Assembly (NCBI GenBank): GCA_000495735.1
Contig: AYMD01000009.1
Span: 96,575-160,574 of the forward strand
Direction: 5' to 3'
Length of the DNA: 64,000 nucleotides
Origin: an uncultured Acidilobus sp. JCHS
GTDB taxonomy: Archaea > Thermoproteota > Thermoprotei_A > Sulfolobales > Acidilobaceae
The first letter of the stretch is position 1, and every line of letters begins with the position of its first letter. Both the position numbers and the translations under genes were made by a program. Of the stretch, positions 1 through 64,000 are shown in pieces. The notes below the pieces were generated by a model. It was not told the origin of the DNA, did no database searches, and saw nothing but the letters and a program-made list of their open reading frames with translations.

Positions 1-894
1 GAGGGCGAGCTGCCTAAGTATGGGAGGCTGCTGGGCGAGGGGAACACGCCTCTCATCTACAGGAGGACCAGGCTCGGCGTCCTCGGCTTCAAGCTCGAGT
101 ACCTGAACCCCTCGGGGAGCTTTAAGGATAGGGGAACCTCGGTCAGCCTCCAGCTGGCAAGGGACCTAGGGTACAGGTGCACTGTTGAGGACTCGAGCGG
201 CAACTCAGGCATTTCAACTGCCACATACGCAGCCTACCTAGGCCTTGAGGCCACTATAGCGGTGCCCGCCTCTGCCCCCCAGGGCAAAAAGGAAGTCCTG
301 AGGTCGCTCGGGGCTAACGTCGTTGAGCTGCCCACAAGGGAGGAGGCCGCCAGGTTCGCCGAGGGCCTCTCATCAAGATGCTTCTACGTGTCTCACTCAA
401 GAAGCGCCGTCTTCCTTGAAGGCATGAAGTCCGCCGGTCAGGAGCTACCTGAGGACGTGAGGTCAGTTATAGTGCCCTCGGCCAGCTTCTCTCTGCTGCT
501 TGGAATATGGAGAGGCTCGAGGGGCAGGGTAAGGCTTTACGCTGTTCAGGGCTCCTCTAATCCCTCCCTAGCCAAGTACCTGAAGCCTTTAGCAGTAGGC
601 AGGTCCTTAGAGTCAAGGCTAGCTGACGGCCTCGTCCTTAGGGACGCCCCCAGGGCCCCCGAGGCAGCTAAGGCCGTAAGCGAGAGCGGGGGCGGCCTCG
701 TTGTCGTCTCTGACCCTGAGATAGCTGAGGCTACAAAGGAGCTCTGGAGGATGGGCTTCATGGCAGAGCCCACCTCGGCGACTGCCTACGCTGCAGCAAG
801 GCTGCTCAGGGAAGCAGGAGTTGACGTTGAGGGGGCTGTGCTGATGCTGACGGGCAATGGCCTGAAGCTTTACGACCTTGTCTCTAGGCTGTAA
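1..894 (+). CDS. Threonine synthase-like PLP enzyme, 3' part
   Basis: The frame is open from the first base of the window, so the gene begins upstream. The visible 297 codons start near the usual family N-terminal motif GEGNTPL. They then show NPSGSFKDRG, whose Lys should bind pyridoxal phosphate, and SSGNSG, the phosphate-binding Ser/Gly/Asn loop. This is a fold-type II PLP enzyme, and the motif combination fits threonine synthase (O-phosphohomoserine to threonine). A related beta-replacing lyase is possible because the C-terminal half is divergent. The ATG at 262 lies inside the fold and is not the start. The stop overlaps the end of a small opposing ORF by 11 bases. Confidence 0.8.
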   Translation, partial: EGELPKYGRLLGEGNTPLIYRRTRLGVLGFKLEYLNPSGSFKDRGTSVSLQLARDLGYRCTVEDSSGNSGISTATYAAYLGLEATIAVPASAPQGKKEVLRSLGANVVELPTREEAARFAEGLSSRCFYVSHSRSAVFLEGMKSAGQELPEDVRSVIVPSASFSLLLGIWRGSRGRVRLYAVQGSSNPSLAKYLKPLAVGRSLESRLADGLVLRDAPRAPEAAKAVSESGGGLVVVSDPEIAEATKELWRMGFMAEPTSATAYAAARLLREAGVDVEGAVLMLTGNGLKLYDLVSRL

Positions 895-1039
895 CGCACC
901 TCCTCCTGAGCTCCTCAACGCAGGCCTCGACGCAGGCCCTGAAGTCCTCAGGTCCCACGGACTTCTCGGCGCAGGAGTCCCTGCAGACCTCTACAACGTG
1001 CTCCCTGACGAAGGGGTCGCACTCTATCTGCGAGCTCAA
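884..1039 (-). CDS. Small twin CX3C cysteine-rich protein, 51 aa
   Basis: An unrecognised short ORF begins with TTG eight bases after the stop of the AOR gene on the same strand. The sequence AGAGG lies just before the TTG and can act as ribosome-binding site. The product is acidic and helical-looking, with six Cys: one near residue 6, a pair CRDSC near residues 19-23, a pair CVEAC near residues 36-40, and one near residue 48. The spacing of two CX3C pairs 12 residues apart suits a disulfide-linked helical hairpin or a metal site. Position suggests co-transcription with the AOR gene. No function is assigned. It could still be a chance ORF because it lies opposite the threonine synthase-like stop. 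Confidence 0.5.
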   Translation of the reverse strand: MSSQIECDPFVREHVVEVCRDSCAEKSVGPEDFRACVEACVEELRRRCVTA

Positions 1040-1046
1040 AGGCCTC

Positions 1047-2963
1047 TCACTCGGCTATCCTGCCCATGGACTCTAGCTGCTTAGCAACGTCGTCGAGTTT
1101 GAGCCTGAGGAGCGTCGACCTCCTTATGTAGCCAGTTCTCTTGTCCCACCCAAAGGCGTCGTAGGCCTCGTCGATCAGCCCCTCGGGGTTCTCGACCTTC
1201 AGGCCCTTGGCCGGCCCTGAGAGTATGGGCGTCACCATGCGCTTCGGGAGCCTGTCGTGCTCCCTGGTAAGCCCTTCCCTAACGTTGAAGGCCTTCTTCA
1301 GCTGCCACGTCCTCTCGCCGGCCTCCAGTATATCCTGGGGGCTCACCTGGATCCCCGTGAGCGTGGTGTAGAGCTTTGCCAGCCTCCTGGGGCTCAGGAC
1401 GCCGCTCTCCGGGGCCGCTGAGTAGAAGATGCAGTAGCCCAGGTTGTTGAAGGCCTCACCGTAGGAGGCTAACACCTTGTAGGCTATGCCCTTGCCAACC
1501 CCTGTCTCGGCAAGAGCGTTAGGGAGGGGCCAGGGGAGGCCGAAGTCCTTGAGGCCAGCGTCCACCTGCATCATGTCGTAGGATGGGTAGATGGGGTGGA
1601 CGTGGCAGGCGCCCCTCGGCATCACGGCGTACTGAATTGCCAACAGCTTTGACTCGACCCTTGGGTCGTGGGCCGGCAGCTCAAGCCCCTTGACGTGGTT
1701 TACCAGGTCCTCCGCCTTCCCCAGGGCCTTGGCGGCCCTGTAGCTGCCCTCTGCCAGTACGTCCCCGAAGCCCCTCCTGTGCGCTATCATGTCAATGAGC
1801 TGAAGGTAGGTCTCGGGGTCGTCCCACTTAAGCTCAAGGCCCCCTGTGTCCTGCTTAGTTATCAGGCCCTTCTGATAGGCCTCTATGGCCCATGATATGG
1901 TGTGGCCCAATGATATGGTGTCGAGGCCGTAGTTGTTGGCGAGCCAGTTGACCCTGATCACCACCTCCATGTTATCTATCATGGGCATGGCGCCGTTCAT
2001 GTCAGTTGTCTCGTACTCAGGGCCCTCGCTGGGCGGCGTGGCGTAGGGGCCTGCCGCCACGTAGCTGTACCTGGAGCACCCTATGACGCAGGAGTGGCAG
2101 GCCCTCCTCTTTATCATGTAGTTCCTCTCCAACGCCTCATGAGATATCTTGTAGGCCCCCTCAAAGTAGCCTGTCTCGAAGTTGGCCGTGGGGAGGGCGC
2201 CCGCAGCGTTAAGGCTCAGGAGTCCCCCGATGGTCCCGTGCTCGCCCATCGCCCTGTTGCCGGGGTCAGACTTTATGGCGCTCTGTGCCTCAAGGGCTGC
2301 GGCCAGGAAGCCCTCAGGGTCATAGACCTCTACTCCCTCGCCTCCTGCCGCCACTATGGCCTTCAGGTTCTTCGACCCCATGACCGCGCCTCCGCCGGTC
2401 CTGCCAGCGGCCCTGTCGTAGTCGTTCATTATCGCGGCGAACCTGACCAGGTTCTCCCCGCCTGGGCCTATGGTCGCCACGGAGGCATCCCTAGCGCCCG
2501 TGTCCTCCCGGAGCGCGTCAGTGACCTCATGAACAGTCATCCCCCAGTACCTCTTCGCGCTCCTGATCTCAGCCCTGCCGCCCTCAAGGTAGAGGTAAAC
2601 GGGCTCCTGCGCCCTGCCAGTTATTACCACCATGTCGAAGCCGCTGTACTTGAGCCAGGCCCCGAACTTGCCGCCTGACCTCGTCTCTCCCCAGGCGCCC
2701 GTCTGAGGCGACTTGAAGGCCCAGTAGATGTTGCCTGAGCCAGGCGCCAGCGTGCCGGTCATGGGGCCGGTCGTGGCTATCAGTACGTTATCAGGTGACA
2801 GCGGGTCGACGCCAGGCCTCAGCTCGTCCCAGAGGACCCTGGCCGCATAACCGAGGCCTCCTATGTAGAGCTTGACGTAGTCCAGCCTAAGCTCCTCAAC
2901 TGATGCCCTCTGGGACGTCAGGTTAACCTTCAGGACCCTGCCCTTGTAGCCGTACCAGGGCAA
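1047..2963 (-). CDS. aor: Tungsten aldehyde:ferredoxin oxidoreductase family protein
   Basis: This is a cytosolic AOR-family enzyme that oxidises an aldehyde (or related substrate) to the acid and passes electrons to ferredoxin. It uses a tungsto-bispterin and a [4Fe-4S] cluster. The 638 residues match family length. The N-terminal IGGLGYAARVLWDEL and the GSKNLKAI segment are typical cofactor-domain sequences. CHSCVIGC near residue 290 gives three cluster ligands, and NNLGYCIFY near residue 515 gives the fourth. The start is TTG at 2963, giving MPWYGYKGR, and lies about 30 bases from a shared TATA box. A second paralogue lies at 12189-14018. Substrate cannot be told from sequence. Confidence 0.92.
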   Translation of the reverse strand: MPWYGYKGRVLKVNLTSQRASVEELRLDYVKLYIGGLGYAARVLWDELRPGVDPLSPDNVLIATTGPMTGTLAPGSGNIYWAFKSPQTGAWGETRSGGKFGAWLKYSGFDMVVITGRAQEPVYLYLEGGRAEIRSAKRYWGMTVHEVTDALREDTGARDASVATIGPGGENLVRFAAIMNDYDRAAGRTGGGAVMGSKNLKAIVAAGGEGVEVYDPEGFLAAALEAQSAIKSDPGNRAMGEHGTIGGLLSLNAAGALPTANFETGYFEGAYKISHEALERNYMIKRRACHSCVIGCSRYSYVAAGPYATPPSEGPEYETTDMNGAMPMIDNMEVVIRVNWLANNYGLDTISLGHTISWAIEAYQKGLITKQDTGGLELKWDDPETYLQLIDMIAHRRGFGDVLAEGSYRAAKALGKAEDLVNHVKGLELPAHDPRVESKLLAIQYAVMPRGACHVHPIYPSYDMMQVDAGLKDFGLPWPLPNALAETGVGKGIAYKVLASYGEAFNNLGYCIFYSAAPESGVLSPRRLAKLYTTLTGIQVSPQDILEAGERTWQLKKAFNVREGLTREHDRLPKRMVTPILSGPAKGLKVENPEGLIDEAYDAFGWDKRTGYIRRSTLLRLKLDDVAKQLESMGRIAE

Positions 2964-2993
2964 AGCGAGCCCCCTTTGTGAGTCCCTGGCTCC

Positions 2994-3003
2994 ATTATAT
3001 TAA
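2994..3003. promoter_or_regulatory. Shared TATA element between AOR and hemerythrin genes
   Basis: ATTATATTAA sits in the 76-base gap between two divergent starts. It lies about 30 bases before the TTG of the AOR gene on the minus strand and about 40 bases before the TTG of the hemerythrin gene on the plus strand. It could serve either or both directions. Confidence 0.5.
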
Positions 3004-3039
3004 CCCTCTACTATTCAGGGCCCAACGGCTGAGGAGGCC

Positions 3040-3567
3040 TTGCAGCAGACACTTTCCCAGCTGCTTGAGGAGCACCAGCTGATAAGGAGGGTCGCGTCGG
3101 CCCTCGAGTGGCTCTCGCTGAGGTTCGGCTCCTCATCACTTGTGGATGAGGACTTCCTGGCGTCCCTCAATGTGCTCCTGGACTACATAATCTCATGTCA
3201 TCACTCCAAGGAGGAGGCTACCCTCTTCCCCAGGCTCACCGCGCTTGGAGGCGATCTAGCAGACCTTGTGAAGAGGGCGCTCGAGGACCACAGCGCCTTT
3301 GCATCACTGGCCCGGAGGCTAAGGGACAGCATAACGGAGGGCAGCCTCAGCGGGGCCTCGGAGGCGGCGAGGGCCTTATCGTCACTCCTTAAGGATCACA
3401 TCGACTGGGAGGAGGCGGTACTGTTCGCCCAGGCCGAGGTCGTGCTTAATGAGAAGGTCAAGGAGGAGATAGCCGAGAGGCTGACAACGTTCGGGGGACC
3501 CTCCTGCTCACTTAATAAAGCTGAGGCGGAGGTTGAGAGGCTTTACTCCTCAATAACGGGTGGCTGA
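3040..3567 (+). CDS. Hemerythrin-like HHE domain protein
   Basis: A four-helix hemerythrin-type cation-binding protein of 175 residues, probably carrying a non-heme di-iron site that binds O2 or NO. Likely ligands are a His in LLEEHQL near residue 12, HHSKEE near residue 54, EDH near residue 87, and DHIDWEE near residue 123. The start is TTG at 3040, preceded by GGAGG at 3032-3036. The gene diverges from the oxygen-sensitive AOR gene and overlaps the next gene by 8 bases, so the two plus-strand genes are translationally coupled. A role in oxygen or NO sensing or protection is inferred from fold and neighbourhood only. Confidence 0.82.
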   Translation: MQQTLSQLLEEHQLIRRVASALEWLSLRFGSSSLVDEDFLASLNVLLDYIISCHHSKEEATLFPRLTALGGDLADLVKRALEDHSAFASLARRLRDSITEGSLSGASEAARALSSLLKDHIDWEEAVLFAQAEVVLNEKVKEEIAERLTTFGGPSCSLNKAEAEVERLYSSITGG

Positions 3568-4684
3568 CTTGTCCAGGGAGGCTACAGCTGTTGTGCTCAT
3601 TGACAGGGCCGTCTATTCCATGCAGTGGTTTGTCCTAGCCCCTGCGACAATAGCTATAGTTGGCACATCACCTGGCTGGGTCTCAGGCCTGTTGCCCTTG
3701 GCGTTCATACTTGGGGCCGCCCTGTCTCAGCTCATCGGGGCCGAGGCTGCCTCATCACTTGGAGCCAGGAACGCCTTCCTGATAGGCCTGTCGATAGTCT
3801 CCCTGGCGGACCTACTGGTAGCCTTCAGCCGAGGGGTAGTTGACGTGATAGCCCTGAGGCTGCTGGCAGGGCTCGGCGCTGGCCTCTTCTTCTCGCCGGC
3901 TGGCTACATGTTAGTCTACCTCGGAGGCATCGGCACCTCAGCAATTATGGGCCTTTACAACATGGCCTTTGAGCTCGGGGGCGCCATGGCCCTCGCCTGG
4001 GGCCTCGTTGATGGCCTAGTCGGGTGGAGGCCCGGCACAGCGATAGCTGGCGCTATAGGCTTAGCCCTAGCGCTAGTATCGCTTGTCCTTATCGATGGCA
4101 ATCCAAGGCCTTCGAGACCCAGGGACCTCCTAAATCTGAAGTGGCGTGAGGTACTCCTTGCGGGCCTGGCAGGCGCCGGGGCCTTTGGAGCGTCGTACGC
4201 CTTTGGCTCGTACCTGCCTACTTACGCCGCCAAGGTCTTCAGGGCAAGCCCATACGGCAACGGCGCCCTCACAGCGCTGTCATTCATAGGCGGCGCTGTT
4301 GGTGGACTATCGCTCCTGTTCCTCGACCTGGGGTCAGGGCAGCTGGTCACCGTGGCCTCCCTGGTGGCGTCCTCGTTAACTTATGCCGCCCTCGTGGTGA
4401 GGCCCTATGGTCTTTTCGTAGTTATGTCGATAGTTAACAGCTTCCTTGTAAACTGGGCATTCAGCGTCTACTACGCTCATGTGGTCGAGAGGTTTGGCAG
4501 GGACTTCTCGACAACCTCCCTTGCCGCTATGAACATGGTCAACATGATTGGAAGCCTCTGGGTTTACCCGCTCTCAGGCATCATAATAGCTAGTGACCCT
4601 CTCCTCTTCCCGGCCTTCCTGGCCGCATCCTCAGCCGCCCTGTCCTTCCTGCTCCTTATTAGGCCTCGCGACGCTAACGGTTGA
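3560..4684 (+). CDS. Major facilitator superfamily transporter
   Basis: A 374-residue polytopic membrane protein with about eleven or twelve hydrophobic helices and a short charged stretch (NPRPSRPRDLLNLKWRE) near the middle, where the MFS central loop lies. The N-terminal half carries a GARNAFLIGLS segment after helix 2, resembling the MFS loop 2-3 motif. The GTG start at 3560 overlaps the hemerythrin stop, so the genes form an operon. The substrate is unknown. Family length is normally about 400, so this is at the short end but looks intact. Confidence 0.8.
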   Translation: MADLSREATAVVLIDRAVYSMQWFVLAPATIAIVGTSPGWVSGLLPLAFILGAALSQLIGAEAASSLGARNAFLIGLSIVSLADLLVAFSRGVVDVIALRLLAGLGAGLFFSPAGYMLVYLGGIGTSAIMGLYNMAFELGGAMALAWGLVDGLVGWRPGTAIAGAIGLALALVSLVLIDGNPRPSRPRDLLNLKWREVLLAGLAGAGAFGASYAFGSYLPTYAAKVFRASPYGNGALTALSFIGGAVGGLSLLFLDLGSGQLVTVASLVASSLTYAALVVRPYGLFVVMSIVNSFLVNWAFSVYYAHVVERFGRDFSTTSLAAMNMVNMIGSLWVYPLSGIIIASDPLLFPAFLAASSAALSFLLLIRPRDANG

Positions 4685-4731
4685 TTATATGATAACCACC
4701 GGCCCAGCAGGAAGTCCTTAGGAGGCCCAGG

Positions 4732-4812
4732 TGGTGGGCCCGGCCGGACTTGAACCGGCGACCTCCGCCGTGTGAGGGCGGCGTCCTAACCAACCTAGAC
4801 TACGGGCCCACC
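4732..4812 (-). tRNA. tRNA-Val (anticodon CAC)
   Basis: On the minus strand an acceptor stem GGTGGGC pairs with GCCCACC. The anticodon stem CCGCC/GGCGG encloses the loop CTCACAC, giving anticodon CAC with the normal U33, and the T arm is GCCGG TTCAAGT CCGGC. The discriminator is A at 4732. CCA is not encoded (the genome reads CCT after the discriminator). No intron is seen. It lies in the gap between two convergent protein genes. Confidence 0.95.
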
Positions 4813-4836
4813 AATAGCATCACGGCCTTGTGGGTT

Positions 4837-5304
4837 TTAAGGGTTTCCTTGAGCTGCCCGCCTTGGCACGGTGAAGGGCCTGAGGCCCGCCCTAAGCGGA
4901 TAGAAGAACCTGAACCTCCCTCCGCACCTAGGGCAGACGAGAAGCCTTCCTACGTAGTTCCCAAACCTCCACGGCGCCCTGGCCAGCCTGAAGTCGCCGA
5001 CCCTGCCCTTGAACCCGCAGTGGGGGCAAGTGAGCTCGTCGGAGAAGCCTGCAAGCGAGTCCCTCAGCAGGCCGATCACCGCCTGGAGGTCCGTCATGGA
5101 GTCCACGAGGGAGGCCAGGTCGCCCCTGCCTATGTAGCTCAGCCACGAGGCTATGTGACCCTGCGAGAGGTGATATTCAACGGCCTTGGGGTCAGCTGAT
5201 GAGAGCCTCTCAAGCTCCTTTAAGAGCTCAAGTTCATCGTGAGCCTCCCCTATGACCCTGTCATAGGACCTGAAGTAGAAGGGCTCCCTCTGAGCGACGG
5301 GCCC
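4837..5304 (-). CDS. DUF5752-like protein with C-terminal zinc ribbon; start disturbed
   Basis: The C-terminal half has two Cys pairs, CPHC and CPRCGG, forming a zinc ribbon. The first standard start in this frame is GTG at 5106, which would give 89 residues. The frame stays open to 5304, however, and that upstream part reads like protein: PFYFRSYDRV, a helical acidic segment, then VEYHLSQGHIASWL. This resembles the DUF5752 family, as far as I recall it. No ATG, GTG or TTG exists in frame there. An ATG at 5311 is one frame off and sits about 26 bases after a good TATA box, so a one-base frameshift near 5304-5308 (biological or a sequencing error) would restore a leaderless gene. Function is unknown. 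Confidence 0.6.
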   Translation of the reverse strand, partial: GPVAQREPFYFRSYDRVIGEAHDELELLKELERLSSADPKAVEYHLSQGHIASWLSYIGRGDLASLVDSMTDLQAVIGLLRDSLAGFSDELTCPHCGFKGRVGDFRLARAPWRFGNYVGRLLVCPRCGGRFRFFYPLRAGLRPFTVPRRAAQGNP

Positions 5305-5331
5305 TCACCATTGACCCTGAGGCTGCTGGTA

Positions 5332-5341
5332 TACTTATATG
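5332..5341 (-). promoter_or_regulatory. TATA box of the DUF5752-like gene
   Basis: Read on the minus strand this is CATATAAGTA, a good archaeal TATA box. Transcription would start close to 5312, right at the ATG at 5311 that is out of frame with the long ORF. This supports 5311 as the intended leaderless start. Confidence 0.5.
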
Positions 5342-5366
5342 TAAACTTGATGGTGGGAGGACAAAA

Positions 5367-5377
5367 GGATTTAAACC
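5367..5377 (+). promoter_or_regulatory. TATA box of surE
   Basis: AAGGATTTAAA precedes surE and is flanked 5' by purines that could be a BRE. Transcription would begin near 5398-5402, leaving a short leader with the AGGGG purine run before the start. Confidence 0.45.
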
Positions 5378-5414
5378 TTATAGCTCAAGACAATTCTTTG
5401 CCGCACCAAAAGGG

Positions 5415-6224
5415 GTGACGTGTTTGACTATAGCGCTGTTAACCAATGATGATGGCGTTGACAGCATTGGCCTTAGGCGCCTCGTTAAGGAGATCTCAGC
5501 AAGGGGGCTTGAGGTCTATGTAGTAGCGCCCAAGCATCAGGTCAGCGGCGCTGGTAAGTCCAACTCCCGCACGGTCAGGGTTGAAAGGGTCGAAGTTGAG
5601 GGCGCGAGGGAGGCATGGGCCATAGACGGGAAGCCAGCGGACGCCGTGGCCATAGCCGTGAAGGCCCTGCTGCCCAGGAAGCCTGACGTGGTAGTCAGCG
5701 GTATCAACATAGGGCCTAACATGGGCCTTACGGACTTCTTCACAAGTGGAACCATAGGCGCTGCCATAGAGGCAGCACTGCTTGGCATTAAGGCCGTGGC
5801 TTCAAGCTACGCGGTGCTTAGGGGGCTGAGCGAGTTCGACGAGCCATACGTCAGGAAGGCCGCCATGGTGACCGCCGAGGTAACTGAGCGATTCCTTGAG
5901 GATGAAAGACTAAAAGACGTTGACGTGCTTGTGCTCAACTTCCCCAGGGGCGAGCCAAAGGGCCTCGTCGTGGCGCCCATGGCCTTCATGGCCAACATAG
6001 AGGTCTACAATGGCGAGGAGGAGAACGTCTACCATGTGCTTGGGTGGAAAACCGACGACCTCGAGGAGGCCTATGCCGGAGGGGATGAGGGCACCGACGT
6101 GTATTACGTTAAGAGAGGCTACGCCACGGTGACCCCGGTCTGCCTGAGGTGCCTTGCCCTGACCACGGCGGAGAGGAGGCTCATTGACATGGTCAAGAGG
6201 GCCCTTAACGGGCTTGTCGAGTGA
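5415..6224 (+). CDS. surE: 5'/3'-nucleotidase SurE
   Basis: SurE is a metal-dependent phosphatase acting on nucleoside monophosphates. The N-terminal LLTNDDGVDS holds the two Asp ligands. The SGINIGPNMG and TSGTIGAAIEA motifs complete the active site, and 269 residues is the family length. The GTG at 5415 gives MTCLTIALL. The in-frame TTG at 5424 gives a start closer to the family consensus and has GGGGTGA just upstream, so it is a real alternative. The gene converges on and overlaps the next one by 20 bases. Confidence 0.93.
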   Translation: MTCLTIALLTNDDGVDSIGLRRLVKEISARGLEVYVVAPKHQVSGAGKSNSRTVRVERVEVEGAREAWAIDGKPADAVAIAVKALLPRKPDVVVSGINIGPNMGLTDFFTSGTIGAAIEAALLGIKAVASSYAVLRGLSEFDEPYVRKAAMVTAEVTERFLEDERLKDVDVLVLNFPRGEPKGLVVAPMAFMANIEVYNGEEENVYHVLGWKTDDLEEAYAGGDEGTDVYYVKRGYATVTPVCLRCLALTTAERRLIDMVKRALNGLVE

Positions 6225-7572
6225 CGCCCTTCAGGCAGCTCCATGCTGATGACCACGGGAGACAAGCCCTATAGGTCAGTATCGAGGCTATCACAAGCTG
6301 AGGCCCTGACGCTATCCTGGCAAGTTCCGTAACAGGGCACTCATCGTCGCACCTAAGCCTTAAAGAGGCGCCCGAGACGTTAACCTCTACTTCCTTCCTC
6401 CCGGTCATATTGACCCTGACGCCGTTGACCTCAGTTACATAATGCTTCAGCTTGGAGTTCAGCAGGGCCAGAAAGACGTCCTTTGCCGCCTTGCCCCAGG
6501 CAAGCGCCAAGGAGGCCATGTCTGATGCGATCCTTGCCTCAAACGTGAGCCCTCTGGCCTTAGCGCTGGCCTCCTCAACCATCACGGCCGAGACGCCAGC
6601 CTCTGAGGCAAGCGACGTCAGGAGGGCCGCGGCGCCGCTCGTGTCGGCGTCCATGAGCTCAACTACGTTGCTGAGGCCTATCATCTTAGGGGCCGCGTAT
6701 GGCTTAATTGACTGAAGCCTCAACAGGGTCCCAAGGAGGCCAGGCCTGGGGGTAGGCAGGGCCACGGGGTCAAGCACCGGCCTTGCCCCACTCCTCTCAG
6801 CCTCCTTTAACACGCCCCCCAGCCCAGGAATATCGTCATCGTAAATCAGGACTACTACCTCTTTTGAGCTGGCCCATGAGAGGTCCCTTGCCGCCTCTGA
6901 GGCGGTTACGCTTAACAGTAGGTCGTAGTCCTCAACGTCCGTTCTCAGTACCTCTGGCCTTGCGTCGAGGCCCAGCCTCAGCCTGGGGAACAAAGCCCTG
7001 AGGTCCTCAGTAAGGGCTCTTAGCCAACCCCCTTCCCCGTCGAGCGGCGCCAGGACCACGTAGTCAGCTCCATCAGCTACCAACGAGGCTATGACGGCCT
7101 CTAGCTCCTCCCCTGCTATCCCTCTCCTCACAGGCACCTCAGATATTACTGTGATCGGAGGAGGCGTGACAGGTATGCCTGTAAGCCCTGACTTCATCTC
7201 GCGAAGCCTCCTCTCCGCGATCTCCTGAAGCAGCTCAGGGTTGGCCTTCTCAAAGGGCTGGGAGGGGCTCAGCACGTCAATGCCGTAGCCCTTGATTACA
7301 TCAACGAGGAGCCCGAGACCCTCAGGCCCCTTGAGGACTTTCCTTCCGTACTCGCTTAGGTCCCACGGGTAAGTGCCTGGAACTATCACATAGTCATACC
7401 TGGCGGCCTGCCCTGACAGCGTCCTCCACAGCCCGTCGGGTGGCGTGAACAGCAGGCCTCGAAGCTCCATTACGTCTACCTGAAAGCCCATGGCCCTGAG
7501 GCCTGAGGCCGCGACCTCGGCCTCGAGGGGCGACGAAGTCACCAGCAGGAGGCGGGCCCCTCCAGAGCTCAT
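6205..7572 (-). CDS. Archaeal dihydropteroate synthase-like protein
   Basis: A 455-residue protein of the archaeal dihydropteroate synthase-related family (TIGR00284 type). It has an N-terminal domain with VIVPGTYPWDLSEYGRKVLKG and LSPSQPFEKANPELL, typical of that family, followed by a TIM-barrel-like DHPS-related half. In archaea such proteins are linked with methanopterin or modified-folate synthesis, although the exact reaction is unsettled. The ATG start overlaps the TGA of the upstream FAD gene (ATGA), so the two are translationally coupled. MptE and DUF447-like genes lie at 41.3-42.5 kb and may belong to the same pathway. Confidence 0.75.
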   Translation of the reverse strand: MSSGGARLLLVTSSPLEAEVAASGLRAMGFQVDVMELRGLLFTPPDGLWRTLSGQAARYDYVIVPGTYPWDLSEYGRKVLKGPEGLGLLVDVIKGYGIDVLSPSQPFEKANPELLQEIAERRLREMKSGLTGIPVTPPPITVISEVPVRRGIAGEELEAVIASLVADGADYVVLAPLDGEGGWLRALTEDLRALFPRLRLGLDARPEVLRTDVEDYDLLLSVTASEAARDLSWASSKEVVVLIYDDDIPGLGGVLKEAERSGARPVLDPVALPTPRPGLLGTLLRLQSIKPYAAPKMIGLSNVVELMDADTSGAAALLTSLASEAGVSAVMVEEASAKARGLTFEARIASDMASLALAWGKAAKDVFLALLNSKLKHYVTEVNGVRVNMTGRKEVEVNVSGASLRLRCDDECPVTELARIASGPQLVIASILTYRACLPWSSAWSCLKGVTRQAR

Positions 7573-8849
7573 ATCACCAACAGCTCCCTCTCCACAGACC
7601 TGCCCTCAAGGCCTAGCTGCCTCACTTCGAACTCAGCGCCGTTGCCAAGCTCCACGACGTCCTTGCCGATCGCGAGGGCCGCGGCGACCCTCCCTATCGA
7701 GTCCCCCTTCATGACGCCGCTGCCGCTCGTGCCCGCCGCTATCACCAGGTCGCTCTCATAGGGCTCGTACACTATTGGCAGTCCGTCAAAGCTCATGTCG
7801 TAATGTCCGGCCCACGCGGCGCCAGGGTACCTGAGCTGGAACTGGGGCAGGTAAGTGCCCAGGACCGGGAGTATGCCGTATGTGTAGAACCTCTCCTCAG
7901 GCTGCGGGTTCTCCTCCAGCGCGAACGGCCTGCCCAGCTCGTCAGACATGCCGACCCAGAAGGTGTTCTCAAGGGGGTTAGGCCTCACGTAGACCCCCTT
8001 CGGGAGGATTGTAAAGGGCATGACGCCAAGGTCGTTGAGGCCGCTAGCCCTCAGCAGGGAGCCCAGCTGTCCCTCGGCCTTAATTACGAACAGTTGCCTC
8101 TTCTTGGGCCTGCTGAAGGAGTCGAGCCCCACGGGGTTCAGCAGCCCAGGGCTCCAGGCCCCGAGGGCCGACACAACCTTCTTACGGGCCTCCACATCCC
8201 TGCCGTCCGCAAGCCTGACGCCCTTGACCCTCAGGTCCTCCCATGGGAACGGCTCCCCCTCTATCCCCAGGGGGCTCCTCGGCCAGACCACGAACTCCCT
8301 GACCCTGGCCCCTAACGCGAACTCGACGCCCATCGACTTAAGCTTAAGGTAATAATAGTCAACGAGCTTCTCTACATCTAAAACGCCGGCCTCCCTGAAG
8401 AGGTAACCGCCCTCAACGTCGCTCACGCCCAGCATCTCGGCCTCCTCTGACCCGCTGAGGGAAACCCTCATGCCGAGCGACTTCTCAAGCCTGTCCTGGC
8501 TCACCTCCTCAACCTCGACCCCCTCGCTCGCCGCGACCTTCACCCCCTCCTTGATCGTCGGCTTAGTCCTGCTGTCAACTACGAAGAGGTAGCCCACCTT
8601 CAGGGCCGCCAAGTTAAAGCCCTCCGACTGAACCTTGAGGTAGAAGCTTATGGCGCCCTTCGCCAGCCTGAGGTTAGTCCTGTTCGTGAAGGCCGCGCGG
8701 AAGGCCGCGGCGCTCTTGGCAGTGTCGCCGGCGCCCACGCTGTCCTCCTTGTCTATCACAAGCACCGTGGAGCCAGGGTCCATCTGCTTTATGTGATAGG
8801 CTGTGGCCAGGCCAACTATGCCAGCGCCAACCACCACGTAGTCGTACAC
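7569..8849 (-). CDS. FAD-dependent oxidoreductase (DadA / sarcosine oxidase type)
   Basis: A 426-residue flavoprotein with the N-terminal dinucleotide-binding motif VVGAGIVGLATAYHI, then VLVIDKED, and a C-terminal GTSGSGVMKGDSIGR flavin motif. This is the D-amino acid/sarcosine/glycerol-3-phosphate dehydrogenase-like fold. The substrate is undetermined. It is soluble and has no signal peptide. It starts with GTG at 8849 and has its own TATA-like palindrome upstream. Its coupling to the dihydropteroate synthase-like gene hints at a C1 or amine oxidation role, for example a folate-linked demethylation, which is inference. Confidence 0.82.
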   Translation of the reverse strand: MYDYVVVGAGIVGLATAYHIKQMDPGSTVLVIDKEDSVGAGDTAKSAAAFRAAFTNRTNLRLAKGAISFYLKVQSEGFNLAALKVGYLFVVDSRTKPTIKEGVKVAASEGVEVEEVSQDRLEKSLGMRVSLSGSEEAEMLGVSDVEGGYLFREAGVLDVEKLVDYYYLKLKSMGVEFALGARVREFVVWPRSPLGIEGEPFPWEDLRVKGVRLADGRDVEARKKVVSALGAWSPGLLNPVGLDSFSRPKKRQLFVIKAEGQLGSLLRASGLNDLGVMPFTILPKGVYVRPNPLENTFWVGMSDELGRPFALEENPQPEERFYTYGILPVLGTYLPQFQLRYPGAAWAGHYDMSFDGLPIVYEPYESDLVIAAGTSGSGVMKGDSIGRVAAALAIGKDVVELGNGAEFEVRQLGLEGRSVERELLVI

Positions 8850-8879
8850 GGCGCCTCTCAGACATAGGAAGCCAGGGAG

Positions 8880-8893
8880 ATCATTTAAATGAT
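8880..8893. promoter_or_regulatory. 14-base perfect palindrome with TATA character
   Basis: ATCATTTAAATGAT reads the same on both strands. Its centre is about 37 bases before the GTG of the FAD oxidoreductase gene, so it probably contains that gene's TATA box. The symmetry could also be a regulator site. Confidence 0.45.
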
Positions 8894-8996
8894 ACCTAAA
8901 GGGTGAGGTCCCACTTATTTCCTTGTGGTTAGGCCGACATCTTAAGTAAAGGATATTTCATTTAGTTGAAGATTAAGTTAGTGAGAGTGCAAAGGG

Positions 8997-11267
8997 GTGC
9001 CCGAGCTCACGCGGTCTGACGTCATAGCGTGGGCCAAGGAGGCCGCCAGGCTGGCAGGGCTGGAGCCCTCGAAGATAGAGTTCGAGCTGCTCAAGCTGGG
9101 AGCCAGGTCACCTGAGGAGACCTACAGGAAGGCCCTTGAGGCCTTCGCCAGCTGGGGCCTCCTGGACCCCACGTGGGAGGAGGCCGCCAGGAGGCTAGTC
9201 CTAGCGAGGATATATCATGAGAGGGGCCTAGAGCCCCCAGCCAAGCTGGAGGGCATCGAGGCCTGGGCAAGCTGGGTCGGCCTGAACCTGCTCTACGAGA
9301 GGTACCTGATAAAGAGGGGGAAAGTAGTCGTTGAGAGCCCTAATGAGATGCTCGAGCGCGTCGCCTCCTTCGTGGCTGGCGCTGAGCTGGGCCTAGGCGG
9401 GAGGGCTGACGAGGCCAAGCAGGAGTTCTATGACCTTATGTCGACGGGTCGCTTCATGCCAAACAGCCCCACACTGATGAACTCGGGCACTAAGTACCAT
9501 CAGCTCGCCGCCTGCTTCGTGATACCGGTGGATGACGACCTGGACTCGATATTCGGTGCCCTCAACTCGGCTGCGTGGGTCTTCAAGACAGGCGCCGGGG
9601 CAGGCTTCGACTTCACGCCGCTTCGGGCGAGGGGGACAAGGCTGTCCTCGGGCGGCGTGGCCAGCGGCCCTGTGAGCTTCATGAGGCTCTTTGACCAGGT
9701 CGCTGACGTAATAAAGGAGGGGGGCAGGAGGAGGGCAGCTATGATGGGCGTCCTCCACGACGTTCACGCAGACCTGCTGAGCTTCGCTGAGTCTAAGCTG
9801 GGCGGAGGGCTTGAGAACTTCAACATAAGCGTGGGAGTCCACGACGCCTTCATCATGGCGGCCCTCGAGGGACGCGAGTGGAACCTCTACGACCCCCACG
9901 AGTGCCCCCAGTTAGTGGGGCTCCTGAGCAGCGACCTGCCCGACCTCTGGAGGAAGTGCGCCCCCAAGGTCACAGTCAACGCCGCTGAGGTTCTGGACAG
10001 GGCGGCCAAGGCGGCCTGGGAGGTGGGCGACCCCGGCCTGGTCTTCATAGACACCATAAATGAGCACAACCCAACGCCCCGCCTCGGGAGGATAAGGACC
10101 ACCAACCCCTGTGGCGAGACTCCCCTGCTCAGCTGGGAGGCCTGTAACCTGGGCTCAATAAACCTCAGCAAGTACGTAGTCAACGGGGGCATAGACTGGG
10201 ACCTGCTAGAGCATGACGTGAGGGCCGCAGTCAGGTTCCTTGACGACGTTATCGAGGCCTCCTGGTACCCCAGGCCTGAGATAGAGAAGGCCGTGAAGCG
10301 CACCAGGAAGATAGGCCTCGGCGTCATGGGCTGGGCTAACATGCTGGCCCAGCTCAGGGTCCCCTACGACAGCGACTCCGCGCTGCTGCTTGCTGACAGG
10401 CTGATGGAGTTCATCGCCTACGTGGCCAGGGACGAGAGCAATAGGCTCGCCTTCGAGAGGGGCCCCTACCCTGAGTTCCCCGGCAGCATCCACAGGGAGG
10501 GCAGGTTCAACTTCGAGCCCCAGGTCTCCAGCTCGCAGATATACGACGAGGGCAAGGCCTCTGAGGACGTGCTGAGGATCGTTGAGTCAAGGCCCAGGCT
10601 GGACTGGGACAAGGTCAGGTCAGAGATGCGCGAGGGCAGCAGGAACGCTACGGTCACCACGATAGCTCCCACGGGCAGCATAAGTATAATAGCTAACGCC
10701 AGCAGCAGCATAGAGCCCTTCTACTCGCTCATATACGTAAGGCAGAGCAGCCTCTTCTCATGGATCGAGGTGAACAGGTTCCTCAAGGAGTGGCTTATTG
10801 AGACGAGCAACCTGAGGCCTGAGAGGATCAAGGAAATAATAATGCATGGGGGCTCCGTCAGAGGGCTTGACTGGGTCGACAAGGAGGTCCAGGACGTCCT
10901 GGGCACAGCGCTCGATATAGACTGGAGGTGGCACGTCCGCATGCAGGCGGTATTCCAGAGATGGGTCGACAACGCCGTCAGCAAGACCGTGAACCTAAGG
11001 CATGAGGTGACCCCTGAGGACGTAAAGAACGTCTTCCTGGAGGCCTGGCGCCTCAAGTGCAAGGGCATAACGGTCTTCAGGGACAGGAGCAAGGGGGTGC
11101 AGGTGATGCAGGTGCCCGCTGACCTTGACCAGCTCATACGTGAGCCGCCGGCCATGGGCATTAAGGTCAAGGCCAAGATGGTCCCAGGAGTCATAAGCGC
11201 AGGCAACACAAGGGTAGTGACCGTGAGCGAGGAGTACGCGGGCGGGTGCCCGACCTGCGACCTTTGA
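8997..11267 (+). CDS. nrdJ: Adenosylcobalamin-dependent (class II) ribonucleotide reductase
   Basis: It reduces ribonucleotides to deoxyribonucleotides using a cobalamin-generated thiyl radical. It has the finger-loop motif NPCGET near residue 370 (Asn, Cys, Glu), EACNLGSINL following it, a redox Cys in AACFVIPVDDD near residue 171, and a C-terminal CPTCDL pair for thioredoxin-type re-reduction. No small radical subunit gene is nearby, as expected for class II. Length is 756. The GTG at 8997 has a purine run AAAGGG directly before it. AT-rich sequence with TATA-like character lies at 8950-8975. Cobalamin dependence links it to the precorrin genes at 53-55 kb. Confidence 0.92.
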   Translation: MPELTRSDVIAWAKEAARLAGLEPSKIEFELLKLGARSPEETYRKALEAFASWGLLDPTWEEAARRLVLARIYHERGLEPPAKLEGIEAWASWVGLNLLYERYLIKRGKVVVESPNEMLERVASFVAGAELGLGGRADEAKQEFYDLMSTGRFMPNSPTLMNSGTKYHQLAACFVIPVDDDLDSIFGALNSAAWVFKTGAGAGFDFTPLRARGTRLSSGGVASGPVSFMRLFDQVADVIKEGGRRRAAMMGVLHDVHADLLSFAESKLGGGLENFNISVGVHDAFIMAALEGREWNLYDPHECPQLVGLLSSDLPDLWRKCAPKVTVNAAEVLDRAAKAAWEVGDPGLVFIDTINEHNPTPRLGRIRTTNPCGETPLLSWEACNLGSINLSKYVVNGGIDWDLLEHDVRAAVRFLDDVIEASWYPRPEIEKAVKRTRKIGLGVMGWANMLAQLRVPYDSDSALLLADRLMEFIAYVARDESNRLAFERGPYPEFPGSIHREGRFNFEPQVSSSQIYDEGKASEDVLRIVESRPRLDWDKVRSEMREGSRNATVTTIAPTGSISIIANASSSIEPFYSLIYVRQSSLFSWIEVNRFLKEWLIETSNLRPERIKEIIMHGGSVRGLDWVDKEVQDVLGTALDIDWRWHVRMQAVFQRWVDNAVSKTVNLRHEVTPEDVKNVFLEAWRLKCKGITVFRDRSKGVQVMQVPADLDQLIREPPAMGIKVKAKMVPGVISAGNTRVVTVSEEYAGGCPTCDL

Positions 11268-11582
11268 TCAGGATTCTTGCTTAAGGACAGCCACTACAAG
11301 ACGCCTGTTCTTGGCCCTTGCCTCCACAACGCCTAGCCTTATCAACTCTCTCAGCAGCTTCCTGGCCACGGAGACCTTGACGCCAAGGACCGATGAGAGC
11401 CTGTAGGGCGTAACGTACTTCATCTTCTGGACCTCCCTCTTGGCCCTGTTGATGAGCTCAGGGGTCACCTCGAGCAGTGGAGCCGAGGCCTTGGCCTGGG
11501 CCCTCTGTTGAGGCCTCTGCTGCTTCTTCTCGACCGCTTTCTCAGCCTTCTCAGGCTGCCCCTTTGAAGACAAGGTCCTCAC
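11268..11582 (-). CDS. rps25e: 30S ribosomal protein eS25
   Basis: A small basic protein of 104 residues. It has a low-complexity Lys/Gln/Ala tail (residues 1-35) and then a winged-helix domain with YVTPYRLSSVLGVKVSVARKL, typical of eS25. The start is GTG at 11582. Its stop immediately follows that of the ribonucleotide reductase on the other strand without overlap. Confidence 0.88.
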   Translation of the reverse strand: MRTLSSKGQPEKAEKAVEKKQQRPQQRAQAKASAPLLEVTPELINRAKREVQKMKYVTPYRLSSVLGVKVSVARKLLRELIRLGVVEARAKNRRLVVAVLKQES

Positions 11583-11623
11583 CGCCAGGGGTCCCTAAGG
11601 AGACCGAATTAAAAAGGCTTGGC

Positions 11624-12079
11624 TCAGAAGGATATCGTCGTTCCCCCTCTCGTAGTCCTCTCCTGCTCGCTGGTCACGACGGAGCCCAGCTCCCTGAGTC
11701 TCGTGAGTATCGGGTTGAGTTTGTCCTGCTTTGAGTAGGACTCGAGTGTGTCCCTCATACTCCTGGTGTGCTGAATGTCCAGCTCCAGCAGCTCCTCCAG
11801 TATCCTCACGGTCTTCTCCCACACCTCCACGAGGAGGTCCTTGGGCGCGTTGGTCGTTATGAAGGGGTCCTGGAGCCAGTCATCAAAGGCCTTGAGGGTC
11901 CTCATCATGTGGCTGAAGGCGAGCCTTGTGTTAACTATTATCTCGAGCCTGTCCGACTGCGCCACCCTCTGCTCGTTCTCCCTGAAAGTCTGAAGCACGC
12001 TCTGCTGCATGGCTATCCACCTGTCTAAGTTCTTCAAGAAGTCCGACAGGTCAGCCCTGTACTGGGACACGCCCTGCAC
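11624..12079 (-). CDS. Helical protein of a crenarchaeal unknown family (DUF2153-like)
   Basis: A 151-residue, nearly all-helical, soluble protein with long amphipathic heptads and no Cys. It starts with GTG at 12079. It resembles, from memory, the uncharacterised archaeal DUF2153 family, but I cannot confirm the assignment. It lies 41 bases before eS25 on the same strand and may share its transcript. A TATA-like TGTAAATAAT on the minus strand near 12110-12119 is well placed for it. Function is unknown. Confidence 0.65.
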   Translation of the reverse strand: MQGVSQYRADLSDFLKNLDRWIAMQQSVLQTFRENEQRVAQSDRLEIIVNTRLAFSHMMRTLKAFDDWLQDPFITTNAPKDLLVEVWEKTVRILEELLELDIQHTRSMRDTLESYSKQDKLNPILTRLRELGSVVTSEQERTTRGGTTISF

Positions 12080-12188
12080 CTCGCTGAGAGGCAGGGGAGA
12101 AGCGGGCCTATTATTTACATGACTAAACCCCTAACGGGGTCAGCCTTTTCTTCCCGGTACAGCTCGCTTAGCAAGGTGTCTGTCCCGC

Positions 12189-14018
12189 TTGAAGGGCTGG
12201 AGCGGCCAACTTTTGTGGGTCGACCTAAGCAGGCAGGAGTGGAAGAGGGTAAAGTACCCAGCCGAGTGGGCGCTGATGTACGTTGGCGGCAGGGGCCTCG
12301 CGGCCAGGCTCCTGTGGGAGTACATGCCTGCGGGGGCTGACCCGCTGGGGCCTGAGAACCTCCTCATCATGGCCGTAGGGCCTCTCTCTGGGCTCCCTGG
12401 TCCCAGCACCGGCAAGCTTCAGGTGGCAGCGAAGAGCCCCCTCACGGGCGGCTACGGGGACGGCAACGTAGGGACCTATATGTCCATAGAGATGAGGAAA
12501 GCAGGCATTGACGCCATAGTGTTCAGCGGCGCCTCAAGGCAGCCGGTCACCGTGGTCGTAGAGGGTAACAGGGTCAGCTTCGAGCCAGCTGATGACCTTT
12601 GGGGGCTTGACACCTGGACGACAGAGGAGAGGCTCAGGAAGAGGTACGGCAGGTTCGCCGGCATAGTTGAGATAGGCCCAGCGGGGGAGAACCTCGTGAA
12701 GTTCGCGACTATCATAAGCCAGGAGGGCCGCAGCGGCGGGAGGCCAGGCATAGGGGCCGTCATGGGCTCAAAGAAGCTAAAGGCGGTAGTGGTGAGAGGC
12801 CCGTCCAAGGCAGACCTTTACGATGAGAGGTCCTACAACTCGCAGGCCGCCAAGGCCCTAGTGGAGATCAAGGGGAGGCCAGGGTACCCCTTCTGGATGA
12901 GGCAGGGCACCATGGCCACTATTGACTGGGCCCAGGAGACCAGCGTCCTCCCGGCCTACAACTTCAACGAGGGCGTGTTCGACGAGTTCAAGGGAATAGA
13001 CGGCTTCACCATGGAGTCCATGAAGACCGAGCAGAGGGGATGTCCTAACTGCAACATGCAGTGCGGCAACGTGGTCCTCGACTCAACTGGCGTGAAGAGC
13101 GAGCTTGATTATGAGAACGTAGCGCTGCTTGGGAGCAACTTAGGCATCGGCAGGCTGGCCGACGTGGCCTTCCTCAACAGGCTCGCCGACCAGTTCGGTA
13201 TGGACACTGAGAGCCTCGGGACAACCCTGGGCTGGGCCGTTGAGGCCTCCCAGGAGGGCTTCCTGAAGGGCTATGGGGCAAGCCTGGAGTGGGGTGACGT
13301 AAAGGCCTTCACCGAGCTGACGAAGGAGATAGTGAACAGGTCGACGCCCCTCGGCGACCTCCTAGCAGAGGCCAGCTCGGGCGCCTGCAGGAGGACCGGG
13401 GGCTGCGAACTCTCTATGGACGTGAAGGGCCTGGGGGTGAGCGCCTATGACTGCCACGCGGCGCCCGGAATGGCCCTCTCCTTCGCCACCAGCCCGATAG
13501 GAGCCCATCATAAGGACGCATGGGTGATAAGCTGGGAGGTCCAGCACGACAGGTTCTCATATGGGAGGGAGAAGGCGGCCAAGGTCATAGAGCTCCAGAG
13601 GATCCGCGGCATGTTCGAGAGCTTCACAACGTGTAGGCTCCCGTGGGTCGAGGTGGGCCTGAGCCTCGACCATTACCCGCTGCTGCTCTACTACGCTACG
13701 GGCGTCAAGTACGCCTGGGACGACCTGTATGCGGTGGCTGACAGGACGTATGCCCTCATCAGGGCCCTCTGGGTGAGGGAGAAGGGAGGTTGGTCAAGAG
13801 ATTATGATATGCCGCCCGTCAAGTGGTTCAAGAAGCCTCTCACCAAGGGTCCGCTGGCCGGCGCAAAGCTAGACTATGACAAGTACAACCAGCTCCTCGA
13901 CCACTACTACGAGCTAAGGGGCTGGGACAGGAACGGGGTACCAACTAGGGACACGCTGCATAGGCTGGGCCTTGACTTCGTGATACCGACCCTTGAAAAG
14001 TACGTCAAGCTTTCTTAG
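12189..14018 (+). CDS. Second AOR-family tungsten oxidoreductase
   Basis: A 609-residue paralogue of the AOR gene at 1047-2963. It has YVGGRGLAARLLWEY at the N-terminus, the cofactor segment GSKKLKAVVV, and CPNCNMQC near residue 280 plus TTCRLPW near residue 480 as [4Fe-4S] ligands. The start is TTG at 12189, giving MKGWSGQLLWVDL. The family includes formaldehyde, glyceraldehyde-3-phosphate and broad aldehyde oxidoreductases, and the substrate cannot be assigned here. It stands alone, with a convergent overlap of 14 bases with the GTPase gene. Confidence 0.9.
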   Translation: MKGWSGQLLWVDLSRQEWKRVKYPAEWALMYVGGRGLAARLLWEYMPAGADPLGPENLLIMAVGPLSGLPGPSTGKLQVAAKSPLTGGYGDGNVGTYMSIEMRKAGIDAIVFSGASRQPVTVVVEGNRVSFEPADDLWGLDTWTTEERLRKRYGRFAGIVEIGPAGENLVKFATIISQEGRSGGRPGIGAVMGSKKLKAVVVRGPSKADLYDERSYNSQAAKALVEIKGRPGYPFWMRQGTMATIDWAQETSVLPAYNFNEGVFDEFKGIDGFTMESMKTEQRGCPNCNMQCGNVVLDSTGVKSELDYENVALLGSNLGIGRLADVAFLNRLADQFGMDTESLGTTLGWAVEASQEGFLKGYGASLEWGDVKAFTELTKEIVNRSTPLGDLLAEASSGACRRTGGCELSMDVKGLGVSAYDCHAAPGMALSFATSPIGAHHKDAWVISWEVQHDRFSYGREKAAKVIELQRIRGMFESFTTCRLPWVEVGLSLDHYPLLLYYATGVKYAWDDLYAVADRTYALIRALWVREKGGWSRDYDMPPVKWFKKPLTKGPLAGAKLDYDKYNQLLDHYYELRGWDRNGVPTRDTLHRLGLDFVIPTLEKYVKLS

Positions 14019-14793
14019 GGGGAGGCACGTAGAACCACAGCTTGCCCATGTGGTAGTCCCTTATTACAGACCTGGCGGCCTCCTCAATGTTCGGCTCATG
14101 AGTGCTCTTGTATATCCATGAGCGCTTGAGGGCTATCTTCTCAAGTATGACATAGGGGTCCCTGTCCTCTATTCCGTAGGCGTCGATAATGGCCCTGGGG
14201 TTATATTTCAGGGCCCTCTCAACCAGCATGACGGCTGGCTTCACGGGGTCGCTCATCTCCTCCGGGCTCCTCCCCCTTATCGCGGCCTCCAGGGGGTCTC
14301 CTCCCACAGGTATTGTGCCCGGCGTGTCGATTATGTAGACACCCCTGGCGACCTTGTAAAGGGTGTAACCCCTTGTGTAACCTGGGCTCCCAGGGACCTT
14401 GCTCGTTGGGGCGCTCTTGTAACCCTTCAACATATTTATGACGCTTGACTTGCCCGTCTTAGGGTAACCTATGACGGCAAAGATCGCCGTCCCCTCGCCG
14501 CCGACCTCCCTCATGACCCTCAGCAACTCCCCCTTTCCCGTGCCCCTAAGGCTTGATATAGCGACGACTGTCAGGCCCATTGAGCTAAAGTACTCAAGCC
14601 ACCCGCTGACCGCCTCCCTTGGTATCAGGTCAACCTTGTTTATTACAAGAATGAGCTTCTTCTCCATGGCCTTCGCCATGTGCTCAGCCCTAGGGCTCCT
14701 CGTGCCCTGCGGGTCGCGGGCGTCAAGGACCTCTAGGACCGCCGTGGACCTCCTGATGATCCTGGCCAGGGTCCTCCAGTCGGCCAGCAGCAT
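14005..14793 (-). CDS. Circularly permuted GTPase (YlqF/YawG type)
   Basis: A 262-residue GTPase with motifs in permuted order: NKVD (G4) near residue 52, then GYPKTGKSS (G1) near residue 108, then a Thr switch region and DTPG (G3) near residue 157. Such proteins assist large-subunit ribosome assembly. The ATG at 14793 has GCGGTAA further upstream and a TATA-like CTTTTAAGC at about 14825-14834 on the minus strand. Confidence 0.88.
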   Translation of the reverse strand: MLLADWRTLARIIRRSTAVLEVLDARDPQGTRSPRAEHMAKAMEKKLILVINKVDLIPREAVSGWLEYFSSMGLTVVAISSLRGTGKGELLRVMREVGGEGTAIFAVIGYPKTGKSSVINMLKGYKSAPTSKVPGSPGYTRGYTLYKVARGVYIIDTPGTIPVGGDPLEAAIRGRSPEEMSDPVKPAVMLVERALKYNPRAIIDAYGIEDRDPYVILEKIALKRSWIYKSTHEPNIEEAARSVIRDYHMGKLWFYVPPPKKA

Positions 14794-14932
14794 TACTGTT
14801 CTCTTCTAGTTCATCTTGTGTTACCGCTTAAAAGTCTACGGATCCGGCGCTAACTATTGTCATCAATCGCTCATCTGAGCTTAAAAGCTTTCGCGTAAAG
14901 TTCAAATAGGCGCGTTTTAGGGGGTTAAGCTT

Positions 14933-15886
14933 ATGTCTAACCCTCAGCCCCCAAAGGCCCCTGAGGGGGGCAAGGCAAAGTGCCCTCCTGAGAGGATAAT
15001 ATATGACGCTAACACAGGTGCCAGGATATGCCTTGACACAGGGGAGATCGTAGAGGAGCAGGTCATAGGCGACGAGGCTGAGTGGAGAGCCTATACTCCT
15101 GAGGAGAAGGCCAGGAGGACAAGGGTCGGGGCCCCTCTGTCGCTGGCCAGGCCGAACCTAGGCGTTGACGTGTACCTTGGGTCGCTTCACGAGGGGTCAG
15201 GCAAGAGGATCAGAGGGCTGAGCAAGAGGATAGAGGCCCTTAGGCTGCAGCGCAGCTACAGGCTAGGCAGGACGCTCTCAGGCATTGAGAAGAACATAAA
15301 TCAGGCCCTCAAGATACTTGATGATATAGCCAACAAGATGGAGCTGCCTGACAAGGTCAAGGAGGCCGCCTCAAAGCTCTACAGGGACGCAACCGAGAAG
15401 GGCCTGACGAGGGGCAGGAGCATAGAGAGCGTCGTAGCCGCCACCCTCTACGCCACGTGTCGCGTGCTCAAGATCCCCTGCACAATTGATGACATAGCCA
15501 ACTACCTGCCCTCAAAGGGCGCTGACGTCAAGAGGGATATCGCCCGCTGCTACCGCCTGCTCGTGAGGGACCTAAGTCTTGACATACCTGTTATAGAGCC
15601 CGAGCTGTTCGTGAACAGGATAGTCAGCGCGCTCGGCCTTCCTGACTACGTTGCAGTTGAGGCCATAAGGGTCCTAAGGGAGGCCAGGGCTAAGGGTGTC
15701 ACGGCCGGCAAGGACCCAAGCGGTCTCGCCGCTGCCGCTGTGTACCTAGCGGCCCTCAGATACGGCCTTAGGAGGACACAGAAGGAGATAGCGCACGTGG
15801 CCGGCGTCACAGAGGTCACCGTAAGGAACAGGTACAAGGAGCTGGTCGGCGACGAAGTTAAGAAGGAGGTCGGAGCCTCTAAGTAG
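14933..15886 (+). CDS. tfb: Transcription initiation factor B (TFB)
   Basis: It binds the TBP-TATA complex and recruits RNA polymerase. The 317 residues hold an N-terminal ribbon region, the B-reader/linker with EWRAYTPEEKARR, and two cyclin repeats (about 115-205 and 210-305). The second ends in the HTH that reads the BRE (TQKEIAHVAGVTEVTVRNRY). The ribbon has lost half of its Cys: it reads KCPPERIIYD...ICLDTGEIV, so zinc binding in the usual form is unlikely. I recall similar ribbons in other crenarchaeal TFBs. The start is ATG at 14933, with a TATA-like CTTAAAAGC about 50 bases upstream. Confidence 0.95.
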   Translation: MSNPQPPKAPEGGKAKCPPERIIYDANTGARICLDTGEIVEEQVIGDEAEWRAYTPEEKARRTRVGAPLSLARPNLGVDVYLGSLHEGSGKRIRGLSKRIEALRLQRSYRLGRTLSGIEKNINQALKILDDIANKMELPDKVKEAASKLYRDATEKGLTRGRSIESVVAATLYATCRVLKIPCTIDDIANYLPSKGADVKRDIARCYRLLVRDLSLDIPVIEPELFVNRIVSALGLPDYVAVEAIRVLREARAKGVTAGKDPSGLAAAAVYLAALRYGLRRTQKEIAHVAGVTEVTVRNRYKELVGDEVKKEVGASK

Positions 15887-15887
15887 G

Positions 15888-16301
15888 CTAGCTCTCCTCA
15901 GCCGACCTAGTCCTCATTATTTTTGGCTTACCCATTATCAGCCAGTACTCTATCTGGGCTCCAGGCTTGAGCCTCTCCATCAGCTCCGGGTCATCCTTTG
16001 GCTTCTCCACCTCAATTGTGTCATAGGTCTCAAGGTCCATGAGCTGGACTGTTTCGCCTAGGTCCGCGAGGACCTGGGCGTTCCTCTTCTCGATGATGGG
16101 TACCTGCACCTGAGTGTCCACAGGAGCCACGAGAGTCCTCTTCTGGCCAGTGAAGAGCCCTATAGCGACGACGTGAGCCTTAGCGCTGCCGTGCTTCCCC
16201 GTCTTGGCCTTAGTTATTTCGACGATCCTGCAGGGCTCGCCGTCTATCACTATGTAGTTGCCCTTCTTTAGGTCCCCTAGGGTAGCGAACTGAACGCTCA
16301 A
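15888..16301 (-). CDS. eif5a: Translation factor aIF5A
   Basis: This hypusine-containing factor relieves ribosome stalling. The N-terminal SH3-like barrel carries the loop KTGKHGSAK near residues 33-41, whose central Lys (second K of that loop) is the modification site. The C-terminal OB domain follows. Length is 137, normal for archaea. The start is TTG at 16301. It ends next to the TFB stop on the opposite strand. Confidence 0.95.
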
Positions 16302-16352
16302 GGTACTTCGCCTCTTGGTCTATGGCACGGATGGCTTAAAAATATTCCTAGC

Positions 16353-16619
16353 TCAAGCTAGCCTCTCTATGATGAGGCTCAGGTAGCTCACGTTTCTGTT
16401 ATGGAACTTCGTCACGCCTATGTCCGCGCTGACCACCATGACGGCCTCCCCCATCCTCTCCTTAACTGCCAGGTACGCGTCCACGAGCTTACAGACCATG
16501 TCCTCCATAGCGTAGAACTCCACCTGTGAGAAGCCCTTATTGAACTCTAAGATGGCCCTAAGCGCATAGTCCTCAGCCGTGCCCTGCTCCTCGACCACTA
16601 TCCTGCTCCTTCCCTGCAA
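16353..16619 (-). CDS. Alba-like small protein
   Basis: An 88-residue protein whose pattern fits the Alba fold: YALRAILEFNKGFSQVEFYA matches the first helix and strand of Alba, and IGVTKFHNRNVSYLSLIIER matches the last two strands. Basic residues typical of Alba nucleic-acid binding are sparse, so it may be an Alba paralogue that binds RNA or a partner. The TTG at 16619 has GGAGGGG about 10 bases upstream. An ATG at 16626 is out of frame. It lies just upstream of aIF5A and may be co-transcribed. Confidence 0.55.
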   Translation of the reverse strand: MQGRSRIVVEEQGTAEDYALRAILEFNKGFSQVEFYAMEDMVCKLVDAYLAVKERMGEAVMVVSADIGVTKFHNRNVSYLSLIIERLA

Positions 16620-16688
16620 GCTCCATTCCCCTCCTGGCTAAGCCTGATCAGAATTTTAACTTAAGCTCCCAGGCCTCATAGGGAAAGC

Positions 16689-17609
16689 GTGAAGGCAATA
16701 GTGGTGGGCTGCGGCGCCGTTGGCACAGTCCTCGCAGTGGCCCTTTCCCTGGGCGGCGCTGAGGTGGTAGTTGCCTCAAGGAGGGCGTCGGGGTGCTCAC
16801 AGAGAAGGGCTGAGGCAAGGGGCTTGGGAAGCTCAATGGTTAGCGTCTGCGGCTGGGCGCACCTGCCTAAGGAAGTTGACGTAATGGTGTTTGCGACTAA
16901 GGCCTATGACCTCCCTTCAGCTGTTAACGCTGCCGAGGACCTGGGCCTGAGGCCGCGCCTAGCGGTCTCCGTTCAGAACGGCCTTGGATCCCTTGAGTTG
17001 GTCGAGGAGGCCTTCGACTCGGCGGCCGGCATGCTCATCTACTTTGGGTCAACGGGCCTCAGCGAGTGCTCAGCCCTCTACACGGGCGGGAGAAGAGTAG
17101 TTGCTGGGTGCCGAAGGAGCTGTGACGAGGATGCCCTGAGGGAGCTCCTTGACGCTATTGCGTCAGCTGGCCTCTCCTCCGAGAAGGTATCAAGGGACGA
17201 ATTCGAGGGCGAGAGGTGGCTCAAGCTGGCAACGAACGCCGCGATAAACCCGCTCACCCTGATCGTGTGGTCGCGTAACGGTGAGATAGTAAGGGATGAG
17301 AGACTCAGGGCGCTGGCCTCAGCCCTAGCTGATGAAGTCGGCAGGGTCGCGAGGGGCCTCGGTATAAGGCTTCCTGAAGACCCAGTCGAAGCTGCCCTGA
17401 GGACGGCCAGCGATACCTCAGCGAACTGCAGCTCCTCGGTTCAGGACGTCGCGGCTGGGAGGAGGACGGAGCTCAGGTACATTAATGGGGCTGTTTGGGA
17501 AGCCTCGCTTAAGTTAAATTCTAGGGCCTCCCTTAACCTATTCGCTTACCTAGCAGGGGAGGCGGCCTCCGAATGGCTGAAAGGGAGAAGGTCACCGTGC
17601 GAAGGGTAG
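16689..17609 (+). CDS. panE: 2-dehydropantoate 2-reductase
   Basis: It reduces ketopantoate to pantoate with NAD(P)H in coenzyme A synthesis. The N-terminal Rossmann motif is VVGCGAVGTVLA. The central LATNAAINPLT contains the catalytic Lys/Asn region (WLKLATNAAINPL), followed by a C-terminal helical domain. Length is 306. The GTG at 16689 follows GGGAAAG. It overlaps panB by 37 bases, so the two enzymes of the branch are made together. Confidence 0.92.
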   Translation: MKAIVVGCGAVGTVLAVALSLGGAEVVVASRRASGCSQRRAEARGLGSSMVSVCGWAHLPKEVDVMVFATKAYDLPSAVNAAEDLGLRPRLAVSVQNGLGSLELVEEAFDSAAGMLIYFGSTGLSECSALYTGGRRVVAGCRRSCDEDALRELLDAIASAGLSSEKVSRDEFEGERWLKLATNAAINPLTLIVWSRNGEIVRDERLRALASALADEVGRVARGLGIRLPEDPVEAALRTASDTSANCSSSVQDVAAGRRTELRYINGAVWEASLKLNSRASLNLFAYLAGEAASEWLKGRRSPCEG

Positions 17610-18442
17610 CTCAGATGAAGGGCAGGAAGAGAATAGTCATGGTGACGGCCTACGACTACCCTACCGCAAGGGTTGTTGACCAGGCAGGAGTTGACATAAT
17701 ATTAGTGGGTGACTCCCTCTCGATGACCGTCCTTGGCAACCCCTCAACGCTGCAGGTCGACATGGAGACCATGCTCAGGCACACAGAGGCCGTTGCCAGG
17801 GCCTTGCCAAGGGCGCTGCTTGTGGCCGACATGCCGTTCATGAGTTACGAGATGGGCGGAGCCGAGGCCGTCAAGAATGCAGGCCAGTTCCTCAGGGCGG
17901 GGGCTGACGCCGTTAAGATAGAGGGGGGCGAGGACTATGCTGACATAGTTAGGTCCTTCGTTAGGGCGGGCATCCCAGTCATGGGCCACATAGGTCTGAC
18001 CCCACAAAAGCACAAGCTCCTGGGCGGCTACAGGCTCATGGGCAGGACGGCCTCTGAGGCCCTTCAGATAATAAAGGATGCCATAGCCCTAGAGGACGCG
18101 GGAGTGTTCTCAATAGTTATTGAGCACACGGCAAGCGAGGTCGCGGCCGAGGTCACTAAGAGGGTCAGCGTTCCCACCATCTGCATAGGCTCAGGGCCTC
18201 ACTGTGATGGCCAAGTGCTGGTTCTTCACGACATACTTGGCCTATCGGAGAGCCCGCCGCCATTCGCCAAGAAGTACGTCGACCTTGCCTCCGAGATGAG
18301 GGCTGCCATAGCCAAGTTCAAGGAGGAGGTAGAGGGTGGCCTGTTCCCCGAAGAGGGAAGGTACTGGAGGATGAAGGAGGGCGAGTACGAAAAGGTCGTT
18401 GAAGCCTTGAAGAGGCAGGCGAGGCCTGGCGAAGGGGCTTAG
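17573..18442 (+). CDS. panB: 3-methyl-2-oxobutanoate hydroxymethyltransferase
   Basis: It transfers a hydroxymethyl group from a methylene-tetrahydropterin to ketoisovalerate, giving ketopantoate for the adjacent PanE. This is a TIM barrel with MVTAYDYPTARV, ILVGDSLSM (metal-binding Asp), VKIEGG, and GHIGLTPQ. Length is 289. The ATG at 17573 lies inside the end of panE. The C1 donor in this organism may be a modified folate (see the MptE and DHPS-like genes). Confidence 0.96.
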   Translation: MAEREKVTVRRVAQMKGRKRIVMVTAYDYPTARVVDQAGVDIILVGDSLSMTVLGNPSTLQVDMETMLRHTEAVARALPRALLVADMPFMSYEMGGAEAVKNAGQFLRAGADAVKIEGGEDYADIVRSFVRAGIPVMGHIGLTPQKHKLLGGYRLMGRTASEALQIIKDAIALEDAGVFSIVIEHTASEVAAEVTKRVSVPTICIGSGPHCDGQVLVLHDILGLSESPPPFAKKYVDLASEMRAAIAKFKEEVEGGLFPEEGRYWRMKEGEYEKVVEALKRQARPGEGA

Positions 18443-18506
18443 ACGCCAACATTTTCAGTTACACAGGACCGCTTAATAAGAATTGGCTTCGTGGCCTAGG
18501 GCTCCG

Positions 18507-21500
18507 CTAAGGGCCTCCGAGGTTTAAAGCGAAGCCTGCTTCCTTAAGTCTCTGTGTTATCTCGTCCTTTACGCTCACCACGAACTCGGAGGCCTTCAGA
18601 TCGCCCTGCTCTATCTTGTCAAGGCCTTCCTCGAGGACCCTGCTGGCCTCCTCCGAGAGCAGCGGCGCGAACGGTGACGATGTCAATATGTCATAAACCC
18701 TCATGCCCAGGCTCGTGGGCACTATGAACTTGGCCTTCTTGGTCTCAATGACATACCCATGCCTCATGTTAGCCTCTAAGACCTTCGCGTACGTGCTCGG
18801 GCGGCCTATGTTCTTCTTCTTCATCAACATCACTAGGTCGCCGCTCCTGTAGAGCTGTGTGAGGCTCCCCTTGAACGTCTTCACCCCAGAGAGCTGAACC
18901 CTGTACTCTTTGCCTACCTCCCTGGAGACCCAGGCCTCAAGCCTTGGCCTGCTCACGAGCGTGAAGCCCTCCTTAATAACCCCAATAACCGCCTCGACCT
19001 CGCTTGTGAGTGACCCCAGCGACAGCTTCACGACAGCCTTCTCTAGGACGGCAGGGGCCATCTGGGACGCTGTGAACCTCTCAAATATCAGCTGGTAAAG
19101 CCTGTAGTGGGCCCCAGTTAGCTGCATGGGCACGTTAACGGAGCCGTCAAGTATGGCCCTCTCGAGCTCCTCCGCTGAAAGCGGCCTTGTAGGCCTTATC
19201 GCCTCGTGAGCCCCGCCCGCGCCCCACCCCCTTGGCTTGAAGTACTGGCCAAGCCCATGCGACTCTAGGTACTGCCTGGCCACAGCGATTCCGGCGTCAG
19301 ATACCCTTGTTGAGTCCGTCCTGTGGTATGTTATAAGGCCTGAGTAGAACAGGTCCTGAGCCAGCTTCATTGTTAAGGGGGCCGAGAACCCGAGCCTAGC
19401 CGAGGCCTCATATATCAGCTCGTCTGTCGTGAAGGGCGGCAAGGGGTTGACCTCCTCCGTCCACACCTTCTCCGTTACGGCAGCAGCCTCGGCCTCCTGG
19501 GAGGCCGCCTCGGCCTCGTCCCGGTTCCTGGTGAAGAAAGTCACCGGGGTGCCAGAGGGCAGGAGGGCCCTTACCTTGAAGCCCATGCCCTCCTTATACT
19601 TCCTATACCTCTCTATGACCCAGCCCAGGACGGGCGTCTGAACCCTCCCAGCCCCAAGCCAGTTCTTACCCAGCTTGTACCAGAGGTACTGGCTCGTGAT
19701 GAAGCCTATCCACCTGTCATCAATTCGCCTGGCTATCTGCGCGTCGACAAGCCTCTCGTCAATCTTGCCGGGGGACCTCAGAGCCTCCATAAAGGCCCTC
19801 GGCGTGACCTCGTGGAAGGCGCTTCTGTACATGTTCTGGTTGTAAGGCCTCAGGGCCAAGTACAGGTCCCACGCGATCTTCTCGCCCTCCCTGTCGGGGT
19901 CGGTCATTATGATGACCCTGTCAACCTCCAGCGCCACTTTCCTCAGGGTCTCAACTATGCTCCACGAGTCTACTATGGCCCTTGAGCCGCACCTGGGGCA
20001 CTGGTCGACCTCCTCGGTGAACTGGTAGCCGCAGCTTAGACACCTCTTTATGCTTGAGTAGACGGGCTCCCACACGTCCCCCTTGAGCCTGACCCCAAAG
20101 AGGCTGCCCTCCTCAGGCTCTACCGAAAGGTCGTAGACGTGGCCCTTCGAGGCTGTGACAGTAATCAGGTGAACAGTGTTCGTAGTGTTGTCAACTACTG
20201 TTGTCTCGTATATGTTAAGGGAGCCCTCCCTCCTCCTAGCTGGCTTCCCCCAGAAGTTAGCAATGGTCCTGGCCTTGGTGGGCGACTCGACCACTATGAG
20301 CTCCGTTATTATGTTGATCTTCTTAGCGGCGGCCTCAGGCTCCTTCCTGCTGGCCTCAAGCTCTTTCTCAACCGACTTGAGGTCAAGGGACTTGAACGGA
20401 ACAAACTGGGCCTGGCTGAGCCACCTGAGCCTGTCCTGAAGCGCGTCAACGAGCTCAGGTATCCTGTCAATTATAACTGAGAGCCCCCTCGTCATGGAGC
20501 CGTGGAAGAGCCTGCTCGTCCTGCCGCTGGCCTGTATATAGGAAGGCGCGTCCGGCGAGTAGAGCCAGAGGGAGCCTGACTCCCTCCTTATCACCATAGT
20601 CCCTATCCTAATGGTCTGTCCCTCTGACTGTAGCAGGCCCTCCAGCAGGTTGACAACCCCCTCTGAGGCCTCGAGGACTAGCTTCCTGAGCTCCTCTAGC
20701 CTCCCCCTGGCCTCGAGCTGCCCCCTGATGACCGCTGCCATGATACGTGAGTCAACAGTATATGACCTGAGCAGGGCCTCAAGCCTCTTCCTGTAATCCG
20801 AGAACGACTTGTCCTTCTCCTCAGCGAACATGAGGGCCCTTAGGAGCCTCCTAGGCGACAGCAGGGCAGTCCTCAGGTCAAGCCTTATGGCGGGGACCCC
20901 AAGGAATAGCGCGTACCTTATTACCTCAGGAAGGTCAATGCCCCTCACCAGCGCGCCGTACCTTGAGGCCACCCCGACGGCTACGTCTGCCTCACCTGAG
21001 ACGAGCTTCTCAACGGCTCTCCTCGGGTTCGATATGGCGTGTACGGCCCTAACGCCGGCCTTATTTAAGGCCTCGGCGACTACCTTAACCATTGACTTGC
21101 CGTAGGCCCGTGACACAAATATCAGCCCTCCGCGACCGAGCCCCTGCGCCAGCTCAATGATTGACGCCATCGCGTCGTTGGATATCAGGTAGGAGTCTAT
21201 AACGTTCCTCAGGTAGTCAGTTCCGCCGCCTACCTCAAAGCCCAGGAGCTCCCTGAAGACCAGGTGCTTTACGCCCCTTGGCCTTCCGGTGGCTGACGCT
21301 ATGACGAGCTGGCCCTGCTGCGCCTCACTCTGCTTCAGCTGCAGCTGTAGGCTCAGGGACGCTATTTCCTTAGTCAGCTGCTCCGCCCTTTCCCTGTGGC
21401 CCGCCTTAAGCGCGCCCGCTAGATCAAGCCTTAGCTGGACCAGCCTGAACGCCGTAGAGATGGCTTCCTCGCTGAACCCTAAGAGCATGAGCGTCCTGTC

Positions 21501-22163
21501 TATGTTCTTGCTGTTCCTCAGCAGGCTATCCACGTCGTCTACTATAGCCAGGTTATAGGGCGCCGCGGCCCTCAGGACATCGAAGTTCCTTACCATGAAG
21601 CCAGGCGTTATAACGAGGACCAGGTAGTCCTGGCCCTTTATCCTCTCCATCATCGCCTGCCTGTCCTCAGCCCTCATGGAGCTATAGTAATAGGCGACGG
21701 AGCCCGCCCCAACTATCTTTGAGACCCTGTCGGCTGTCTGGGCTACCAGGTTCTCCGTGGGCACCAGGTACAGGACCCTCCACTTGTCCTTCTCAGCCCT
21801 GTAGGCCGCGTACGCCATGAGGAGCGTGGTCTTCCCGACCCCAGTTGGGGCCACTATTGAGAAGCTGTCGAGGAGCAACAGCCTCCTGGCCCAGCTCCTC
21901 TGGGCGCTTGACATGGCGAAGCCGTGCTTGTCCTCAAAGTAGCCCGAGAAGTCCCTGAAGTCCCTCTCGAGATAGGAGAGCTCAAGGTAGCTCCCGTACT
22001 TGCCGAGCTTCTGCAGCGCCTCTCCTATGCTAATGGGGTCCGCCTGCTCGGGCTCCTCGGGAAGGCAAGTGGAGCACGGTAGGCCCTTAGCGAGCCTGCC
22101 AGCCGTTATCTCGCCATGGCAGTTAGGACAGAGCCTTCTGAAGACGGCCTCTATCCTTGGCAC
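18507..22163 (-). CDS. rgy: Reverse gyrase
   Basis: The hyperthermophile hallmark that introduces positive supercoils using ATP. Its 1218 residues comprise an N-terminal zinc finger (CPNCHGEI...CSTC, residues 12-34), an SF2 helicase-like domain with Walker A VAPTGVGKTTLL near residue 105 and DDVD near 208, and a latch insert. A type IA topoisomerase follows, with a TOPRIM start ELIVVESPTKARTI near residue 625, a second zinc finger (CLSC...CPRC) near 705-725, and the active Tyr in LITYHRTDSTR near 960. All key elements are present. The start is GTG at 22163. No intein is seen. Confidence 0.98.
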   Translation of the reverse strand: MPRIEAVFRRLCPNCHGEITAGRLAKGLPCSTCLPEEPEQADPISIGEALQKLGKYGSYLELSYLERDFRDFSGYFEDKHGFAMSSAQRSWARRLLLLDSFSIVAPTGVGKTTLLMAYAAYRAEKDKWRVLYLVPTENLVAQTADRVSKIVGAGSVAYYYSSMRAEDRQAMMERIKGQDYLVLVITPGFMVRNFDVLRAAAPYNLAIVDDVDSLLRNSKNIDRTLMLLGFSEEAISTAFRLVQLRLDLAGALKAGHRERAEQLTKEIASLSLQLQLKQSEAQQGQLVIASATGRPRGVKHLVFRELLGFEVGGGTDYLRNVIDSYLISNDAMASIIELAQGLGRGGLIFVSRAYGKSMVKVVAEALNKAGVRAVHAISNPRRAVEKLVSGEADVAVGVASRYGALVRGIDLPEVIRYALFLGVPAIRLDLRTALLSPRRLLRALMFAEEKDKSFSDYRKRLEALLRSYTVDSRIMAAVIRGQLEARGRLEELRKLVLEASEGVVNLLEGLLQSEGQTIRIGTMVIRRESGSLWLYSPDAPSYIQASGRTSRLFHGSMTRGLSVIIDRIPELVDALQDRLRWLSQAQFVPFKSLDLKSVEKELEASRKEPEAAAKKINIITELIVVESPTKARTIANFWGKPARRREGSLNIYETTVVDNTTNTVHLITVTASKGHVYDLSVEPEEGSLFGVRLKGDVWEPVYSSIKRCLSCGYQFTEEVDQCPRCGSRAIVDSWSIVETLRKVALEVDRVIIMTDPDREGEKIAWDLYLALRPYNQNMYRSAFHEVTPRAFMEALRSPGKIDERLVDAQIARRIDDRWIGFITSQYLWYKLGKNWLGAGRVQTPVLGWVIERYRKYKEGMGFKVRALLPSGTPVTFFTRNRDEAEAASQEAEAAAVTEKVWTEEVNPLPPFTTDELIYEASARLGFSAPLTMKLAQDLFYSGLITYHRTDSTRVSDAGIAVARQYLESHGLGQYFKPRGWGAGGAHEAIRPTRPLSAEELERAILDGSVNVPMQLTGAHYRLYQLIFERFTASQMAPAVLEKAVVKLSLGSLTSEVEAVIGVIKEGFTLVSRPRLEAWVSREVGKEYRVQLSGVKTFKGSLTQLYRSGDLVMLMKKKNIGRPSTYAKVLEANMRHGYVIETKKAKFIVPTSLGMRVYDILTSSPFAPLLSEEASRVLEEGLDKIEQGDLKASEFVVSVKDEITQRLKEAGFALNLGGP

Positions 22164-22239
22164 CCTGGTCCTCCTCAGCTCATTTAAGAAGGCTCAGCTG
22201 TCCTACAGTATTAAGGCTTGCAGGGGTAAGAGGCAGCTA

Positions 22240-23004
22240 TCACGAGGTATTACCTTGGGGACCGCCGCCTATTGAAGTCCAAAGGTATGAGAGCCTCCTG
22301 AAGTAAGGCTCAGCCTGGGCCTGATCCTCAACGGCAACTGCAACGGGCTCGCCAAAGGGCTCATTAACAATCACCATCAGGCCCACCCTAGAGGAGATGC
22401 TGTCAAGCAGGGGCAGCTGGGTGACCTTTACTGGGATGCCTGTCTCCGAGATCCTCTTAACTAAGACCCCTTCCACGAGGAGGACCCTGAGGTCACCTAT
22501 GTAACTTAGTAGCGCCTTGATTATCCCCTCGCCCAGCCCGTCCCTAGCCATAACTGTTGACACGGTTATGTATGCTACAGCTGAGGCCTTGAAGAAGTCG
22601 ACGGCCGCCGACACTATGTTATAGGCCCCCTTAACAATAACGTACCGAGGCGCCCTCTGCTTGGACCCAAGCCTTTCCAGCGCCTCAGCGAGCTCAGCGA
22701 TCTCCCTGGCCCTTCTCCTGGAGTCCTCCTCAAGCCTTGCTATGCTCGCCGCCGCCAGCGCCCTCGGGCTTACGGCCTTGTACCACCCGTTGGGGTCCTT
22801 ATAGACCATGCCCTTGCTCTCGAGGACCTTCACGACGTCATAGATCCTCGGGAGCGGGACCCCGCTCATTACGCTTGCCTCCTTTGGGTCGCTGGCTCCC
22901 TGGAGCATCGCAATGTAGAGCTTGGCCTCGTAGAGGGTCAGGTCCAGGGCCTTCCTCAGCCGCTCTACCAGAGCCTCCTGCTCTATTGGCAAGCCTAGCC
23001 CCAT
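22240..23004 (-). CDS. TrmB-like HTH transcriptional regulator
   Basis: A 254-residue regulator with an N-terminal winged helix (LDLTLYEAKLYIAML, then SGVPLPRIYDVVKVLESKGMV), a short coiled coil (residues 95-125) and a C-terminal effector-like domain. This is the TrmB family order; members sense sugars or regulate metabolic genes. The ATG at 23004 has CGTTAAAGCC on the minus strand about 22-27 bases upstream, so the message is probably leaderless. Its target is unknown; the large spacer upstream may contain its operators. Confidence 0.85.
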   Translation of the reverse strand: MGLGLPIEQEALVERLRKALDLTLYEAKLYIAMLQGASDPKEASVMSGVPLPRIYDVVKVLESKGMVYKDPNGWYKAVSPRALAAASIARLEEDSRRRAREIAELAEALERLGSKQRAPRYVIVKGAYNIVSAAVDFFKASAVAYITVSTVMARDGLGEGIIKALLSYIGDLRVLLVEGVLVKRISETGIPVKVTQLPLLDSISSRVGLMVIVNEPFGEPVAVAVEDQAQAEPYFRRLSYLWTSIGGGPQGNTS

Positions 23005-23102
23005 ATAGAGGGCGCCGAAGAGGGCTTTAACGATGATAGGATCTCCGCGCGGTCTGTAACATTTTACGTAACTACTCGTTATTTTTAATCACTTCTAATC
23101 CC

Positions 23103-23117
23103 CTTAATGCCATTAAG
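23103..23117. promoter_or_regulatory. Inverted repeat CTTAAT-3-ATTAAG
   Basis: A perfect 6-base inverted repeat with a GCC spacer lies in the AT-rich part of the spacer between the TrmB-like gene and the putative structured RNA. A second palindrome, ATGTTAACAT, is at 23159-23168. They look like regulator sites, possibly for the adjacent TrmB-like protein (inference). Confidence 0.4.
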
Positions 23118-23171
23118 TAGGCTGAGGCTGTATGCCTAACCAATTTCTATAAGCCTTTATGTTAACATTAA

Positions 23172-23378
23172 ATCGGAGGGCGCCCAGTGAAGCTCCCCGC
23201 GTCGTGGCTGGGAGCCCACACTCACTAACCTAGGCGTGGGGAGGGGAGGAGTGATGAGGCCGAGCGACCAATGGTCACGAAAGGTTACCATTAGTCGTGA
23301 TGAAGGCCGAACTCTATCAGGCAAATAAACAACAGAGAAAAGCGTACACGAAACCCTATAATAAAATAGGGCCTGCTA
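23172..23378 (+). ncRNA. Putative structured RNA with two opposed kink-turn-like loops
   Basis: Most of the 385-base spacer between the TrmB-like gene and the ESCRT-III gene is GC-rich and foldable, with no ORF. A 5' domain pairs 23193-23203 with 23233-23243 (11 pairs including two G-U) and encloses a hairpin at 23204-23219. A 3' hairpin runs from 23248 to 23315. Its outer helix is GAGT 23249-23252 with ACTC 23311-23314. A GAT/GA against GA internal loop follows, then GGCC 23258-23261 with GGCC 23305-23308, then a second GA against GAT/GA loop in opposite orientation. Next come GCGAC/GTCGT, AATGGT/ACCATT and a GAAA-type loop. TATA-like TCTATAAGC at 23145-23153 would start transcription near 23172-23178. 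Ends are estimates. It fits no RNA I know. Confidence 0.5.
23354..23371 (+). terminator. Hairpin CCCTAT-AATAAA-ATAGGG
   Basis: A perfect 6-base-pair hairpin after an A-rich single-stranded stretch, near the probable 3' end of the structured RNA and 20 bases from the convergent ESCRT-III stop. No T-run follows, so a role in termination or RNA-end processing is only a possibility. Confidence 0.3.
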
Positions 23379-23389
23379 GCTTGAAATTG

Positions 23390-24070
23390 TCACTTCGTGG
23401 AGGCCGTGGCCGCCGTGCTGCCCTGCTGGGCAGCAGGGGCGCCGACCTCCACGCTCGGGAGCTCTGGGAACTCCTGCTTCATCCTCTGCTCGGCCACTAT
23501 GCTTGCCTCCTTTAGTATCTTCTGCGCCTCCTCGGTCGCGTACTCGTTCTCGAAGATCGGCACAGCGCCAGAGGTGTACTGGGTCAGCGCGGCCGACAGC
23601 TCCTCGTCGATGTCCATCAGGTCGGCGAACACGTCAGGCATGGCGCCCCTGAGGTAGCCAGCCACCTGTTTGAGCGCAACTATGGCAGGCGCCAGGTCAG
23701 CGTTAACGTCGCCCATTATCAGGGTCGTGTCGAGCCTGAGCTTGACCTTCTCGAGGGCGTACTTGACGGTCATTATTATCTTGGCCATCTTCCTGACCTC
23801 AGCGACCTCATTGGCGTACATGGTGGCCTTGCTCCTGTCGCCCTCTATTATGGCGTTCACGACCTTCTCAAAGAGCTGCTTGTCATAGGCCTGAAGCTTG
23901 CTGAGAGTGTAGTCAAGCCTGTTCATCTGGGCTGCGACCCTGTAACTCGCCATCATTATCTGCCTCTTGAGGGGCGGCGGTGGTGAGATGAAGTTCTTCA
24001 CCTTCTCCGCTATGGTCTCCCTCTTCGACTCCTCAGACCACCTCTTGGGCCAGCTCTCAATCCCGCTCAA
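23390..24070 (-). CDS. cdvB: ESCRT-III homologue (CdvB family paralogue)
   Basis: An archaeal cell-division polymer protein. Its 226 residues form the ESCRT-III helical core (basic helix 1 with PPPPLKRQIMMASYRVAAQMNRLD, then long amphipathic helices). An acidic helix and a short Ala/Thr/Gln-rich tail ending TAATASTK follow. I see no C-terminal broken winged helix, the part through which canonical CdvB binds CdvA. It therefore resembles CdvB1/CdvB2 paralogues more than canonical CdvB. The start is TTG at 24070. It diverges from cdvA at 24188, and the putative TATA box is covered by a palindrome at 24088-24104. Confidence 0.9.
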   Translation of the reverse strand: MSGIESWPKRWSEESKRETIAEKVKNFISPPPPLKRQIMMASYRVAAQMNRLDYTLSKLQAYDKQLFEKVVNAIIEGDRSKATMYANEVAEVRKMAKIIMTVKYALEKVKLRLDTTLIMGDVNADLAPAIVALKQVAGYLRGAMPDVFADLMDIDEELSAALTQYTSGAVPIFENEYATEEAQKILKEASIVAEQRMKQEFPELPSVEVGAPAAQQGSTAATASTK

Positions 24071-24087
24071 GCCTTTTCACCGGGTCC

Positions 24088-24104
24088 GACATTCACTAAA
24101 TGTC
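24088..24104. promoter_or_regulatory. Palindrome over the ESCRT-III promoter
   Basis: GACATT-CACTA-AATGTC is a perfect 6-base inverted repeat. On the minus strand it contains CATTTAGTG, a TATA-like element about 28 bases before the TTG of the ESCRT-III gene. A protein bound here would block transcription, so it is a candidate operator for a cell-division gene. Confidence 0.45.
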
Positions 24105-24147
24105 ATAGGGGCTTTAGGGGGACAGGCCCAACAAAGGGGCTCACCGG

Positions 24148-24155
24148 CTATATAG
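24148..24155 (+). promoter_or_regulatory. TATA box of cdvA
   Basis: CTATATAG lies 40 bases before the TTG start of cdvA and predicts a start of transcription near 24176. It is itself symmetrical and could also act on the minus strand. Confidence 0.5.
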
Positions 24156-24187
24156 GGCGAGACAATAAGGCCTTCCCGGTGTAGGAC

Positions 24188-24892
24188 TTGACAGCCCCGC
24201 GCGTCGACGAGGCTTCTAGGTTCATAGGGTCAGAAGTCGTTGATGACTTCGGAAGGTCGCTGGGTGTCCTCGTGGCCATCGAGAGCGGGGTGGACGGGAG
24301 GATTACAAATATAATAGTGAAGGTAGCTGACAAGAGCCTGGAGGTCATAGAGGGGGAGAGGGTCAGGGTCTTTGAGGGAAAGCTTACCGTAACGCCGGAG
24401 TGGAAATATGAGATCCTCGAGGTCATAGATAACCTTGAGAGGGCCTACAAGAGGAAGAAGGCCATAGAGGGCATCAGCAGCCGCAACGAGCTGCCCTCGG
24501 TTGTTGTGGATCCTATAAAGAAGAGGCTTGAGGAGGAGATAAGGTCTCTGAGGATTAAGGCCGATGAGGTCAGGAAGCTCGTGAGCTCCAGGATATCTGA
24601 GGTAGAGACGGAGGAGCTGAAGGTGGCGAGGGCTGTGGCGTCGGTCGGCATATCCTACTTCAGCGGCGAGGTCAGCGAGAGGGGCTACACGCAGAGCATG
24701 AATCACCTAAAGAAGCTGCAGGAGGCCCTGGGCGAGGAGAAGAGGGCCGCGAAGGAGCTGCTTGAGAAGCTGGAGAAGGTCCTACAGCTGGCCTCTGAGG
24801 TCGAGTCCCAGAAACAGGTCACCCCGGTCCAGGTCCAGCAGGCCCCTGCTACATCTCAGCCTCAGGCAGTAGTAGTTAAGGTCGAGGGTTAA
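24188..24892 (+). CDS. cdvA: Cell division protein CdvA
   Basis: CdvA marks the division site and recruits ESCRT-III. The 234 residues have an N-terminal PRC-barrel-like domain (IGSEVVDDFGRSLGVLVAIE, residues 13-75), a central coiled coil (about 85-215) and a Gln/Pro/Ala linker. The C-terminal tip is hydrophobic (AVVVKVEG), like the peptide that binds the CdvB broken winged helix. The TTG at 24188 sits in a GTAGGACTTG context. No cdvC (Vps4) gene follows; the next feature is tRNA-Leu. Confidence 0.88.
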   Translation: MTAPRVDEASRFIGSEVVDDFGRSLGVLVAIESGVDGRITNIIVKVADKSLEVIEGERVRVFEGKLTVTPEWKYEILEVIDNLERAYKRKKAIEGISSRNELPSVVVDPIKKRLEEEIRSLRIKADEVRKLVSSRISEVETEELKVARAVASVGISYFSGEVSERGYTQSMNHLKKLQEALGEEKRAAKELLEKLEKVLQLASEVESQKQVTPVQVQQAPATSQPQAVVVKVEG

Positions 24893-24955
24893 CGTCAGAC
24901 CTCAGAAGTACCTCATGTTAACGTTTTAGAGCCCGCCAGCTAAGAAGGCTTTTGG

Positions 24956-25040
24956 GCGGGGGTGCCCGAGCCCGGCCAAAGGGGACGGGCCCAAGACCCG
25001 TTGGCGTAGGCCTGCGTGGGTTCGAATCCCACCCCCCGCA
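24956..25040 (+). tRNA. tRNA-Leu (anticodon CAA)
   Basis: An 85-base class II tRNA with a long variable arm. The acceptor GCGGGGG pairs with CCCCCGC, the discriminator is A at 25040, and the T arm is GTGGG TTCGAAT CCCAC. The anticodon stem ACGGG/CCCGT encloses the loop CCCAAGA, giving anticodon CAA. Position 33 is C instead of the almost universal U. CCA is not encoded. TATA-like GTTTTAGAG at 24922-24931 is well placed. Confidence 0.93.
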
Positions 25041-25043
25041 CCC

Positions 25044-25289
25044 TTAGCCCTCCTGCCTGCGCCCTATCCTGGAGCGACCGCTCAACACGTCCTGCAGGAA
25101 CTCAGCGAGCCCCCTAAACAGCAGGAGGGCGGCCGCTATCGCCACGGCGAAGGCGAAGACCTCAACCCACAGGTTCTCATCTTCTATACCGTAAAGCGTT
25201 AACAGGTACGCTAGGCCCATCATGACGCCCCCAACAACTAGGAACCTGACGTAGACCTTCAAGGACCAACTCCTCAATAGAGCCAGCAC
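25044..25289 (-). CDS. Small two-helix membrane protein
   Basis: An 81-residue protein with two hydrophobic segments (about residues 13-34 and 42-60) and a basic C-terminus (SGRSRIGRRQEG). I do not recognise a family. The GTG at 25289 overlaps the end of the upstream ABC ATPase gene by 16 bases, so the protein is probably made with it. It is far too small to be the missing permease. Its stop is 4 bases from the tRNA-Leu gene. Confidence 0.6.
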   Translation of the reverse strand: MLALLRSWSLKVYVRFLVVGGVMMGLAYLLTLYGIEDENLWVEVFAFAVAIAAALLLFRGLAEFLQDVLSGRSRIGRRQEG

Positions 25290-26248
25290 GCCACGTAGTG
25301 GCCTGGCTCTACCTCCTTAAGCGGTGGCTCCTCCGTCTCGCACCTCTTCATTACAAATGGGCACCTCGGGTGGAACTTACAGCCTGACTTGGGCCAGACG
25401 AGCTCTAGCTCCCTGACGTTGACCTTGAAGAACTTGTCTCTGGCCTCAGGCTCTAGCCTTGGGTAGGCCTGGAGGAGCGCCTGCGTGTAGGGGTGTAATG
25501 GATTCTCCATGATCCTCTTCGTGGGCCCTATCTCAACTATCTTGCCGAGATACATTATCGCTATTCTGTGGGCTATGACCTTGGCGACTGGCAGCTCGTG
25601 AGTTATGAAAAGTATTGACAGGCCCCTCGACTGATTGATCTTCTTAAGGTCCTCGACTATGAGCCCCTTCAGCGAGGCGTCCAGCATTGTGACCGGCTCA
25701 TCGGCAACCAGGTAGTCAGGGTCCATCATCAGAGCTCTGGCTATGGCCAGTCTCTGCCTCTGACCTCCTGAAAGCTGGAAGACGTAGTTGTTAAGTAGTT
25801 CGTAGGGAAGCCCTACGTCGTCGAAGGCCTTATGTATTATCTCTTCTATCTCAGCCCTTTCCCTGATCCCCGCATAGTAAAGGGGCTGCCTAAGGGCGTC
25901 GTAGACCTTCATATAGGGGTCTATGGAGGAGTATGGATCCTGATAGATCATCTGAAGCTTCCTCCTGATATCCTTAGTGATGGTCTTTGGGGTAATCAGG
26001 TGGGAGATGCCCTTGCTGTTATAATATATCACCTGGCCCTCGGTGGGGGCCTGGAGCCCTATGGTTGTGCGGCCAAGCGTAGTCTTGCCGCTGCCGCTCT
26101 CGCCCACGAGGCCAAGTATCTCCCCTCTCCTTATCTTGATGCTGACGTCGTCGACGGCCTTCACTATGCTCTTCTTAGAGAGGAATCCCCCTTTGGTGAA
26201 GTAAACCTTGAGATCCTTGGTCTCTATTACTATATCGCCTAAGCTCAC
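25274..26248 (-). CDS. Oligopeptide/dipeptide ABC transporter ATPase, OppF/DppF type
   Basis: A 324-residue nucleotide-binding subunit of a peptide-type importer. Walker A is GESGSGKTT near residue 48, the signature is LSGGQRQR near 159, and Walker B is YLVADEPVTMLD. The C-terminal oligopeptide-ABC extension has the Cys pattern CKFHPRCPFVMKRC and a final HYVACW. It starts with GTG at 26248, six bases after the stop of its partner ATPase. No permease or binding protein gene is in the neighbourhood. Confidence 0.92.
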   Translation of the reverse strand: MSLGDIVIETKDLKVYFTKGGFLSKKSIVKAVDDVSIKIRRGEILGLVGESGSGKTTLGRTTIGLQAPTEGQVIYYNSKGISHLITPKTITKDIRRKLQMIYQDPYSSIDPYMKVYDALRQPLYYAGIRERAEIEEIIHKAFDDVGLPYELLNNYVFQLSGGQRQRLAIARALMMDPDYLVADEPVTMLDASLKGLIVEDLKKINQSRGLSILFITHELPVAKVIAHRIAIMYLGKIVEIGPTKRIMENPLHPYTQALLQAYPRLEPEARDKFFKVNVRELELVWPKSGCKFHPRCPFVMKRCETEEPPLKEVEPGHYVACWLY

Positions 26249-26254
26249 CTTTCA

Positions 26255-27220
26255 TCACCCGTAGAGCCAGCACGCGACCTCCGAGTTCTCGACCCTCTTA
26301 AGCCTGGGCTCCTCGCGCTTACAGATATCCATTACGAATGGACACCTGGTCTGGAACCTGCAGCCAGGGGGGAGCCTGGCCAGGTCAGGCATGAAGCCCG
26401 GTATGCCCTTTATGTAATCCTTTGACGGGTCTGGCACGGCCTCCATGAGCAGCTTGGTGTATGGGTGCTTAGGCTTCCTAACTATATCAGCGGTGTCGGC
26501 GTGCTCAACTATCCTCCCTGCATACATTATGTACATTCTGTCTGCGATCATCGACATCAAGGCTATGTCGTGGGTTATAAAGATAATGGATATGTCAAGC
26601 TCCTTCCTCAACTGCTTCAGGAGGTTTATGATGTGAGTCTGCGTTATTACGTCAAGGGCTGTAGTTGGCTCATCCGCTATGAGGACCTGTGGGTTAAGGG
26701 CTAGAGCCATCGCTATGAAGGCCCTCTGCTTCTGTCCGCCGCTTAGCTCGTGAGGGTACCTGTCAGCTATAGAGGGGTCCAGGTTGACCATTTTCATGAG
26801 TTCGTTGACCCTCTGGTCAGGGTCGCCTGTATAGCCGTGAACCTCTAGGACCTCCTTTATCTGATCCCTTATCTTGTAAACCGGAGTAAAGCCGTTCATA
26901 GAGCCCTGGAACACCATCGCTATCCTCTTCCACCTGTACTCGCTGTTGAAGACCTTCTCGGGCAGGTGCAGCACCTCGGTGTCGTCAAAGTAGACATTAC
27001 CGCCCTCTATGAAGCCTGGCGGCATTATCAGCCTCATTATGCCCAGGGCTAACGTGCTCTTGCCGCTGCCGCTCTCGCCGGCTATGCCTATGATCTCGCC
27101 CTTGTTCAGGTAGATGTTAACCTCGTCGACGGCCCTTACCACGCCCCTAGGCATATGGAAGTATACCTTTAGCCCCTCAACCCTCAGCAGAGGCGGCAAA
27201 AGCCCTCCCTTCTCAGCCAC
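26255..27220 (-). CDS. Oligopeptide/dipeptide ABC transporter ATPase, OppD/DppD type
   Basis: A 321-residue partner of the preceding ATPase. Walker A is GESGSGKST near residue 52, the signature is LSGGQKQR, and Walker B is VLIADEPTTALD. The C-terminal Cys motif is CRFQTRCPFVMDIC and ends VACWLYG. The GTG at 27220 lies about 20-30 bases after AATTTTAAGC (minus strand, 27239-27250), a likely TATA box. The operon therefore starts here with ATPases only, and glyA lies upstream. Permeases must be encoded elsewhere. Confidence 0.92.
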   Translation of the reverse strand: MAEKGGLLPPLLRVEGLKVYFHMPRGVVRAVDEVNIYLNKGEIIGIAGESGSGKSTLALGIMRLIMPPGFIEGGNVYFDDTEVLHLPEKVFNSEYRWKRIAMVFQGSMNGFTPVYKIRDQIKEVLEVHGYTGDPDQRVNELMKMVNLDPSIADRYPHELSGGQKQRAFIAMALALNPQVLIADEPTTALDVITQTHIINLLKQLRKELDISIIFITHDIALMSMIADRMYIMYAGRIVEHADTADIVRKPKHPYTKLLMEAVPDPSKDYIKGIPGFMPDLARLPPGCRFQTRCPFVMDICKREEPRLKRVENSEVACWLYG

Positions 27221-27333
27221 GCTTCTCTACATCGTCTAGCTTAAAATTTTCTCATGTCTGTAGCCTTCCCCCAAAGAGCCCTCCTTAAAATAATTAAATT
27301 AAATAATTTAATGAGATGTGGACCTTAGAGGGC

Positions 27334-28635
27334 TCACTCTAGCAGGCTTAGGGCGTTTGAGTAGACCACGCCGCTAAGGTCCTCAAGCCTGAAGCCGTAG
27401 TGAACCTTCGTGAAGTTAGACCTGAAGCTCTTGACCTCCCCCCTCACCTTAGAAGGCTCCTCGCCCTTTATCAGGACCCTCTCCATGAAGTCCGCTATGA
27501 CATCCATCTCATCCTCCTTCATGCCAAACCTCGTCATCTCCTGTACGCCAATCCTTAGGCCGCTCGGGTCCTTGACGGCCTCGGGTGGGTCCTTTGGCAG
27601 GAGGTTCTTGTTCACTATAATGTTAGCTTCCTCAAGCAGAAGGGCGGCCTTCGCGCCTCCCCCTTGTTTAGTTACGTCCAGCAGTACCTGATGACTCATG
27701 GTGTAACCCATGTGCTCAGCTAGCACTGTGAAGCCTCTCTCCGCAAGAGCCTCGGCCAGCCTCTTGGCGTTCCTGATCACCTGGTCAGCGTACTGACGCC
27801 CGAACTCCAACATCTCAAGGGCCGTGACAGCTGTCGCCGGGAGCCTGTGGAGGTGGTGATTGCTGACGAACCAGGGGAATATTGTTTTACCTATCTCCTT
27901 GAAGATCTCCTTGTTGGACGCCAGGATAACCCCGCCCTGAGGTCCTGGGAACGTCTTATGTGTCGAGGCCGTCATAACGTCAGCCCCGTGCTTAAGCGGG
28001 TTCTCCCACGCGCCCCCAGCTATTAGACCAAGCACGTGGGCTGCGTCGTAGACCAGTTTGCCCCCTACGGAGTGAACGGCCTCTGCGATCTCCTTCACTG
28101 GGTGAGGGAAGAGGTACACGCTGCCCCCTAGTACAGCGAACTTGGGCTTGACCTCCTCAATCAACTTGACGGCCCTGTCCACGTCAACGTTCATCCTCTC
28201 ATCATCGTAGGGGAGCTCGACCTGTTGTATGCCAAGGGCGCCCAGGGTCCCAAACTTCGTGTGGCTCACGTGAGCCCCGGCCTGCACAGGCGCTATGACG
28301 GCCTTGTCGCCAGGCTGAGCTAACACCCTGAAGGTGGCCGCGTTGGCTATCGTGCCGCTGACAGGCCTCAGGTCGACCATGTCGGTCTCGAAGAGCCTGC
28401 CCATAAGCTCGTCCGCCAGCACCTCGAGCTCGTCTATGTACTTAACGCCCTGGTAGTGCCTCTTGAAAGGCTTACCCTCGGCGTACCTGTGCATGGGGTC
28501 ACTTACGTAGACCGCCATCGCTGCTGGCGACATCACGTTCTCACTCGCTATGAGGTTAATGGACTCCCTCAACCTCCACATGTTATGAGCGTTCGTTAGC
28601 TCGAATACCTTAGCTAGCTCTTCCCTTACGCCCAA
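27334..28635 (-). CDS. glyA: Serine hydroxymethyltransferase
   Basis: A PLP enzyme interconverting serine and glycine with transfer of C1 to a (modified) tetrahydropterin. Motifs are [10 protein letters not shown] near residue 28, GSGT-like [20 protein letters not shown], and [14 protein letters not shown] with the PLP Lys near residue 230. Length is 433, normal for archaea. The start is TTG at 28635. The stop is followed by an AT-rich stretch, 27285-27313, whose minus-strand T-rich character suits archaeal termination. Confidence 0.97.
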
Positions 28636-28867
28636 TCCCTTTCGCCTTACAGAGACCGGCGTGGGGAAGGTAAAAGTTGTAACTGTATCAAAGGTATTGT
28701 TCAGGTAAACCTTAATGTAATAGATACCCTTTCCCTAAGCGGACGGGGTTCCCACAAATCGCGGACTTCGCGGTGAGCCCAGGCTTACCCTCCCAGACCC
28801 TAGATATAGGCGCGCCGCTCCCAGTATTCCGCTGGCACAAGGGGCTTTCCGGCGCCCGGTGTAGGAA

Positions 28868-29212
28868 ATGCTTAGCCTGATAGTAAGGCAGTCTCCGTGG
28901 GATGACGACGTGGCCCTCAGGGCAGCTTGGGAGGCTGCTAAGAGGCTGAAGGACGAGTACTCGCTAAGAGTTCTCGTAGAGGTCGTCAACGAGACGCTGG
29001 GCTACAGCCCATTCCGCGATGGCCCAACCGTCTCCGTAGGACCTCACGAGATACCCGTTGACCCTGCTATGGCAAACGTTGAGGAGCTTATTGACAGGAT
29101 AGTTCAGGCAGTCCTAGAGGTGGCCGGCCTGACGACAAGTAAGGAGGAGCTTAAGGTCAGGGTCAACCTCATTGATGCTATTCCCTTGAACCCGCCGCTG
29201 ATAGCTGCCTAA
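28868..29212 (+). CDS. Conserved-looking protein of unknown function, 114 aa
   Basis: I do not recognise this gene. The 114 residues alternate strand and helix (LSLIVRQSP strand, long helix, LRVLVEVVN strand, PTVSVG strand, terminal helix), reminiscent of a thioredoxin-like fold but without Cys. The ATG at 28868 follows GGTGTAGGAA. The 232-base gap upstream is GC-rich and holds AGATATAGG at 28803-28811, a plausible TATA box, plus a CGCG-GACTT-CGCG hairpin. I see no other gene in that gap. Confidence 0.6.
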   Translation: MLSLIVRQSPWDDDVALRAAWEAAKRLKDEYSLRVLVEVVNETLGYSPFRDGPTVSVGPHEIPVDPAMANVEELIDRIVQAVLEVAGLTTSKEELKVRVNLIDAIPLNPPLIAA

Positions 29213-29240
29213 AGGGTCTTCTCCCGAAAAGGAACGCTGC

Positions 29241-29780
29241 TTAACTGCTGCCGGAGCTGCTGTTGCCAGAGCTCCTTGGCTGGACGAAGACCCTAGTGCT
29301 GTGGGGCAGCTTGGAGGCGGCCCTCCTCAGCGCCTCCTTTATCTTGTCCAGGTCTGAGGCCCTGCCGTAGACCTCTATTATGGCGTCGCCAGGCTCCACT
29401 ATAGCAGCGACTCCTATAGGCGTCCCGAAGGAGAGCCTCATCCCGTCCTGAAGCCTGTCAGCGCCCGCGAAGGCCATCATCTTGTTCTCCCTGATGACCT
29501 GATGAGGGTACTTCTTAACGACCATGAAGTAGTTGGCGTCACCTACGTTCGTGGAGAGGTACTTAGACGCTGCCACCCTTGCGGCCTCGAGCGCCTCTGA
29601 CCTTATCTGGCCGCGCTCCAGCACGACCAGTGAGACCTTGACCTCATAGGAGTCAGTAAGGGACGGGGTACCAGCGGTGAACTTTGATATCTTGGGCTGA
29701 GGGGCGCCGTGTATGTACTCCCTCCTGGTGTAGGGCTGGCTGGTTACATGGGAGTAGCACCGGCCTGGCCTCATGGGCAT
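29241..29780 (-). CDS. rpl10e: 50S ribosomal protein uL16 (L10e)
   Basis: A 179-residue archaeal uL16 with PMRPGRCYSH at the N-terminus, then YTRREYIHGAPQPKI, and the conserved segment YPHQVIRENKMMAFAGADRLQDGMR. It has a Ser/Gly-rich tail (SSGNSSSGSS). The ATG at 29780 is preceded by CATTTAAAAG on the minus strand at 29811-29820, a good TATA box. This lone ribosomal gene is away from the operon at 34-38 kb, as is usual in archaea. Confidence 0.95.
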   Translation of the reverse strand: MPMRPGRCYSHVTSQPYTRREYIHGAPQPKISKFTAGTPSLTDSYEVKVSLVVLERGQIRSEALEAARVAASKYLSTNVGDANYFMVVKKYPHQVIRENKMMAFAGADRLQDGMRLSFGTPIGVAAIVEPGDAIIEVYGRASDLDKIKEALRRAASKLPHSTRVFVQPRSSGNSSSGSS

Positions 29781-29819
29781 AGCTTCTCGCCGCTTCGTCC
29801 TGTCCCACAGATCTTTTAA

Positions 29820-30884
29820 ATGTTTTCAGACGCGCCGCTTCTGGGCAGCGACTTGAGCAAGGCAGAATCAGTCATAGGGTTCCTCACGGGCCGCCTGCCA
29901 TCAATGGCCGAGGAAATAGATAACAGAAACGAGCTCAGCGCGGAGTTCCTTCAGGGACTGAGGGAGGCTGGCGCCTTTGACTCGCTGTCCATGTCCCTGA
30001 GCGAGCTGATGAACGTCGTCCGCGTAGCCTCAAGGTGGAGCCCTGCGGTAGCCCACGTAATAATGACCTCTGCTACCGTTGCCAGGAGGGTGAGGCAGGA
30101 CGGCAGGGTCTACTCGCTCTGCGTCACGGAGCCCGGCGGCGGCAGCGATATAAAGGCCAACCTGAAGACGATCGCTGAAGAGCGGGCCGGGGGAGAGGCA
30201 TACGTAACAGGGGAGAAGGTATACGCAAGCAACGCCATATACGCTAGCCACTTCCTCGTGCTGGCCCAAGGCCCCTCAGGGCCTACGCTCTACCTAGTTG
30301 AGAGGGGGCCAGGTGTTAAGGTCGAGAAGCAGGAGCTCTTCACCTTCAGGGGGGCTGGGGTTTCAAAGGTCGCCTTTGAGGGAGCGACAGGGGTTCGGGT
30401 CGGCACATCTGGTAAGGGGATAAGGGAGGCCCTTGAGACTATCAACTATGAGAGGCTCAGCTACGGCGCGATAGGCCTGGGGATAAAGGACGGGTTCTTT
30501 GAGGAGGTGGGCCCTAAGGCCTTAACCAAGAAGATCTTTGGAGTTGAGCTGGGGGACTACCAGGGCATAAGGTGGTACTTCGCGGACGTCGAGATTAAGT
30601 CAAGGCTTCTGGAGACCCTGCTGGAGGTGGCCGTGGCCAGGGCTGAGTCTAAAGGAGCTGTTGACCCCTATGACGCTGCTGTCTCAAAGCTGATGGGCGC
30701 TGAGGTCGCCCAGAGAGCCGCGTGGCTGGCCGTGCAGGTTATGGGAGGGGCAGGCTTTGCAAGGGGTACAAGGCTTGAGAGGTTGACGAGGGACGCAAGG
30801 ACGCTTGACATAGGGGCTGGAGCGCGCGAGGTCCTGCTGGACTTCGTAGGGGAGCAGGCTGTAAAGAGGTACAGAGGACATTAG
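29820..30884 (+). CDS. Acyl-CoA dehydrogenase family protein
   Basis: A 354-residue flavoprotein with the family motifs CVTEPGGGSD (flavin and substrate loop) near residue 102, the middle beta domain, and a C-terminal helical domain with QVMGGAGFARGTRLERLTRD. It is slightly shorter than typical (about 380) in the N-terminal helical domain. The ATG at 29820 coincides with the AT-rich promoter TTTTAAATG. If that is also the plus-strand TATA box, the real start is more likely the in-frame TTG at 29853. The substrate is unknown. It shares orientation with the winged-helix gene 76 bases downstream. Confidence 0.87.
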   Translation: MFSDAPLLGSDLSKAESVIGFLTGRLPSMAEEIDNRNELSAEFLQGLREAGAFDSLSMSLSELMNVVRVASRWSPAVAHVIMTSATVARRVRQDGRVYSLCVTEPGGGSDIKANLKTIAEERAGGEAYVTGEKVYASNAIYASHFLVLAQGPSGPTLYLVERGPGVKVEKQELFTFRGAGVSKVAFEGATGVRVGTSGKGIREALETINYERLSYGAIGLGIKDGFFEEVGPKALTKKIFGVELGDYQGIRWYFADVEIKSRLLETLLEVAVARAESKGAVDPYDAAVSKLMGAEVAQRAAWLAVQVMGGAGFARGTRLERLTRDARTLDIGAGAREVLLDFVGEQAVKRYRGH

Positions 30885-30899
30885 CGCTTAACATCGCAT

Positions 30900-30945
30900 A
30901 AACTGTTATAAAAGAAAATTTTATAAGGTCTTTTAAAAACAGTTT
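30900..30945 (+). promoter_or_regulatory. Nested inverted repeats over a regulator promoter
   Basis: Outer arms AAACTGTT (30900-30907) and AACAGTTT (30938-30945) enclose inner arms TTATAAAA (30906-30913) and TTTTATAA (30919-30926). The TATA-like CTTTTAAAA (30930-30938) lies between inner and outer right arms and is 26 bases before the ATG at 30960. The layout suggests an operator for the winged-helix protein it precedes, that is autoregulation. Confidence 0.6.
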
Positions 30946-30959
30946 TTCCCGGGCTAGGA

Positions 30960-31355
30960 ATGGAGGCGACGGCCCAGAGGTCGCAGAAGTCCCTGAGGGC
31001 GCTTATCAGGTGCGCCTCTATACCTGACCCTGACGTGTCAGCCCAGATAATATCGATACTCCTTGAGCGCAAGGAGGTGAGCGTTAAGGACCTTACCAAG
31101 GAGCTCGGGGTTAGCTACCCCTTAGTACTCAGGGTAATTAATGACCTCACCGGCCTCGGGATAACCACAACGAGCAAGCTCAAGATGGAGGGCAGGGGAA
31201 GGCCTAGAAAGCTCGTGAGGATCAACGTAGGAAAGCTATCCGAGCTCCTAGAGGAGTGTAGGAGGAACCTCAGCGAGGTAGAGAGCCTGATAGCCTCCTT
31301 AAGTACGAGCAGCGGGCCAGCTGGTGAAGCCGCAGCTAGCGCGCCAACGAGCTAA
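30960..31355 (+). CDS. Winged-helix transcriptional regulator
   Basis: A 131-residue protein. An N-terminal helix is followed by an ArsR/MarR-like winged helix (ILLERKEVSVKDLTKELGVSYPLVLRVINDLTGLG, then a basic wing GRGRPRKLVRI). A short C-terminal coiled coil (about 88-112) and an Ala/Ser/Thr tail complete it. The ATG at 30960 is probably the first base of the message. Its promoter carries nested palindromes. It may control itself and the acyl-CoA dehydrogenase gene just upstream. It converges on tpiA with a 20-base overlap. Confidence 0.8.
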   Translation: MEATAQRSQKSLRALIRCASIPDPDVSAQIISILLERKEVSVKDLTKELGVSYPLVLRVINDLTGLGITTTSKLKMEGRGRPRKLVRINVGKLSELLEECRRNLSEVESLIASLSTSSGPAGEAAASAPTS

Positions 31356-32016
31356 GGGCGTCAGCGAATTCCTCCATGACCTTTTCTGGCTCCTTGGCCT
31401 TCATGACAGCGCTGGCCAGCAGTATGCCGCTGGCTCCGAGCTCTATGGCCTTAATCACGTCCTCTCTGTAGGTTATCCCTGCCCCGGCTAGGACCGGTAT
31501 ATCGGCAATGGCCTTAACCGCCTTAACCCCATCAGTTATCACCTCAGGCCTGGCTCTTGAGACTGAGATGCCAGTCCCTATCAGCTCGGGCGGCTCGATG
31601 GCTATGAAGTCAGGCCTGAGATAAGCGAGGCCTGCCGCCTCCCCCGGCGTGTCAGCGCAGGTCATGACCTCAAGGCCCTGGGCCTTTACGGCCTTTACCA
31701 CCTTCTCTACGTCGCGGTAGACCATCTTGTGCTCGCTGTGGTTTGCAAGAACTCCCTTGGCGCCTATGAGCTTCGCTGCTGACGCCGGCAGGTAGCCCGT
31801 GTAGGCCCCGAAATCTATGGGGTCCACGTGCTCAACGTAGACGTCTTCATAGGCCTGGAGTATCCTACCCATGACAGCCGCGGGCACCGCTAAGATTATC
31901 CTAACGCCCTGATACCTTGAGGAGAGCCTTGAGGCGGCCCTAGCTATATCAAGGGACCTCTCGTTAAAGGCCGTCTCATACGCCTTGTAGTTAATAGCAA
32001 ATATCAGCCTAGCCAA
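31336..32016 (-). CDS. tpiA: Triosephosphate isomerase
   Basis: An archaeal short-form TIM of 226 residues. It has the N-terminal catalytic Asn-Lys (AINYKAYE), NHSEHK with the catalytic His, IAIEPPELIGTG with the catalytic Glu, and GAGITYREDV plus GASGILLASAV phosphate loops. The start is TTG at 32016. It follows the fructose-bisphosphatase gene on the same strand by 56 bases, so the two gluconeogenic enzymes are probably co-transcribed. Confidence 0.96.
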   Translation of the reverse strand: MARLIFAINYKAYETAFNERSLDIARAASRLSSRYQGVRIILAVPAAVMGRILQAYEDVYVEHVDPIDFGAYTGYLPASAAKLIGAKGVLANHSEHKMVYRDVEKVVKAVKAQGLEVMTCADTPGEAAGLAYLRPDFIAIEPPELIGTGISVSRARPEVITDGVKAVKAIADIPVLAGAGITYREDVIKAIELGASGILLASAVMKAKEPEKVMEEFADALSSLAR

Positions 32017-32072
32017 CTCTCAACCCCGCTGAGCATTGTCCCGTAAGAAAAAAAAACGCTTAAGCTAGTAGC

Positions 32073-33257
32073 TCAGTCACCATGGGTTGGCTCCAGTAGC
32101 TCCTCCCTCCTGATCACAGGCTTATAGCCAAGGTCGAAGGGCTTGAACCTGTTCTCAAGTCTCTTAAGCACGTCTGGCAGCGTCGTGTACTCCATTTCCT
32201 CGGGCCCCAGCCTGTGCGGCATGAAGGGTCCATGTCTTCTCATGTACTCCGTTATCATCTGGGCCGTCCTCCTGGTCTCATCAAAGGCCACGTCGTCAAA
32301 GAGGTCGCTTGGACCCACGAGCCTGCCCTCCTTCAAGTTGAACCCGAGGCCCATGACCCTAGGCGGCCCATCGAACCTGGTCATCTTAGCGTCCTTCATG
32401 CCCACCGGCATCAGGGGGCCTGCGTGGCTACCTCTCATCCAGCCGGCCACGAGGTGCGGGAACGAGAAGGCCTCCAGTATCTCGCCCAGCGCAGGGAAGC
32501 CCGACTGGGCCCTGACGATCATGACCGGGTCGTCCTTCCCTATGTACTTTCCTGCTATCAGGTTAAGCCTCTCTGAGCTGACGACAGCTGCCGGCTCACC
32601 GTCCTTGCGGTGGACGTACTTTATAACGTACCTTGAGGTAGTCCCTATGAGGGCCAGGAGGTCGTAAAGCTCCTCAGGCGCCCTCATGTCGACTGCTCTG
32701 CCCTCCATTACGTCGAGCACCGTGAAGATGAAGCCCTCGTGAAGCTTAGGGTCTATCACGAGGCCTGCCGTGTTGAACGGGTCAGCGAAGATCCTGAAGA
32801 GCGGGAGGTTGAAGGCGCTGGGCTCCGTCTTGTCAGCCATGAAGACGGCTATGGGCTCTGAGGGCCTCTCCTTAAACTCAAGCTCTGCGACGCCTGGCCC
32901 CAGCCCCCTCACGTTGCCGCTGAAGGTGTCGCTAAGTAGGTCCTGGCCAGCAGCGTAGAGGCCAAGCTCCCTAGAGACCTTTGTGGCCTCCTTGAAGGCG
33001 TCCCAGGCGAGCTCGTGGACCTTCGGGTCGTTGGGGCCCCTGAAGTGCGTCATTATTAGCTGGACGTCGTCACCTACGGCCGTCACGTAGTAGTCCACTA
33101 TTATGCCCTGCTTCTTGCCCTCGGCCAGCACCCTTGAGGCCGCGAGGAGCGTGTCTGGGTGAGCCTTGTGATGTCCTGCAAGGCTACCGATGTCGGCCTT
33201 GATCACGCTTATGGTCGTTTTCTTTTCGCTCTGCGACGATGACAAGAGGCTTCTCAC
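32073..33257 (-). CDS. fbp: Fructose-1,6-bisphosphate aldolase/phosphatase
   Basis: A bifunctional class V enzyme that condenses the triose phosphates and then dephosphorylates to fructose 6-phosphate, making gluconeogenesis one-way. Motifs are SVIKADIGSLAGHHKAHP (metal-binding Asp and His), TAVGDDVQL, and the Lys region GRAVDMRAPEELYDL, with YVIKYVHRKDG following. Length is 394. The GTG at 33257 adds about a dozen residues before the usual start point. TATA-like CATATTTATT on the minus strand (33287-33298) supports this start. Confidence 0.95.
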   Translation of the reverse strand: MRSLLSSSQSEKKTTISVIKADIGSLAGHHKAHPDTLLAASRVLAEGKKQGIIVDYYVTAVGDDVQLIMTHFRGPNDPKVHELAWDAFKEATKVSRELGLYAAGQDLLSDTFSGNVRGLGPGVAELEFKERPSEPIAVFMADKTEPSAFNLPLFRIFADPFNTAGLVIDPKLHEGFIFTVLDVMEGRAVDMRAPEELYDLLALIGTTSRYVIKYVHRKDGEPAAVVSSERLNLIAGKYIGKDDPVMIVRAQSGFPALGEILEAFSFPHLVAGWMRGSHAGPLMPVGMKDAKMTRFDGPPRVMGLGFNLKEGRLVGPSDLFDDVAFDETRRTAQMITEYMRRHGPFMPHRLGPEEMEYTTLPDVLKRLENRFKPFDLGYKPVIRREELLEPTHGD

Positions 33258-33386
33258 CGTTTCTAGTTGTATGCCAAACGGAGCGAATAAATATGTCTTT
33301 CAGAAAAGCTATATTATAACGGCTTTATATCGTTGAACCTTTATGGCCCATAACATAAGCAGCGACCCGCAAAGAGGACGCCCAGA

Positions 33387-33890
33387 TCACCAGGGCACCT
33401 TCTTGAGGCCCAGCTTATAGGCCCCCCAGTTAGTGGCCCTATGTAGTCCATATATTGCGAGCGCCCAAAGGACCTCATCCACAAGCGGAAAGGTCTTGCC
33501 TACTATGTAAAGGAAGAGCAGGGCGAACACGTAGAACCCCAGCTGGTCAAGGACGGGGGCCTGCTGCCCTCTCTCAAGACCTAGCCTTCTCTTAATGAAG
33601 GAGCCAAAGAGGTCGCCTATCAGTGCGCCTAAAGACGCTAGAGCCGCGTAGGGGATTAGGTCAGCCCCAACGGCCACAGCCTCTATAGCGCCAAAGAGGG
33701 TGCCAGCAGTCATCCCCCCAAGCAGGCCTCCCCACGTCTTACCGTCGCCGAATATCCTCCTGCCATCTATGAACCTCCTGCCGAAGTCAACAGGAGGAGG
33801 GCCATTCATTATCACCGGCGCCCCGTTAGCGACCATGGCCGGCAGGACATATATTATCAGCTCAATGAGCTGACTCAGCAGGCTGTTCAA
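33387..33890 (-). CDS. carS: CDP-archaeol synthase
   Basis: It activates digeranylgeranylglyceryl phosphate with CTP in archaeal ether-lipid synthesis. It is an integral membrane protein of 167 residues with about five helices. Family motifs are MVANGAPVIMNG near residue 19, DFGRRFIDGRRIFGDGKTWGGLLGG (phosphate and metal loop, residues 35-60) and IGDLFGSFIKRRLG. The start is TTG at 33890, within the end of the RecA-like gene (29-base overlap). Confidence 0.9.
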   Translation of the reverse strand: MNSLLSQLIELIIYVLPAMVANGAPVIMNGPPPVDFGRRFIDGRRIFGDGKTWGGLLGGMTAGTLFGAIEAVAVGADLIPYAALASLGALIGDLFGSFIKRRLGLERGQQAPVLDQLGFYVFALLFLYIVGKTFPLVDEVLWALAIYGLHRATNWGAYKLGLKKVPW

Positions 33891-34479
33891 GCCACCTCAC
33901 CCCATCACTTATGAGCTCATAGGTGAAGGAGGGGCCTGGCGGCTTGAGCAGGGTCAGCCTTGAACAAGGACCTCCCCTACACCTAACCCTCTCGGCCTTG
34001 CCTACTATGTGCGCCCACGGTATGACCCACCTGCCCAGGGCCATCTCTTCCTCCTGCCCTACCTCCATGACCTGCCCTACCGCCACTCCACCTGACCTCC
34101 TCAGCATAGCTGAGATCATTGAGAGCCTGGCGAGCGAGTAGGTCCCCAGGTAGCCCCTGAAGGGCCAGTTTATTGAGTCTATGACCAGCAGGACACCACC
34201 GCTTAGAGCCTCTACAACGAGGTTCGTCATATCGTAAAAGCTGAGGACCGCCTTGGTCGGGACGCACGTAGCTACATTCCTCGCATACGTAAGGGTGCCG
34301 GGCTCCGTAGCGAGGACTAGCGCCTCCTTCCCTGAAGCGATAGCGTACTTAGCGAGCTCAAAGGCTATTCTGGTCTTCCCAGTAGCGGGAGGGCCGTAGA
34401 CTACAAAGTAAAGCCTCCTGTCAACGACCTCCCTTAGGTCAGGAGGGAGCCGCGTAGCTGGGCTGCAGGCGGAGCTCAC
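33862..34479 (-). CDS. RecA/RadA-like ATPase paralogue
   Basis: A 205-residue P-loop protein with Walker A GPPATGKT near residue 30 and Walker B-like VLLVIDSINWPF near residue 95. It has the RecA core order but lacks the N-terminal DNA-binding domain and the polymerisation motif of RadA. It may be a RadB/KaiC-like paralogue; the exact role is unknown. It sits between uL15 and carS, where secY is expected in the archaeal ribosomal operon, and overlaps both neighbours, so it is part of that transcript. Confidence 0.75.
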   Translation of the reverse strand: MSSACSPATRLPPDLREVVDRRLYFVVYGPPATGKTRIAFELAKYAIASGKEALVLATEPGTLTYARNVATCVPTKAVLSFYDMTNLVVEALSGGVLLVIDSINWPFRGYLGTYSLARLSMISAMLRRSGGVAVGQVMEVGQEEEMALGRWVIPWAHIVGKAERVRCRGGPCSRLTLLKPPGPSFTYELISDGVRWLEQPAESAH

Positions 34480-34949
34480 TTAGGACCTGCTCCCTCAGCC
34501 CCCTTAATCACTACCTCGCCGCCAGCCGCCTTGACCTTCTCCACGGCCTTGCCTGAGGCCGAGGGCACTATGACCTTAACGCTTATCGTTATCTTGCCGC
34601 GGCCCAGCAGCTTGGCGTAGCCAAGCTCCTCCAGGTCCACAACGTACTTTCCGTCCTCAATCTTCGCCTGGCCCCTCGCGGCCAGGTCCCTCACTATCGC
34701 CTCCAGGCGCTCAAGGTCTATGGCTGGCTGCTCGCCCCTTGATGTTGGGTTCCTGAAGCCCCTCTTGCCAAACCAGTTAGGGGCGTACCTCAGCATCCAC
34801 GACTTCTTGTGCTTACCAAGCCCTGCCGCTCCCCTTCCTCCCCTGCTGCCTGACTTCCTGTGCTGGCCTATCCTGCCCCAGCCCATCGTCCTAGTCCTTC
34901 CCCTCAGCTTCCTCGACTTCTTCCTGGCCCTCGGTATCGTCCAGGTCAT
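34476..34949 (-). CDS. rpl15: 50S ribosomal protein uL15
   Basis: The protein has the archaeal uL15 N-terminus KKSRKLRGRTRTMGWGRIGQ and a Gly-rich loop (residues 22-45), then a C-terminal GEVVIKGAE. I prefer ATG at 34949 because it gives the family N-terminal length, has GGGGCTGAG upstream, and follows a minus-strand ATTTAAACC element. The TTG at 34988 adds 13 residues and overlaps the uL30 stop as TTGA, so it is a real alternative. Confidence 0.93.
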   Translation of the reverse strand: MTWTIPRARKKSRKLRGRTRTMGWGRIGQHRKSGSRGGRGAAGLGKHKKSWMLRYAPNWFGKRGFRNPTSRGEQPAIDLERLEAIVRDLAARGQAKIEDGKYVVDLEELGYAKLLGRGKITISVKVIVPSASGKAVEKVKAAGGEVVIKGAEGAGPK

Positions 34950-34984
34950 AGTCTCAGCCCCATGTGGACCCTTGGGGTTTAAAT

Positions 34985-35458
34985 TCAAAACATCCTCTGG
35001 ACCAGTTCATTTATTTCCTTCCCCCTGTACCCGAGCTCCCCCTCCGGGTAGAGCTTCTTAACAGACCTCTTGAAGCCCCCGCTCGGCGGGTGAAGCCTGA
35101 AGAAGGGCTTCACGCCGTAGTCCGTTAGCTTATGGTACTGAATCTCATTGTTCGCCACTTTCTCAGCGAGCTCAGCTATGCCGTTCAGCTTGAGCCTCTC
35201 CTTAACCCACTCATCGGTTATCGGCACCTCGCCGAGTAGCCTCCCCCTCCTCCTTATGAGCTCCTCGAGGACCTTCGGCTCCACCTCGCCCCAGGTTATA
35301 GCTGTCTGGGCCCTCTTCAGCATACCCTGGATGCCTGGCAGGCTGTCGGGGTATACCGTCGCTATGTATATTCGCCTGAGCCTCAGCAGCTCAAGCGTCT
35401 TCCTAACATCAGGGTGCTGGTCGGCCTCGCCCCTGATCCTTATTATTAGGTAAGCCAA
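34985..35458 (-). CDS. rpl30: 50S ribosomal protein uL30
   Basis: A 157-residue archaeal/eukaryotic-type uL30 with IRGEADQHPDVRKTLELLRL at the N-terminus and FRLHPPSGGFKRSVKK near the C-terminus. It starts with ATG at 35458, six bases after the uS5 stop, in the operon order uS5-uL30-uL15. Confidence 0.95.
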   Translation of the reverse strand: MAYLIIRIRGEADQHPDVRKTLELLRLRRIYIATVYPDSLPGIQGMLKRAQTAITWGEVEPKVLEELIRRRGRLLGEVPITDEWVKERLKLNGIAELAEKVANNEIQYHKLTDYGVKPFFRLHPPSGGFKRSVKKLYPEGELGYRGKEINELVQRMF

Positions 35459-35464
35459 TCACGC

Positions 35465-36121
35465 TCACCTCGTCCAGTCCTGATAAGTTACGAACCTGTA
35501 GGTGTTCCTAAGCGCGAGGTACGTGGCCCTGGCGAAGTTGTAGGTTGTCCTCGTCTCGCCAAAGGTCTGTGACCACACGTCCTTGATTCCAGCTAACGAC
35601 AGGACCACCTTGGCTACGTTACCGGCCACGAGGCCTGTCCCCTTTGGCGCAGGCTTCAGGACCACCCTTACACTACCGCTCTTGCCCTCGACTGTGAACG
35701 GGACGCTGTGGGGCTCGCCGCATGTGCACTCCCAGCTGCCGCAGCCCCTCCTCACAGGCGTTATGTTCAGCTTGGCGTCCCTTATGGCCTTGTCTATGGC
35801 GTCCCTTAGCTGCTTGGCCTTGCCCTTGCCGAGGCCCACGTAGCCGTCCCTGTTACCTACAACTACAGTTACCCTGTACCTGGTCACCCTTCCGGCGTCG
35901 GTCATCTTCTGGACATGGGTTATGTCTATGACCTCTGCCTGGAGGCCTGGAAGAAGCACGTCAACTATCTCGGGCTCCAGTATCGGCAGGTTCCTCCTGA
36001 AGATCTCCTCTATGTTCGCTATCTTACCCTCCTTAACGAGCCTGCCCACCTTTGTCTTTGGGACCCACTCCTCAAGCTGGGGCTGAGGCATTACAGTTGG
36101 TCTTTCGGCGCCTTCACTCAC
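35465..36121 (-). CDS. rps5: 30S ribosomal protein uS5
   Basis: A 218-residue archaeal uS5. The double-stranded-RNA-like domain holds [22 protein letters not shown], and the C-terminal domain has [24 protein letters not shown]. The internal CGSWECTCG segment has three Cys, as in other archaeal uS5, and may bind zinc. It overlaps the end of uL18 by 8 bases. Confidence 0.96.
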
Positions 36122-36758
36122 TGCCTGTCACCTCCGTTACCTGTTGTCTTGTCGAGGCCTCAATAACAGCCTTATAAGCGGCCTTTATCCTTTCAAGAAC
36201 CTCCTCAAAGTGCTTAGGCAGCTCTGCTGGGTCTATGCGCGAGGAAAGCTGTGAGAAGACCCTCTTGAACTTTTCCTGGCTCTCCTGCCTCAGCTGAGCA
36301 GCGTAATTAGCCACGTGCTCGCACCTGATCCTTTCATCACTGGGCAGGACGTCCTCACCGTGAGGTATGTTGACGCCGGCGTTCAGGGCGCCCTTAAGCG
36401 CTGCGAAGACCCTTGACCCCCTTGACGGCTTGTGGAGGCCTACGTCGAGGATAGCCTCACGACCTCCCTTCTCAAGGAACCTCAGCGCCGCGAGGAAGCC
36501 TGTCAGGTAGGCCACGCACGTAGCCTTACCGCTCCCCTTCCACCCGAACTTCTTTATGAGCTCCCTTGAGTGGGCGGCTGCAACGACCTTGTCCCCCTTC
36601 AAGTCGAAGTCTATGAACTGAACAGTAACGTACTTGTTGCTGACCCTCACGACCATCCTGGTCTTCCCGCTTAGGAGGAGACGGAACCTCTTGTAATAGT
36701 TCGTCTTGCCTTCACGCCTCCTCCTAAGCGGAACCTTGTAGTTAGGTCCTCCCTTCAC
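36114..36758 (-). CDS. rpl18: 50S ribosomal protein uL18
   Basis: A 214-residue archaeal uL18 that binds 5S rRNA. The N-terminus [18 protein letters not shown] and the central [22 protein letters not shown] are typical. Its start overlaps the eL19 stop by 4 bases. Confidence 0.95.
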
Positions 36759-37228
36759 TTCTGGCCACCCGTCGCCTGCTTAAGCATGCCACTCGACTCC
36801 ACGTACCTCCTCAGGTCAGCAAGGCTTGAGAACCTGTTGCCCTTTATTAGCCTGTACAGCAACCTGTAATCCTTCCTGCTTATCATCCCGTGATCCCTCA
36901 GCCACCTTATGTACCTCCTCATCTTCCTAACCCTGTGGACCCACTGGCCCTCAGGGTCCCTCCTCGCTCCAGCGGTCCCCTCCCTCTTGCCTGGTCCCCT
37001 CCTATGGCCCTTGAGCCTCTTTTCCTTCCTCTCGAGCCACCTGTGAGCGTTCCCCTTGGCAGGGATGACCCTTATCAGGCCCCTGCTTATTAGGCCCCTC
37101 ACGTCGTCCTTTGTGACCGCTGCCTCTATCTCCTCCCTGTGGTCAGGGCTTGGGTCTATCCATATCCTGCTCTCGCCGACGCCCAGTATCTCAGCCGCAA
37201 GCCTCCTCTGAAGGCTGTAGTCCATCAC
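36755..37228 (-). CDS. rpl19e: 50S ribosomal protein eL19
   Basis: A 157-residue basic protein with LAAEILGVGESRIWIDP at the N-terminus, a basic stretch ERKEKRLKGHRRGPGKREG and RKMRRYIRWLRDHGMISRKD, all hallmarks of eL19. Its start overlaps the eL32 stop by 4 bases. Confidence 0.96.
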   Translation of the reverse strand: MMDYSLQRRLAAEILGVGESRIWIDPSPDHREEIEAAVTKDDVRGLISRGLIRVIPAKGNAHRWLERKEKRLKGHRRGPGKREGTAGARRDPEGQWVHRVRKMRRYIRWLRDHGMISRKDYRLLYRLIKGNRFSSLADLRRYVESSGMLKQATGGQK

Positions 37229-37641
37229 TCACCACCGTTAGCTACCCTGAACCCCCTCCTCTTAGCCTCATCAAGTATCTGCAGTCTCTTCCTCAGGCCT
37301 ACCCTGCCAGATATATAAATAATGTGAGTTGATGGGCTGAGGCCCTCAAGCTCCTTGACGTTTGAGACCACGACCGGTATGAGGCCTGAGGGGTGTCTGC
37401 CTCTGATGGAGGAGTCCGTCCTATAGCCAACCTTGACAAGTGGAGGATAGCCCTTGTACTGAAGCCTGACCTTGTTATCGATACCCTTTGGCTTCCTCCA
37501 CGACTCGTCCAGGCGGCCTATGCGCCACGAGAGATATCTCACAAACCTTACCCTCAGCTTCCTGCTCATCTTGAACTGGAGCAGTCTCCTCTGCCTGAGC
37601 TCTGCTGGACGGGCCCTCACAACGGCCTCTGATGACATCAC
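37225..37641 (-). CDS. rpl32e: 50S ribosomal protein eL32
   Basis: A 138-residue protein with SWRKPKGIDNKVRLQYKGYP, followed by VGYRTDSSIRGRHPSGL, the typical eL32 core. Its start overlaps the uL6 stop by 4 bases. Confidence 0.95.
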   Translation of the reverse strand: MMSSEAVVRARPAELRQRRLLQFKMSRKLRVRFVRYLSWRIGRLDESWRKPKGIDNKVRLQYKGYPPLVKVGYRTDSSIRGRHPSGLIPVVVSNVKELEGLSPSTHIIYISGRVGLRKRLQILDEAKRRGFRVANGGE

Positions 37642-38195
37642 TCTATCACCTCCCTCGCATAGATGAAAATACCGTCCATGAACTTCCTCCTATCTAAGTC
37701 TGATATGTGAGTGGCCCTCTCTATGTTAGCGGCGGTCTGCCCCACGGCCTCTATGTCTATGCCCTCAACTATTACGTCCTGGCCCTGAACCTTGACCGTG
37801 ACCCCAGGCATTACAGTCGCGTACCTAGGCGCCTTCTCCCCTAGGAAGTTGCTTATGACCACTCTGTTCTTCTCAACCTTAATTGTTATGGGGAAGTGCG
37901 TTGATATGACCTTCAGCTTGTACCTGAACCCCTTTGTAACTCCGACTATCATGTTCTTTATGTGGGCCGCTATGGTCCCTACGAGCGCCTTCTTCCTCGA
38001 GTCGGCGAGGCTTGCGCTCACGACCACGTAATTGCCGTCAACTGTTATCGTGACCCCCTTGGCGTGGCTGAAGTCCTTCCTTATCTCGCCCTTAGGCCCC
38101 TTAACCGTGACCTTCATGCCGTCCACTGTCACTGTGACCCCCTGGGGTATCTCAACCCTTCTCTCGACCAGCAGCGCCCTTGGCAAACCCGTCAC
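37638..38195 (-). CDS. rpl6: 50S ribosomal protein uL6
   Basis: A 185-residue uL6 with two repeated alpha/beta domains. The first carries VTVDGMKVTVKGPKGEIRKD. The second begins with KVISTHFPITIKVEKNRVVI and contains GEKAPRYATVMPGV. The GTG at 38195 follows GGTAAAGG. It is the first gene of this ribosomal cluster; uS8, normally just upstream, is absent. Confidence 0.95.
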   Translation of the reverse strand: MTGLPRALLVERRVEIPQGVTVTVDGMKVTVKGPKGEIRKDFSHAKGVTITVDGNYVVVSASLADSRKKALVGTIAAHIKNMIVGVTKGFRYKLKVISTHFPITIKVEKNRVVISNFLGEKAPRYATVMPGVTVKVQGQDVIVEGIDIEAVGQTAANIERATHISDLDRRKFMDGIFIYAREVIE

Positions 38196-38232
38196 CTTTA
38201 CCTTGCGCTTCCTAGGCCTCTAAGCCAGGCCC

Positions 38233-38243
38233 TCTTTTAAGCA
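38233..38243 (-). promoter_or_regulatory. TATA box of the ribosomal protein operon
   Basis: On the minus strand TGCTTAAAAGA lies about 40 bases before the uL6 GTG, in the 50-base gap after the small upstream gene. It indicates that the operon begins at uL6 and does not continue from a uS8 gene. Confidence 0.5.
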
Positions 38244-38245
38244 TT

Positions 38246-38452
38246 CTAAACCCTCTCAAGCTTCTCCCTCACGGCAGCCTCCAGCTCGCTAAGCCTGATC
38301 ACGGGGTACCCTGGCAAAGGCTCCTTAGCCCTCCCCAGGACAACTACTCTGTCCGGGTCCTCTTCCTTCCTCTTGCGGAAGATCCTCACCTTGAGGTAGC
38401 CCTTGTCCTTACCCATGTATATGAAGGCTATCTTTTCCCTCTTATCCCCCAT
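38246..38452 (-). CDS. Small charged protein of unknown function, 68 aa
   Basis: I do not recognise this protein. It is rich in Lys, Arg and Glu, with strand-like IAFIYMGKDKGYLKVRIFRKRK followed by a Pro-rich turn and a C-terminal helix (RLSELEAAVREKLERV). It starts with ATG at 38452 and precedes the uL6 operon where uS8 usually lies, but shows no uS8 similarity. A basic RNA-binding role is possible but only a guess. Confidence 0.6.
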   Translation of the reverse strand: MGDKREKIAFIYMGKDKGYLKVRIFRKRKEEDPDRVVVLGRAKEPLPGYPVIRLSELEAAVREKLERV

Positions 38453-38502
38453 CTAGGTCGCCCAGGGCAGACTTCTCGGAGGGTTTAAGGGCTTAAGCCC
38501 TC

Positions 38503-39039
38503 TCAGTCCATGACGGCTAGGACCGCTGACGCCTTGAGGGCCTCATCAACGTTCCTCGCTACATAAACCTTACCCCCGGTCTGGGCGGCTAACGACTCCA
38601 GCCTGGTCGCCTTTGAAGGCGTGGAGCCTGATATCAAGAGGGCGTCCACCCTTACGCTGTCAAGGGTCAGGAGAGGGACAAGGGACTCGGGGTCAAAGCC
38701 TTCGTTGTAGTCACCGTCAGTTATCAGGATAACCCTCTTATGATACCCTGCGGGGGCCCACTTGAGCATGAAGTAGGCGTCCTTGAGCGCCTCTGAGACG
38801 TTGGTGGCCTTCCCCATTACAGATATAGATGAAGCGGCCCTCTCCACCAGGTCCACGTTGTTCGTGAGGTCCACCAGCGGCATCGAGCGTCCATAAAACG
38901 CTATGAGCCCTATCAGGGTCGGGACGCCGCTACCTAGGGCTGACCTTGCTATCACAGAGGCGCTCCTCTTCGCGACCTCCATTCTGTTCGGCCTTACGTC
39001 CCTCAGGCTCATGCTGATGCTGGCGTCGATCGCTATCAC
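38503..39039 (-). CDS. Von Willebrand factor A domain protein
   Basis: A 178-residue single vWA domain with an N-terminal MIDAS motif DASISMS (Asp, Ser, Ser), a Thr in KATNVSEAL near residue 78, and ITDGDYNEG near residue 105. The frame is open upstream to 39096 and reads like a natural extension (IAKRFLGRAVVIAIDAS). No ATG, GTG or TTG occurs there, so GTG at 39039 is used; it has GGCAGGG upstream. A TATA-like ATTTAAATTTAA (minus) lies at 39098-39110. No MoxR-type ATPase accompanies it. Function is unknown. Confidence 0.8.
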   Translation of the reverse strand: MIAIDASISMSLRDVRPNRMEVAKRSASVIARSALGSGVPTLIGLIAFYGRSMPLVDLTNNVDLVERAASSISVMGKATNVSEALKDAYFMLKWAPAGYHKRVILITDGDYNEGFDPESLVPLLTLDSVRVDALLISGSTPSKATRLESLAAQTGGKVYVARNVDEALKASAVLAVMD

Positions 39040-39128
39040 TACAGCCCTGCCTAAGAACCTCTTGGCTATACCTTTCCCCCGGGTTACTTCTTGATGTTAA
39101 ATTTAAATACTTATTGTCAACAAACCCG

Positions 39129-39905
39129 CTAACCCAAGAGAGTCCTTGGTATCTGGAGCGGTATCGAGCCAAGCCTTCCAAGCAGGGACTTGAAGGTCTG
39201 CTCATCCAGTACCCCTACGTCCCTGCCCAGGACCAGGAGGGATACGCTAGGGGCCGCAGGAACTCCGTGAACCTTGGCAACCTGCCTGGTCCTCTTGTCA
39301 TCGCTTAGCAGGACGCCGTTCATCTTCTTAGCAAGGTATATGGCGTGGGACTCCTGGAGGGATATCCCGTTCTTCCGGGAGAACTCAGCCAGGCTCTTGT
39401 TCACCCTCATGACCTCAACGCCATCCATGACCACTATGAGGCCCCTCATCTTTGAGAACCTGAGCAGGAGCGCCTGCGCCCTCTCCTGAACCTTGTCTGG
39501 GACCACGAACCTCTTGTTCAGCTTAGGCAGGTAACTGAACAGGTTGAGCTCAAGCATAACATATAGTGAGGACAGGTCCAGGACCACCAGTCCCTTATCC
39601 CTGAGCGCCTTGACCCCCTCATTGACCTCTTCGTCGGAGTCGGCGCCCAGCTGCGGCGGAGTGTCATGCGATAGGAAGAACCATATTAGCTCATCCATGC
39701 TTATCCCACTTATGTCAACGGCTAGCTGGAAGCTTATGCCCCCGTTCTTGAACGCTCTGAGGGACAGGTCCTTCAGGTCATAGCTTTCAACCAGCCTTCT
39801 GACGGCCTCCCTGATGGCCTCGGTTTTGCTGCTGTAAAGCCCTGCCCTCACGAGCGCCTCGAGAAGGTCTTCTATGTAGCCGCTTATCTCTATTGTTGTT
39901 ACCAC
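39129..39905 (-). CDS. RHH antitoxin-PIN toxin fusion protein
   Basis: A single 258-residue chain that looks like a joined toxin-antitoxin pair. Residues 1-50 form a ribbon-helix-helix (VTTIEISGYIEDLLEALVRA, then SKTEAIREAVRRLVE). Residues 50-80 resemble the UPF0175 type of antitoxin (FQLAVDISGISMDELIWFF). Residues about 103-235 are a PIN-like domain with an Asp in VVLDLSSL, a Glu in LQESHAIYLAKKM, and LLSDDKRTRQVAKVHGVP, so the acidic site seems largely intact. The GTG start is at 39905. An RNase kept in check by its own DNA-binding domain, or a DNA-targeted regulator, would both fit. Confidence 0.75.
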   Translation of the reverse strand: MVTTIEISGYIEDLLEALVRAGLYSSKTEAIREAVRRLVESYDLKDLSLRAFKNGGISFQLAVDISGISMDELIWFFLSHDTPPQLGADSDEEVNEGVKALRDKGLVVLDLSSLYVMLELNLFSYLPKLNKRFVVPDKVQERAQALLLRFSKMRGLIVVMDGVEVMRVNKSLAEFSRKNGISLQESHAIYLAKKMNGVLLSDDKRTRQVAKVHGVPAAPSVSLLVLGRDVGVLDEQTFKSLLGRLGSIPLQIPRTLLG

Positions 39906-39937
39906 CGCGCCTCAGATAGGACAGTTTACGAACTGAG

Positions 39938-41188
39938 TTAAAGCCCCTCTGGCGGGGAGATCAGGACGACCTCTACCTCGTCACCCTCGTCGTAGCCCTC
40001 TACGTCCTCAGGTATTATGAGCAGGCCATTGGCTTCCGTCAGCGTTGACAGCACGCCAGAGGCGGTTATAGCCAAGGGCTCCACTTCGTAGCCTTTGCCC
40101 GTGGCCCTGACCTTGACCCTGAGGTAGGTCCTGACCCCAGCTATGTTAGCCACCCTTCTCGTAATGACCCCCTTAACCCTTGGCAGGGGCTCCTCGCGAC
40201 TTGAAGTCATGTGAAGCAGGGTCGGCCTGACGAAGGCCATGTAGCCAGCGAGGCCGGCAACCGGAAAGCCTGAGAGCATGAAGACGGGCTTGCCGTCAAC
40301 GACCCCAGCCCCAGTGGGCTTTCCTGGCCTCATCCTGACCCCGTTAAAGAGCACCTTGCCAAGCCTCCTGACGGCCTCGGGAACTACGTCATAGGCCCCT
40401 ATGCTGGTGCCCCCGGTGGTTATGAATGCGTCAGCCTCCCTGAGACCTATTGAGAGCTTATTGGCTATGAGCTCCACGTCGTCGGGTACCGTCCCTAGGT
40501 CAAGCGGTTCATAGCCGTCAGCCCTGAGCAGGGACTTGAGGAGAGGCTTCGTGCTGTTAATGATGGTGCCTGGCGACCCAGCCCTGGGGTCGCTTAGCTC
40601 GACTACCTCGGACCCCGTGCTGAGGACAGCGACCCTTAACCTGTACACCTTTACTTTCCTGATGTTAAGCGATGCCAGGGCCGCTATGTGCCACGGCTTC
40701 ACCCTCTCGCCCCTCCTTATGACTGATTTGCCCGCCTGGAAGTCCTCGCCTTTCCTCGACACGTTCTGGTACCTTGTGACCTGCCTCTGAACCTTCACAA
40801 CGTCGCCCTCACGAAAAGCGTCCTCGGCCATCACAACGGCGTCGGCGCCTGGCGGTAAGGGCGCGCCCGTGTATATTATGTAGGCCTCGCCCTCGCCAAG
40901 GGGCTTCAGCGATGAAGAGTCCGTCCCCGCCTCAACCTCGCCCACTATCCTTAGCTCGACGGGATTCAACAGGCTTGCCCCCAGAGTATCAGAGGACCTG
41001 ACCGCGTAGCCGTCCACAGCGCTCCTGTCAAACGGCGGGAAGTCTGACTGGGCTATAACGTCCTCTGCAGATATAAGGTTCAGGGAGTCCTCTATGTCAA
41101 CCTCTATTGGCCTTGGCCTGTGAGTCGTGTGGGCCAACAATAGCCTCAGGGCGTCATCGACTCTGGCCAGTGACTTGAAGCCCTCCAT
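39938..41188 (-). CDS. moeA: Molybdopterin molybdenumtransferase MoeA
   Basis: It inserts molybdate or tungstate into the pterin cofactor. It has 416 residues with DFPPFDRSAVDGYAVRSSD near residue 48, IIYTGAPLPPGADAVV, VLSTGSEV, TTGGTSIGAYD, and RPGKPTGAG with LSGFPVAGLAG. It is a normal-length MoeA without extra domain. A second MoeA with a C-terminal extension is at 55823. In this organism the likely clients include the two AOR-family enzymes. Confidence 0.96.
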   Translation of the reverse strand: MEGFKSLARVDDALRLLLAHTTHRPRPIEVDIEDSLNLISAEDVIAQSDFPPFDRSAVDGYAVRSSDTLGASLLNPVELRIVGEVEAGTDSSSLKPLGEGEAYIIYTGAPLPPGADAVVMAEDAFREGDVVKVQRQVTRYQNVSRKGEDFQAGKSVIRRGERVKPWHIAALASLNIRKVKVYRLRVAVLSTGSEVVELSDPRAGSPGTIINSTKPLLKSLLRADGYEPLDLGTVPDDVELIANKLSIGLREADAFITTGGTSIGAYDVVPEAVRRLGKVLFNGVRMRPGKPTGAGVVDGKPVFMLSGFPVAGLAGYMAFVRPTLLHMTSSREEPLPRVKGVITRRVANIAGVRTYLRVKVRATGKGYEVEPLAITASGVLSTLTEANGLLIIPEDVEGYDEGDEVEVVLISPPEGL

Positions 41189-41265
41189 TAGCCTCTTCTC
41201 GCTGAGGGACGTTGGTTATCACCACTAAGGGTCAGGACCCTATGGGTTATAATCCTGCGTAATTT

Positions 41266-42024
41266 TCACGTCCTCTTAAGGATTACCTGGTCACCAGCGG
41301 CCTCGACCCTATAGCCAAGCCTTGACGCTATGTATGCCAGAACCCTCTGCGCCAGCTCAAGCTTCGAGGCCTTCAAGCCCTCGTCGCAGAGGTCCTTGTG
41401 TTCGCAGAAGGGCCTCTGCGACGAAAGCCGGTTAATGATAACTCTGGAGGCCCTGAAGTACATGGCTATTGCAGCCCCCCTATCGCCGTCTGTGAAGGCC
41501 CCTACGGGTAGGGTGCAGTAGGGGGTCTCCACCTGGGTCGTCAGTATGACGGCTGAGCGCCTCAGAAGGCCCGTTAAGGGCTTCAGCCTGTACAGGTTAT
41601 CTCCATGAGAATGGAGCAGGTAAGGCGCCTCCAGCTGAAGGGCTAGGCCGAGGAGCCTAAGGGAAGGATCTGCGTCACCAACGAGGACGTCAGGCCTGCG
41701 GCCTGCCTTTGCCAAGGTCTCAATAGAGGAGTCAGTGGCCACTACCCTCTCGCAGCTGCCTTTCGTCAAAAGCTCAAGGCCGCCGGGCACAGGCGTAATG
41801 ACGCAGACCTCGGCGTCCTCCAGCCTTCCTAAGACTTCCTGGAGCGCCCTACAGGCAACGTCGCAGTCCAAGAGCCCTAAGGCCTCTGAGGCGCTCTCTA
41901 GCTCCCGCTCCCTTGGATATCCCGTGCTGCTCTCGACCAGCTTCAGGTAGGCCTCAAGGCCTACCCTCAGCCTTGCCTCGTATTCCCTCAAGCTCCCGCA
42001 GTACCTCAAGAGCGGCATTGACAT
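41266..42024 (-). CDS. mptE: 6-hydroxymethylpterin pyrophosphokinase-like protein (MptE/DUF115)
   Basis: The archaeal MptE family transfers pyrophosphate from ATP to 6-hydroxymethyl-7,8-dihydropterin. The segments VVATDSSIETLAKAGRRPDV, VGDADPS, LLHSHGDN and FTDGDRGAAIA are the conserved core. The longest frame starts at 42078 and overlaps the upstream gene by 125 bases; I prefer ATG at 42024 (MSMPLLRYCGS), which leaves a 71-base overlap. Coupling to the DUF447-like gene supports a pterin role. Confidence 0.78.
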   Translation of the reverse strand: MSMPLLRYCGSLREYEARLRVGLEAYLKLVESSTGYPRERELESASEALGLLDCDVACRALQEVLGRLEDAEVCVITPVPGGLELLTKGSCERVVATDSSIETLAKAGRRPDVLVGDADPSLRLLGLALQLEAPYLLHSHGDNLYRLKPLTGLLRRSAVILTTQVETPYCTLPVGAFTDGDRGAAIAMYFRASRVIINRLSSQRPFCEHKDLCDEGLKASKLELAQRVLAYIASRLGYRVEAAGDQVILKRT

Positions 42025-42526
42025 ACTTCTCCGACCCCCTTGAGGACCTCTCCACGCACCATGTAAGGCCCCTCGCATAGGGGAGGAACCACTCCTCCCA
42101 TACCCCTGCCCTCGCCTTAGTCAGCAACACCAGGAGCTCAACGAGGCAGCCATAGGTCCTGGTGAAGGGTCCCGTGAGCCCTCCCAGGTACCTTATGCCG
42201 TCACAGACGTAGGAAGAGCCCTCTTCCTGTAAGCTTAGCAACCTGTACCTGCAATCGTACCAGGCTCCAAGGCTCTCGTCGATGGCCGGACACCCCCCAG
42301 ACCACTGAAGCTCCTGCTCAAGCTCGTGTCTAAGGCTCTTCACAAAGAGCAACGGGTCCCTGGGCGAGAGGAGCCTCAGCGTCCCTGACGTGGAGAGGGA
42401 GCCGTAAAGCCTTGAGCCTTTGTAAACGAAGAACGTGGGTTGGTCGCCGGCCACGACGCCTAGCGGCATCGAGACCCTGGCCCCGCAGGGCAGCCCTATG
42501 AACTCGTAGTAGATGCCCTCTATCAC
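41954..42526 (-). CDS. DUF447-like protein
   Basis: A 190-residue protein. The N-terminal half (GIYYEFIGLPCGARVSMPLG, then FVYKGSRLYGSLSTSG and RDPLLFVKSL) resembles the flavin-reductase-like split barrel of the DUF447 family, which in archaea and methylotrophs accompanies methanopterin genes. The assignment is from pattern, not alignment. The GTG start at 42526 uses a TATA box shared with eS19. It is the first gene of a two-gene operon with the MptE-like gene. Confidence 0.55.
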   Translation of the reverse strand: MIEGIYYEFIGLPCGARVSMPLGVVAGDQPTFFVYKGSRLYGSLSTSGTLRLLSPRDPLLFVKSLRHELEQELQWSGGCPAIDESLGAWYDCRYRLLSLQEEGSSYVCDGIRYLGGLTGPFTRTYGCLVELLVLLTKARAGVWEEWFLPYARGLTWCVERSSRGSEKYVNAALEVLRELEGIRGKAEGRP

Positions 42527-42550
42527 GGCTTTAGCGCGTAGCTGAAGAAA

Positions 42551-42560
42551 CCTTTATAGC
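42551..42560. promoter_or_regulatory. Shared TATA box between DUF447-like gene and eS19
   Basis: CTTTATAGCC lies in a 64-base gap between divergent starts: 25-34 bases before GTG 42526 on the minus strand (as GGCTATAAAG) and about 31-40 bases before ATG 42591 on the plus strand. Confidence 0.5.
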
Positions 42561-42590
42561 CTAACCCATAGCACCTGGCGCAGGACAGCC

Positions 42591-43046
42591 ATGGTGACAG
42601 CCAGGGACGTGCCAGCGGACGAGCTCATAAAGAGGCTGGCTATGAGACTCAAGAACTTTGAGCAGGTTAAGCCGCCGGAGTGGGCCGCTTACGTTAAGAC
42701 TGGCGTCTTTAAGGAGAAGCCGCCCACAGACCCTGACTGGTGGTATGTGAGGGCTGCCTCGCTGCTCAGGAAGCTCTACTTGGCCGAGGGCCCCCTTGGC
42801 GTGGGGACCCTGAGGACGATTTATGGAGGACGCAAAAGGAACGGCGTAGCTCCCGCCCACTTCGCTAAGGGCTCAGGCAGCATTGTAAGGAGGCTTTTAC
42901 AGCAGCTTGAGCAGGCAGGCCTCGTTAAGATGACCGCCAAGGGCAGGACGCTGAGCCCGAAGGGCAGAAGCCTCATAGACCAGGTCGCCAAGGAAACAGC
43001 CGAGGAACTAGCTAAGGAGAACCCTGAGCTGGCTAAGTACTTCTAA
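42591..43046 (+). CDS. rps19e: 30S ribosomal protein eS19
   Basis: A 151-residue protein with DVPADELIKRLAMRLK, PPEWAAYVKTGVFKEKPP, WWYVRAASLLRKLY and YGGRKRNGVAPAHFAKGSGS, all eS19 hallmarks. The start is ATG at 42591. It converges on the CYTH gene with a 14-base overlap. Confidence 0.96.
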   Translation: MVTARDVPADELIKRLAMRLKNFEQVKPPEWAAYVKTGVFKEKPPTDPDWWYVRAASLLRKLYLAEGPLGVGTLRTIYGGRKRNGVAPAHFAKGSGSIVRRLLQQLEQAGLVKMTAKGRTLSPKGRSLIDQVAKETAEELAKENPELAKYF

Positions 43047-43569
43047 GGTTGCCTGATCTGCGCCTGTACATCAGCTCAGCGTACGTCTCCTTAATGATCT
43101 CGCCCCTTATGCCGAACTCTTCTAGCGCCCTCGTGACGCTGGCCTCGTCAGAGTCCTTGGACTCAACCTCGACAAAGCAGCCCAGGTCATTGACAAAGTC
43201 AATAGTCACTTGGACGTCAGAAAGGTCAATATAGTACCTGGTCTTGACCACTTCCACATACCTTGTGAAGCCAAGGGCCTCAAGCAGCCCGGCAGGGTCT
43301 TCCGAGACGTTAACGTTTATCTCGGTCCTAGCCTTGAACTGGGACTCGAGCCGAGACCCTTTGTAGGTCAGACAGCAAGGCGAATCGTTAACGTACCTGA
43401 CCCTCACGGCCTCATCAGAGGTCGAGAAGTCGCGGCAAGGATGGCTGTAGTAGACGTCCCTCTCCCTGAGGGGTCCCCTCATGAGGCCTATTGATGACAG
43501 TCTCTGAAGCAGGGCCTTGGCCTCCTCGCACCCGACCCTAAGCTTGACCTCAACCTCGACGCGCGACAA
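43033..43569 (-). CDS. CYTH-domain protein (CyaB/thiamine triphosphatase type)
   Basis: A triphosphate-tunnel enzyme. The N-terminal VEVEVKLRV has the ExExK signature, and further acidic and basic strands alternate along the chain (VRVRYV, LTYKGSR, ARTEINVNV, VEVVKTRYYI, VQVTIDFV, CFVEVESK). Archaeal members hydrolyse inorganic or organic triphosphates; cyclase activity is less likely. I set the start at TTG 43569, giving LSRVEVEVK, because the open frame upstream to 43629 would run into the end of the Cdc48 gene and adds no family-like sequence. Confidence 0.82.
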   Translation of the reverse strand: MSRVEVEVKLRVGCEEAKALLQRLSSIGLMRGPLRERDVYYSHPCRDFSTSDEAVRVRYVNDSPCCLTYKGSRLESQFKARTEINVNVSEDPAGLLEALGFTRYVEVVKTRYYIDLSDVQVTIDFVNDLGCFVEVESKDSDEASVTRALEEFGIRGEIIKETYAELMYRRRSGNLRST

Positions 43570-43585
43570 TGAGATCGCCCACTGC

Positions 43586-45817
43586 TCACATGTACATGAG
43601 CTTCTTGAGCCTGTCAGCCATCTGCTCATACCTAGCTATGTCATCCCTTGTGAGGCTGGGCCTGACCTTCTTAAGGGCTTGCTCGAAGTGCCTCCACTCA
43701 ACCGGACCTGGCTCAAGCTTCTCCCTCAGCTTCAGCAACGCGGCCTCCCTGACTAGGGCCGCCAGGTCGGCGCCCGTGTAGCCCTCCGTGAGCTCTGCTA
43801 GCCTGTCGAGGTCAACATCGTTAGCCAGTGGCACCTTCTTGGTGTGTATCTTCAGTATCTGCTTCCTGGCCTCCTTGTCAGGCGGTGGCACGTAGATCAC
43901 CCTGTCAAACCTGCCAGGCCTCAGGAGAGCGGGGTCAAGCATGTCTGGCCTGTTGGTGGCCGCCAGAACCACTACGTTAGACAGCGGCACTATGCCGTCC
44001 ATCTCGGTCAGGAGCTGGTTCACTATCCTGTCTGTGACGCCGCTGTCAAAGCTCTGGCCGCGGACAGGAGCTATGGAGTCTATCTCATCGAAGAACACGA
44101 CGGCAGGGGCCACCTCCCTGGCCCTCCTGAAGACCTCCCTCACGGCCTTCTCGCTCTCGCCGACCCACTTGCTCAGCAGCTCAGGTCCCCTTATCGCTAT
44201 GAAGTTGGCCCCGCTCTCCGTCGCCACGGCCTTGGCCAGCAGCGTCTTGCCTGTGCCAGGGGGGCCGTAGAGGAGTATCCCCTTTGGCGGCTCGATGCCC
44301 ATCTTCTGGAACACCTCTGGGTACTTCAGGGGCCACTCGACGACCTCCCTGAGCTCCTGCTTAACGTTCTCAAGGCCGCCTATGTCGTCCCAGTGGACCT
44401 CAGGGACCTCGACGTAGACCTCCCTCATGAGCGTCGGCCTTACGAACTTCATGGCCTCAAGGAAGTGCCTCCGGCCTACCTTCAGGGTCTCAAGTATTTC
44501 GCGCCTGATCTCGCCTGGCTTGTTCAGGTCCACCTTGCCGCTCTTCATGAACTCCCTTAGCGAGGCCATAGCCGCCTCCTTGGCGAGGGCCGCCAGGTCG
44601 GCGCCCGTGTAGCCCTTGGTCATCTTGGCTATCTCCCTAAGGTCAACGTCCTCAGCTAAGGGCATGTTCCTCGTGTGGACCTGCAGTATCTCGAACCTGC
44701 CCTTCTCGTCAGGCGGCCTTATCTCTATCTCCCTGTCGAACCTCCCGGGCCTCCTGAGGGCCGGGTCTATGTCGTCGGGCCTGTTGGTGGCCCCTATGAC
44801 AATAACCTTTCCCCTCTCCTGGATTCCGTCCATAAGCGTGAGGAGCTGAGCGACCACCCTCTTCTCAACCTCGCCTACAACCTCACTCCTCTTTGGCGCT
44901 ATGGAGTCTATCTCGTCGATGAATATTATTGCTGGCGCGTTCTCCTGGGCCTCCTTGAACACCTCCCTCAACCTCTCCTCGCTCTCGCCGTAGAACTTGC
45001 TCATTATCTCAGGGCCGTTGACGGCTATGAAGTACGCCCCTATTTCATTAGCTAGCGCCTTGGCCAGCAGCGTCTTGCCTGTGCCAGGGGGGCCGTAGAG
45101 GAGTATCCCCTTTGGCGGCTCGATGCCAAGCCTCTGGAATATCTCTGGGTGCTTAAGTGGGAGCTCCACGATTTCCCTTATCCTCTCCTTGGCCTCCTCG
45201 AGGTCCCCTATGTCCTCCCATGTGACCCTTGTCGACCTGGCCAGGAGGGGGTACTCAGAGCTCTTGACGGGCTCCTGCCTTACCTCGACCTCCGTGTCGT
45301 CGGTTATGTAAACAGGGTCCGTAGGTGTTGTCTGAACTACGACGAACGGTATCTCGCCCTGGACCAGCAAGACGTCACCTCTCATGACGGGCTTCCTTAT
45401 GAACTCGTCCCTTATCTCGTCACCTGATATGACCGCACTTATCGGCACCGCCCCAAAGAACGTCGGCACCGTAGCCTGGTCCAGCGGCGCGACCACAATT
45501 ATCGAGGCAGGCTTAACGTTGTCAGCCCTTGACACCTCGACCTTATCGCCGATGCCTACTCCTAGGAACTTCCTCATGTAGCCGTCCATCCTTATCTTGT
45601 CTGAACCCATGTCATTACTCCTGAGGGGCCAAACAACTGCGACGGTTTCAGCCCTCTGGCCCTTGATCCTCACAAAGTCGCCAGTGCCGACCCCTATCTC
45701 TTCCATCTTTGAGGGGTCTATCCTAACTATCTTAACGCCCTGCCTGTCGCTCCTGTAGGCCTCGTCGACCGTGAGCGTCACTGACTGCTTAGACAAGGTC
45801 GCTCTCCTAGAACGCAC
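43586..45817 (-). CDS. cdc48: Cdc48/VAT-type AAA ATPase
   Basis: A double AAA unfoldase of 743 residues. It has an N domain (residues 1-190, double-psi barrel plus beta clam) and two ATPase modules, each with GPPGTGKT (about residues 240 and 515). Walker B is FIDEID and FFDEID, and both modules have ATNRPD sensor motifs. The last three residues, MYM, form a hydrophobic-Tyr-any tail that can dock in proteasome pockets. The GTG start is at 45817. This is one of the central protein-quality machines of archaea. Confidence 0.97.
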
Positions 45818-45903
45818 TAGCTTCTAGGCTTAAAATCCGCTTGTCAGGCCAGGTCCTGACATAAGGTAGGGCCTAAATAGGGCCAGGGCCTCTTAGCGAT
45901 GGA

Positions 45904-48060
45904 ATGCCTGAAATGTATACAGCTGGCGCCGAGGTGTTCTTTGAGCCTAAGAAGGTAGCCGTAGTAGGCGCGTCCCCCAGGCCGGACAACCTGGGCAGGG
46001 CCATCCTGGAGAACCTCTTGACAGGGTTCAAGGGAAAGGTCTACGTGGTCAATCCAGGCTACACAGAGGTCCTGGGCCTCAAGTCCTACCCATCGGTTCA
46101 GGCGGTGCCCGATGAAGTTGATCTCGTAGTGGTGGCCACGCCGGCGAGGCTGGCGCCGAGGGTAGTTGAGGACGCCGGCGCTAAGGGCGCTAAGGGCGTA
46201 GTGGTCTTCAGCGGCGGCTTTGCCGAGACAGGCACTGATGAGGGGAGGAGGCTACAGGAGGAAGTTGTTGAGGTCGCTAAGAGGCACGGAGTCAGGCTGC
46301 TGGGACCCAACTGCATAGGCGTCTACAACTACTCTAACGGTCTTGACACGTTCTTCCTGCCGAGGTCAAAGATGAAGAGGCCGCCGCCCGGTCCCATAGC
46401 CCTGGTTAGCCAGAGCGGAGCCCTGCTGGCCACTCTCATGGACTGGGCGTCAGCCAGGAACATAGGAATCAGTAAAGCAATAAACTTCGGCAACAAGGCC
46501 GACGTCGATGAGGTCGACAGCCTTGAGTACATGGCAAAGGCGCCTGACGTCAAGGCAATGGTTGTTTACCTGGAGGGCGTCACGAGGGGGAGGGCGCTAA
46601 TAGATGCCATAAGGCTTAACGTAAATGAGGGCAAGCCCGTAATAGTAGTGAAGGGCGGCAGGTCCCAGGCGACCGCGAGGGCTACCTTAAGTCACACCGC
46701 CTCAATAGCTGGCTCCTATGACGTGTTCAAGGAGGCCATGAGGGAGGCCGGGGCGCTGCTGTTCGAGGACCTTGAGGCCGCCTTTGACGCAGCCAAGGTG
46801 CTGGTCTCGCAGCCGTTGCCCAGAGGACCTCGGGTCGGGGTAATAACTAACTCAGGAGGACATGGCGTCATAGCGGCCGACACTGTGACTGCCGAAGGCC
46901 TTGAGGTCCCTGAGACCCCCGCTGCCATAGCTAGCTCGCTCAGGCAGATTTTCCCAGACAGGGTCTCCCTGAGGAACCCTATTGACTTGACTGGAGACGC
47001 GAGGCCTGAGCAGTATAAGCTCGTAGCTCAAGCACTGGTTAAGGGGGGTCTTGTTGACTCGCTGTTGCTGATATCGCTAGTCCAGCCTCCCACGATGGAC
47101 GTTGATGAGACCCTCAGGACTATCGAGCTGATAAGAGATGACGGCGAGGGAGTACCCCTGGTCGTGGTCACCATAGGGGCCGAGGCAGGCGCTAAGTTGG
47201 CCAGGGCGCTGGAGGAGCTAGGCATACCGACCTTTGAGCTCCCTGACCGCGCTGCCAGGGCCTTGGCCTCTCTCCTTCACTTCAGGCGGGCCAAGGACAT
47301 CATAAAGCCCAGGGGACCCGCGCCAACCGTTTCTAAGGAGGCCTTCGCGAGAGCCAAGGAGATAATTCAGCGGGCCCTCTCACAGGGCAGAAGCAAGCTC
47401 CTTGAGGACGAGGCGCTGGAGCTTCTCAGGGCCTATGGGGTCAAGGTGGCCGACTTCTGCGTGGCCAGGAGCGAGGAGGAGGCTTCAGCCTGCGCCGAGA
47501 AGGTGGGCCCCCGCTTGGCCATGAAGGTTATATCGCCTGACATATCCCATAAGTCTGACGTAGGAGGCGTCCTGGTGGGCGTGACCCCTGAGACCGCTGT
47601 CTCCTCGTACAGGGCCATAATTAATAACGTCAAGTCTAGGGCGCCTGGGGCCAGGATTGAGGGGGTCCTAGTCCAGAGGCTCGAGTCAGGCCATGAGGTC
47701 ATGGTGGGAGGGCTTAACGACATAGCCTTCGGCCCAGTGGTGACGTTCGGCGCAGGAGGACTGCTGGTGGAGCTTCTGGGGGATGTCGCCATGAGGCTTT
47801 CCCCGCTTGACCAAGAGGAGGCGCTCGAGATGATTAAGGCCACCAAGGTCTATAGGCTCCTCAAGGGTTTCAGGGGAGAGGTCCCGGCCAACATAGACGC
47901 AATAGCCGATATAGTAGTTAAGGTTGGTCTCCTACTTAATGACCACGATGAGATAAAAGAGTTAGATATAAATCCTATTCTTGCTAACCAAGACACAGCA
48001 ACCGCTGTAGACGCACGAGTGATGGTCACGAGGGGAGGTGGTCAAGCGGTTGTACGATGA
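45904..48060 (+). CDS. acd: ADP-forming acyl-CoA (acetyl-CoA) synthetase, fused alpha-beta
   Basis: It makes ATP from acetyl-CoA or another acyl-CoA, ADP and phosphate in fermentative archaea. The alpha part (1 to about 465) has a CoA-binding fold with VVGASPRPDNLG and the phospho-His loop LSHTASIAG near residue 263. The beta part is an ATP-grasp domain with MKVISPDISHKSDVGGV, whose His is the second relay site. It has 718 residues in one chain, where some archaea use two subunits. TATA-like CCTAAATAGG at 45871-45880 is 24-33 bases before the ATG. Confidence 0.94.
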   Translation: MPEMYTAGAEVFFEPKKVAVVGASPRPDNLGRAILENLLTGFKGKVYVVNPGYTEVLGLKSYPSVQAVPDEVDLVVVATPARLAPRVVEDAGAKGAKGVVVFSGGFAETGTDEGRRLQEEVVEVAKRHGVRLLGPNCIGVYNYSNGLDTFFLPRSKMKRPPPGPIALVSQSGALLATLMDWASARNIGISKAINFGNKADVDEVDSLEYMAKAPDVKAMVVYLEGVTRGRALIDAIRLNVNEGKPVIVVKGGRSQATARATLSHTASIAGSYDVFKEAMREAGALLFEDLEAAFDAAKVLVSQPLPRGPRVGVITNSGGHGVIAADTVTAEGLEVPETPAAIASSLRQIFPDRVSLRNPIDLTGDARPEQYKLVAQALVKGGLVDSLLLISLVQPPTMDVDETLRTIELIRDDGEGVPLVVVTIGAEAGAKLARALEELGIPTFELPDRAARALASLLHFRRAKDIIKPRGPAPTVSKEAFARAKEIIQRALSQGRSKLLEDEALELLRAYGVKVADFCVARSEEEASACAEKVGPRLAMKVISPDISHKSDVGGVLVGVTPETAVSSYRAIINNVKSRAPGARIEGVLVQRLESGHEVMVGGLNDIAFGPVVTFGAGGLLVELLGDVAMRLSPLDQEEALEMIKATKVYRLLKGFRGEVPANIDAIADIVVKVGLLLNDHDEIKELDINPILANQDTATAVDARVMVTRGGGQAVVR

Positions 48061-49051
48061 CCCACGCGAGAGTGCAGAGGCCAACGCAAGCCAGGCCAAC
48101 ACGGCAAATGAGGTTCAACAGAGGGCTGAGAAGCCCCAGCTTCTACCTGACGTCCAGGAGCTAGTTAATATTGATATAAGTAACAAGCCTGAGGAGGAGC
48201 TCTACCAGATAGTTGACAGGATAAGGGATAAGATAGTCCAAGTCAAGGAGCAGAGGACCCGGCTTATAGAGGAGGTAAAGGGTCTCAGGGAGAAGCGGAG
48301 GTCCCTTATTGATAAGAAGAGGGAGGTCGTTGGCCAGCTCCTGAAGCTGAGGGAGGAGAGGAAGGGGGTCCTGGATGAGCTCGCCAAGGTCAAGGAGGAG
48401 CTGAACAACGCCCTTAACGAGCTCAAGTCAAAGAGGGAGCAGCTGAGGGAGGCGAGACAGCTCCTTGAGAAGGAGGGCAGTATAGCGAAGCTGAGCCTGA
48501 GGAAGGTCATGAAGAGGATTGAGGAGCTTGAGTGGAGGCAGCAGACCAGCGTCCTGCCCCCGCAGGAGGAGAAGAGGCTCGTCGAGGAGATAGAGAGGCT
48601 GGAGCAGCTGGCCGAGAGGATCAGGAAGGCCAGACAGGAGGAGATATCGATAATGGAGCTCGAGGCCGAGGTGAAGGGCCTGAAGCTGAAGCTCAACGAG
48701 CTCATCAATAAGAGGAACGAGCTGAGGCAGAAGGCGGTGAATTTGAAGAGCCAGGTTCAGTCCCTGTCAAGCCAGGTAGACGGGATGAACAAGGAGATAG
48801 ACTCCCTAAAGGGCCTAATTGATGAGAAGAGCAAGGAGATAGACAGTCTGTCAAAGGTCCTTGACGCGCTCTACACGAAGTATAGGGAGATCATGGTTAG
48901 GCTGAAGGAGCTGAAGGTATCAAGGCAGAGAGGGATACAGCTCAAGGTGCTCGAGGAGAGAAGAAAGGAGATAGAGGAGAAGGCGAGGAGGGGCGAGCCG
49001 CTCAGCATAGATGAGATGAGGATACTCTACGGCGAGTTTGACGTACCGTAG
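48038..49051 (+). CDS. Long coiled-coil protein of unknown function
   Basis: A 337-residue, highly charged protein. From about residue 55 to 310 it is an almost continuous coiled coil with Leu/Ile heptads, broken near residue 175 (QTSVLPPQEEKR) where the chain could fold back into an antiparallel hairpin. The C-terminus ends ARRGEPLSIDEMRILYGEFDV. Similar archaeal proteins exist and are sometimes mislabelled as phosphatases; I assign no function. The GTG at 48038 overlaps the acyl-CoA synthetase by 23 bases. Confidence 0.75.
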   Translation: MVKRLYDDPRESAEANASQANTANEVQQRAEKPQLLPDVQELVNIDISNKPEEELYQIVDRIRDKIVQVKEQRTRLIEEVKGLREKRRSLIDKKREVVGQLLKLREERKGVLDELAKVKEELNNALNELKSKREQLREARQLLEKEGSIAKLSLRKVMKRIEELEWRQQTSVLPPQEEKRLVEEIERLEQLAERIRKARQEEISIMELEAEVKGLKLKLNELINKRNELRQKAVNLKSQVQSLSSQVDGMNKEIDSLKGLIDEKSKEIDSLSKVLDALYTKYREIMVRLKELKVSRQRGIQLKVLEERRKEIEEKARRGEPLSIDEMRILYGEFDVP

Positions 49052-49218
49052 AAGACCTCTAACGCCCTTTTTCCTTTATCTGTTATCTACCTGTACCCTT
49101 ATGCAGGTCTTGTCCTGCCCACCTCGTGATTCCGTGCACACCGAGCTAGTAGTGAAGGGAAGCCTAACGAAAACGCATTTTATCGCCTCTGGCCTTATAG
49201 AGGAGACGGTCATGAGCC

Positions 49219-50223
49219 TTGAGCGTAAGCGAAGGAGTTAGCGTCATGCTGAAGCTTTACGGGACCTGGCCTGACCAGCTCCTTGGATCTTACAGAGACG
49301 CATTGAACGTGAAGGTCCCCCGCATCACGCCTCAGGGCATAGTCCTCTGTGGCATGGGGGGAAGCGGGGTCACCGCCGACTACGTCCTCGCCCTCGCCGC
49401 GGCTAAGGGCTTTAGGGTCCCCGTCTTTGTCCACAAGAGCGAAGGCCTGCCTCCCTGGGTCACGAGAGACCACCTCGTCATAGCGATTAGCTACTCAGGC
49501 AACACATACGAGACTCTCTCATGCGCCAGGGAGGCCAGGTCCAGAGGCGCCTTGGTGGGCTCTGTGACGAGCGGCGGCAAGCTGGGCCAGTGGGCAAAAG
49601 AGAACGGGCTTCCGCTGGCCCTCATAGAGCCCAACTACTACCCCAGGACGGCCCTTGGGATGCTGATAGGCGCTACCCTTGGCCTGCTTAAGGCCTCAGG
49701 GGTTGACCTGGTAAGTGATGATGAGGTAAGGGCAGCAGCCGATGCCCTCAGGTCGACCTCGGCTGAGGAGGGCCTTGTTATAGCTAACGCCATCGGGGAC
49801 AGGGATGTCTACATAATAGCTGGCTGCGGCCCCTTTGAGATAATTGCCCATAGGTGGAGGCAGGAGCTCAGCGAGAACGCGAAGGTCATAGCTAAGACGG
49901 AGTTCTACCCGGAGTCCGCTCACAACGACTTAGTGGCGTGGCAGGTACAACATAAACTAAGGAAGGGCTTCGTCCTAATAGAGGGGGGTGGCAGGCTCTG
50001 CTCAGTTATAACTGACATGCTAAGGGGGGTCTACGAGGGCCAAGGCGACGTCACTGTTAGGGTTACCCCAAGGGGCGAGGGGCTGCTCGCCCAGCTGCTG
50101 CAGGGCTCCCTGCTAGGCGGCTACGTCTCTGTCTACCTGGCCCAGCTAAGGGGCGTTGACCCCAGGACAACTGAGATAACGGGCAAGTACAAGCACGCCC
50201 TCGAGGAGGCCGGGCTCGGCTGA
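49219..50223 (+). CDS. pgi: Bifunctional phosphoglucose/phosphomannose isomerase
   Basis: A crenarchaeal PGI/PMI of 334 residues with two SIS domains. It has CGMGGSGVTADY near residue 44, AISYSGNTYETLS near residue 90, a central segment with the catalytic Glu (WRQELSENAKVIAKTEFYPE), and SAHNDLVAW with the His. It interconverts glucose-, fructose- and mannose-6-phosphate. The TTG at 49219 is the longest start; ATG at 49246 is possible. The 167-base gap upstream has T-rich CCCTTTTTCC (49062-49071) and TATA-like CATTTTATC. Confidence 0.93.
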   Translation: MSVSEGVSVMLKLYGTWPDQLLGSYRDALNVKVPRITPQGIVLCGMGGSGVTADYVLALAAAKGFRVPVFVHKSEGLPPWVTRDHLVIAISYSGNTYETLSCAREARSRGALVGSVTSGGKLGQWAKENGLPLALIEPNYYPRTALGMLIGATLGLLKASGVDLVSDDEVRAAADALRSTSAEEGLVIANAIGDRDVYIIAGCGPFEIIAHRWRQELSENAKVIAKTEFYPESAHNDLVAWQVQHKLRKGFVLIEGGGRLCSVITDMLRGVYEGQGDVTVRVTPRGEGLLAQLLQGSLLGGYVSVYLAQLRGVDPRTTEITGKYKHALEEAGLG

Positions 50224-50278
50224 TCACGACATCTTTAAAACTTGTCCTCTCTCTGATCATGGGGGAGGCCAGGAACTG

Positions 50279-51877
50279 ATGGGCCTCAATAGCGAGGGGA
50301 GGCTAGGAGCCTATGAACCTAAAGGGGTAATACAGGATTCAATACACGGCTTCATCCCAATAAATGACGCTGAGTACTGGCTTCTTCAGACACCCTTCCT
50401 GAGAAGATTACACGGGGTTAAGCAGCTGGGCATGGCCTTCCTCGTCTTTCCCTCGGCCCGCCACAGCAGACTCGAGCACTCGCTTGGCGTCATGCACCTG
50501 GCCTCCATGATAGCCGCCAAGGTCGCCAGCGTCGCCAAGAGGGACCAAAGGGTCTGTGACGCGTTAGCCTCGGACTGCGACAGGCTCGCTGAAAGCCTAA
50601 TTCAGGTCGCTAGGCTGGCAGGCCTACTACATGACATAGGGCACCTGGCGTACAGCCACATGACCGAGGAGGCCGTGAAGGACCTCGCGCTGTTCGCGGA
50701 GGGAAGAGGATCAAGGGCCCTCTTTGAGGAGCTCACTAATTTGTCTGGGGGCAACCTCAAGGTCCATGAGGCCTATGCCCAGGTCTTCATAGACCGCCTT
50801 CTGAGGCTGGCCTCCGAGGACCCGCGGGCGGGGAAGCTCAAAGACCTTGAGGGCTACCTTATGGCCGCGAAGCTCTCACTCACAGGTAGCTCGACGAGGT
50901 CCGGGCTACGGGTCCTTGAGGACCTTGGCCTGAGCGAGGGCAGCGTCAAGGTAATACATGACATTATAAGTAATGAGATAGCGGACGCTGACAGGCTCGA
51001 CTACCTTCAGCGGGATGCTCAGGCAACAGGCATAGTCTATGGCAACATAGATATTGCGAGGCTGATCCACGGCATAACGTTAACAATAGACCCTGATGGA
51101 AGGCCCCTCCTGGGACTTGATATCAAGAGCCTTCAGACGCTGGAGGACATATTTGACGCCAGGTATAAGATGTATAGGTCCGTTTACTTCCACCACAAGG
51201 TCCTGGCGTTCTCCAAGGCCATAACGATGTTTATGAAGGCCCTATCCCAAGAGTGGGAGCCAGGCCTGTTCCCCCTTTACGGCAATGACTCCCTCCCTTC
51301 ACTCTTACTTCCATCAAGGCTGGCCGAGGCCATCATGAACGACGCCTATTACTTTGACGACTCTGAGCTAGACTACATGGTCAAGGTCTACGCGGCCCGC
51401 GGTCAGCTGGCCAGGAGATGGGCCCTAAGCCTCCTTGATAGGCGTGACCTCGTGCACGTGTCCGTATTTAAGAGAAGCGAGGAGCTCGTCCTCGTAGCTG
51501 AGGACGTGCTTAGGTCAAAAGGGCTGCCTGAGACGCCTCAGAGAGTAGCTGACCTGATGGAATACGTTGTGGTGAACTTCAAGAGCCTAATCGATGACGT
51601 AAAGAAGGCGTTCTCTGATAGGCTAGAGCTCGACTTCTTTAAGAGCTCCATTGTTGACGCGGCTAAGCTTCAGGCCTCAGGGCTCAGGGTCTTCAACTGG
51701 AACGACTCGCTTTACCTGCGCGGGCTAGCGGAGGAGGCCAAGATACCAGTAGTCCTTCTGTACGCCTACTCCAACGACGAGAAGTTCCACGCCGACTCGC
51801 TGAGGCCTAGAGCTGATGAGCTAAGGAAGTATATAAAGGACAAGGTCAGGGATCTCATGAAGGAGGCCGTAAGTTGA
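50279..51877 (+). CDS. HD-domain phosphohydrolase (dNTPase/SAMHD1-like)
   Basis: A 532-residue metal-dependent phosphohydrolase. The N-terminal IQDSIHGFIPI and RHSRLEHSLGVMHLA give the first His. LLHDIGHLAYSH gives the HD pair, and NEIADADRLDYLQRDAQATG gives the distal Asp; this is the dGTPase/SAMHD1-like arrangement. The C-terminal half is helical and divergent. The likely substrate is a dNTP or other nucleotide, but this is unproven. The ATG at 50279 has GGGGGAGG about 12 bases upstream and TATA-like CTTTAAAAC at 50233-50241. Confidence 0.88.
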   Translation: MGLNSEGRLGAYEPKGVIQDSIHGFIPINDAEYWLLQTPFLRRLHGVKQLGMAFLVFPSARHSRLEHSLGVMHLASMIAAKVASVAKRDQRVCDALASDCDRLAESLIQVARLAGLLHDIGHLAYSHMTEEAVKDLALFAEGRGSRALFEELTNLSGGNLKVHEAYAQVFIDRLLRLASEDPRAGKLKDLEGYLMAAKLSLTGSSTRSGLRVLEDLGLSEGSVKVIHDIISNEIADADRLDYLQRDAQATGIVYGNIDIARLIHGITLTIDPDGRPLLGLDIKSLQTLEDIFDARYKMYRSVYFHHKVLAFSKAITMFMKALSQEWEPGLFPLYGNDSLPSLLLPSRLAEAIMNDAYYFDDSELDYMVKVYAARGQLARRWALSLLDRRDLVHVSVFKRSEELVLVAEDVLRSKGLPETPQRVADLMEYVVVNFKSLIDDVKKAFSDRLELDFFKSSIVDAAKLQASGLRVFNWNDSLYLRGLAEEAKIPVVLLYAYSNDEKFHADSLRPRADELRKYIKDKVRDLMKEAVS

Positions 51878-52187
51878 CCTGAAGCCCTATCCTCTTGCTG
51901 ACCTCATCTATTAGCTGAGGGCTAACTCGGAGGCCCTGCTTAAGCTCCCCTATAACCTCCTTTAGCAAGTCGCCGTTGTGCGCCAGCTCGTAAGCCAGCC
52001 TCTGCGGCCATCCATCGCCTGTCTTTGAGATGCCCTCGAGCGCCTCCTTTACTTTCTCGGGCTCCCAGCTCCTCGCCAGGGCCGCCGCAACCATAACGAC
52101 GGCGCCTGGGGCCTCATGATGAAGCTCCCACTCGCTCCTCGAGATCACGCCAAACCCCATCTTAGGTATCGCCCCGAAGCCCTTCAC
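51855..52187 (-). CDS. Protein of unknown function, 110 aa
   Basis: I do not recognise this gene. It has mainly helical segments (VVMVAAALARSW, KVKEALEGI, RLAYELAHNGDLLKEVIGEL) and no Cys. The ATG at 52187 lies about 20-25 bases after TCTATTTGAG on the minus strand, a weak TATA box. It converges on the HD hydrolase with a 23-base overlap and diverges from hemL. Confidence 0.55.
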   Translation of the reverse strand: MKGFGAIPKMGFGVISRSEWELHHEAPGAVVMVAAALARSWEPEKVKEALEGISKTGDGWPQRLAYELAHNGDLLKEVIGELKQGLRVSPQLIDEVSKRIGLQVNLRPPS

Positions 52188-52248
52188 AAACTAGCGCTAG
52201 TAATACCTCAAATAGAGGGACGGAGTTCGTAAACTGCGGGCGGAAGGC

Positions 52249-53499
52249 TTGAGCCTCAGGCTCTATGAGGAGGCCAAGGAGGTCCTCGTGGGCGGCGTTA
52301 ATAGCCCTGTCAGGGCCGCCGTCAGGCCTTACCCGTTCTTCGTCAGGTCAGCTAAGGGGGCTTACCTGTTCACCGAGGACGGCGAGAAGCTCATAGATTA
52401 CGTACTGGGTTACGGTCCCCTCATACTGGGGCACGCAAACGATTACGTCAGCCGGAGGGTCTTAGAACAGGTCGAAAGGGGCTGGCTCTACGGGGCCCCA
52501 TCAAGGTCGGAGGTTGAGCTGGCGAGAAAGATAGTAGGCTACGTTATGCCTGGCGGGAAGGTCCGCTTCGTCAACTCAGGGACCGAAGCCACCATGACGG
52601 CCATAAGGCTTGCCAGGGGGTATACGAGAAAGACCAAGGTACTGAAGTTCGATGGGTGCTACCACGGCGCCCACGACTACGTCCTAGTTCAGGCGGGAAG
52701 CGCTGCCTCAGAGTTCGGGGTCCCTAACAGCCTTGGGGTTCCGCCCCAGGCAGCCTCGCTGACGCTCATAGCCAGGTTCAATGACATAGAATCAGCGGAG
52801 AGGGCGGCCAAGTCGGCAGGGGACGACCTGGCGGCAATAATAGTTGAGCCAGTCATAGGTAACATGGGCGTCATACCGCCCGCCAAGGACTTCCTGAAGG
52901 CGCTCAGGGAGCTCGCTGACCGTCACGGGGCCCTGTTGATATTCGATGAGGTCATCACGGGCTTCAGGCTCTCGCTGGGCGGGGCCCAGGAGTACTTTGG
53001 GGTAAGGGCCGACATAGTGACCCTCGGCAAGATAATAGGCGGAGGGTTCCCCGTGGGGGCTATAGTCGCCAGGAGGGAGATAATGGACATGCTCGCGCCG
53101 CTGGGGCAGGTCTTCAACGCGGGCACCTTCAACGCCCACCCAGTCACAATGGCTGCGGGGCTAGCAACCCTTGAGGTCCTCGAGAACGGGGACGGCCTCA
53201 GGAGGGCCTCGAGGGCTGCCGAGGAGGTCGCCAAGGCCCTTGAGGCCCCAGGGTACACCGTGAACAGGGTTGAGAGCATGTTCCAGGTCTTCTTCGTCAA
53301 GGGGCCTGTTAAGGACGCTGACGACGCCAGGAGGGCTAACAGGGAGCTCTACGCCAGGTTCCATGAGGCCTTGAGGAGGCTGGGGGTGTTCTCGCCGCCG
53401 AGCCAGTACGAGTCCTGGTTCACCAGCACAGCCCACGACGAGGAGGCCCTGAGCCTAACAGTTAATGCTGTGGAGGGCGCCCTAAGGGAGCTGAGATGA
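52249..53499 (+). CDS. hemL: Glutamate-1-semialdehyde 2,1-aminomutase
   Basis: A PLP enzyme that makes 5-aminolevulinate, the first committed tetrapyrrole precursor in the C5 pathway. Motifs are GGVNSPVRA near the N-terminus, VNSGTEATMTAIRLARGYT, FDEVITGFR, and TLGKIIGGGFPVGA with the PLP Lys. Length is 416. The TTG at 52249 follows CGGAAGG. It is the first gene of the five-gene operon hemL-hemC-cobA-hemD-moeA; hemA and hemB are not in the window. Confidence 0.96.
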   Translation: MSLRLYEEAKEVLVGGVNSPVRAAVRPYPFFVRSAKGAYLFTEDGEKLIDYVLGYGPLILGHANDYVSRRVLEQVERGWLYGAPSRSEVELARKIVGYVMPGGKVRFVNSGTEATMTAIRLARGYTRKTKVLKFDGCYHGAHDYVLVQAGSAASEFGVPNSLGVPPQAASLTLIARFNDIESAERAAKSAGDDLAAIIVEPVIGNMGVIPPAKDFLKALRELADRHGALLIFDEVITGFRLSLGGAQEYFGVRADIVTLGKIIGGGFPVGAIVARREIMDMLAPLGQVFNAGTFNAHPVTMAAGLATLEVLENGDGLRRASRAAEEVAKALEAPGYTVNRVESMFQVFFVKGPVKDADDARRANRELYARFHEALRRLGVFSPPSQYESWFTSTAHDEEALSLTVNAVEGALRELR

Positions 53500-54395
53500 A
53501 GCTAAGGGTCGCGACGAGAGGCAGCAAGCTGAGCTTAGTCCAGGTTAAGATAGTCATGAATTACTTAGCCCATAGGCTTGGGGAAGCCGTAGATTATGAG
53601 CTAGTCATAGTCAGGACCAAGGGGGACGAGGTCCTTGACAGGCCCATAAGTCAGATCGGCGTGAAGGGCGCCTTTGAGAAGGAGGTCAACAGGGCTGTCC
53701 TTGACAACCTGGCTGACGTTGCCGTGCACAGCCTCAAGGACCTGCCGGGGGAGCTCAGCGGAGGGTTAGCTATAGTAGCGGTTCCCCCGAGGGACCCTCC
53801 CAACGACTCCCTCGTCTTCGGCAAGGGCAGGCCCCCTGTAGGCTCCATTGAGGAAATTCCTGAGGGCTCTTCAATAGGCACAGCGAGCGTGAGGAGGTCA
53901 GCTTTTGTCCTGGCTCACAACCCTAACGTCAAGGTTAAGCTCGTCAGGGGAAACGTTGACACGAGGGTCAGGAAGCTCATGGAAGGGGAAGTGGATTACC
54001 TGGTCCTGGCGGAGGCCGGCCTGCTCAGGCTGAGTATTGAAGTGCCCAGGCTCAGGCTCCCTCTCGACTACTTCCCCCCAGAGCCAGGACAGGGCCTCAT
54101 AGCTGTCGTAGCGCCTGAGGACTCCCCTGTCGCTAAGAGGCTCTCCGAGGCCTCAGACCCCCTGGCAATGGCGATGGCTATGGCCGAGAGGGAGTTCGTC
54201 AGGACGCTCAGGGTGGGCTGCGGCGTTCCGGTGGGCGGCGTGTCCGAGGCGCTGAAGGGCGACCTGATGACGTTCATAGCGGGGGCAGCGAGCCCTGAGG
54301 GCGCCTCAATGGCCGTGATAAGGGTAAGAGGCGAGAGGTCGAGGCCTGAGGACCTGGGGAGGAGGGCTGCTGAGGAGTTAAAGAGGTTCCTATGA
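53496..54395 (+). CDS. hemC: Hydroxymethylbilane synthase (porphobilinogen deaminase)
   Basis: It polymerises four porphobilinogens on a dipyrromethane cofactor. The N-terminal RVATRGSKLSLVQ, VHSLKDLP and GTASVRRSAF are the family motifs. The cofactor-binding Cys is in RVGCGVPVGG near residue 248. Length is 299. The ATG overlaps the hemL stop by 4 bases (ATGA). Confidence 0.96.
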   Translation: MKLRVATRGSKLSLVQVKIVMNYLAHRLGEAVDYELVIVRTKGDEVLDRPISQIGVKGAFEKEVNRAVLDNLADVAVHSLKDLPGELSGGLAIVAVPPRDPPNDSLVFGKGRPPVGSIEEIPEGSSIGTASVRRSAFVLAHNPNVKVKLVRGNVDTRVRKLMEGEVDYLVLAEAGLLRLSIEVPRLRLPLDYFPPEPGQGLIAVVAPEDSPVAKRLSEASDPLAMAMAMAEREFVRTLRVGCGVPVGGVSEALKGDLMTFIAGAASPEGASMAVIRVRGERSRPEDLGRRAAEELKRFL

Positions 54396-54396
54396 G

Positions 54397-55170
54397 GTGC
54401 CCTTCTTGAAGGGCAAGGTCATCATAGTGGGGGCCGGACCTGGGGACCCTGGCCTCATCACCGTAAAGGGGCTTGAGGCGCTGAGGAGAGCTGACGTAGT
54501 AATCTACGACAGGCTAATACCGAGGGGGCTGCTTAAGGGGGTAAAGCCCGGCTGTGAGCTCATATATGCTGGCAAGCAGCCTGGCCGACACGAGCTTGAG
54601 CAGGACGAAATTAACGAGCTGCTCGTTGACAGGGCCTCAAGGGGCCTCCTGGTCGTGAGGCTCAAGGGAGGCGACCCCTACACCTTCGGCAGAGGTGAAG
54701 AGGAGTGCGAGTACGTCGTTTCAAGGGGCTTAGAGTGTGAAGTGGTGCCTGGCATTCCAAGCTATGTCGGCGCCGCTGCCTACGCCGGCGCGCCGTTGGC
54801 AGGGAGAGTCTACGGGTCAAGCTTTGTCGTTGTCACGGGACGCGTCGCGGGCGGGGAGCCCGAGATGGAGGAGTACCTGAGGAGGCTGAGGGAGCTGGCA
54901 AGGCATGTCGACAACGTGGTGGTCCTCATGGGGGTCTCAACCTCGGAGAGGGTTCTCACGGCGCTGGCTGAGGCCAAGGGTCCCTCAGCGCCAGCCCTAG
55001 CCATTATGGACGCAACCATGCCGACCCAGAGGTCCCTCGCAGGCACCATAGAGGACCTAGCCAGGTACTCAAGGGAGGGGCTCCTGAGGAACCCCGCCGT
55101 CATAATAGTGGGGCCCGCGGCCTTGGCGAGGGACAGGCTTTGGAGGGCGGATGCAGAGCGCTCTACCTAG
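54397..55170 (+). CDS. cobA: Uroporphyrinogen-III C-methyltransferase
   Basis: An SAM-dependent enzyme making precorrin-2 for siroheme and cobalamin. It has VGAGPGDPGLITVKG at the N-terminus, VIYDRLIP, VRLKGGDPYTFGRGEEE and VVPGIPSYVGAAAYAGAP. At 257 residues it is a single methyltransferase with no fused HemD or CysG oxidase. It starts with GTG one base after the hemC stop. Confidence 0.95.
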   Translation: MPFLKGKVIIVGAGPGDPGLITVKGLEALRRADVVIYDRLIPRGLLKGVKPGCELIYAGKQPGRHELEQDEINELLVDRASRGLLVVRLKGGDPYTFGRGEEECEYVVSRGLECEVVPGIPSYVGAAAYAGAPLAGRVYGSSFVVVTGRVAGGEPEMEEYLRRLRELARHVDNVVVLMGVSTSERVLTALAEAKGPSAPALAIMDATMPTQRSLAGTIEDLARYSREGLLRNPAVIIVGPAALARDRLWRADAERST

Positions 55171-55823
55171 GCCCCGAGCTCCCGCTGGAGCTCAGGGACC
55201 TCAGGTCGCTTACGTGGGTTAAGGCCGTGGTGATAGAGCCGCTTGATGAGGGCCTGAGGGAGTCGGCGAGGCTCATAAGGGAGGGCCTTTATGACTGCGT
55301 CGCCTTCACGAGCCCGAGGGGCCCCCTCCTCCTCAGGGGCTTCCTACAGGGCTGGCCGAGCGGGCCGAGGCCGCTGTGCGTGGGCCCAGGCACCGCCAGG
55401 GCCTTCTCTGAGGCCTTCGGCCTCCGGTGCTATATGCCGAGGACCTACACTACGGGCTCCTTGGCGTCGCTGGCCCTTGAACTGAACTGCAGGTCGCTAC
55501 TGACGTTAAGGTCTGAGCAGGGGGACGACGAGCTTGAGGCTGCGGTCAAAGCCAGCGCTAGCGTTCACAGGGTTAACATCTACAGGGAGCGGGTGCTGGC
55601 CGACCTAATACCAACTGGGTTCAACGTGGTCATAGCCTCCTCCGCGCTGATCGCCGAGGCTGCCTGCCAGAGGCTTAAGGACACTGTGGACCTGGTCATA
55701 GCGATGGGTCCAAAGGCCGCGAGGAAAGCAAAGGAGCTGTGCCCCAAGGCCACAGTAATAGAGCCCCAAGAGCACAGCTTTAAGGCCGTGAGGGAGACGC
55801 TAGCCATGTCAGGGTGTAGTTAG
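55140..55823 (+). CDS. hemD: Uroporphyrinogen-III synthase
   Basis: It closes and inverts ring D of hydroxymethylbilane. HemD sequences vary greatly; the two-domain pattern is visible in CVAFTSPRGPLLL, VGPGTARAFSEAFG, TTGSLASLAL, NVVIASSALIAEAA and AMGPKAARKAKE. Length is 227. The TTG at 55140 overlaps cobA by 31 bases. Position between cobA and moeA in the operon strengthens the call. Confidence 0.85.
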   Translation: MEGGCRALYLGPELPLELRDLRSLTWVKAVVIEPLDEGLRESARLIREGLYDCVAFTSPRGPLLLRGFLQGWPSGPRPLCVGPGTARAFSEAFGLRCYMPRTYTTGSLASLALELNCRSLLTLRSEQGDDELEAAVKASASVHRVNIYRERVLADLIPTGFNVVIASSALIAEAACQRLKDTVDLVIAMGPKAARKAKELCPKATVIEPQEHSFKAVRETLAMSGCS

Positions 55824-57781
55824 TGGCCCTGGTGTTCCATAAGCTGGTTAGCGTTGAGGAGGCGTTGAGGCTCCTTGAGGAGAAGGTTGGCGGCATAAGG
55901 CCCCTTGAAGTAATCGAGGTGCCCCTCCTTGAAGCCCAGGGCAAGGTGCTAGCTGAGGACGTGAGGGCCCCTATAGACTATCCTCCCTTTGACAGGTCAA
56001 CCGTCGATGGCTACGCCGTCAGGTCAGTTGACGTGGCGGGCGCCAGCGAGGTCACGCCTATCTCGTTAAGGGTGACCGGCAAGGTAAGCGTTGGGTCAGC
56101 GCCTCTCGGCGAGGTCAGGCCCGGCGAGGCGTACGAGATAGCCACGGGGGCAATGATACCAAGGGGGGCCGACGCTGTCGTTATGGAGGAGCACGTTAGC
56201 AGAAAAGGTGACCTGCTCACAGTTTACAGGTCCGTAGCGCCCAGCGAGAACATAAGCCAGGCCGGCTCTGACGTCTCAGCCGGGGACGTCGTGCTGAGGG
56301 CGGGGACCCTGCTAACCGCCCGCGAGATAGCGGTCCTGGCGGGCCTCGGGGTCAGCAGGGTGAGGGTCTACAGGCCGCCCAGGGTCTCAGTATTCTCTAC
56401 AGGCGTTGAGCTCACGCCGCCTGGTGCGCCCCTAGAGCCAGGCCACCTTTATGATGTGGACGGTTACGTGGTGACGGCCTCACTGAGGGAGCTCGGAGTT
56501 GACGCCCAGTTCCTTGGGATACTGCCTGACAACTACGAGGTGATGTTGAATTCCGTGGCCAAGGCCCTCGAGGAGTCAGACATAGTGATAACTACTGGCA
56601 GCACGTCAGCTGGCTACGGCGACATGATCTACAGGGTCTTCAGGGACCTGGGCGCTGAGGTCATAGTCCACGGGCTTAAGGCCAGGCCCGGCAAGCCGAC
56701 AGCCATAGCCGTCAAGGGCCGCAAGGTACTGTTCGGCCTCCCCGGCTTTCCGCTCTCGGCCATGATGAACCTCTACACGCTCGTGACCCCAGTGGTCCTG
56801 AGGATGATGGGCCTTGAGCCTACACGTGAGGTCGTGAAGGTCAGGGCGAGGATCCCCTTCAGGTTCCAGGCGGGAAGGGGCTTCACAGAGCTCATACCTG
56901 TGCAGCTGGTCCAGGGCATGGAGGGCATCTCGGCCTACCCCCTGATGGCAGGGTCAGGCTCCATAGCTGGCATAGGGCTCTCAGACGGCTTCATAGTGGC
57001 TGAGGAGTCCAGGGAGTACTTCGATGAGAACGAGGAGGTTGAGGTCACCCTCTTCTCCAGGTCGCTGAGGGTGCCGGAGCTCAACATCATAGGCAGCAAC
57101 TGCCCAGGCATTGAGGTAGTTCTCAGGGTGGCTGGCCTTTCCAGGTCCTCAAGGATCATAAGCGTTGGCTCCATGGGCGGCTGGCTGGCTTTGAGGAGGG
57201 GAGACGCCGATATAGCTGGCACACACCTCCTTGACGAAAAGACCCTGCAGTACAACGTCCACATGCCAAAGGTCGTAGGCCTTGAGGGCAAGGTAGTAAT
57301 TTTCAGGGGTTATGCCAGGCGCATAGGCCTCCTGGTCAGGAAGGGTAACCCGAAGAGGATAAGGGGCTTTGAGGACATGTTACGTGACGACGTAGTTATA
57401 GTTAACCGCAACAGGGGCTCAGGGACCAGGGTACTGCTTGACCTCAGGCTGAGGGAACTGCTCGGGGGTAAGAGACCAGAGGACTCCGTGAAGGGCTACA
57501 CCTATGAGGTTAAGACGCACACCGCCGTGGCCACGGCCATAATACAGGGGAGGGCTGACGTGGGCCTCTCGCTCGAGGCCGTAGCCAGGATGTTTGACCT
57601 TGACTTCATACCGGTTGGCGAGGAGATATACGACTTCGCCGTCAGAAGGGAGAGGCTTGAGAAGCCCGCCGTGCGCAGGTTCCTTGATGCCCTGGCCAGC
57701 AGGGAGTTCGCCGAGCTGTTGCCGAAGGAGTTGCCCGGCTACAGGACGCTTCCAGAGACAGGTAAGCAAGTCTACCCCTAA
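55823..57781 (+). CDS. moeA: MoeA fused to a C-terminal periplasmic-binding-protein-like domain
   Basis: A 652-residue two-part protein. Residues 1 to about 405 are MoeA (PIDYPPFDRSTVDGYAVRSVD, IATGAMIPRGADAVVMEEH, VFSTGVEL, TTGSTSAGYGD, RPGKPTAIAV, GLPGFPLSAMMN). Residues about 410-652 are a PBP-like, LysR-effector-like domain (NIIGSNCPGIEVVLRVAGL, then LALRRGDADIAGTHLLD and NRNRGSGTRVLLDLRL). It has no signal peptide. Such fusions are known in archaea, and the extra domain may bind the oxyanion or cofactor. The GTG at 55823 shares one base with the hemD stop, so it ends the tetrapyrrole operon. Confidence 0.94.
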   Translation: MALVFHKLVSVEEALRLLEEKVGGIRPLEVIEVPLLEAQGKVLAEDVRAPIDYPPFDRSTVDGYAVRSVDVAGASEVTPISLRVTGKVSVGSAPLGEVRPGEAYEIATGAMIPRGADAVVMEEHVSRKGDLLTVYRSVAPSENISQAGSDVSAGDVVLRAGTLLTAREIAVLAGLGVSRVRVYRPPRVSVFSTGVELTPPGAPLEPGHLYDVDGYVVTASLRELGVDAQFLGILPDNYEVMLNSVAKALEESDIVITTGSTSAGYGDMIYRVFRDLGAEVIVHGLKARPGKPTAIAVKGRKVLFGLPGFPLSAMMNLYTLVTPVVLRMMGLEPTREVVKVRARIPFRFQAGRGFTELIPVQLVQGMEGISAYPLMAGSGSIAGIGLSDGFIVAEESREYFDENEEVEVTLFSRSLRVPELNIIGSNCPGIEVVLRVAGLSRSSRIISVGSMGGWLALRRGDADIAGTHLLDEKTLQYNVHMPKVVGLEGKVVIFRGYARRIGLLVRKGNPKRIRGFEDMLRDDVVIVNRNRGSGTRVLLDLRLRELLGGKRPEDSVKGYTYEVKTHTAVATAIIQGRADVGLSLEAVARMFDLDFIPVGEEIYDFAVRRERLEKPAVRRFLDALASREFAELLPKELPGYRTLPETGKQVYP

Positions 57782-57824
57782 GCCCAGCCCAGAGCAGGCC
57801 TCTCGTCCACGAGGTAAAGGGTGG

Positions 57825-57909
57825 TGCGGGGGGTGGGATTTGAACCCACGCAGGCCTACGCCAACGGGTCTTAGGCCCGTCCCCTTTGGCCGGGCTCGGG
57901 CACCCCCGC
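57825..57909 (-). tRNA. tRNA-Leu (anticodon TAA)
   Basis: A class II tRNA nearly identical to the one at 24956-25040. The acceptor is GCGGGGG/CCCCCGC, the T arm GTGGG TTCAAAT CCCAC, and the discriminator A at 57825. CCA follows in the genome at 57824-57822. The anticodon loop is CCTAAGA within ACGGG/CCCGT, giving anticodon TAA, again with C in place of U33. The TATA-like GCTTTTAAC (minus, about 57936-57944) lies inside the 3' end of the neighbouring ORF. Confidence 0.94.
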
Positions 57910-58233
57910 ACCGCAGTCATCGCGGCCTCCGTGAGTTAAAAGCTCAGAGCTAACCACCAAGTTGAGGGCGGCGGCCGCTATCCTTGCGGCGAAGTCGAGG
58001 GCCCACTGGTAAGTCCTCCTCTTGCCCTCCTCCAGAGGCTCCACGCCGCAGTCGCAGGGGCCTAGGAAGTACCTGACCTCATTGAGGTAGCCTGTCTCCG
58101 AGAGCCTGGAGCACAGGCTGGGGCAGCCCCCTCTGGCCATAACTACGCCGTCTATGCTGTTTGACCTGACTATGAGCGCGACGCAGAGCTCATTGGCACA
58201 CGCCGAGGCGGCGACTCTGGCCTCGGGCTTCAC
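57871..58233 (-). CDS. Cys-rich protein of unknown function, coupled to rpo11
   Basis: A 120-residue ORF whose GTG start overlaps the rpo11 stop by 4 bases (GTGA), so it is very likely translated. Eight Cys are grouped as CANELC, CPSLC, and CDC, with one near the end. The middle is helical (YQWALDFAARIAAAALNLVV). The reading frame then runs through the promoter of tRNA-Leu and 39 bases into the tRNA gene, where it ends. The last 15-20 residues are thus dictated by the tRNA, and the functional part probably ends before them. I do not recognise the family. Confidence 0.6.
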   Translation of the reverse strand: MKPEARVAASACANELCVALIVRSNSIDGVVMARGGCPSLCSRLSETGYLNEVRYFLGPCDCGVEPLEEGKRRTYQWALDFAARIAAAALNLVVSSELLTHGGRDDCGAGVPEPGQRGRA

Positions 58234-58538
58234 TCAAGCTCCTCCACGCCGTGCTCCTTTGCCTTCTCCAGGAAGGCCCTCCTGAACTCCTCGTTCAGCT
58301 CCTTTATCTTGACCAGGGCCTGCCTGAGGGACTCCTTAACGTCGTAGCCCTGGTCCAGGTGAACGTAGACCTTGACCCGCCTCTCAAGTGGGTGCTCAAC
58401 CTCATAGTAGGCTAGCCTGACGCCAGGAACCTCCATCAGCGTCGTCGCCAGGAGGTTTCCAATCGTGTGGTCCTCGCCCTCTATCGTGACAACGTAGACG
58501 TTCTCCCCTGCCTTAGATATGCTCAGGCCCTCAGCCAA
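58230..58538 (-). CDS. rpo11: DNA-directed RNA polymerase subunit Rpo11 (L)
   Basis: A 102-residue homologue of Rpb11/AC19 that pairs with Rpo3 in polymerase assembly. GEDHTIGNLLATTLMEVPGV is the family signature, and YYEVEHPLERRVKVYV forms the dimer sheet. Its start overlaps the end of the upstream DUF2067-like gene by 8 bases. Confidence 0.95.
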   Translation of the reverse strand: MAEGLSISKAGENVYVVTIEGEDHTIGNLLATTLMEVPGVRLAYYEVEHPLERRVKVYVHLDQGYDVKESLRQALVKIKELNEEFRRAFLEKAKEHGVEELE

Positions 58539-59136
58539 GGCCTACCGACCTCCTTATCCTATCGGCCGTGGACACCCAGTCAGTAACCGCTAGGACCTTA
58601 TTAGCTTTTGACTTGCTCAAGACGCCCTCCCTGACGCCGACCTCTATCAGCTCGCTCACAGGCCTCGAAGTCATGAAGGACGCTAAGGCTACGGCCTTTC
58701 TGGCGGACCTGCTGAGCTCCTTATGCGTGATGACTTCATTCCACACTTTGACGAGGGCGAACGCCACCTCCTTAACAACGTCAAGGGGGGCATGGGTCCT
58801 GACAACGTCGTCCTGAGCCTCGCTCCCGAAGCCCCTCCTCCTGAGGGCCTCAGCCAGCAGGTCTGCTGGCATGCTGTTGGCCTGGGGCAGCAGGTCCCTC
58901 ACCCTGACCTCAGTCCTGTAGGGCTTAGGACCCATGACCTCTGAGAGGGCTGACTGAACTGCCAGCCTGACGTAGTCAATTGGCCTCGCTGGCCCTTCCA
59001 CCAGGACCCTGACCTTGTCGCCCTTCAGCTCAACCCTCAGGCCCTCTGAGGGCACAGACCAGGAGAGCCTCTCTATGAGCCTCTCCAGGTCCTCAGCGCT
59101 GAGCCCTCTCGAGGAGGCCACGAACTCGTATCTCAT
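58531..59136 (-). CDS. DUF2067-like crenarchaeal protein
   Basis: A 201-residue soluble protein between csl4 and rpo11. The N-terminal half has an alternating strand-helix pattern (EDLERLIERLSW, LRVELKGDKVRVLVEG), and the C-terminal half is helical. From memory the gene order csl4-this-rpo11 is shared by other crenarchaea, where the protein is labelled DUF2067; I could not check the alignment. A role linked to transcription or RNA decay is inferred from position only. The ATG is at 59136, nine bases after csl4. Confidence 0.65.
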   Translation of the reverse strand: MRYEFVASSRGLSAEDLERLIERLSWSVPSEGLRVELKGDKVRVLVEGPARPIDYVRLAVQSALSEVMGPKPYRTEVRVRDLLPQANSMPADLLAEALRRRGFGSEAQDDVVRTHAPLDVVKEVAFALVKVWNEVITHKELSRSARKAVALASFMTSRPVSELIEVGVREGVLSKSKANKVLAVTDWVSTADRIRRSVGLG

Positions 59137-59145
59137 GGGCCCACC

Positions 59146-59778
59146 TTAGGTCGGGATCAGCCCGATCCTCTTCACGTCTATCTTTATGGCGTCCCGCGAG
59201 TAAGCCAGGCTTGAGACCTTCCTCTTCTCAAAGTTTCCACAGCGTGGGCACCTGAAGCCGTCAGCCTCAGGCGTCATCGGTGAGCCGCAGCGGGAACAGA
59301 AGGCGTAGAGCACGCCCAGCTGAGGCAACTTCAGGGAGAGAAGGTAAGGGCTGATAGTGCTCACGACCCTGGCGACTATTATGTCGCCAGGCCTTAAGAA
59401 GGAATATATGTCGTCAATCCTGGAGTTAGATATGTGCTCAGGGGTTATGACGCCTGTTAGCCTGCCTGAGAACTCCTTGACCCACCTAGGGCGAGGCTCC
59501 AGCGAAACTTCCCCATAGAGCTCCGTGAAGACCAAGCTCTCCCTGACCTGCGTCACCATGCCAATGACGAACGAGCCCTTGCCTGGGGCCCTCAGGGTCC
59601 TAGCTGGCAGGACTGACGCTACCTTCAAGTTATCGTCAAGCCTGAGGACGCCTACAGTTGAAGCCCTTAGGAGGCCAGCGGGCTCCTCAAGGAACACGTT
59701 CTGACCCTCGACGTACTCCTCCTCATACCCTATCACGTCGCCTGGCACGACCCTCCTATCGCGCTCCTGAGAGCTCAA
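59146..59778 (-). CDS. csl4: Exosome RNA-binding subunit Csl4
   Basis: A cap subunit of the archaeal exosome. Its 210 residues comprise an N-terminal domain (VVPGDVIGYEEEYVEGQNVF), an S1 RNA-binding domain (about 65-150) and a C-terminal zinc ribbon with CSRCGSPM and CPRCGN. The TTG at 59778 lies within the end of the methyltransferase gene (23-base overlap). Confidence 0.94.
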   Translation of the reverse strand: MSSQERDRRVVPGDVIGYEEEYVEGQNVFLEEPAGLLRASTVGVLRLDDNLKVASVLPARTLRAPGKGSFVIGMVTQVRESLVFTELYGEVSLEPRPRWVKEFSGRLTGVITPEHISNSRIDDIYSFLRPGDIIVARVVSTISPYLLSLKLPQLGVLYAFCSRCGSPMTPEADGFRCPRCGNFEKRKVSSLAYSRDAIKIDVKRIGLIPT

Positions 59779-60385
59779 TTAAGTCCACCCTTACCCTCCT
59801 TATCCTGCTCCTGTGGTGCGGCATAGAGGCAGGTATAGGGAAGTCGAACAGGCCTATAAGCTTCAAGGAGAAGCCCTCCCTTTCGGCCATCCTCCTGTGG
59901 AACTCCAGGTTGCCCGACTTAACTACCGCTATCACGGCCCTCGGCCTGAGCCTCATGGCGTACGCTAGGAACTCGGCGTCAGCCCCCCTCCTCCACACCC
60001 CAAAGGGCGGGTTCGTCAGAACTAGGTCAATGGTTCCTGGCATCAGGGGGCCCTCCTCAGATGATATGTAGCTAACCACATATGACAGCCTGTCCTCGAC
60101 GCCCAGGTACCTGCTGGCGACAAGGCAGGGGGTCGCTAACCTCTCATCTACGTCAACGGCTATCGCCTTGGAGGCGCCCAAAAGAAGGGCGGCCAGCGCT
60201 ATCCTGCAGGTGCCAGCGCCCAGGTCAGCGACCGTGGCCCCCTCAAGGAGGCCTGCCTCCCTGGCAAAGGACGTCATGGCCAGGGCTATCTCGGCCGGGG
60301 TGGTGTACTGCTCCAGGTCCCTGCTCGGGGCCTCAATTACGGGCACAGCGCTCTCCAGCAGCACCTTAAGCCTGCCTATCGACAC
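59756..60385 (-). CDS. METTL5-like SAM methyltransferase
   Basis: A 209-residue Rossmann methyltransferase. LEQYTTPAEIALAM precedes the SAM motif VADLGAGTCRIALAALLLGA, then VDVDE, and the adenine-N6-type catalytic motif NPPFG. This order is that of METTL5 and its archaeal relatives, which methylate an adenine of small-subunit rRNA. Target prediction is by family. It lies between dph2 and csl4 on one strand, a translation and RNA-processing cluster. Confidence 0.85.
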   Translation of the reverse strand: MSIGRLKVLLESAVPVIEAPSRDLEQYTTPAEIALAMTSFAREAGLLEGATVADLGAGTCRIALAALLLGASKAIAVDVDERLATPCLVASRYLGVEDRLSYVVSYISSEEGPLMPGTIDLVLTNPPFGVWRRGADAEFLAYAMRLRPRAVIAVVKSGNLEFHRRMAEREGFSLKLIGLFDFPIPASMPHHRSRIRRVRVDLIELSGAR

Positions 60386-60400
60386 TGTTAACTCCCCGGT

Positions 60401-61432
60401 TTACCAGGGAAACATGTAAGGCTCGAGGCGGCCCTGAAGGGCCATGAAGGCCTCTCCAGGGGTCAGCACGGGCTTCTCATATTCGTAAAGGTCATCCACC
60501 GGCAGCCTTGGACAGCTGGTCACCACGAACGCCTCGAACCACTCACTATCAACGTCCCTCAGGTACTGCTGATTTAGCACGTCAGACGCCAACAAGATGA
60601 ACTCCCTATTGTGATGCCTGAGGGAGGCCTGTAAGGCGTTGAGGACCCAGGGCCTGTACTGGCCTGTCTTCAGGCCCATTATGACGCCCCATCTCCTGGC
60701 GTTAATGGCGTCAGAAACCTTCTTCAGCCTCATAGCTAGGAACCTCTCGCCCTCCCTGGTCATGTCCCTGGCCTCCTGCCTGTAGGGGTCCACCTGCACC
60801 ACGGGCCTCTGGGTGGCCAGGTATAGGCCTATGGCGTGAAAGAGGCCCCCTCCCAACATGACGTAGCCTTCGGCAAGCCTTGGAACTACCCTGTAGTCGC
60901 AGCCAAGGACCTGGCCCTCAAGGAGGTAGGGCAGCGCCTTGCCTGCCCTTATCACGCTCAGGCCGGCCTCCTCAAGCCCCCTTACGACTGCTTCGTAGAA
61001 CTTAGCGTGCTGGACTGTGGTCAGGACCGAGACCCTCTTAAGCCCCCTCGAGAGGAGGATCCCCGCCGCCCCCCTTATGACCTCGCTCCTTGGCGGTATG
61101 TTAAATGATGCCTCGGCGTAGACTACCTTGACCCCCTCAGTTGAAGCCCCCCTGGCCAGCTCAGGAGGGTACGGGGTGTGACCCACGTGAACTATAGTCA
61201 CGTTGCTGCCCAGCGCCTCCCTTAGCTGGGGCGCGTGGATGTCGCAGGAGCCGTAGGTTGGGTCTACCTCAACTATGGGGTCTACTCCATAGGTCCTGAG
61301 GCACTGAACAAGCTCGGCAGCGGCCCTTTTCAGGCCTGGCGGAAGCTGAAGGACCACTGGCCCCCTGGCTTCCTTAAGCTCGGGCGGGAATGTGAACGTG
61401 TAGTCCATAAGCTCGCACTCTATGCCTCTCAC
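60401..61432 (-). CDS. dph2: Diphthamide synthesis enzyme Dph2
   Basis: A non-canonical radical SAM enzyme that attaches the 3-amino-3-carboxypropyl group to the EF-2 His. Its 343 residues have three domains, each giving one Cys for the [4Fe-4S] cluster: YGSCD near residue 65, LGCDY near residue 178, and TSCPRLPVDD near residue 309. All ligands are present. Its start overlaps the small zinc-finger ORF by 4 bases. Confidence 0.94.
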   Translation of the reverse strand: MRGIECELMDYTFTFPPELKEARGPVVLQLPPGLKRAAAELVQCLRTYGVDPIVEVDPTYGSCDIHAPQLREALGSNVTIVHVGHTPYPPELARGASTEGVKVVYAEASFNIPPRSEVIRGAAGILLSRGLKRVSVLTTVQHAKFYEAVVRGLEEAGLSVIRAGKALPYLLEGQVLGCDYRVVPRLAEGYVMLGGGLFHAIGLYLATQRPVVQVDPYRQEARDMTREGERFLAMRLKKVSDAINARRWGVIMGLKTGQYRPWVLNALQASLRHHNREFILLASDVLNQQYLRDVDSEWFEAFVVTSCPRLPVDDLYEYEKPVLTPGEAFMALQGRLEPYMFPW

Positions 61433-61653
61433 CTACCCTCCTCACCTGCCTGGGCGGACCTTGAGGGGGGCTGCCTCCTGTGCTCAAGGGTCCCCTTAGC
61501 GTGCGCCACCATGTGCGCTAACAGGTCCTCTGGCGTCGAGAACCTGGCCCTCCTGCAGATGGGGCAGAGGAGGAGCCCCGTGGACCTCTCCTTCAGCGCC
61601 CTAACCCTAGAGCCCGCGAACTCCACTATGACCTCCTCGACCTCCTCGCTCAA
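61429..61653 (-). CDS. Small C2H2 zinc-finger protein
   Basis: A 74-residue protein with one C2H2-type finger, CPICRRARFSTPEDLLAHMVAH (positions about 30-51; Cys, Cys, His, His), and a charged tail. An N-terminal strand-rich part precedes it. The TTG start is at 61653. It is translationally coupled to dph2, so it may assist a translation or RNA process; no specific function is known to me. Confidence 0.7.
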   Translation of the reverse strand: MSEEVEEVIVEFAGSRVRALKERSTGLLLCPICRRARFSTPEDLLAHMVAHAKGTLEHRRQPPSRSAQAGEEGR

Positions 61654-61755
61654 GCCTGTCAGCCGGCATAACCTAGATTAGCCCCAGAGGCCTTAAACTG
61701 TTCAGGCCGATGAGTTGGCTGACCTGCGCTGATGCCTGGATGAGGACCACCGATC

Positions 61756-62112
61756 TCAACGAGGCCCCTCAGAAGTCATATCGGTAAGCTTATGGCTCAC
61801 CTCTGCAAGCAGCTGAGCCGCCTCCTTAAGCGCCTCAAGCCCCAGCCCCGTGACCTCATAGGCCCCGTGCTCGTTCTTCCTTATGAGGCCCTCCCTCTCA
61901 AGCCTATACATCACTGTGTAGAGCGTGACCGTGGGCGGGTTGAAGGAGAACTTCTCCCTTATGCTCTTCTTGACCTGATAAGGGTACGTGGGGTTGTCCT
62001 TCAGGACGGCCAACACGTATATCCACAGGGTCCTTACAGTAATGTTCTTAATTAACCTCGTCAGGGCCTTGGTCTTTCTTGCCTTCCCCTCTTCCTCCTT
62101 CTCGTCTGCCAA
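61756..62112 (-). CDS. PadR-family winged-helix regulator
   Basis: A 118-residue protein with a charged N-terminal tail (about 20 residues), a PadR-type winged helix (LWIYVLAVLKDNPTYPYQVKK, then TPPTVTLYT-like PPTVTLYTVMYRLEREGLI) and the wing AYEVTGLG. A C-terminal helix for dimerisation follows. The TTG start at 62112 lies close to a TATA-like GCTTTAAGT (minus, 62124-62132). Its target is unknown. Confidence 0.82.
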   Translation of the reverse strand: MADEKEEEGKARKTKALTRLIKNITVRTLWIYVLAVLKDNPTYPYQVKKSIREKFSFNPPTVTLYTVMYRLEREGLIRKNEHGAYEVTGLGLEALKEAAQLLAEVSHKLTDMTSEGPR

Positions 62113-62161
62113 GGTCTATCCCACTTAAAGCCTTCCGGCCCTTGTTTTAGCAGAGAAAAAC

Positions 62162-62170
62162 CCTTTATAT
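62162..62170 (+). promoter_or_regulatory. TATA box of tRNA-Leu (GAG)
   Basis: CCTTTATAT lies 29-37 bases before the tRNA 5' end at 62199, the usual spacing for an archaeal tRNA promoter. Confidence 0.6.
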
Positions 62171-62198
62171 ACGCTCTCCTAATCCCTAGATCACAGGT

Positions 62199-62283
62199 GC
62201 GGGGGTGCCCGAGCCTGGTCAAAGGGGTCGGGCTGAGGGCCCGATGGCGTAGGCCTGCGTGGGTTCAAAGCCCACCCCCCGCA
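62199..62283 (+). tRNA. tRNA-Leu (anticodon GAG)
   Basis: A class II tRNA with acceptor GCGGGGG/CCCCCGC, T arm GTGGG TTCAAAG CCCAC, and discriminator A at 62283, with CCA encoded at 62284-62286. The anticodon stem TCGGG/CCCGA encloses CTGAGGG, giving anticodon GAG with the normal U33. It contrasts with the other two tRNA-Leu genes of the window, which have C33. Confidence 0.95.
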
Positions 62284-62294
62284 CCACACGCTGC

Positions 62295-63221
62295 CTAATG
62301 GCCTCCCTTCAGCAGCTTACCGGCCCTCTCGGCTAGTTGCGAGTCCCTCCTCTCGTACTCGTAATATCCTATCAGCTCATAGAACTCCTGCCTCGTCATC
62401 AGCTTGTCCAGGATGTGCTTCTGGGTCCCCCTCTGCTTAAGCTCAATTAGGACGTCCTTGATCGCCTTAATCGCGGCCCTGAACGTGGTCACTGGGAATA
62501 TCACTATTTTGTACCCGGCCTCCCTGAACTCATCAACGGTTATGTATGGCGTCCTGCCGAACTCTGTCATGTTGGCCAGCAGGGGGGCCTTAACCCTTCT
62601 GGCGAACTCGCGGAACTCCTCAAGGCTGTGAAGGGCCTCGGGGAATATGACGTCGGCGCCGGCCTCAACGTAAAGCTGCGCCCTCTCGATGGCCGCCTCG
62701 AGCCCCTCGACCTCCCTTGCGTCGGTCCTAGCTATTATCACCATGCCCTTCCTCCTGGCCTCAGCGGCCGCCATTACCTTCTTCACCATCTCTTCAGGGG
62801 GGACCACGCTCTTGCCTGACAGGTGCCCGCACTTCTTCGGCATGACCTGGTCCTCTATCTGTACAGCTGCCGCCCCGGCCTCCTCGAGCTCCTTGACGGT
62901 CCTATAGACGTTAAGTGGCTCCCCGAAGCCTGTGTCCGTGTCCACTATCAGCGGCAGATCAACGACCTCGTTTATCCTCCTGACGGCGTCGAGGACCTCT
63001 GAGAAGGTTATGATGCCGAGGTCGGGCATGGCGAGGCTTCCCGTGAGGGCGGCCCCGGAGAGATATAACGCCTCAAAGCCCACGGACTCGGCCAGCAGGG
63101 CTGAGATAGGGTCGAAGACCCCAGGCGCAACTATGACGTCCCTTTTAGCTATGAGGTCCCTCAGCCTCTGTGAGGGATGAACGTCGCCTTTGATCCTATA
63201 AAGGTAGGCCATAGCCCCCAC
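62295..63221 (-). CDS. prpB: Methylisocitrate lyase / PEP mutase family enzyme
   Basis: A 308-residue TIM-barrel C-C lyase. The signature KKCGH with the catalytic Cys is near residue 130. Metal ligands lie in VDTDTGFGEP, and other motifs are IARTDAR, ADVIFPEAL and LANMTEFGRTP. This is the pattern of 2-methylisocitrate lyase, and isocitrate as substrate cannot be excluded. The longest start is GTG at 63221; ATG at 63212 (MAYLYRIKG) is a good alternative. TATA-like CCAAATAATAG (minus, about 63249-63259) precedes it. Confidence 0.88.
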   Translation of the reverse strand: MGAMAYLYRIKGDVHPSQRLRDLIAKRDVIVAPGVFDPISALLAESVGFEALYLSGAALTGSLAMPDLGIITFSEVLDAVRRINEVVDLPLIVDTDTGFGEPLNVYRTVKELEEAGAAAVQIEDQVMPKKCGHLSGKSVVPPEEMVKKVMAAAEARRKGMVIIARTDAREVEGLEAAIERAQLYVEAGADVIFPEALHSLEEFREFARRVKAPLLANMTEFGRTPYITVDEFREAGYKIVIFPVTTFRAAIKAIKDVLIELKQRGTQKHILDKLMTRQEFYELIGYYEYERRDSQLAERAGKLLKGGH

Positions 63222-63334
63222 CGCTACAGAACAGAGGCTGGGTCCAACTATTATTTGGTTGTTGAGACAGCATAACCAGCTTAACGTGAAAGCTCGTTAT
63301 GTTTATAGCCTGAAGTCTGTGACCAGCGCTGAGG

Positions 63335-63415
63335 GTGAGAACGTTGGGAGGCAGGCAGAGGACCACGCTCTTCATGACTAAGGAGCAGAGGCAGGAGAAG
63401 GGTAAGAAGTCTTGA
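63335..63415 (+). CDS. Possible 26-residue leaderless ORF before the SPOUT gene
   Basis: The GTG at 63335 lies about 30 bases after TTTATA (63302-63307), where transcription should begin. The frame encodes a short basic peptide (MRTLGGRQRTTLFMTKEQRQ, then six more residues). Its TGA overlaps the TTG of the next gene as TTGA, the same coupling used by real genes in this window. It could be a regulatory upstream ORF or a small protein. It may also simply be 5' leader. Confidence 0.35.
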   Translation: MRTLGGRQRTTLFMTKEQRQEKGKKS

Positions 63416-64000
63416 GCCTGAGCTGGGCGCCCTGGCAGCCCCTGAGGAGGCGCCAGCCCCTTGAGGTCCTGATGCCAGGCAGCGTGCTCTCCGTCGAGCA
63501 GGACCTAAGGGACAAGACCTATAAGGCTGGCCTCATTTCAAGGGCCCTTGCCCTCTTTAGGGTAGACAGGGTCACTATATTCTCGGACGAGGAGACGGCC
63601 GAGCGGGACAAGTCGCTGCTGGCTGAGCTGCTGAGGTACCAGGTCACGCCACCTCACCTTAAGCGGAAGGTCTTCCCCCTGAAGGAGGAGCTGAAGTATG
63701 CCGGCCTCATGCCGCCCCTTAACCTGCCTAACCACAGGCCCCCTAAGGAGGCCAGGGCAGGGGCCATAATTGACGGCCTCGTCATCTCTAAGGGGGAGGA
63801 GGGCTGTGAGGTGTTCCTCGGAGACGTTGGCACAGGCCTCCTTCGTAGTTGCAAGGAGAGGCCTGGCGACGTGGTGACGGTCGTCATAACCTCGACCTCT
63901 GGTGAAAGGGTCTTCCTGGAGAGGGCGAGCTGGGGAAGGGTGTACGTGGGCTATGAGGTAGAGTTGGGTGATGACCTAATGAAGGAGCTGGAGAGGCTGC
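63412..64000 (+). CDS. SPOUT-family RNA methyltransferase, 5' part
   Basis: The frame stays open to the window end (196 codons visible). VLMPGSVLSVEQDLRDKTYK, then AGLISRALALFRVDRVTIFSD, then TPPHLKRKVFPLKEELKYAGLMPPL are typical of the archaeal DUF171/C9orf114-type SPOUT methyltransferases, whose predicted target is a uridine in RNA. An inserted OB-like segment follows (VFLGDVGTGLL...GDVVTVVI). In archaea this gene often precedes uL3 and the large ribosomal operon, so that operon may begin just outside the window. The TTG start at 63412 is preceded by AGGAGAAGGGTAAG. Confidence 0.85.
   Translation, partial: MSLSWAPWQPLRRRQPLEVLMPGSVLSVEQDLRDKTYKAGLISRALALFRVDRVTIFSDEETAERDKSLLAELLRYQVTPPHLKRKVFPLKEELKYAGLMPPLNLPNHRPPKEARAGAIIDGLVISKGEEGCEVFLGDVGTGLLRSCKERPGDVVTVVITSTSGERVFLERASWGRVYVGYEVELGDDLMKELERL

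Follow-up and report, generated by a model that had tools for sequence, protein, structure and literature searches.

We identified a three-domain fusion protein, composed of RHH, helix-turn-helix (HTH) and PIN domains and encoded next to a vWA gene, in the genome of an uncultured Acidilobus sp. JCHS (archaeal, 1.48 Mb, 99.4% complete). The window that we analysed is a 64,000-nucleotide stretch of contig AYMD01000009.1, in which the fused reading frame occupies positions 39129-39905 on the minus strand and encodes 258 aa from a GTG start codon; the plus strand at the same positions is interrupted by stop codons. The architecture of the protein, the age and single-copy state of the fusion, its co-inheritance with the vWA gene and the frequent linkage of this pair to genes for large secreted proteins are shown here. 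The protein is of a known kind, but its partner and neighbourhood are unexpected. We give an even chance to the reading that it is a domesticated regulator with presumed DNA-binding and RNA-processing activities, which would work with its vWA partner and probably act on cell-surface genes.

Domain architecture of the fusion protein

The RHH domain spans residues 1-43 (39777..39905, minus strand) and was assigned through Pfam VapB/ParD/RHH matches, ParD-type antitoxins in the PDB and residue conservation. The Pfam VapB_antitoxin model matched the N-terminus with E-values of 9e-5 to 5e-4, slightly short of the curated cut-off, the ParD and RHH_1 models matched the N-terminus in relatives, and the PDB search returned the ParD-type antitoxins 6x0a and 5ceg (E 2e-5 to 4e-5). 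Across homologues, E29 and R32 are invariant and R36 is almost so. The RHH signature was present in both the Pfam and PDB comparisons, and binding to DNA is predicted from it.

A UPF0175-type HTH follows at residues 44-98 (39612..39776, minus strand), delimited by hhalign comparison with split antitoxins and by predicted helices; the UPF0175 Pfam model matched weakly in 8 of 29 fusion family members. The remainder, residues 99-258 (39132..39611, minus strand), is a DUF3368-type PIN domain according to hhalign against split toxins, Foldseek and the Pfam family PF20698 (PIN-TPR-GreABC; residues 108-211, E 2.2e-8), while the Pfam DUF3368 model itself did not match the fusion. An AlphaFold2 model built with 29 homologues (pLDDT 91.6, pTM 0.84) placed RHH helices at residues 10-20 and 27-41, further helices at 44-55, 59-66 and 70-79, and then an alternating PIN fold. 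The best Foldseek matches of this model were the PIN proteins SSO1118 (2mdt) and PAE2754 (1v8p, 1v8o) with a probability of 1.00, and AF0591 (1o4w) was matched as well, so that the PIN fold is supported by both methods. The initial annotation, made from the sequence, had proposed an RHH domain, a UPF0175-like middle part and a PIN domain with its acidic residues in the expected order, and had named a missing PIN fold or a lack of clustered acids as evidence against it; Pfam, hhalign, AlphaFold2, Foldseek and conservation bear the proposal out, with the PIN fold and D110, E185 and D203 all present. A chance reading frame or a frameshift was ruled out by 56 full-length homologues.

Relationship to split UPF0175-DUF3368 pairs

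Split UPF0175-DUF3368 pairs are present in roughly half of the searched relatives and in none from the window's genus. In hhalign comparisons, fusion residues 41-98 matched the split UPF0175 antitoxins with a probability of 95.5 (E 1.6e-8), and residues 99-258 matched the split DUF3368 toxins over 144 columns with a probability of 98.2 (E 4.7e-14). The crossed controls failed, at 7% for residues 1-98 against the toxins and 1% for the other cross. Since each half aligns with its counterpart in the split pair and the crosses do not, we assign the fusion, on profile similarity, to the UPF0175-DUF3368 type, with both members in one chain and an RHH domain in front. The initial annotation had described a fusion of VapB-like and VapC-like parts; the placement of antitoxin and PIN parts in one frame stands, but the halves correspond to a UPF0175-DUF3368 pair plus an extra RHH domain. 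A role for COG2886/UPF0175 as a PIN antitoxin had already been suggested (PMC2701414). The fusion differs from the two-gene pair in being one open reading frame of 258 aa, the same in 56 genomes.

Distribution and inheritance

The initial annotation had suggested looking for the fusion in related genomes. Within the class, 56 of 229 genomes carry it in full-length or near-full-length form, one copy each. The families concerned are that of the window, three others in its order (f7, f9 and f10) and three outside it (f12, f13 and f15); relatives with fusion loci are named as Acidilobaceae, Caldisphaera and Desulfurococcales, and the f15 records as Marsarchaeota. Further matches in a phylum-wide draw were weak or partial only. 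A contig search with an alignment as query recovered 35 loci, whereas the same search with a single sequence gave no match. Aligned family members are 25-58% identical to the window protein. The fusion is missing from some genomes of fusion-bearing genera, for example in g13 and g30.

Because each genome carries one copy and genera group together in the fusion tree, we conclude that the gene is inherited and is not a mobile module. Its single copy, its agreement with taxonomy and its fixed partner (see below) make it unlike a selfish addiction module. The fusion is both old and real.

The vWA partner gene

At all 50 loci with sequence downstream of the fusion, the next gene on the same strand encodes a vWA protein, and the two genes commonly overlap by 4-30 bases. 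In the window, this gene lies at 38503..39039 (minus strand) and encodes 178 aa (VWA_2, E 4.7e-14; AlphaFold2 pLDDT 96.2), with the MIDAS motif DASIS at residues 5-9 and the second MIDAS Asp at D108. The MIDAS residues (DxSxS and D) are intact in 49 of 50 partner proteins; at 30 loci, there is a second vWA gene that lacks the MIDAS. The neighbour had initially been described as an orphan vWA gene on the same strand: the strand is right, but the gene is no orphan.

Pairwise distances in the fusion and vWA trees were correlated (r 0.77, compared with a maximum of 0.19 in 500 shuffles). Part of this mirroring reflects vertical descent common to both genes, which in any case have stayed together. 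Since the flanking genes vary between genera, what is conserved is the pair, and the vWA gene is the fixed partner of the fusion. The apparent lack of a vWA gene in L112 was an artefact of reading frame picking, and the gene is present there. The vWA reading frame in the window starts with GTG at 39039, and its homologues are about 10-20 residues longer at the N-terminus; matching in-frame sequence lies upstream of this GTG, without a standard start codon.

Genes adjoining the fusion-vWA pair

In 34 of 52 loci, a gene for a large secreted coiled-coil protein, one for a secreted subtilase, or both lie next to the pair; this count was made by reading the locus table, and contig ends truncate some of these neighbours. 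The first, a stalk-like protein, is roughly 870-1,550 aa long and has a coiled coil and a C-terminal membrane segment; the second has about 1,300 aa and matches the Pfam subtilase family (S8) at E 1e-31. Signal peptides, coiled coils and C-terminal membrane segments were recognized from sequence, and Pfam returned coiled-coil-like and S8 matches. Both neighbours resemble the stalk and subtilase proteins of crenarchaeal surface layers. The name 'S-layer' is used here on the basis of size, signal peptide, coiled coil, C-terminal membrane anchor and subtilase neighbour, and a location at the cell surface is predicted. No sequence match to a solved tetrabrachion stalk was obtained at E 0.1, and we rejected the identification of the stalk-like protein as tetrabrachion.

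Strong homologues of the stalk protein (E at most 1e-30) were found in 35 of 56 fusion-bearing genomes compared with 1 of 173 others. For the window's family alone, the counts are 24 of 35 genomes with the fusion and 0 of 13 without it. These contrasts are biased upwards because the profile derives from genes next to the fusion and because linked genes drop out of incomplete MAGs together. In the sole exception, G125, which has a stalk homologue without a fusion, the subtilase match begins 156 bases from a contig end, which is where the fusion would be expected.

The pair is also kept without clear stalk or subtilase genes, namely in the window's genus, in genus g5 and, outside the order, in families f13 and f15. 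Neither the stalk-like nor the subtilase gene was detected in the window's genome, in which the pair lies between moeA and a ribosomal protein operon, as it does in the two congeners examined. At four f15 loci (L124-L126 and L130), the pair is followed by a gene for a secreted protein of about 300 aa that has a membrane segment at its C-terminus; the L125 protein, the one searched against Pfam, had no match.

In L107, L112, L113, L121, L173 and L183, genes for the stalk-like protein, the subtilase of about 1,300 aa, the fusion, the vWA protein and a degenerate vWA protein lie in a row. This five-gene cassette is a candidate surface-layer operon of Desulfurococcales and Acidilobaceae. The subtilase is also found, in diverged form, where the fusion is missing; one such genome is G109, which belongs to the same genus as G053. 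Both are single-contig genomes, and the contrast between the fusion-bearing cassette of G053 and the diverged subtilase of G109 gives the impression of an exchange of surface-layer cassettes.

We also looked for a conserved operator and found none. An upstream inverted repeat, CAGTTcgtaAACTG, was considered as an operator of the gene and discarded, as it is absent from congeners. Promoter and terminator scans yielded no more than shuffled sequences.

Active site of the PIN domain

Conservation of the PIN acids was scored in 50 full-length fusion homologues. The first acid, D110 (codon 39576..39578, minus strand), is acidic in 49 of 50, while the third and fourth, E185 (39351..39353, minus strand) and D203 (39297..39299, minus strand), are E and D, respectively, in 50/50 fused proteins and 21/21 split toxins. 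The second acid was compared in a joint alignment of 21 split DUF3368 toxins and 30 fused proteins: its canonical position is R142 in the window protein (39480..39482, minus strand) and holds E in all 21 split toxins compared with 2 of the 30 fused proteins. Of the full PIN set (D1/N1, E2, E3, D4), the fusion has thus lost the second member. As for the first acid, D is found in 30/30 fused proteins, and among the separate DUF3368 toxins (L031-L057), N takes its place in 12 of 21. Metal binding through the three retained acids D110, E185 and D203 is plausible. With the second acid gone, there is less reason to assume ordinary nuclease activity, and standard activity of the fused PIN domain is not assured.

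These residues bear on two alternatives to a domesticated regulator. The fusion might be a single-chain toxin-antitoxin in the manner of EzeT or CapRel, in which the N-terminal part would inhibit the PIN domain in cis, stress or a virus would free it, and the vWA protein would be the sensor. The antitoxin-toxin order within one chain, the three retained acids, the precedent of known single-chain toxin-antitoxins (PMC4826407) and a match of the PIN part to the PADLOC candidate defence models PDC-S70 are consistent with such a toxin, but the gene is single-copy, follows taxonomy and is conserved beside vWA and secreted-protein genes rather than defence genes, and its second PIN acid is gone; we consider this explanation rather unlikely, at about one chance in four. 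Somewhat less probable still is a catalytically dead PIN part that would serve as a structural or RNA-binding domain of an RHH transcription regulator. The absence of the second canonical acid from 28 of 30 fused proteins and its presence in every split toxin point that way, as does the fact that RHH residues are among the best conserved; yet D110, E185 and D203 are retained in 49-50 of 50 homologues, even though aligned family members share only 25-58% identity with the window protein, and such retention would be difficult to account for if the domain neither bound metal nor had catalytic activity.

Discussion

Four points go beyond the initial annotation: conservation across several families, a fixed vWA partner, surface-layer-type neighbours in relatives and the loss of the second PIN acid. 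For the domesticated regulator that we favour, we envisage the following course. A UPF0175-DUF3368 toxin-antitoxin pair would have been fused, extended by an additional N-terminal RHH domain and domesticated. The RHH domain, perhaps with the HTH, would dimerise and bind operator DNA, while the PIN domain, restrained within the chain, would process or bind RNA, possibly with altered catalysis owing to the lost acid. The MIDAS-bearing vWA protein may, as a metal-dependent binding partner, attach to the fusion and set its state, and in most lineages the output would be how strongly cell-surface genes are expressed. The pair in the window's genus would have moved from surface genes to the site between moeA and the ribosomal operon, where it may act in trans. 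Such a history suggests that a former stress or selfish module became a housekeeping control device. A narrower version, in which the fused pair and the vWA gene were captured as the dedicated regulator of a surface-layer cassette and provide post-transcriptional control of the archaeal cell wall in Thermoproteota, is tentative, and we would put it at somewhat under one chance in three. That the pair acts on secretion or assembly of surface proteins instead of gene expression, with the vWA protein as the main actor, is very improbable: secreted-protein genes do adjoin the pair in most loci and vWA proteins work in multi-subunit complexes (PMC5898192), but an RHH-HTH-PIN partner points to nucleic acids, and neither protein has an obvious signal peptide or membrane segment on inspection of the sequences by eye.

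It appears that a toxin-antitoxin pair was joined into a single gene, acquired a new partner and was retained in the chromosome like any ordinary gene across several archaeal families. If the surface-layer link is functional, the pair would be a candidate for how these archaea regulate their own wall, and it would illustrate domestication clearly, with an active-site change that can be measured. Our searches of open-licence papers turned up no account of the fusion or of a vWA gene paired with it.

Several known systems can be set beside the fusion. The surface layer of Staphylothermus includes the tetrabrachion stalk protein and the STABLE protease (PMC5744192). There, as among the neighbours described here, a large stalk-like coiled-coil protein anchored in the membrane at its C-terminus is paired with a secreted subtilase of about 1,300 aa; this likeness is one of architecture only, and those neighbours were not detected in the window's genome. 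ArnB is a vWA protein and archaellum repressor in Sulfolobus (cited in PMC5898192), and ArnA-ArnB, as presented there, similarly combines a vWA protein with a partner to control a surface structure in Thermoproteota, but that partner has an FHA domain, whereas the fusion is an RHH-HTH-PIN protein with a putative regulatory role; no protein named ArnB was among the solved-structure matches at E 0.001. EzeT (PMC4826407) and CapRel (PMC13423816) also carry antitoxin and toxin functions on one polypeptide, but they are bacterial, have other toxin folds and, in the descriptions consulted, are presented without a vWA partner. The ArnB and EzeT precedents are analogies and do not imply membership. 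VapBC systems with an RHH antitoxin share the RHH DNA-binding part and the PIN part, but they are separate genes, and the fusion has a PIN domain of the DUF3368 group, an extra HTH in between and a fixed vWA partner. UPF0175 (COG2886)-DUF3368 pairs have, by profile, homologous HTH and PIN parts in the same order and occur in related genomes; they consist of two genes instead of one, and the RHH domain is absent from the split antitoxins examined, whereas the fusion has shed the second PIN acid, is always accompanied by a vWA gene and is present in a single copy.
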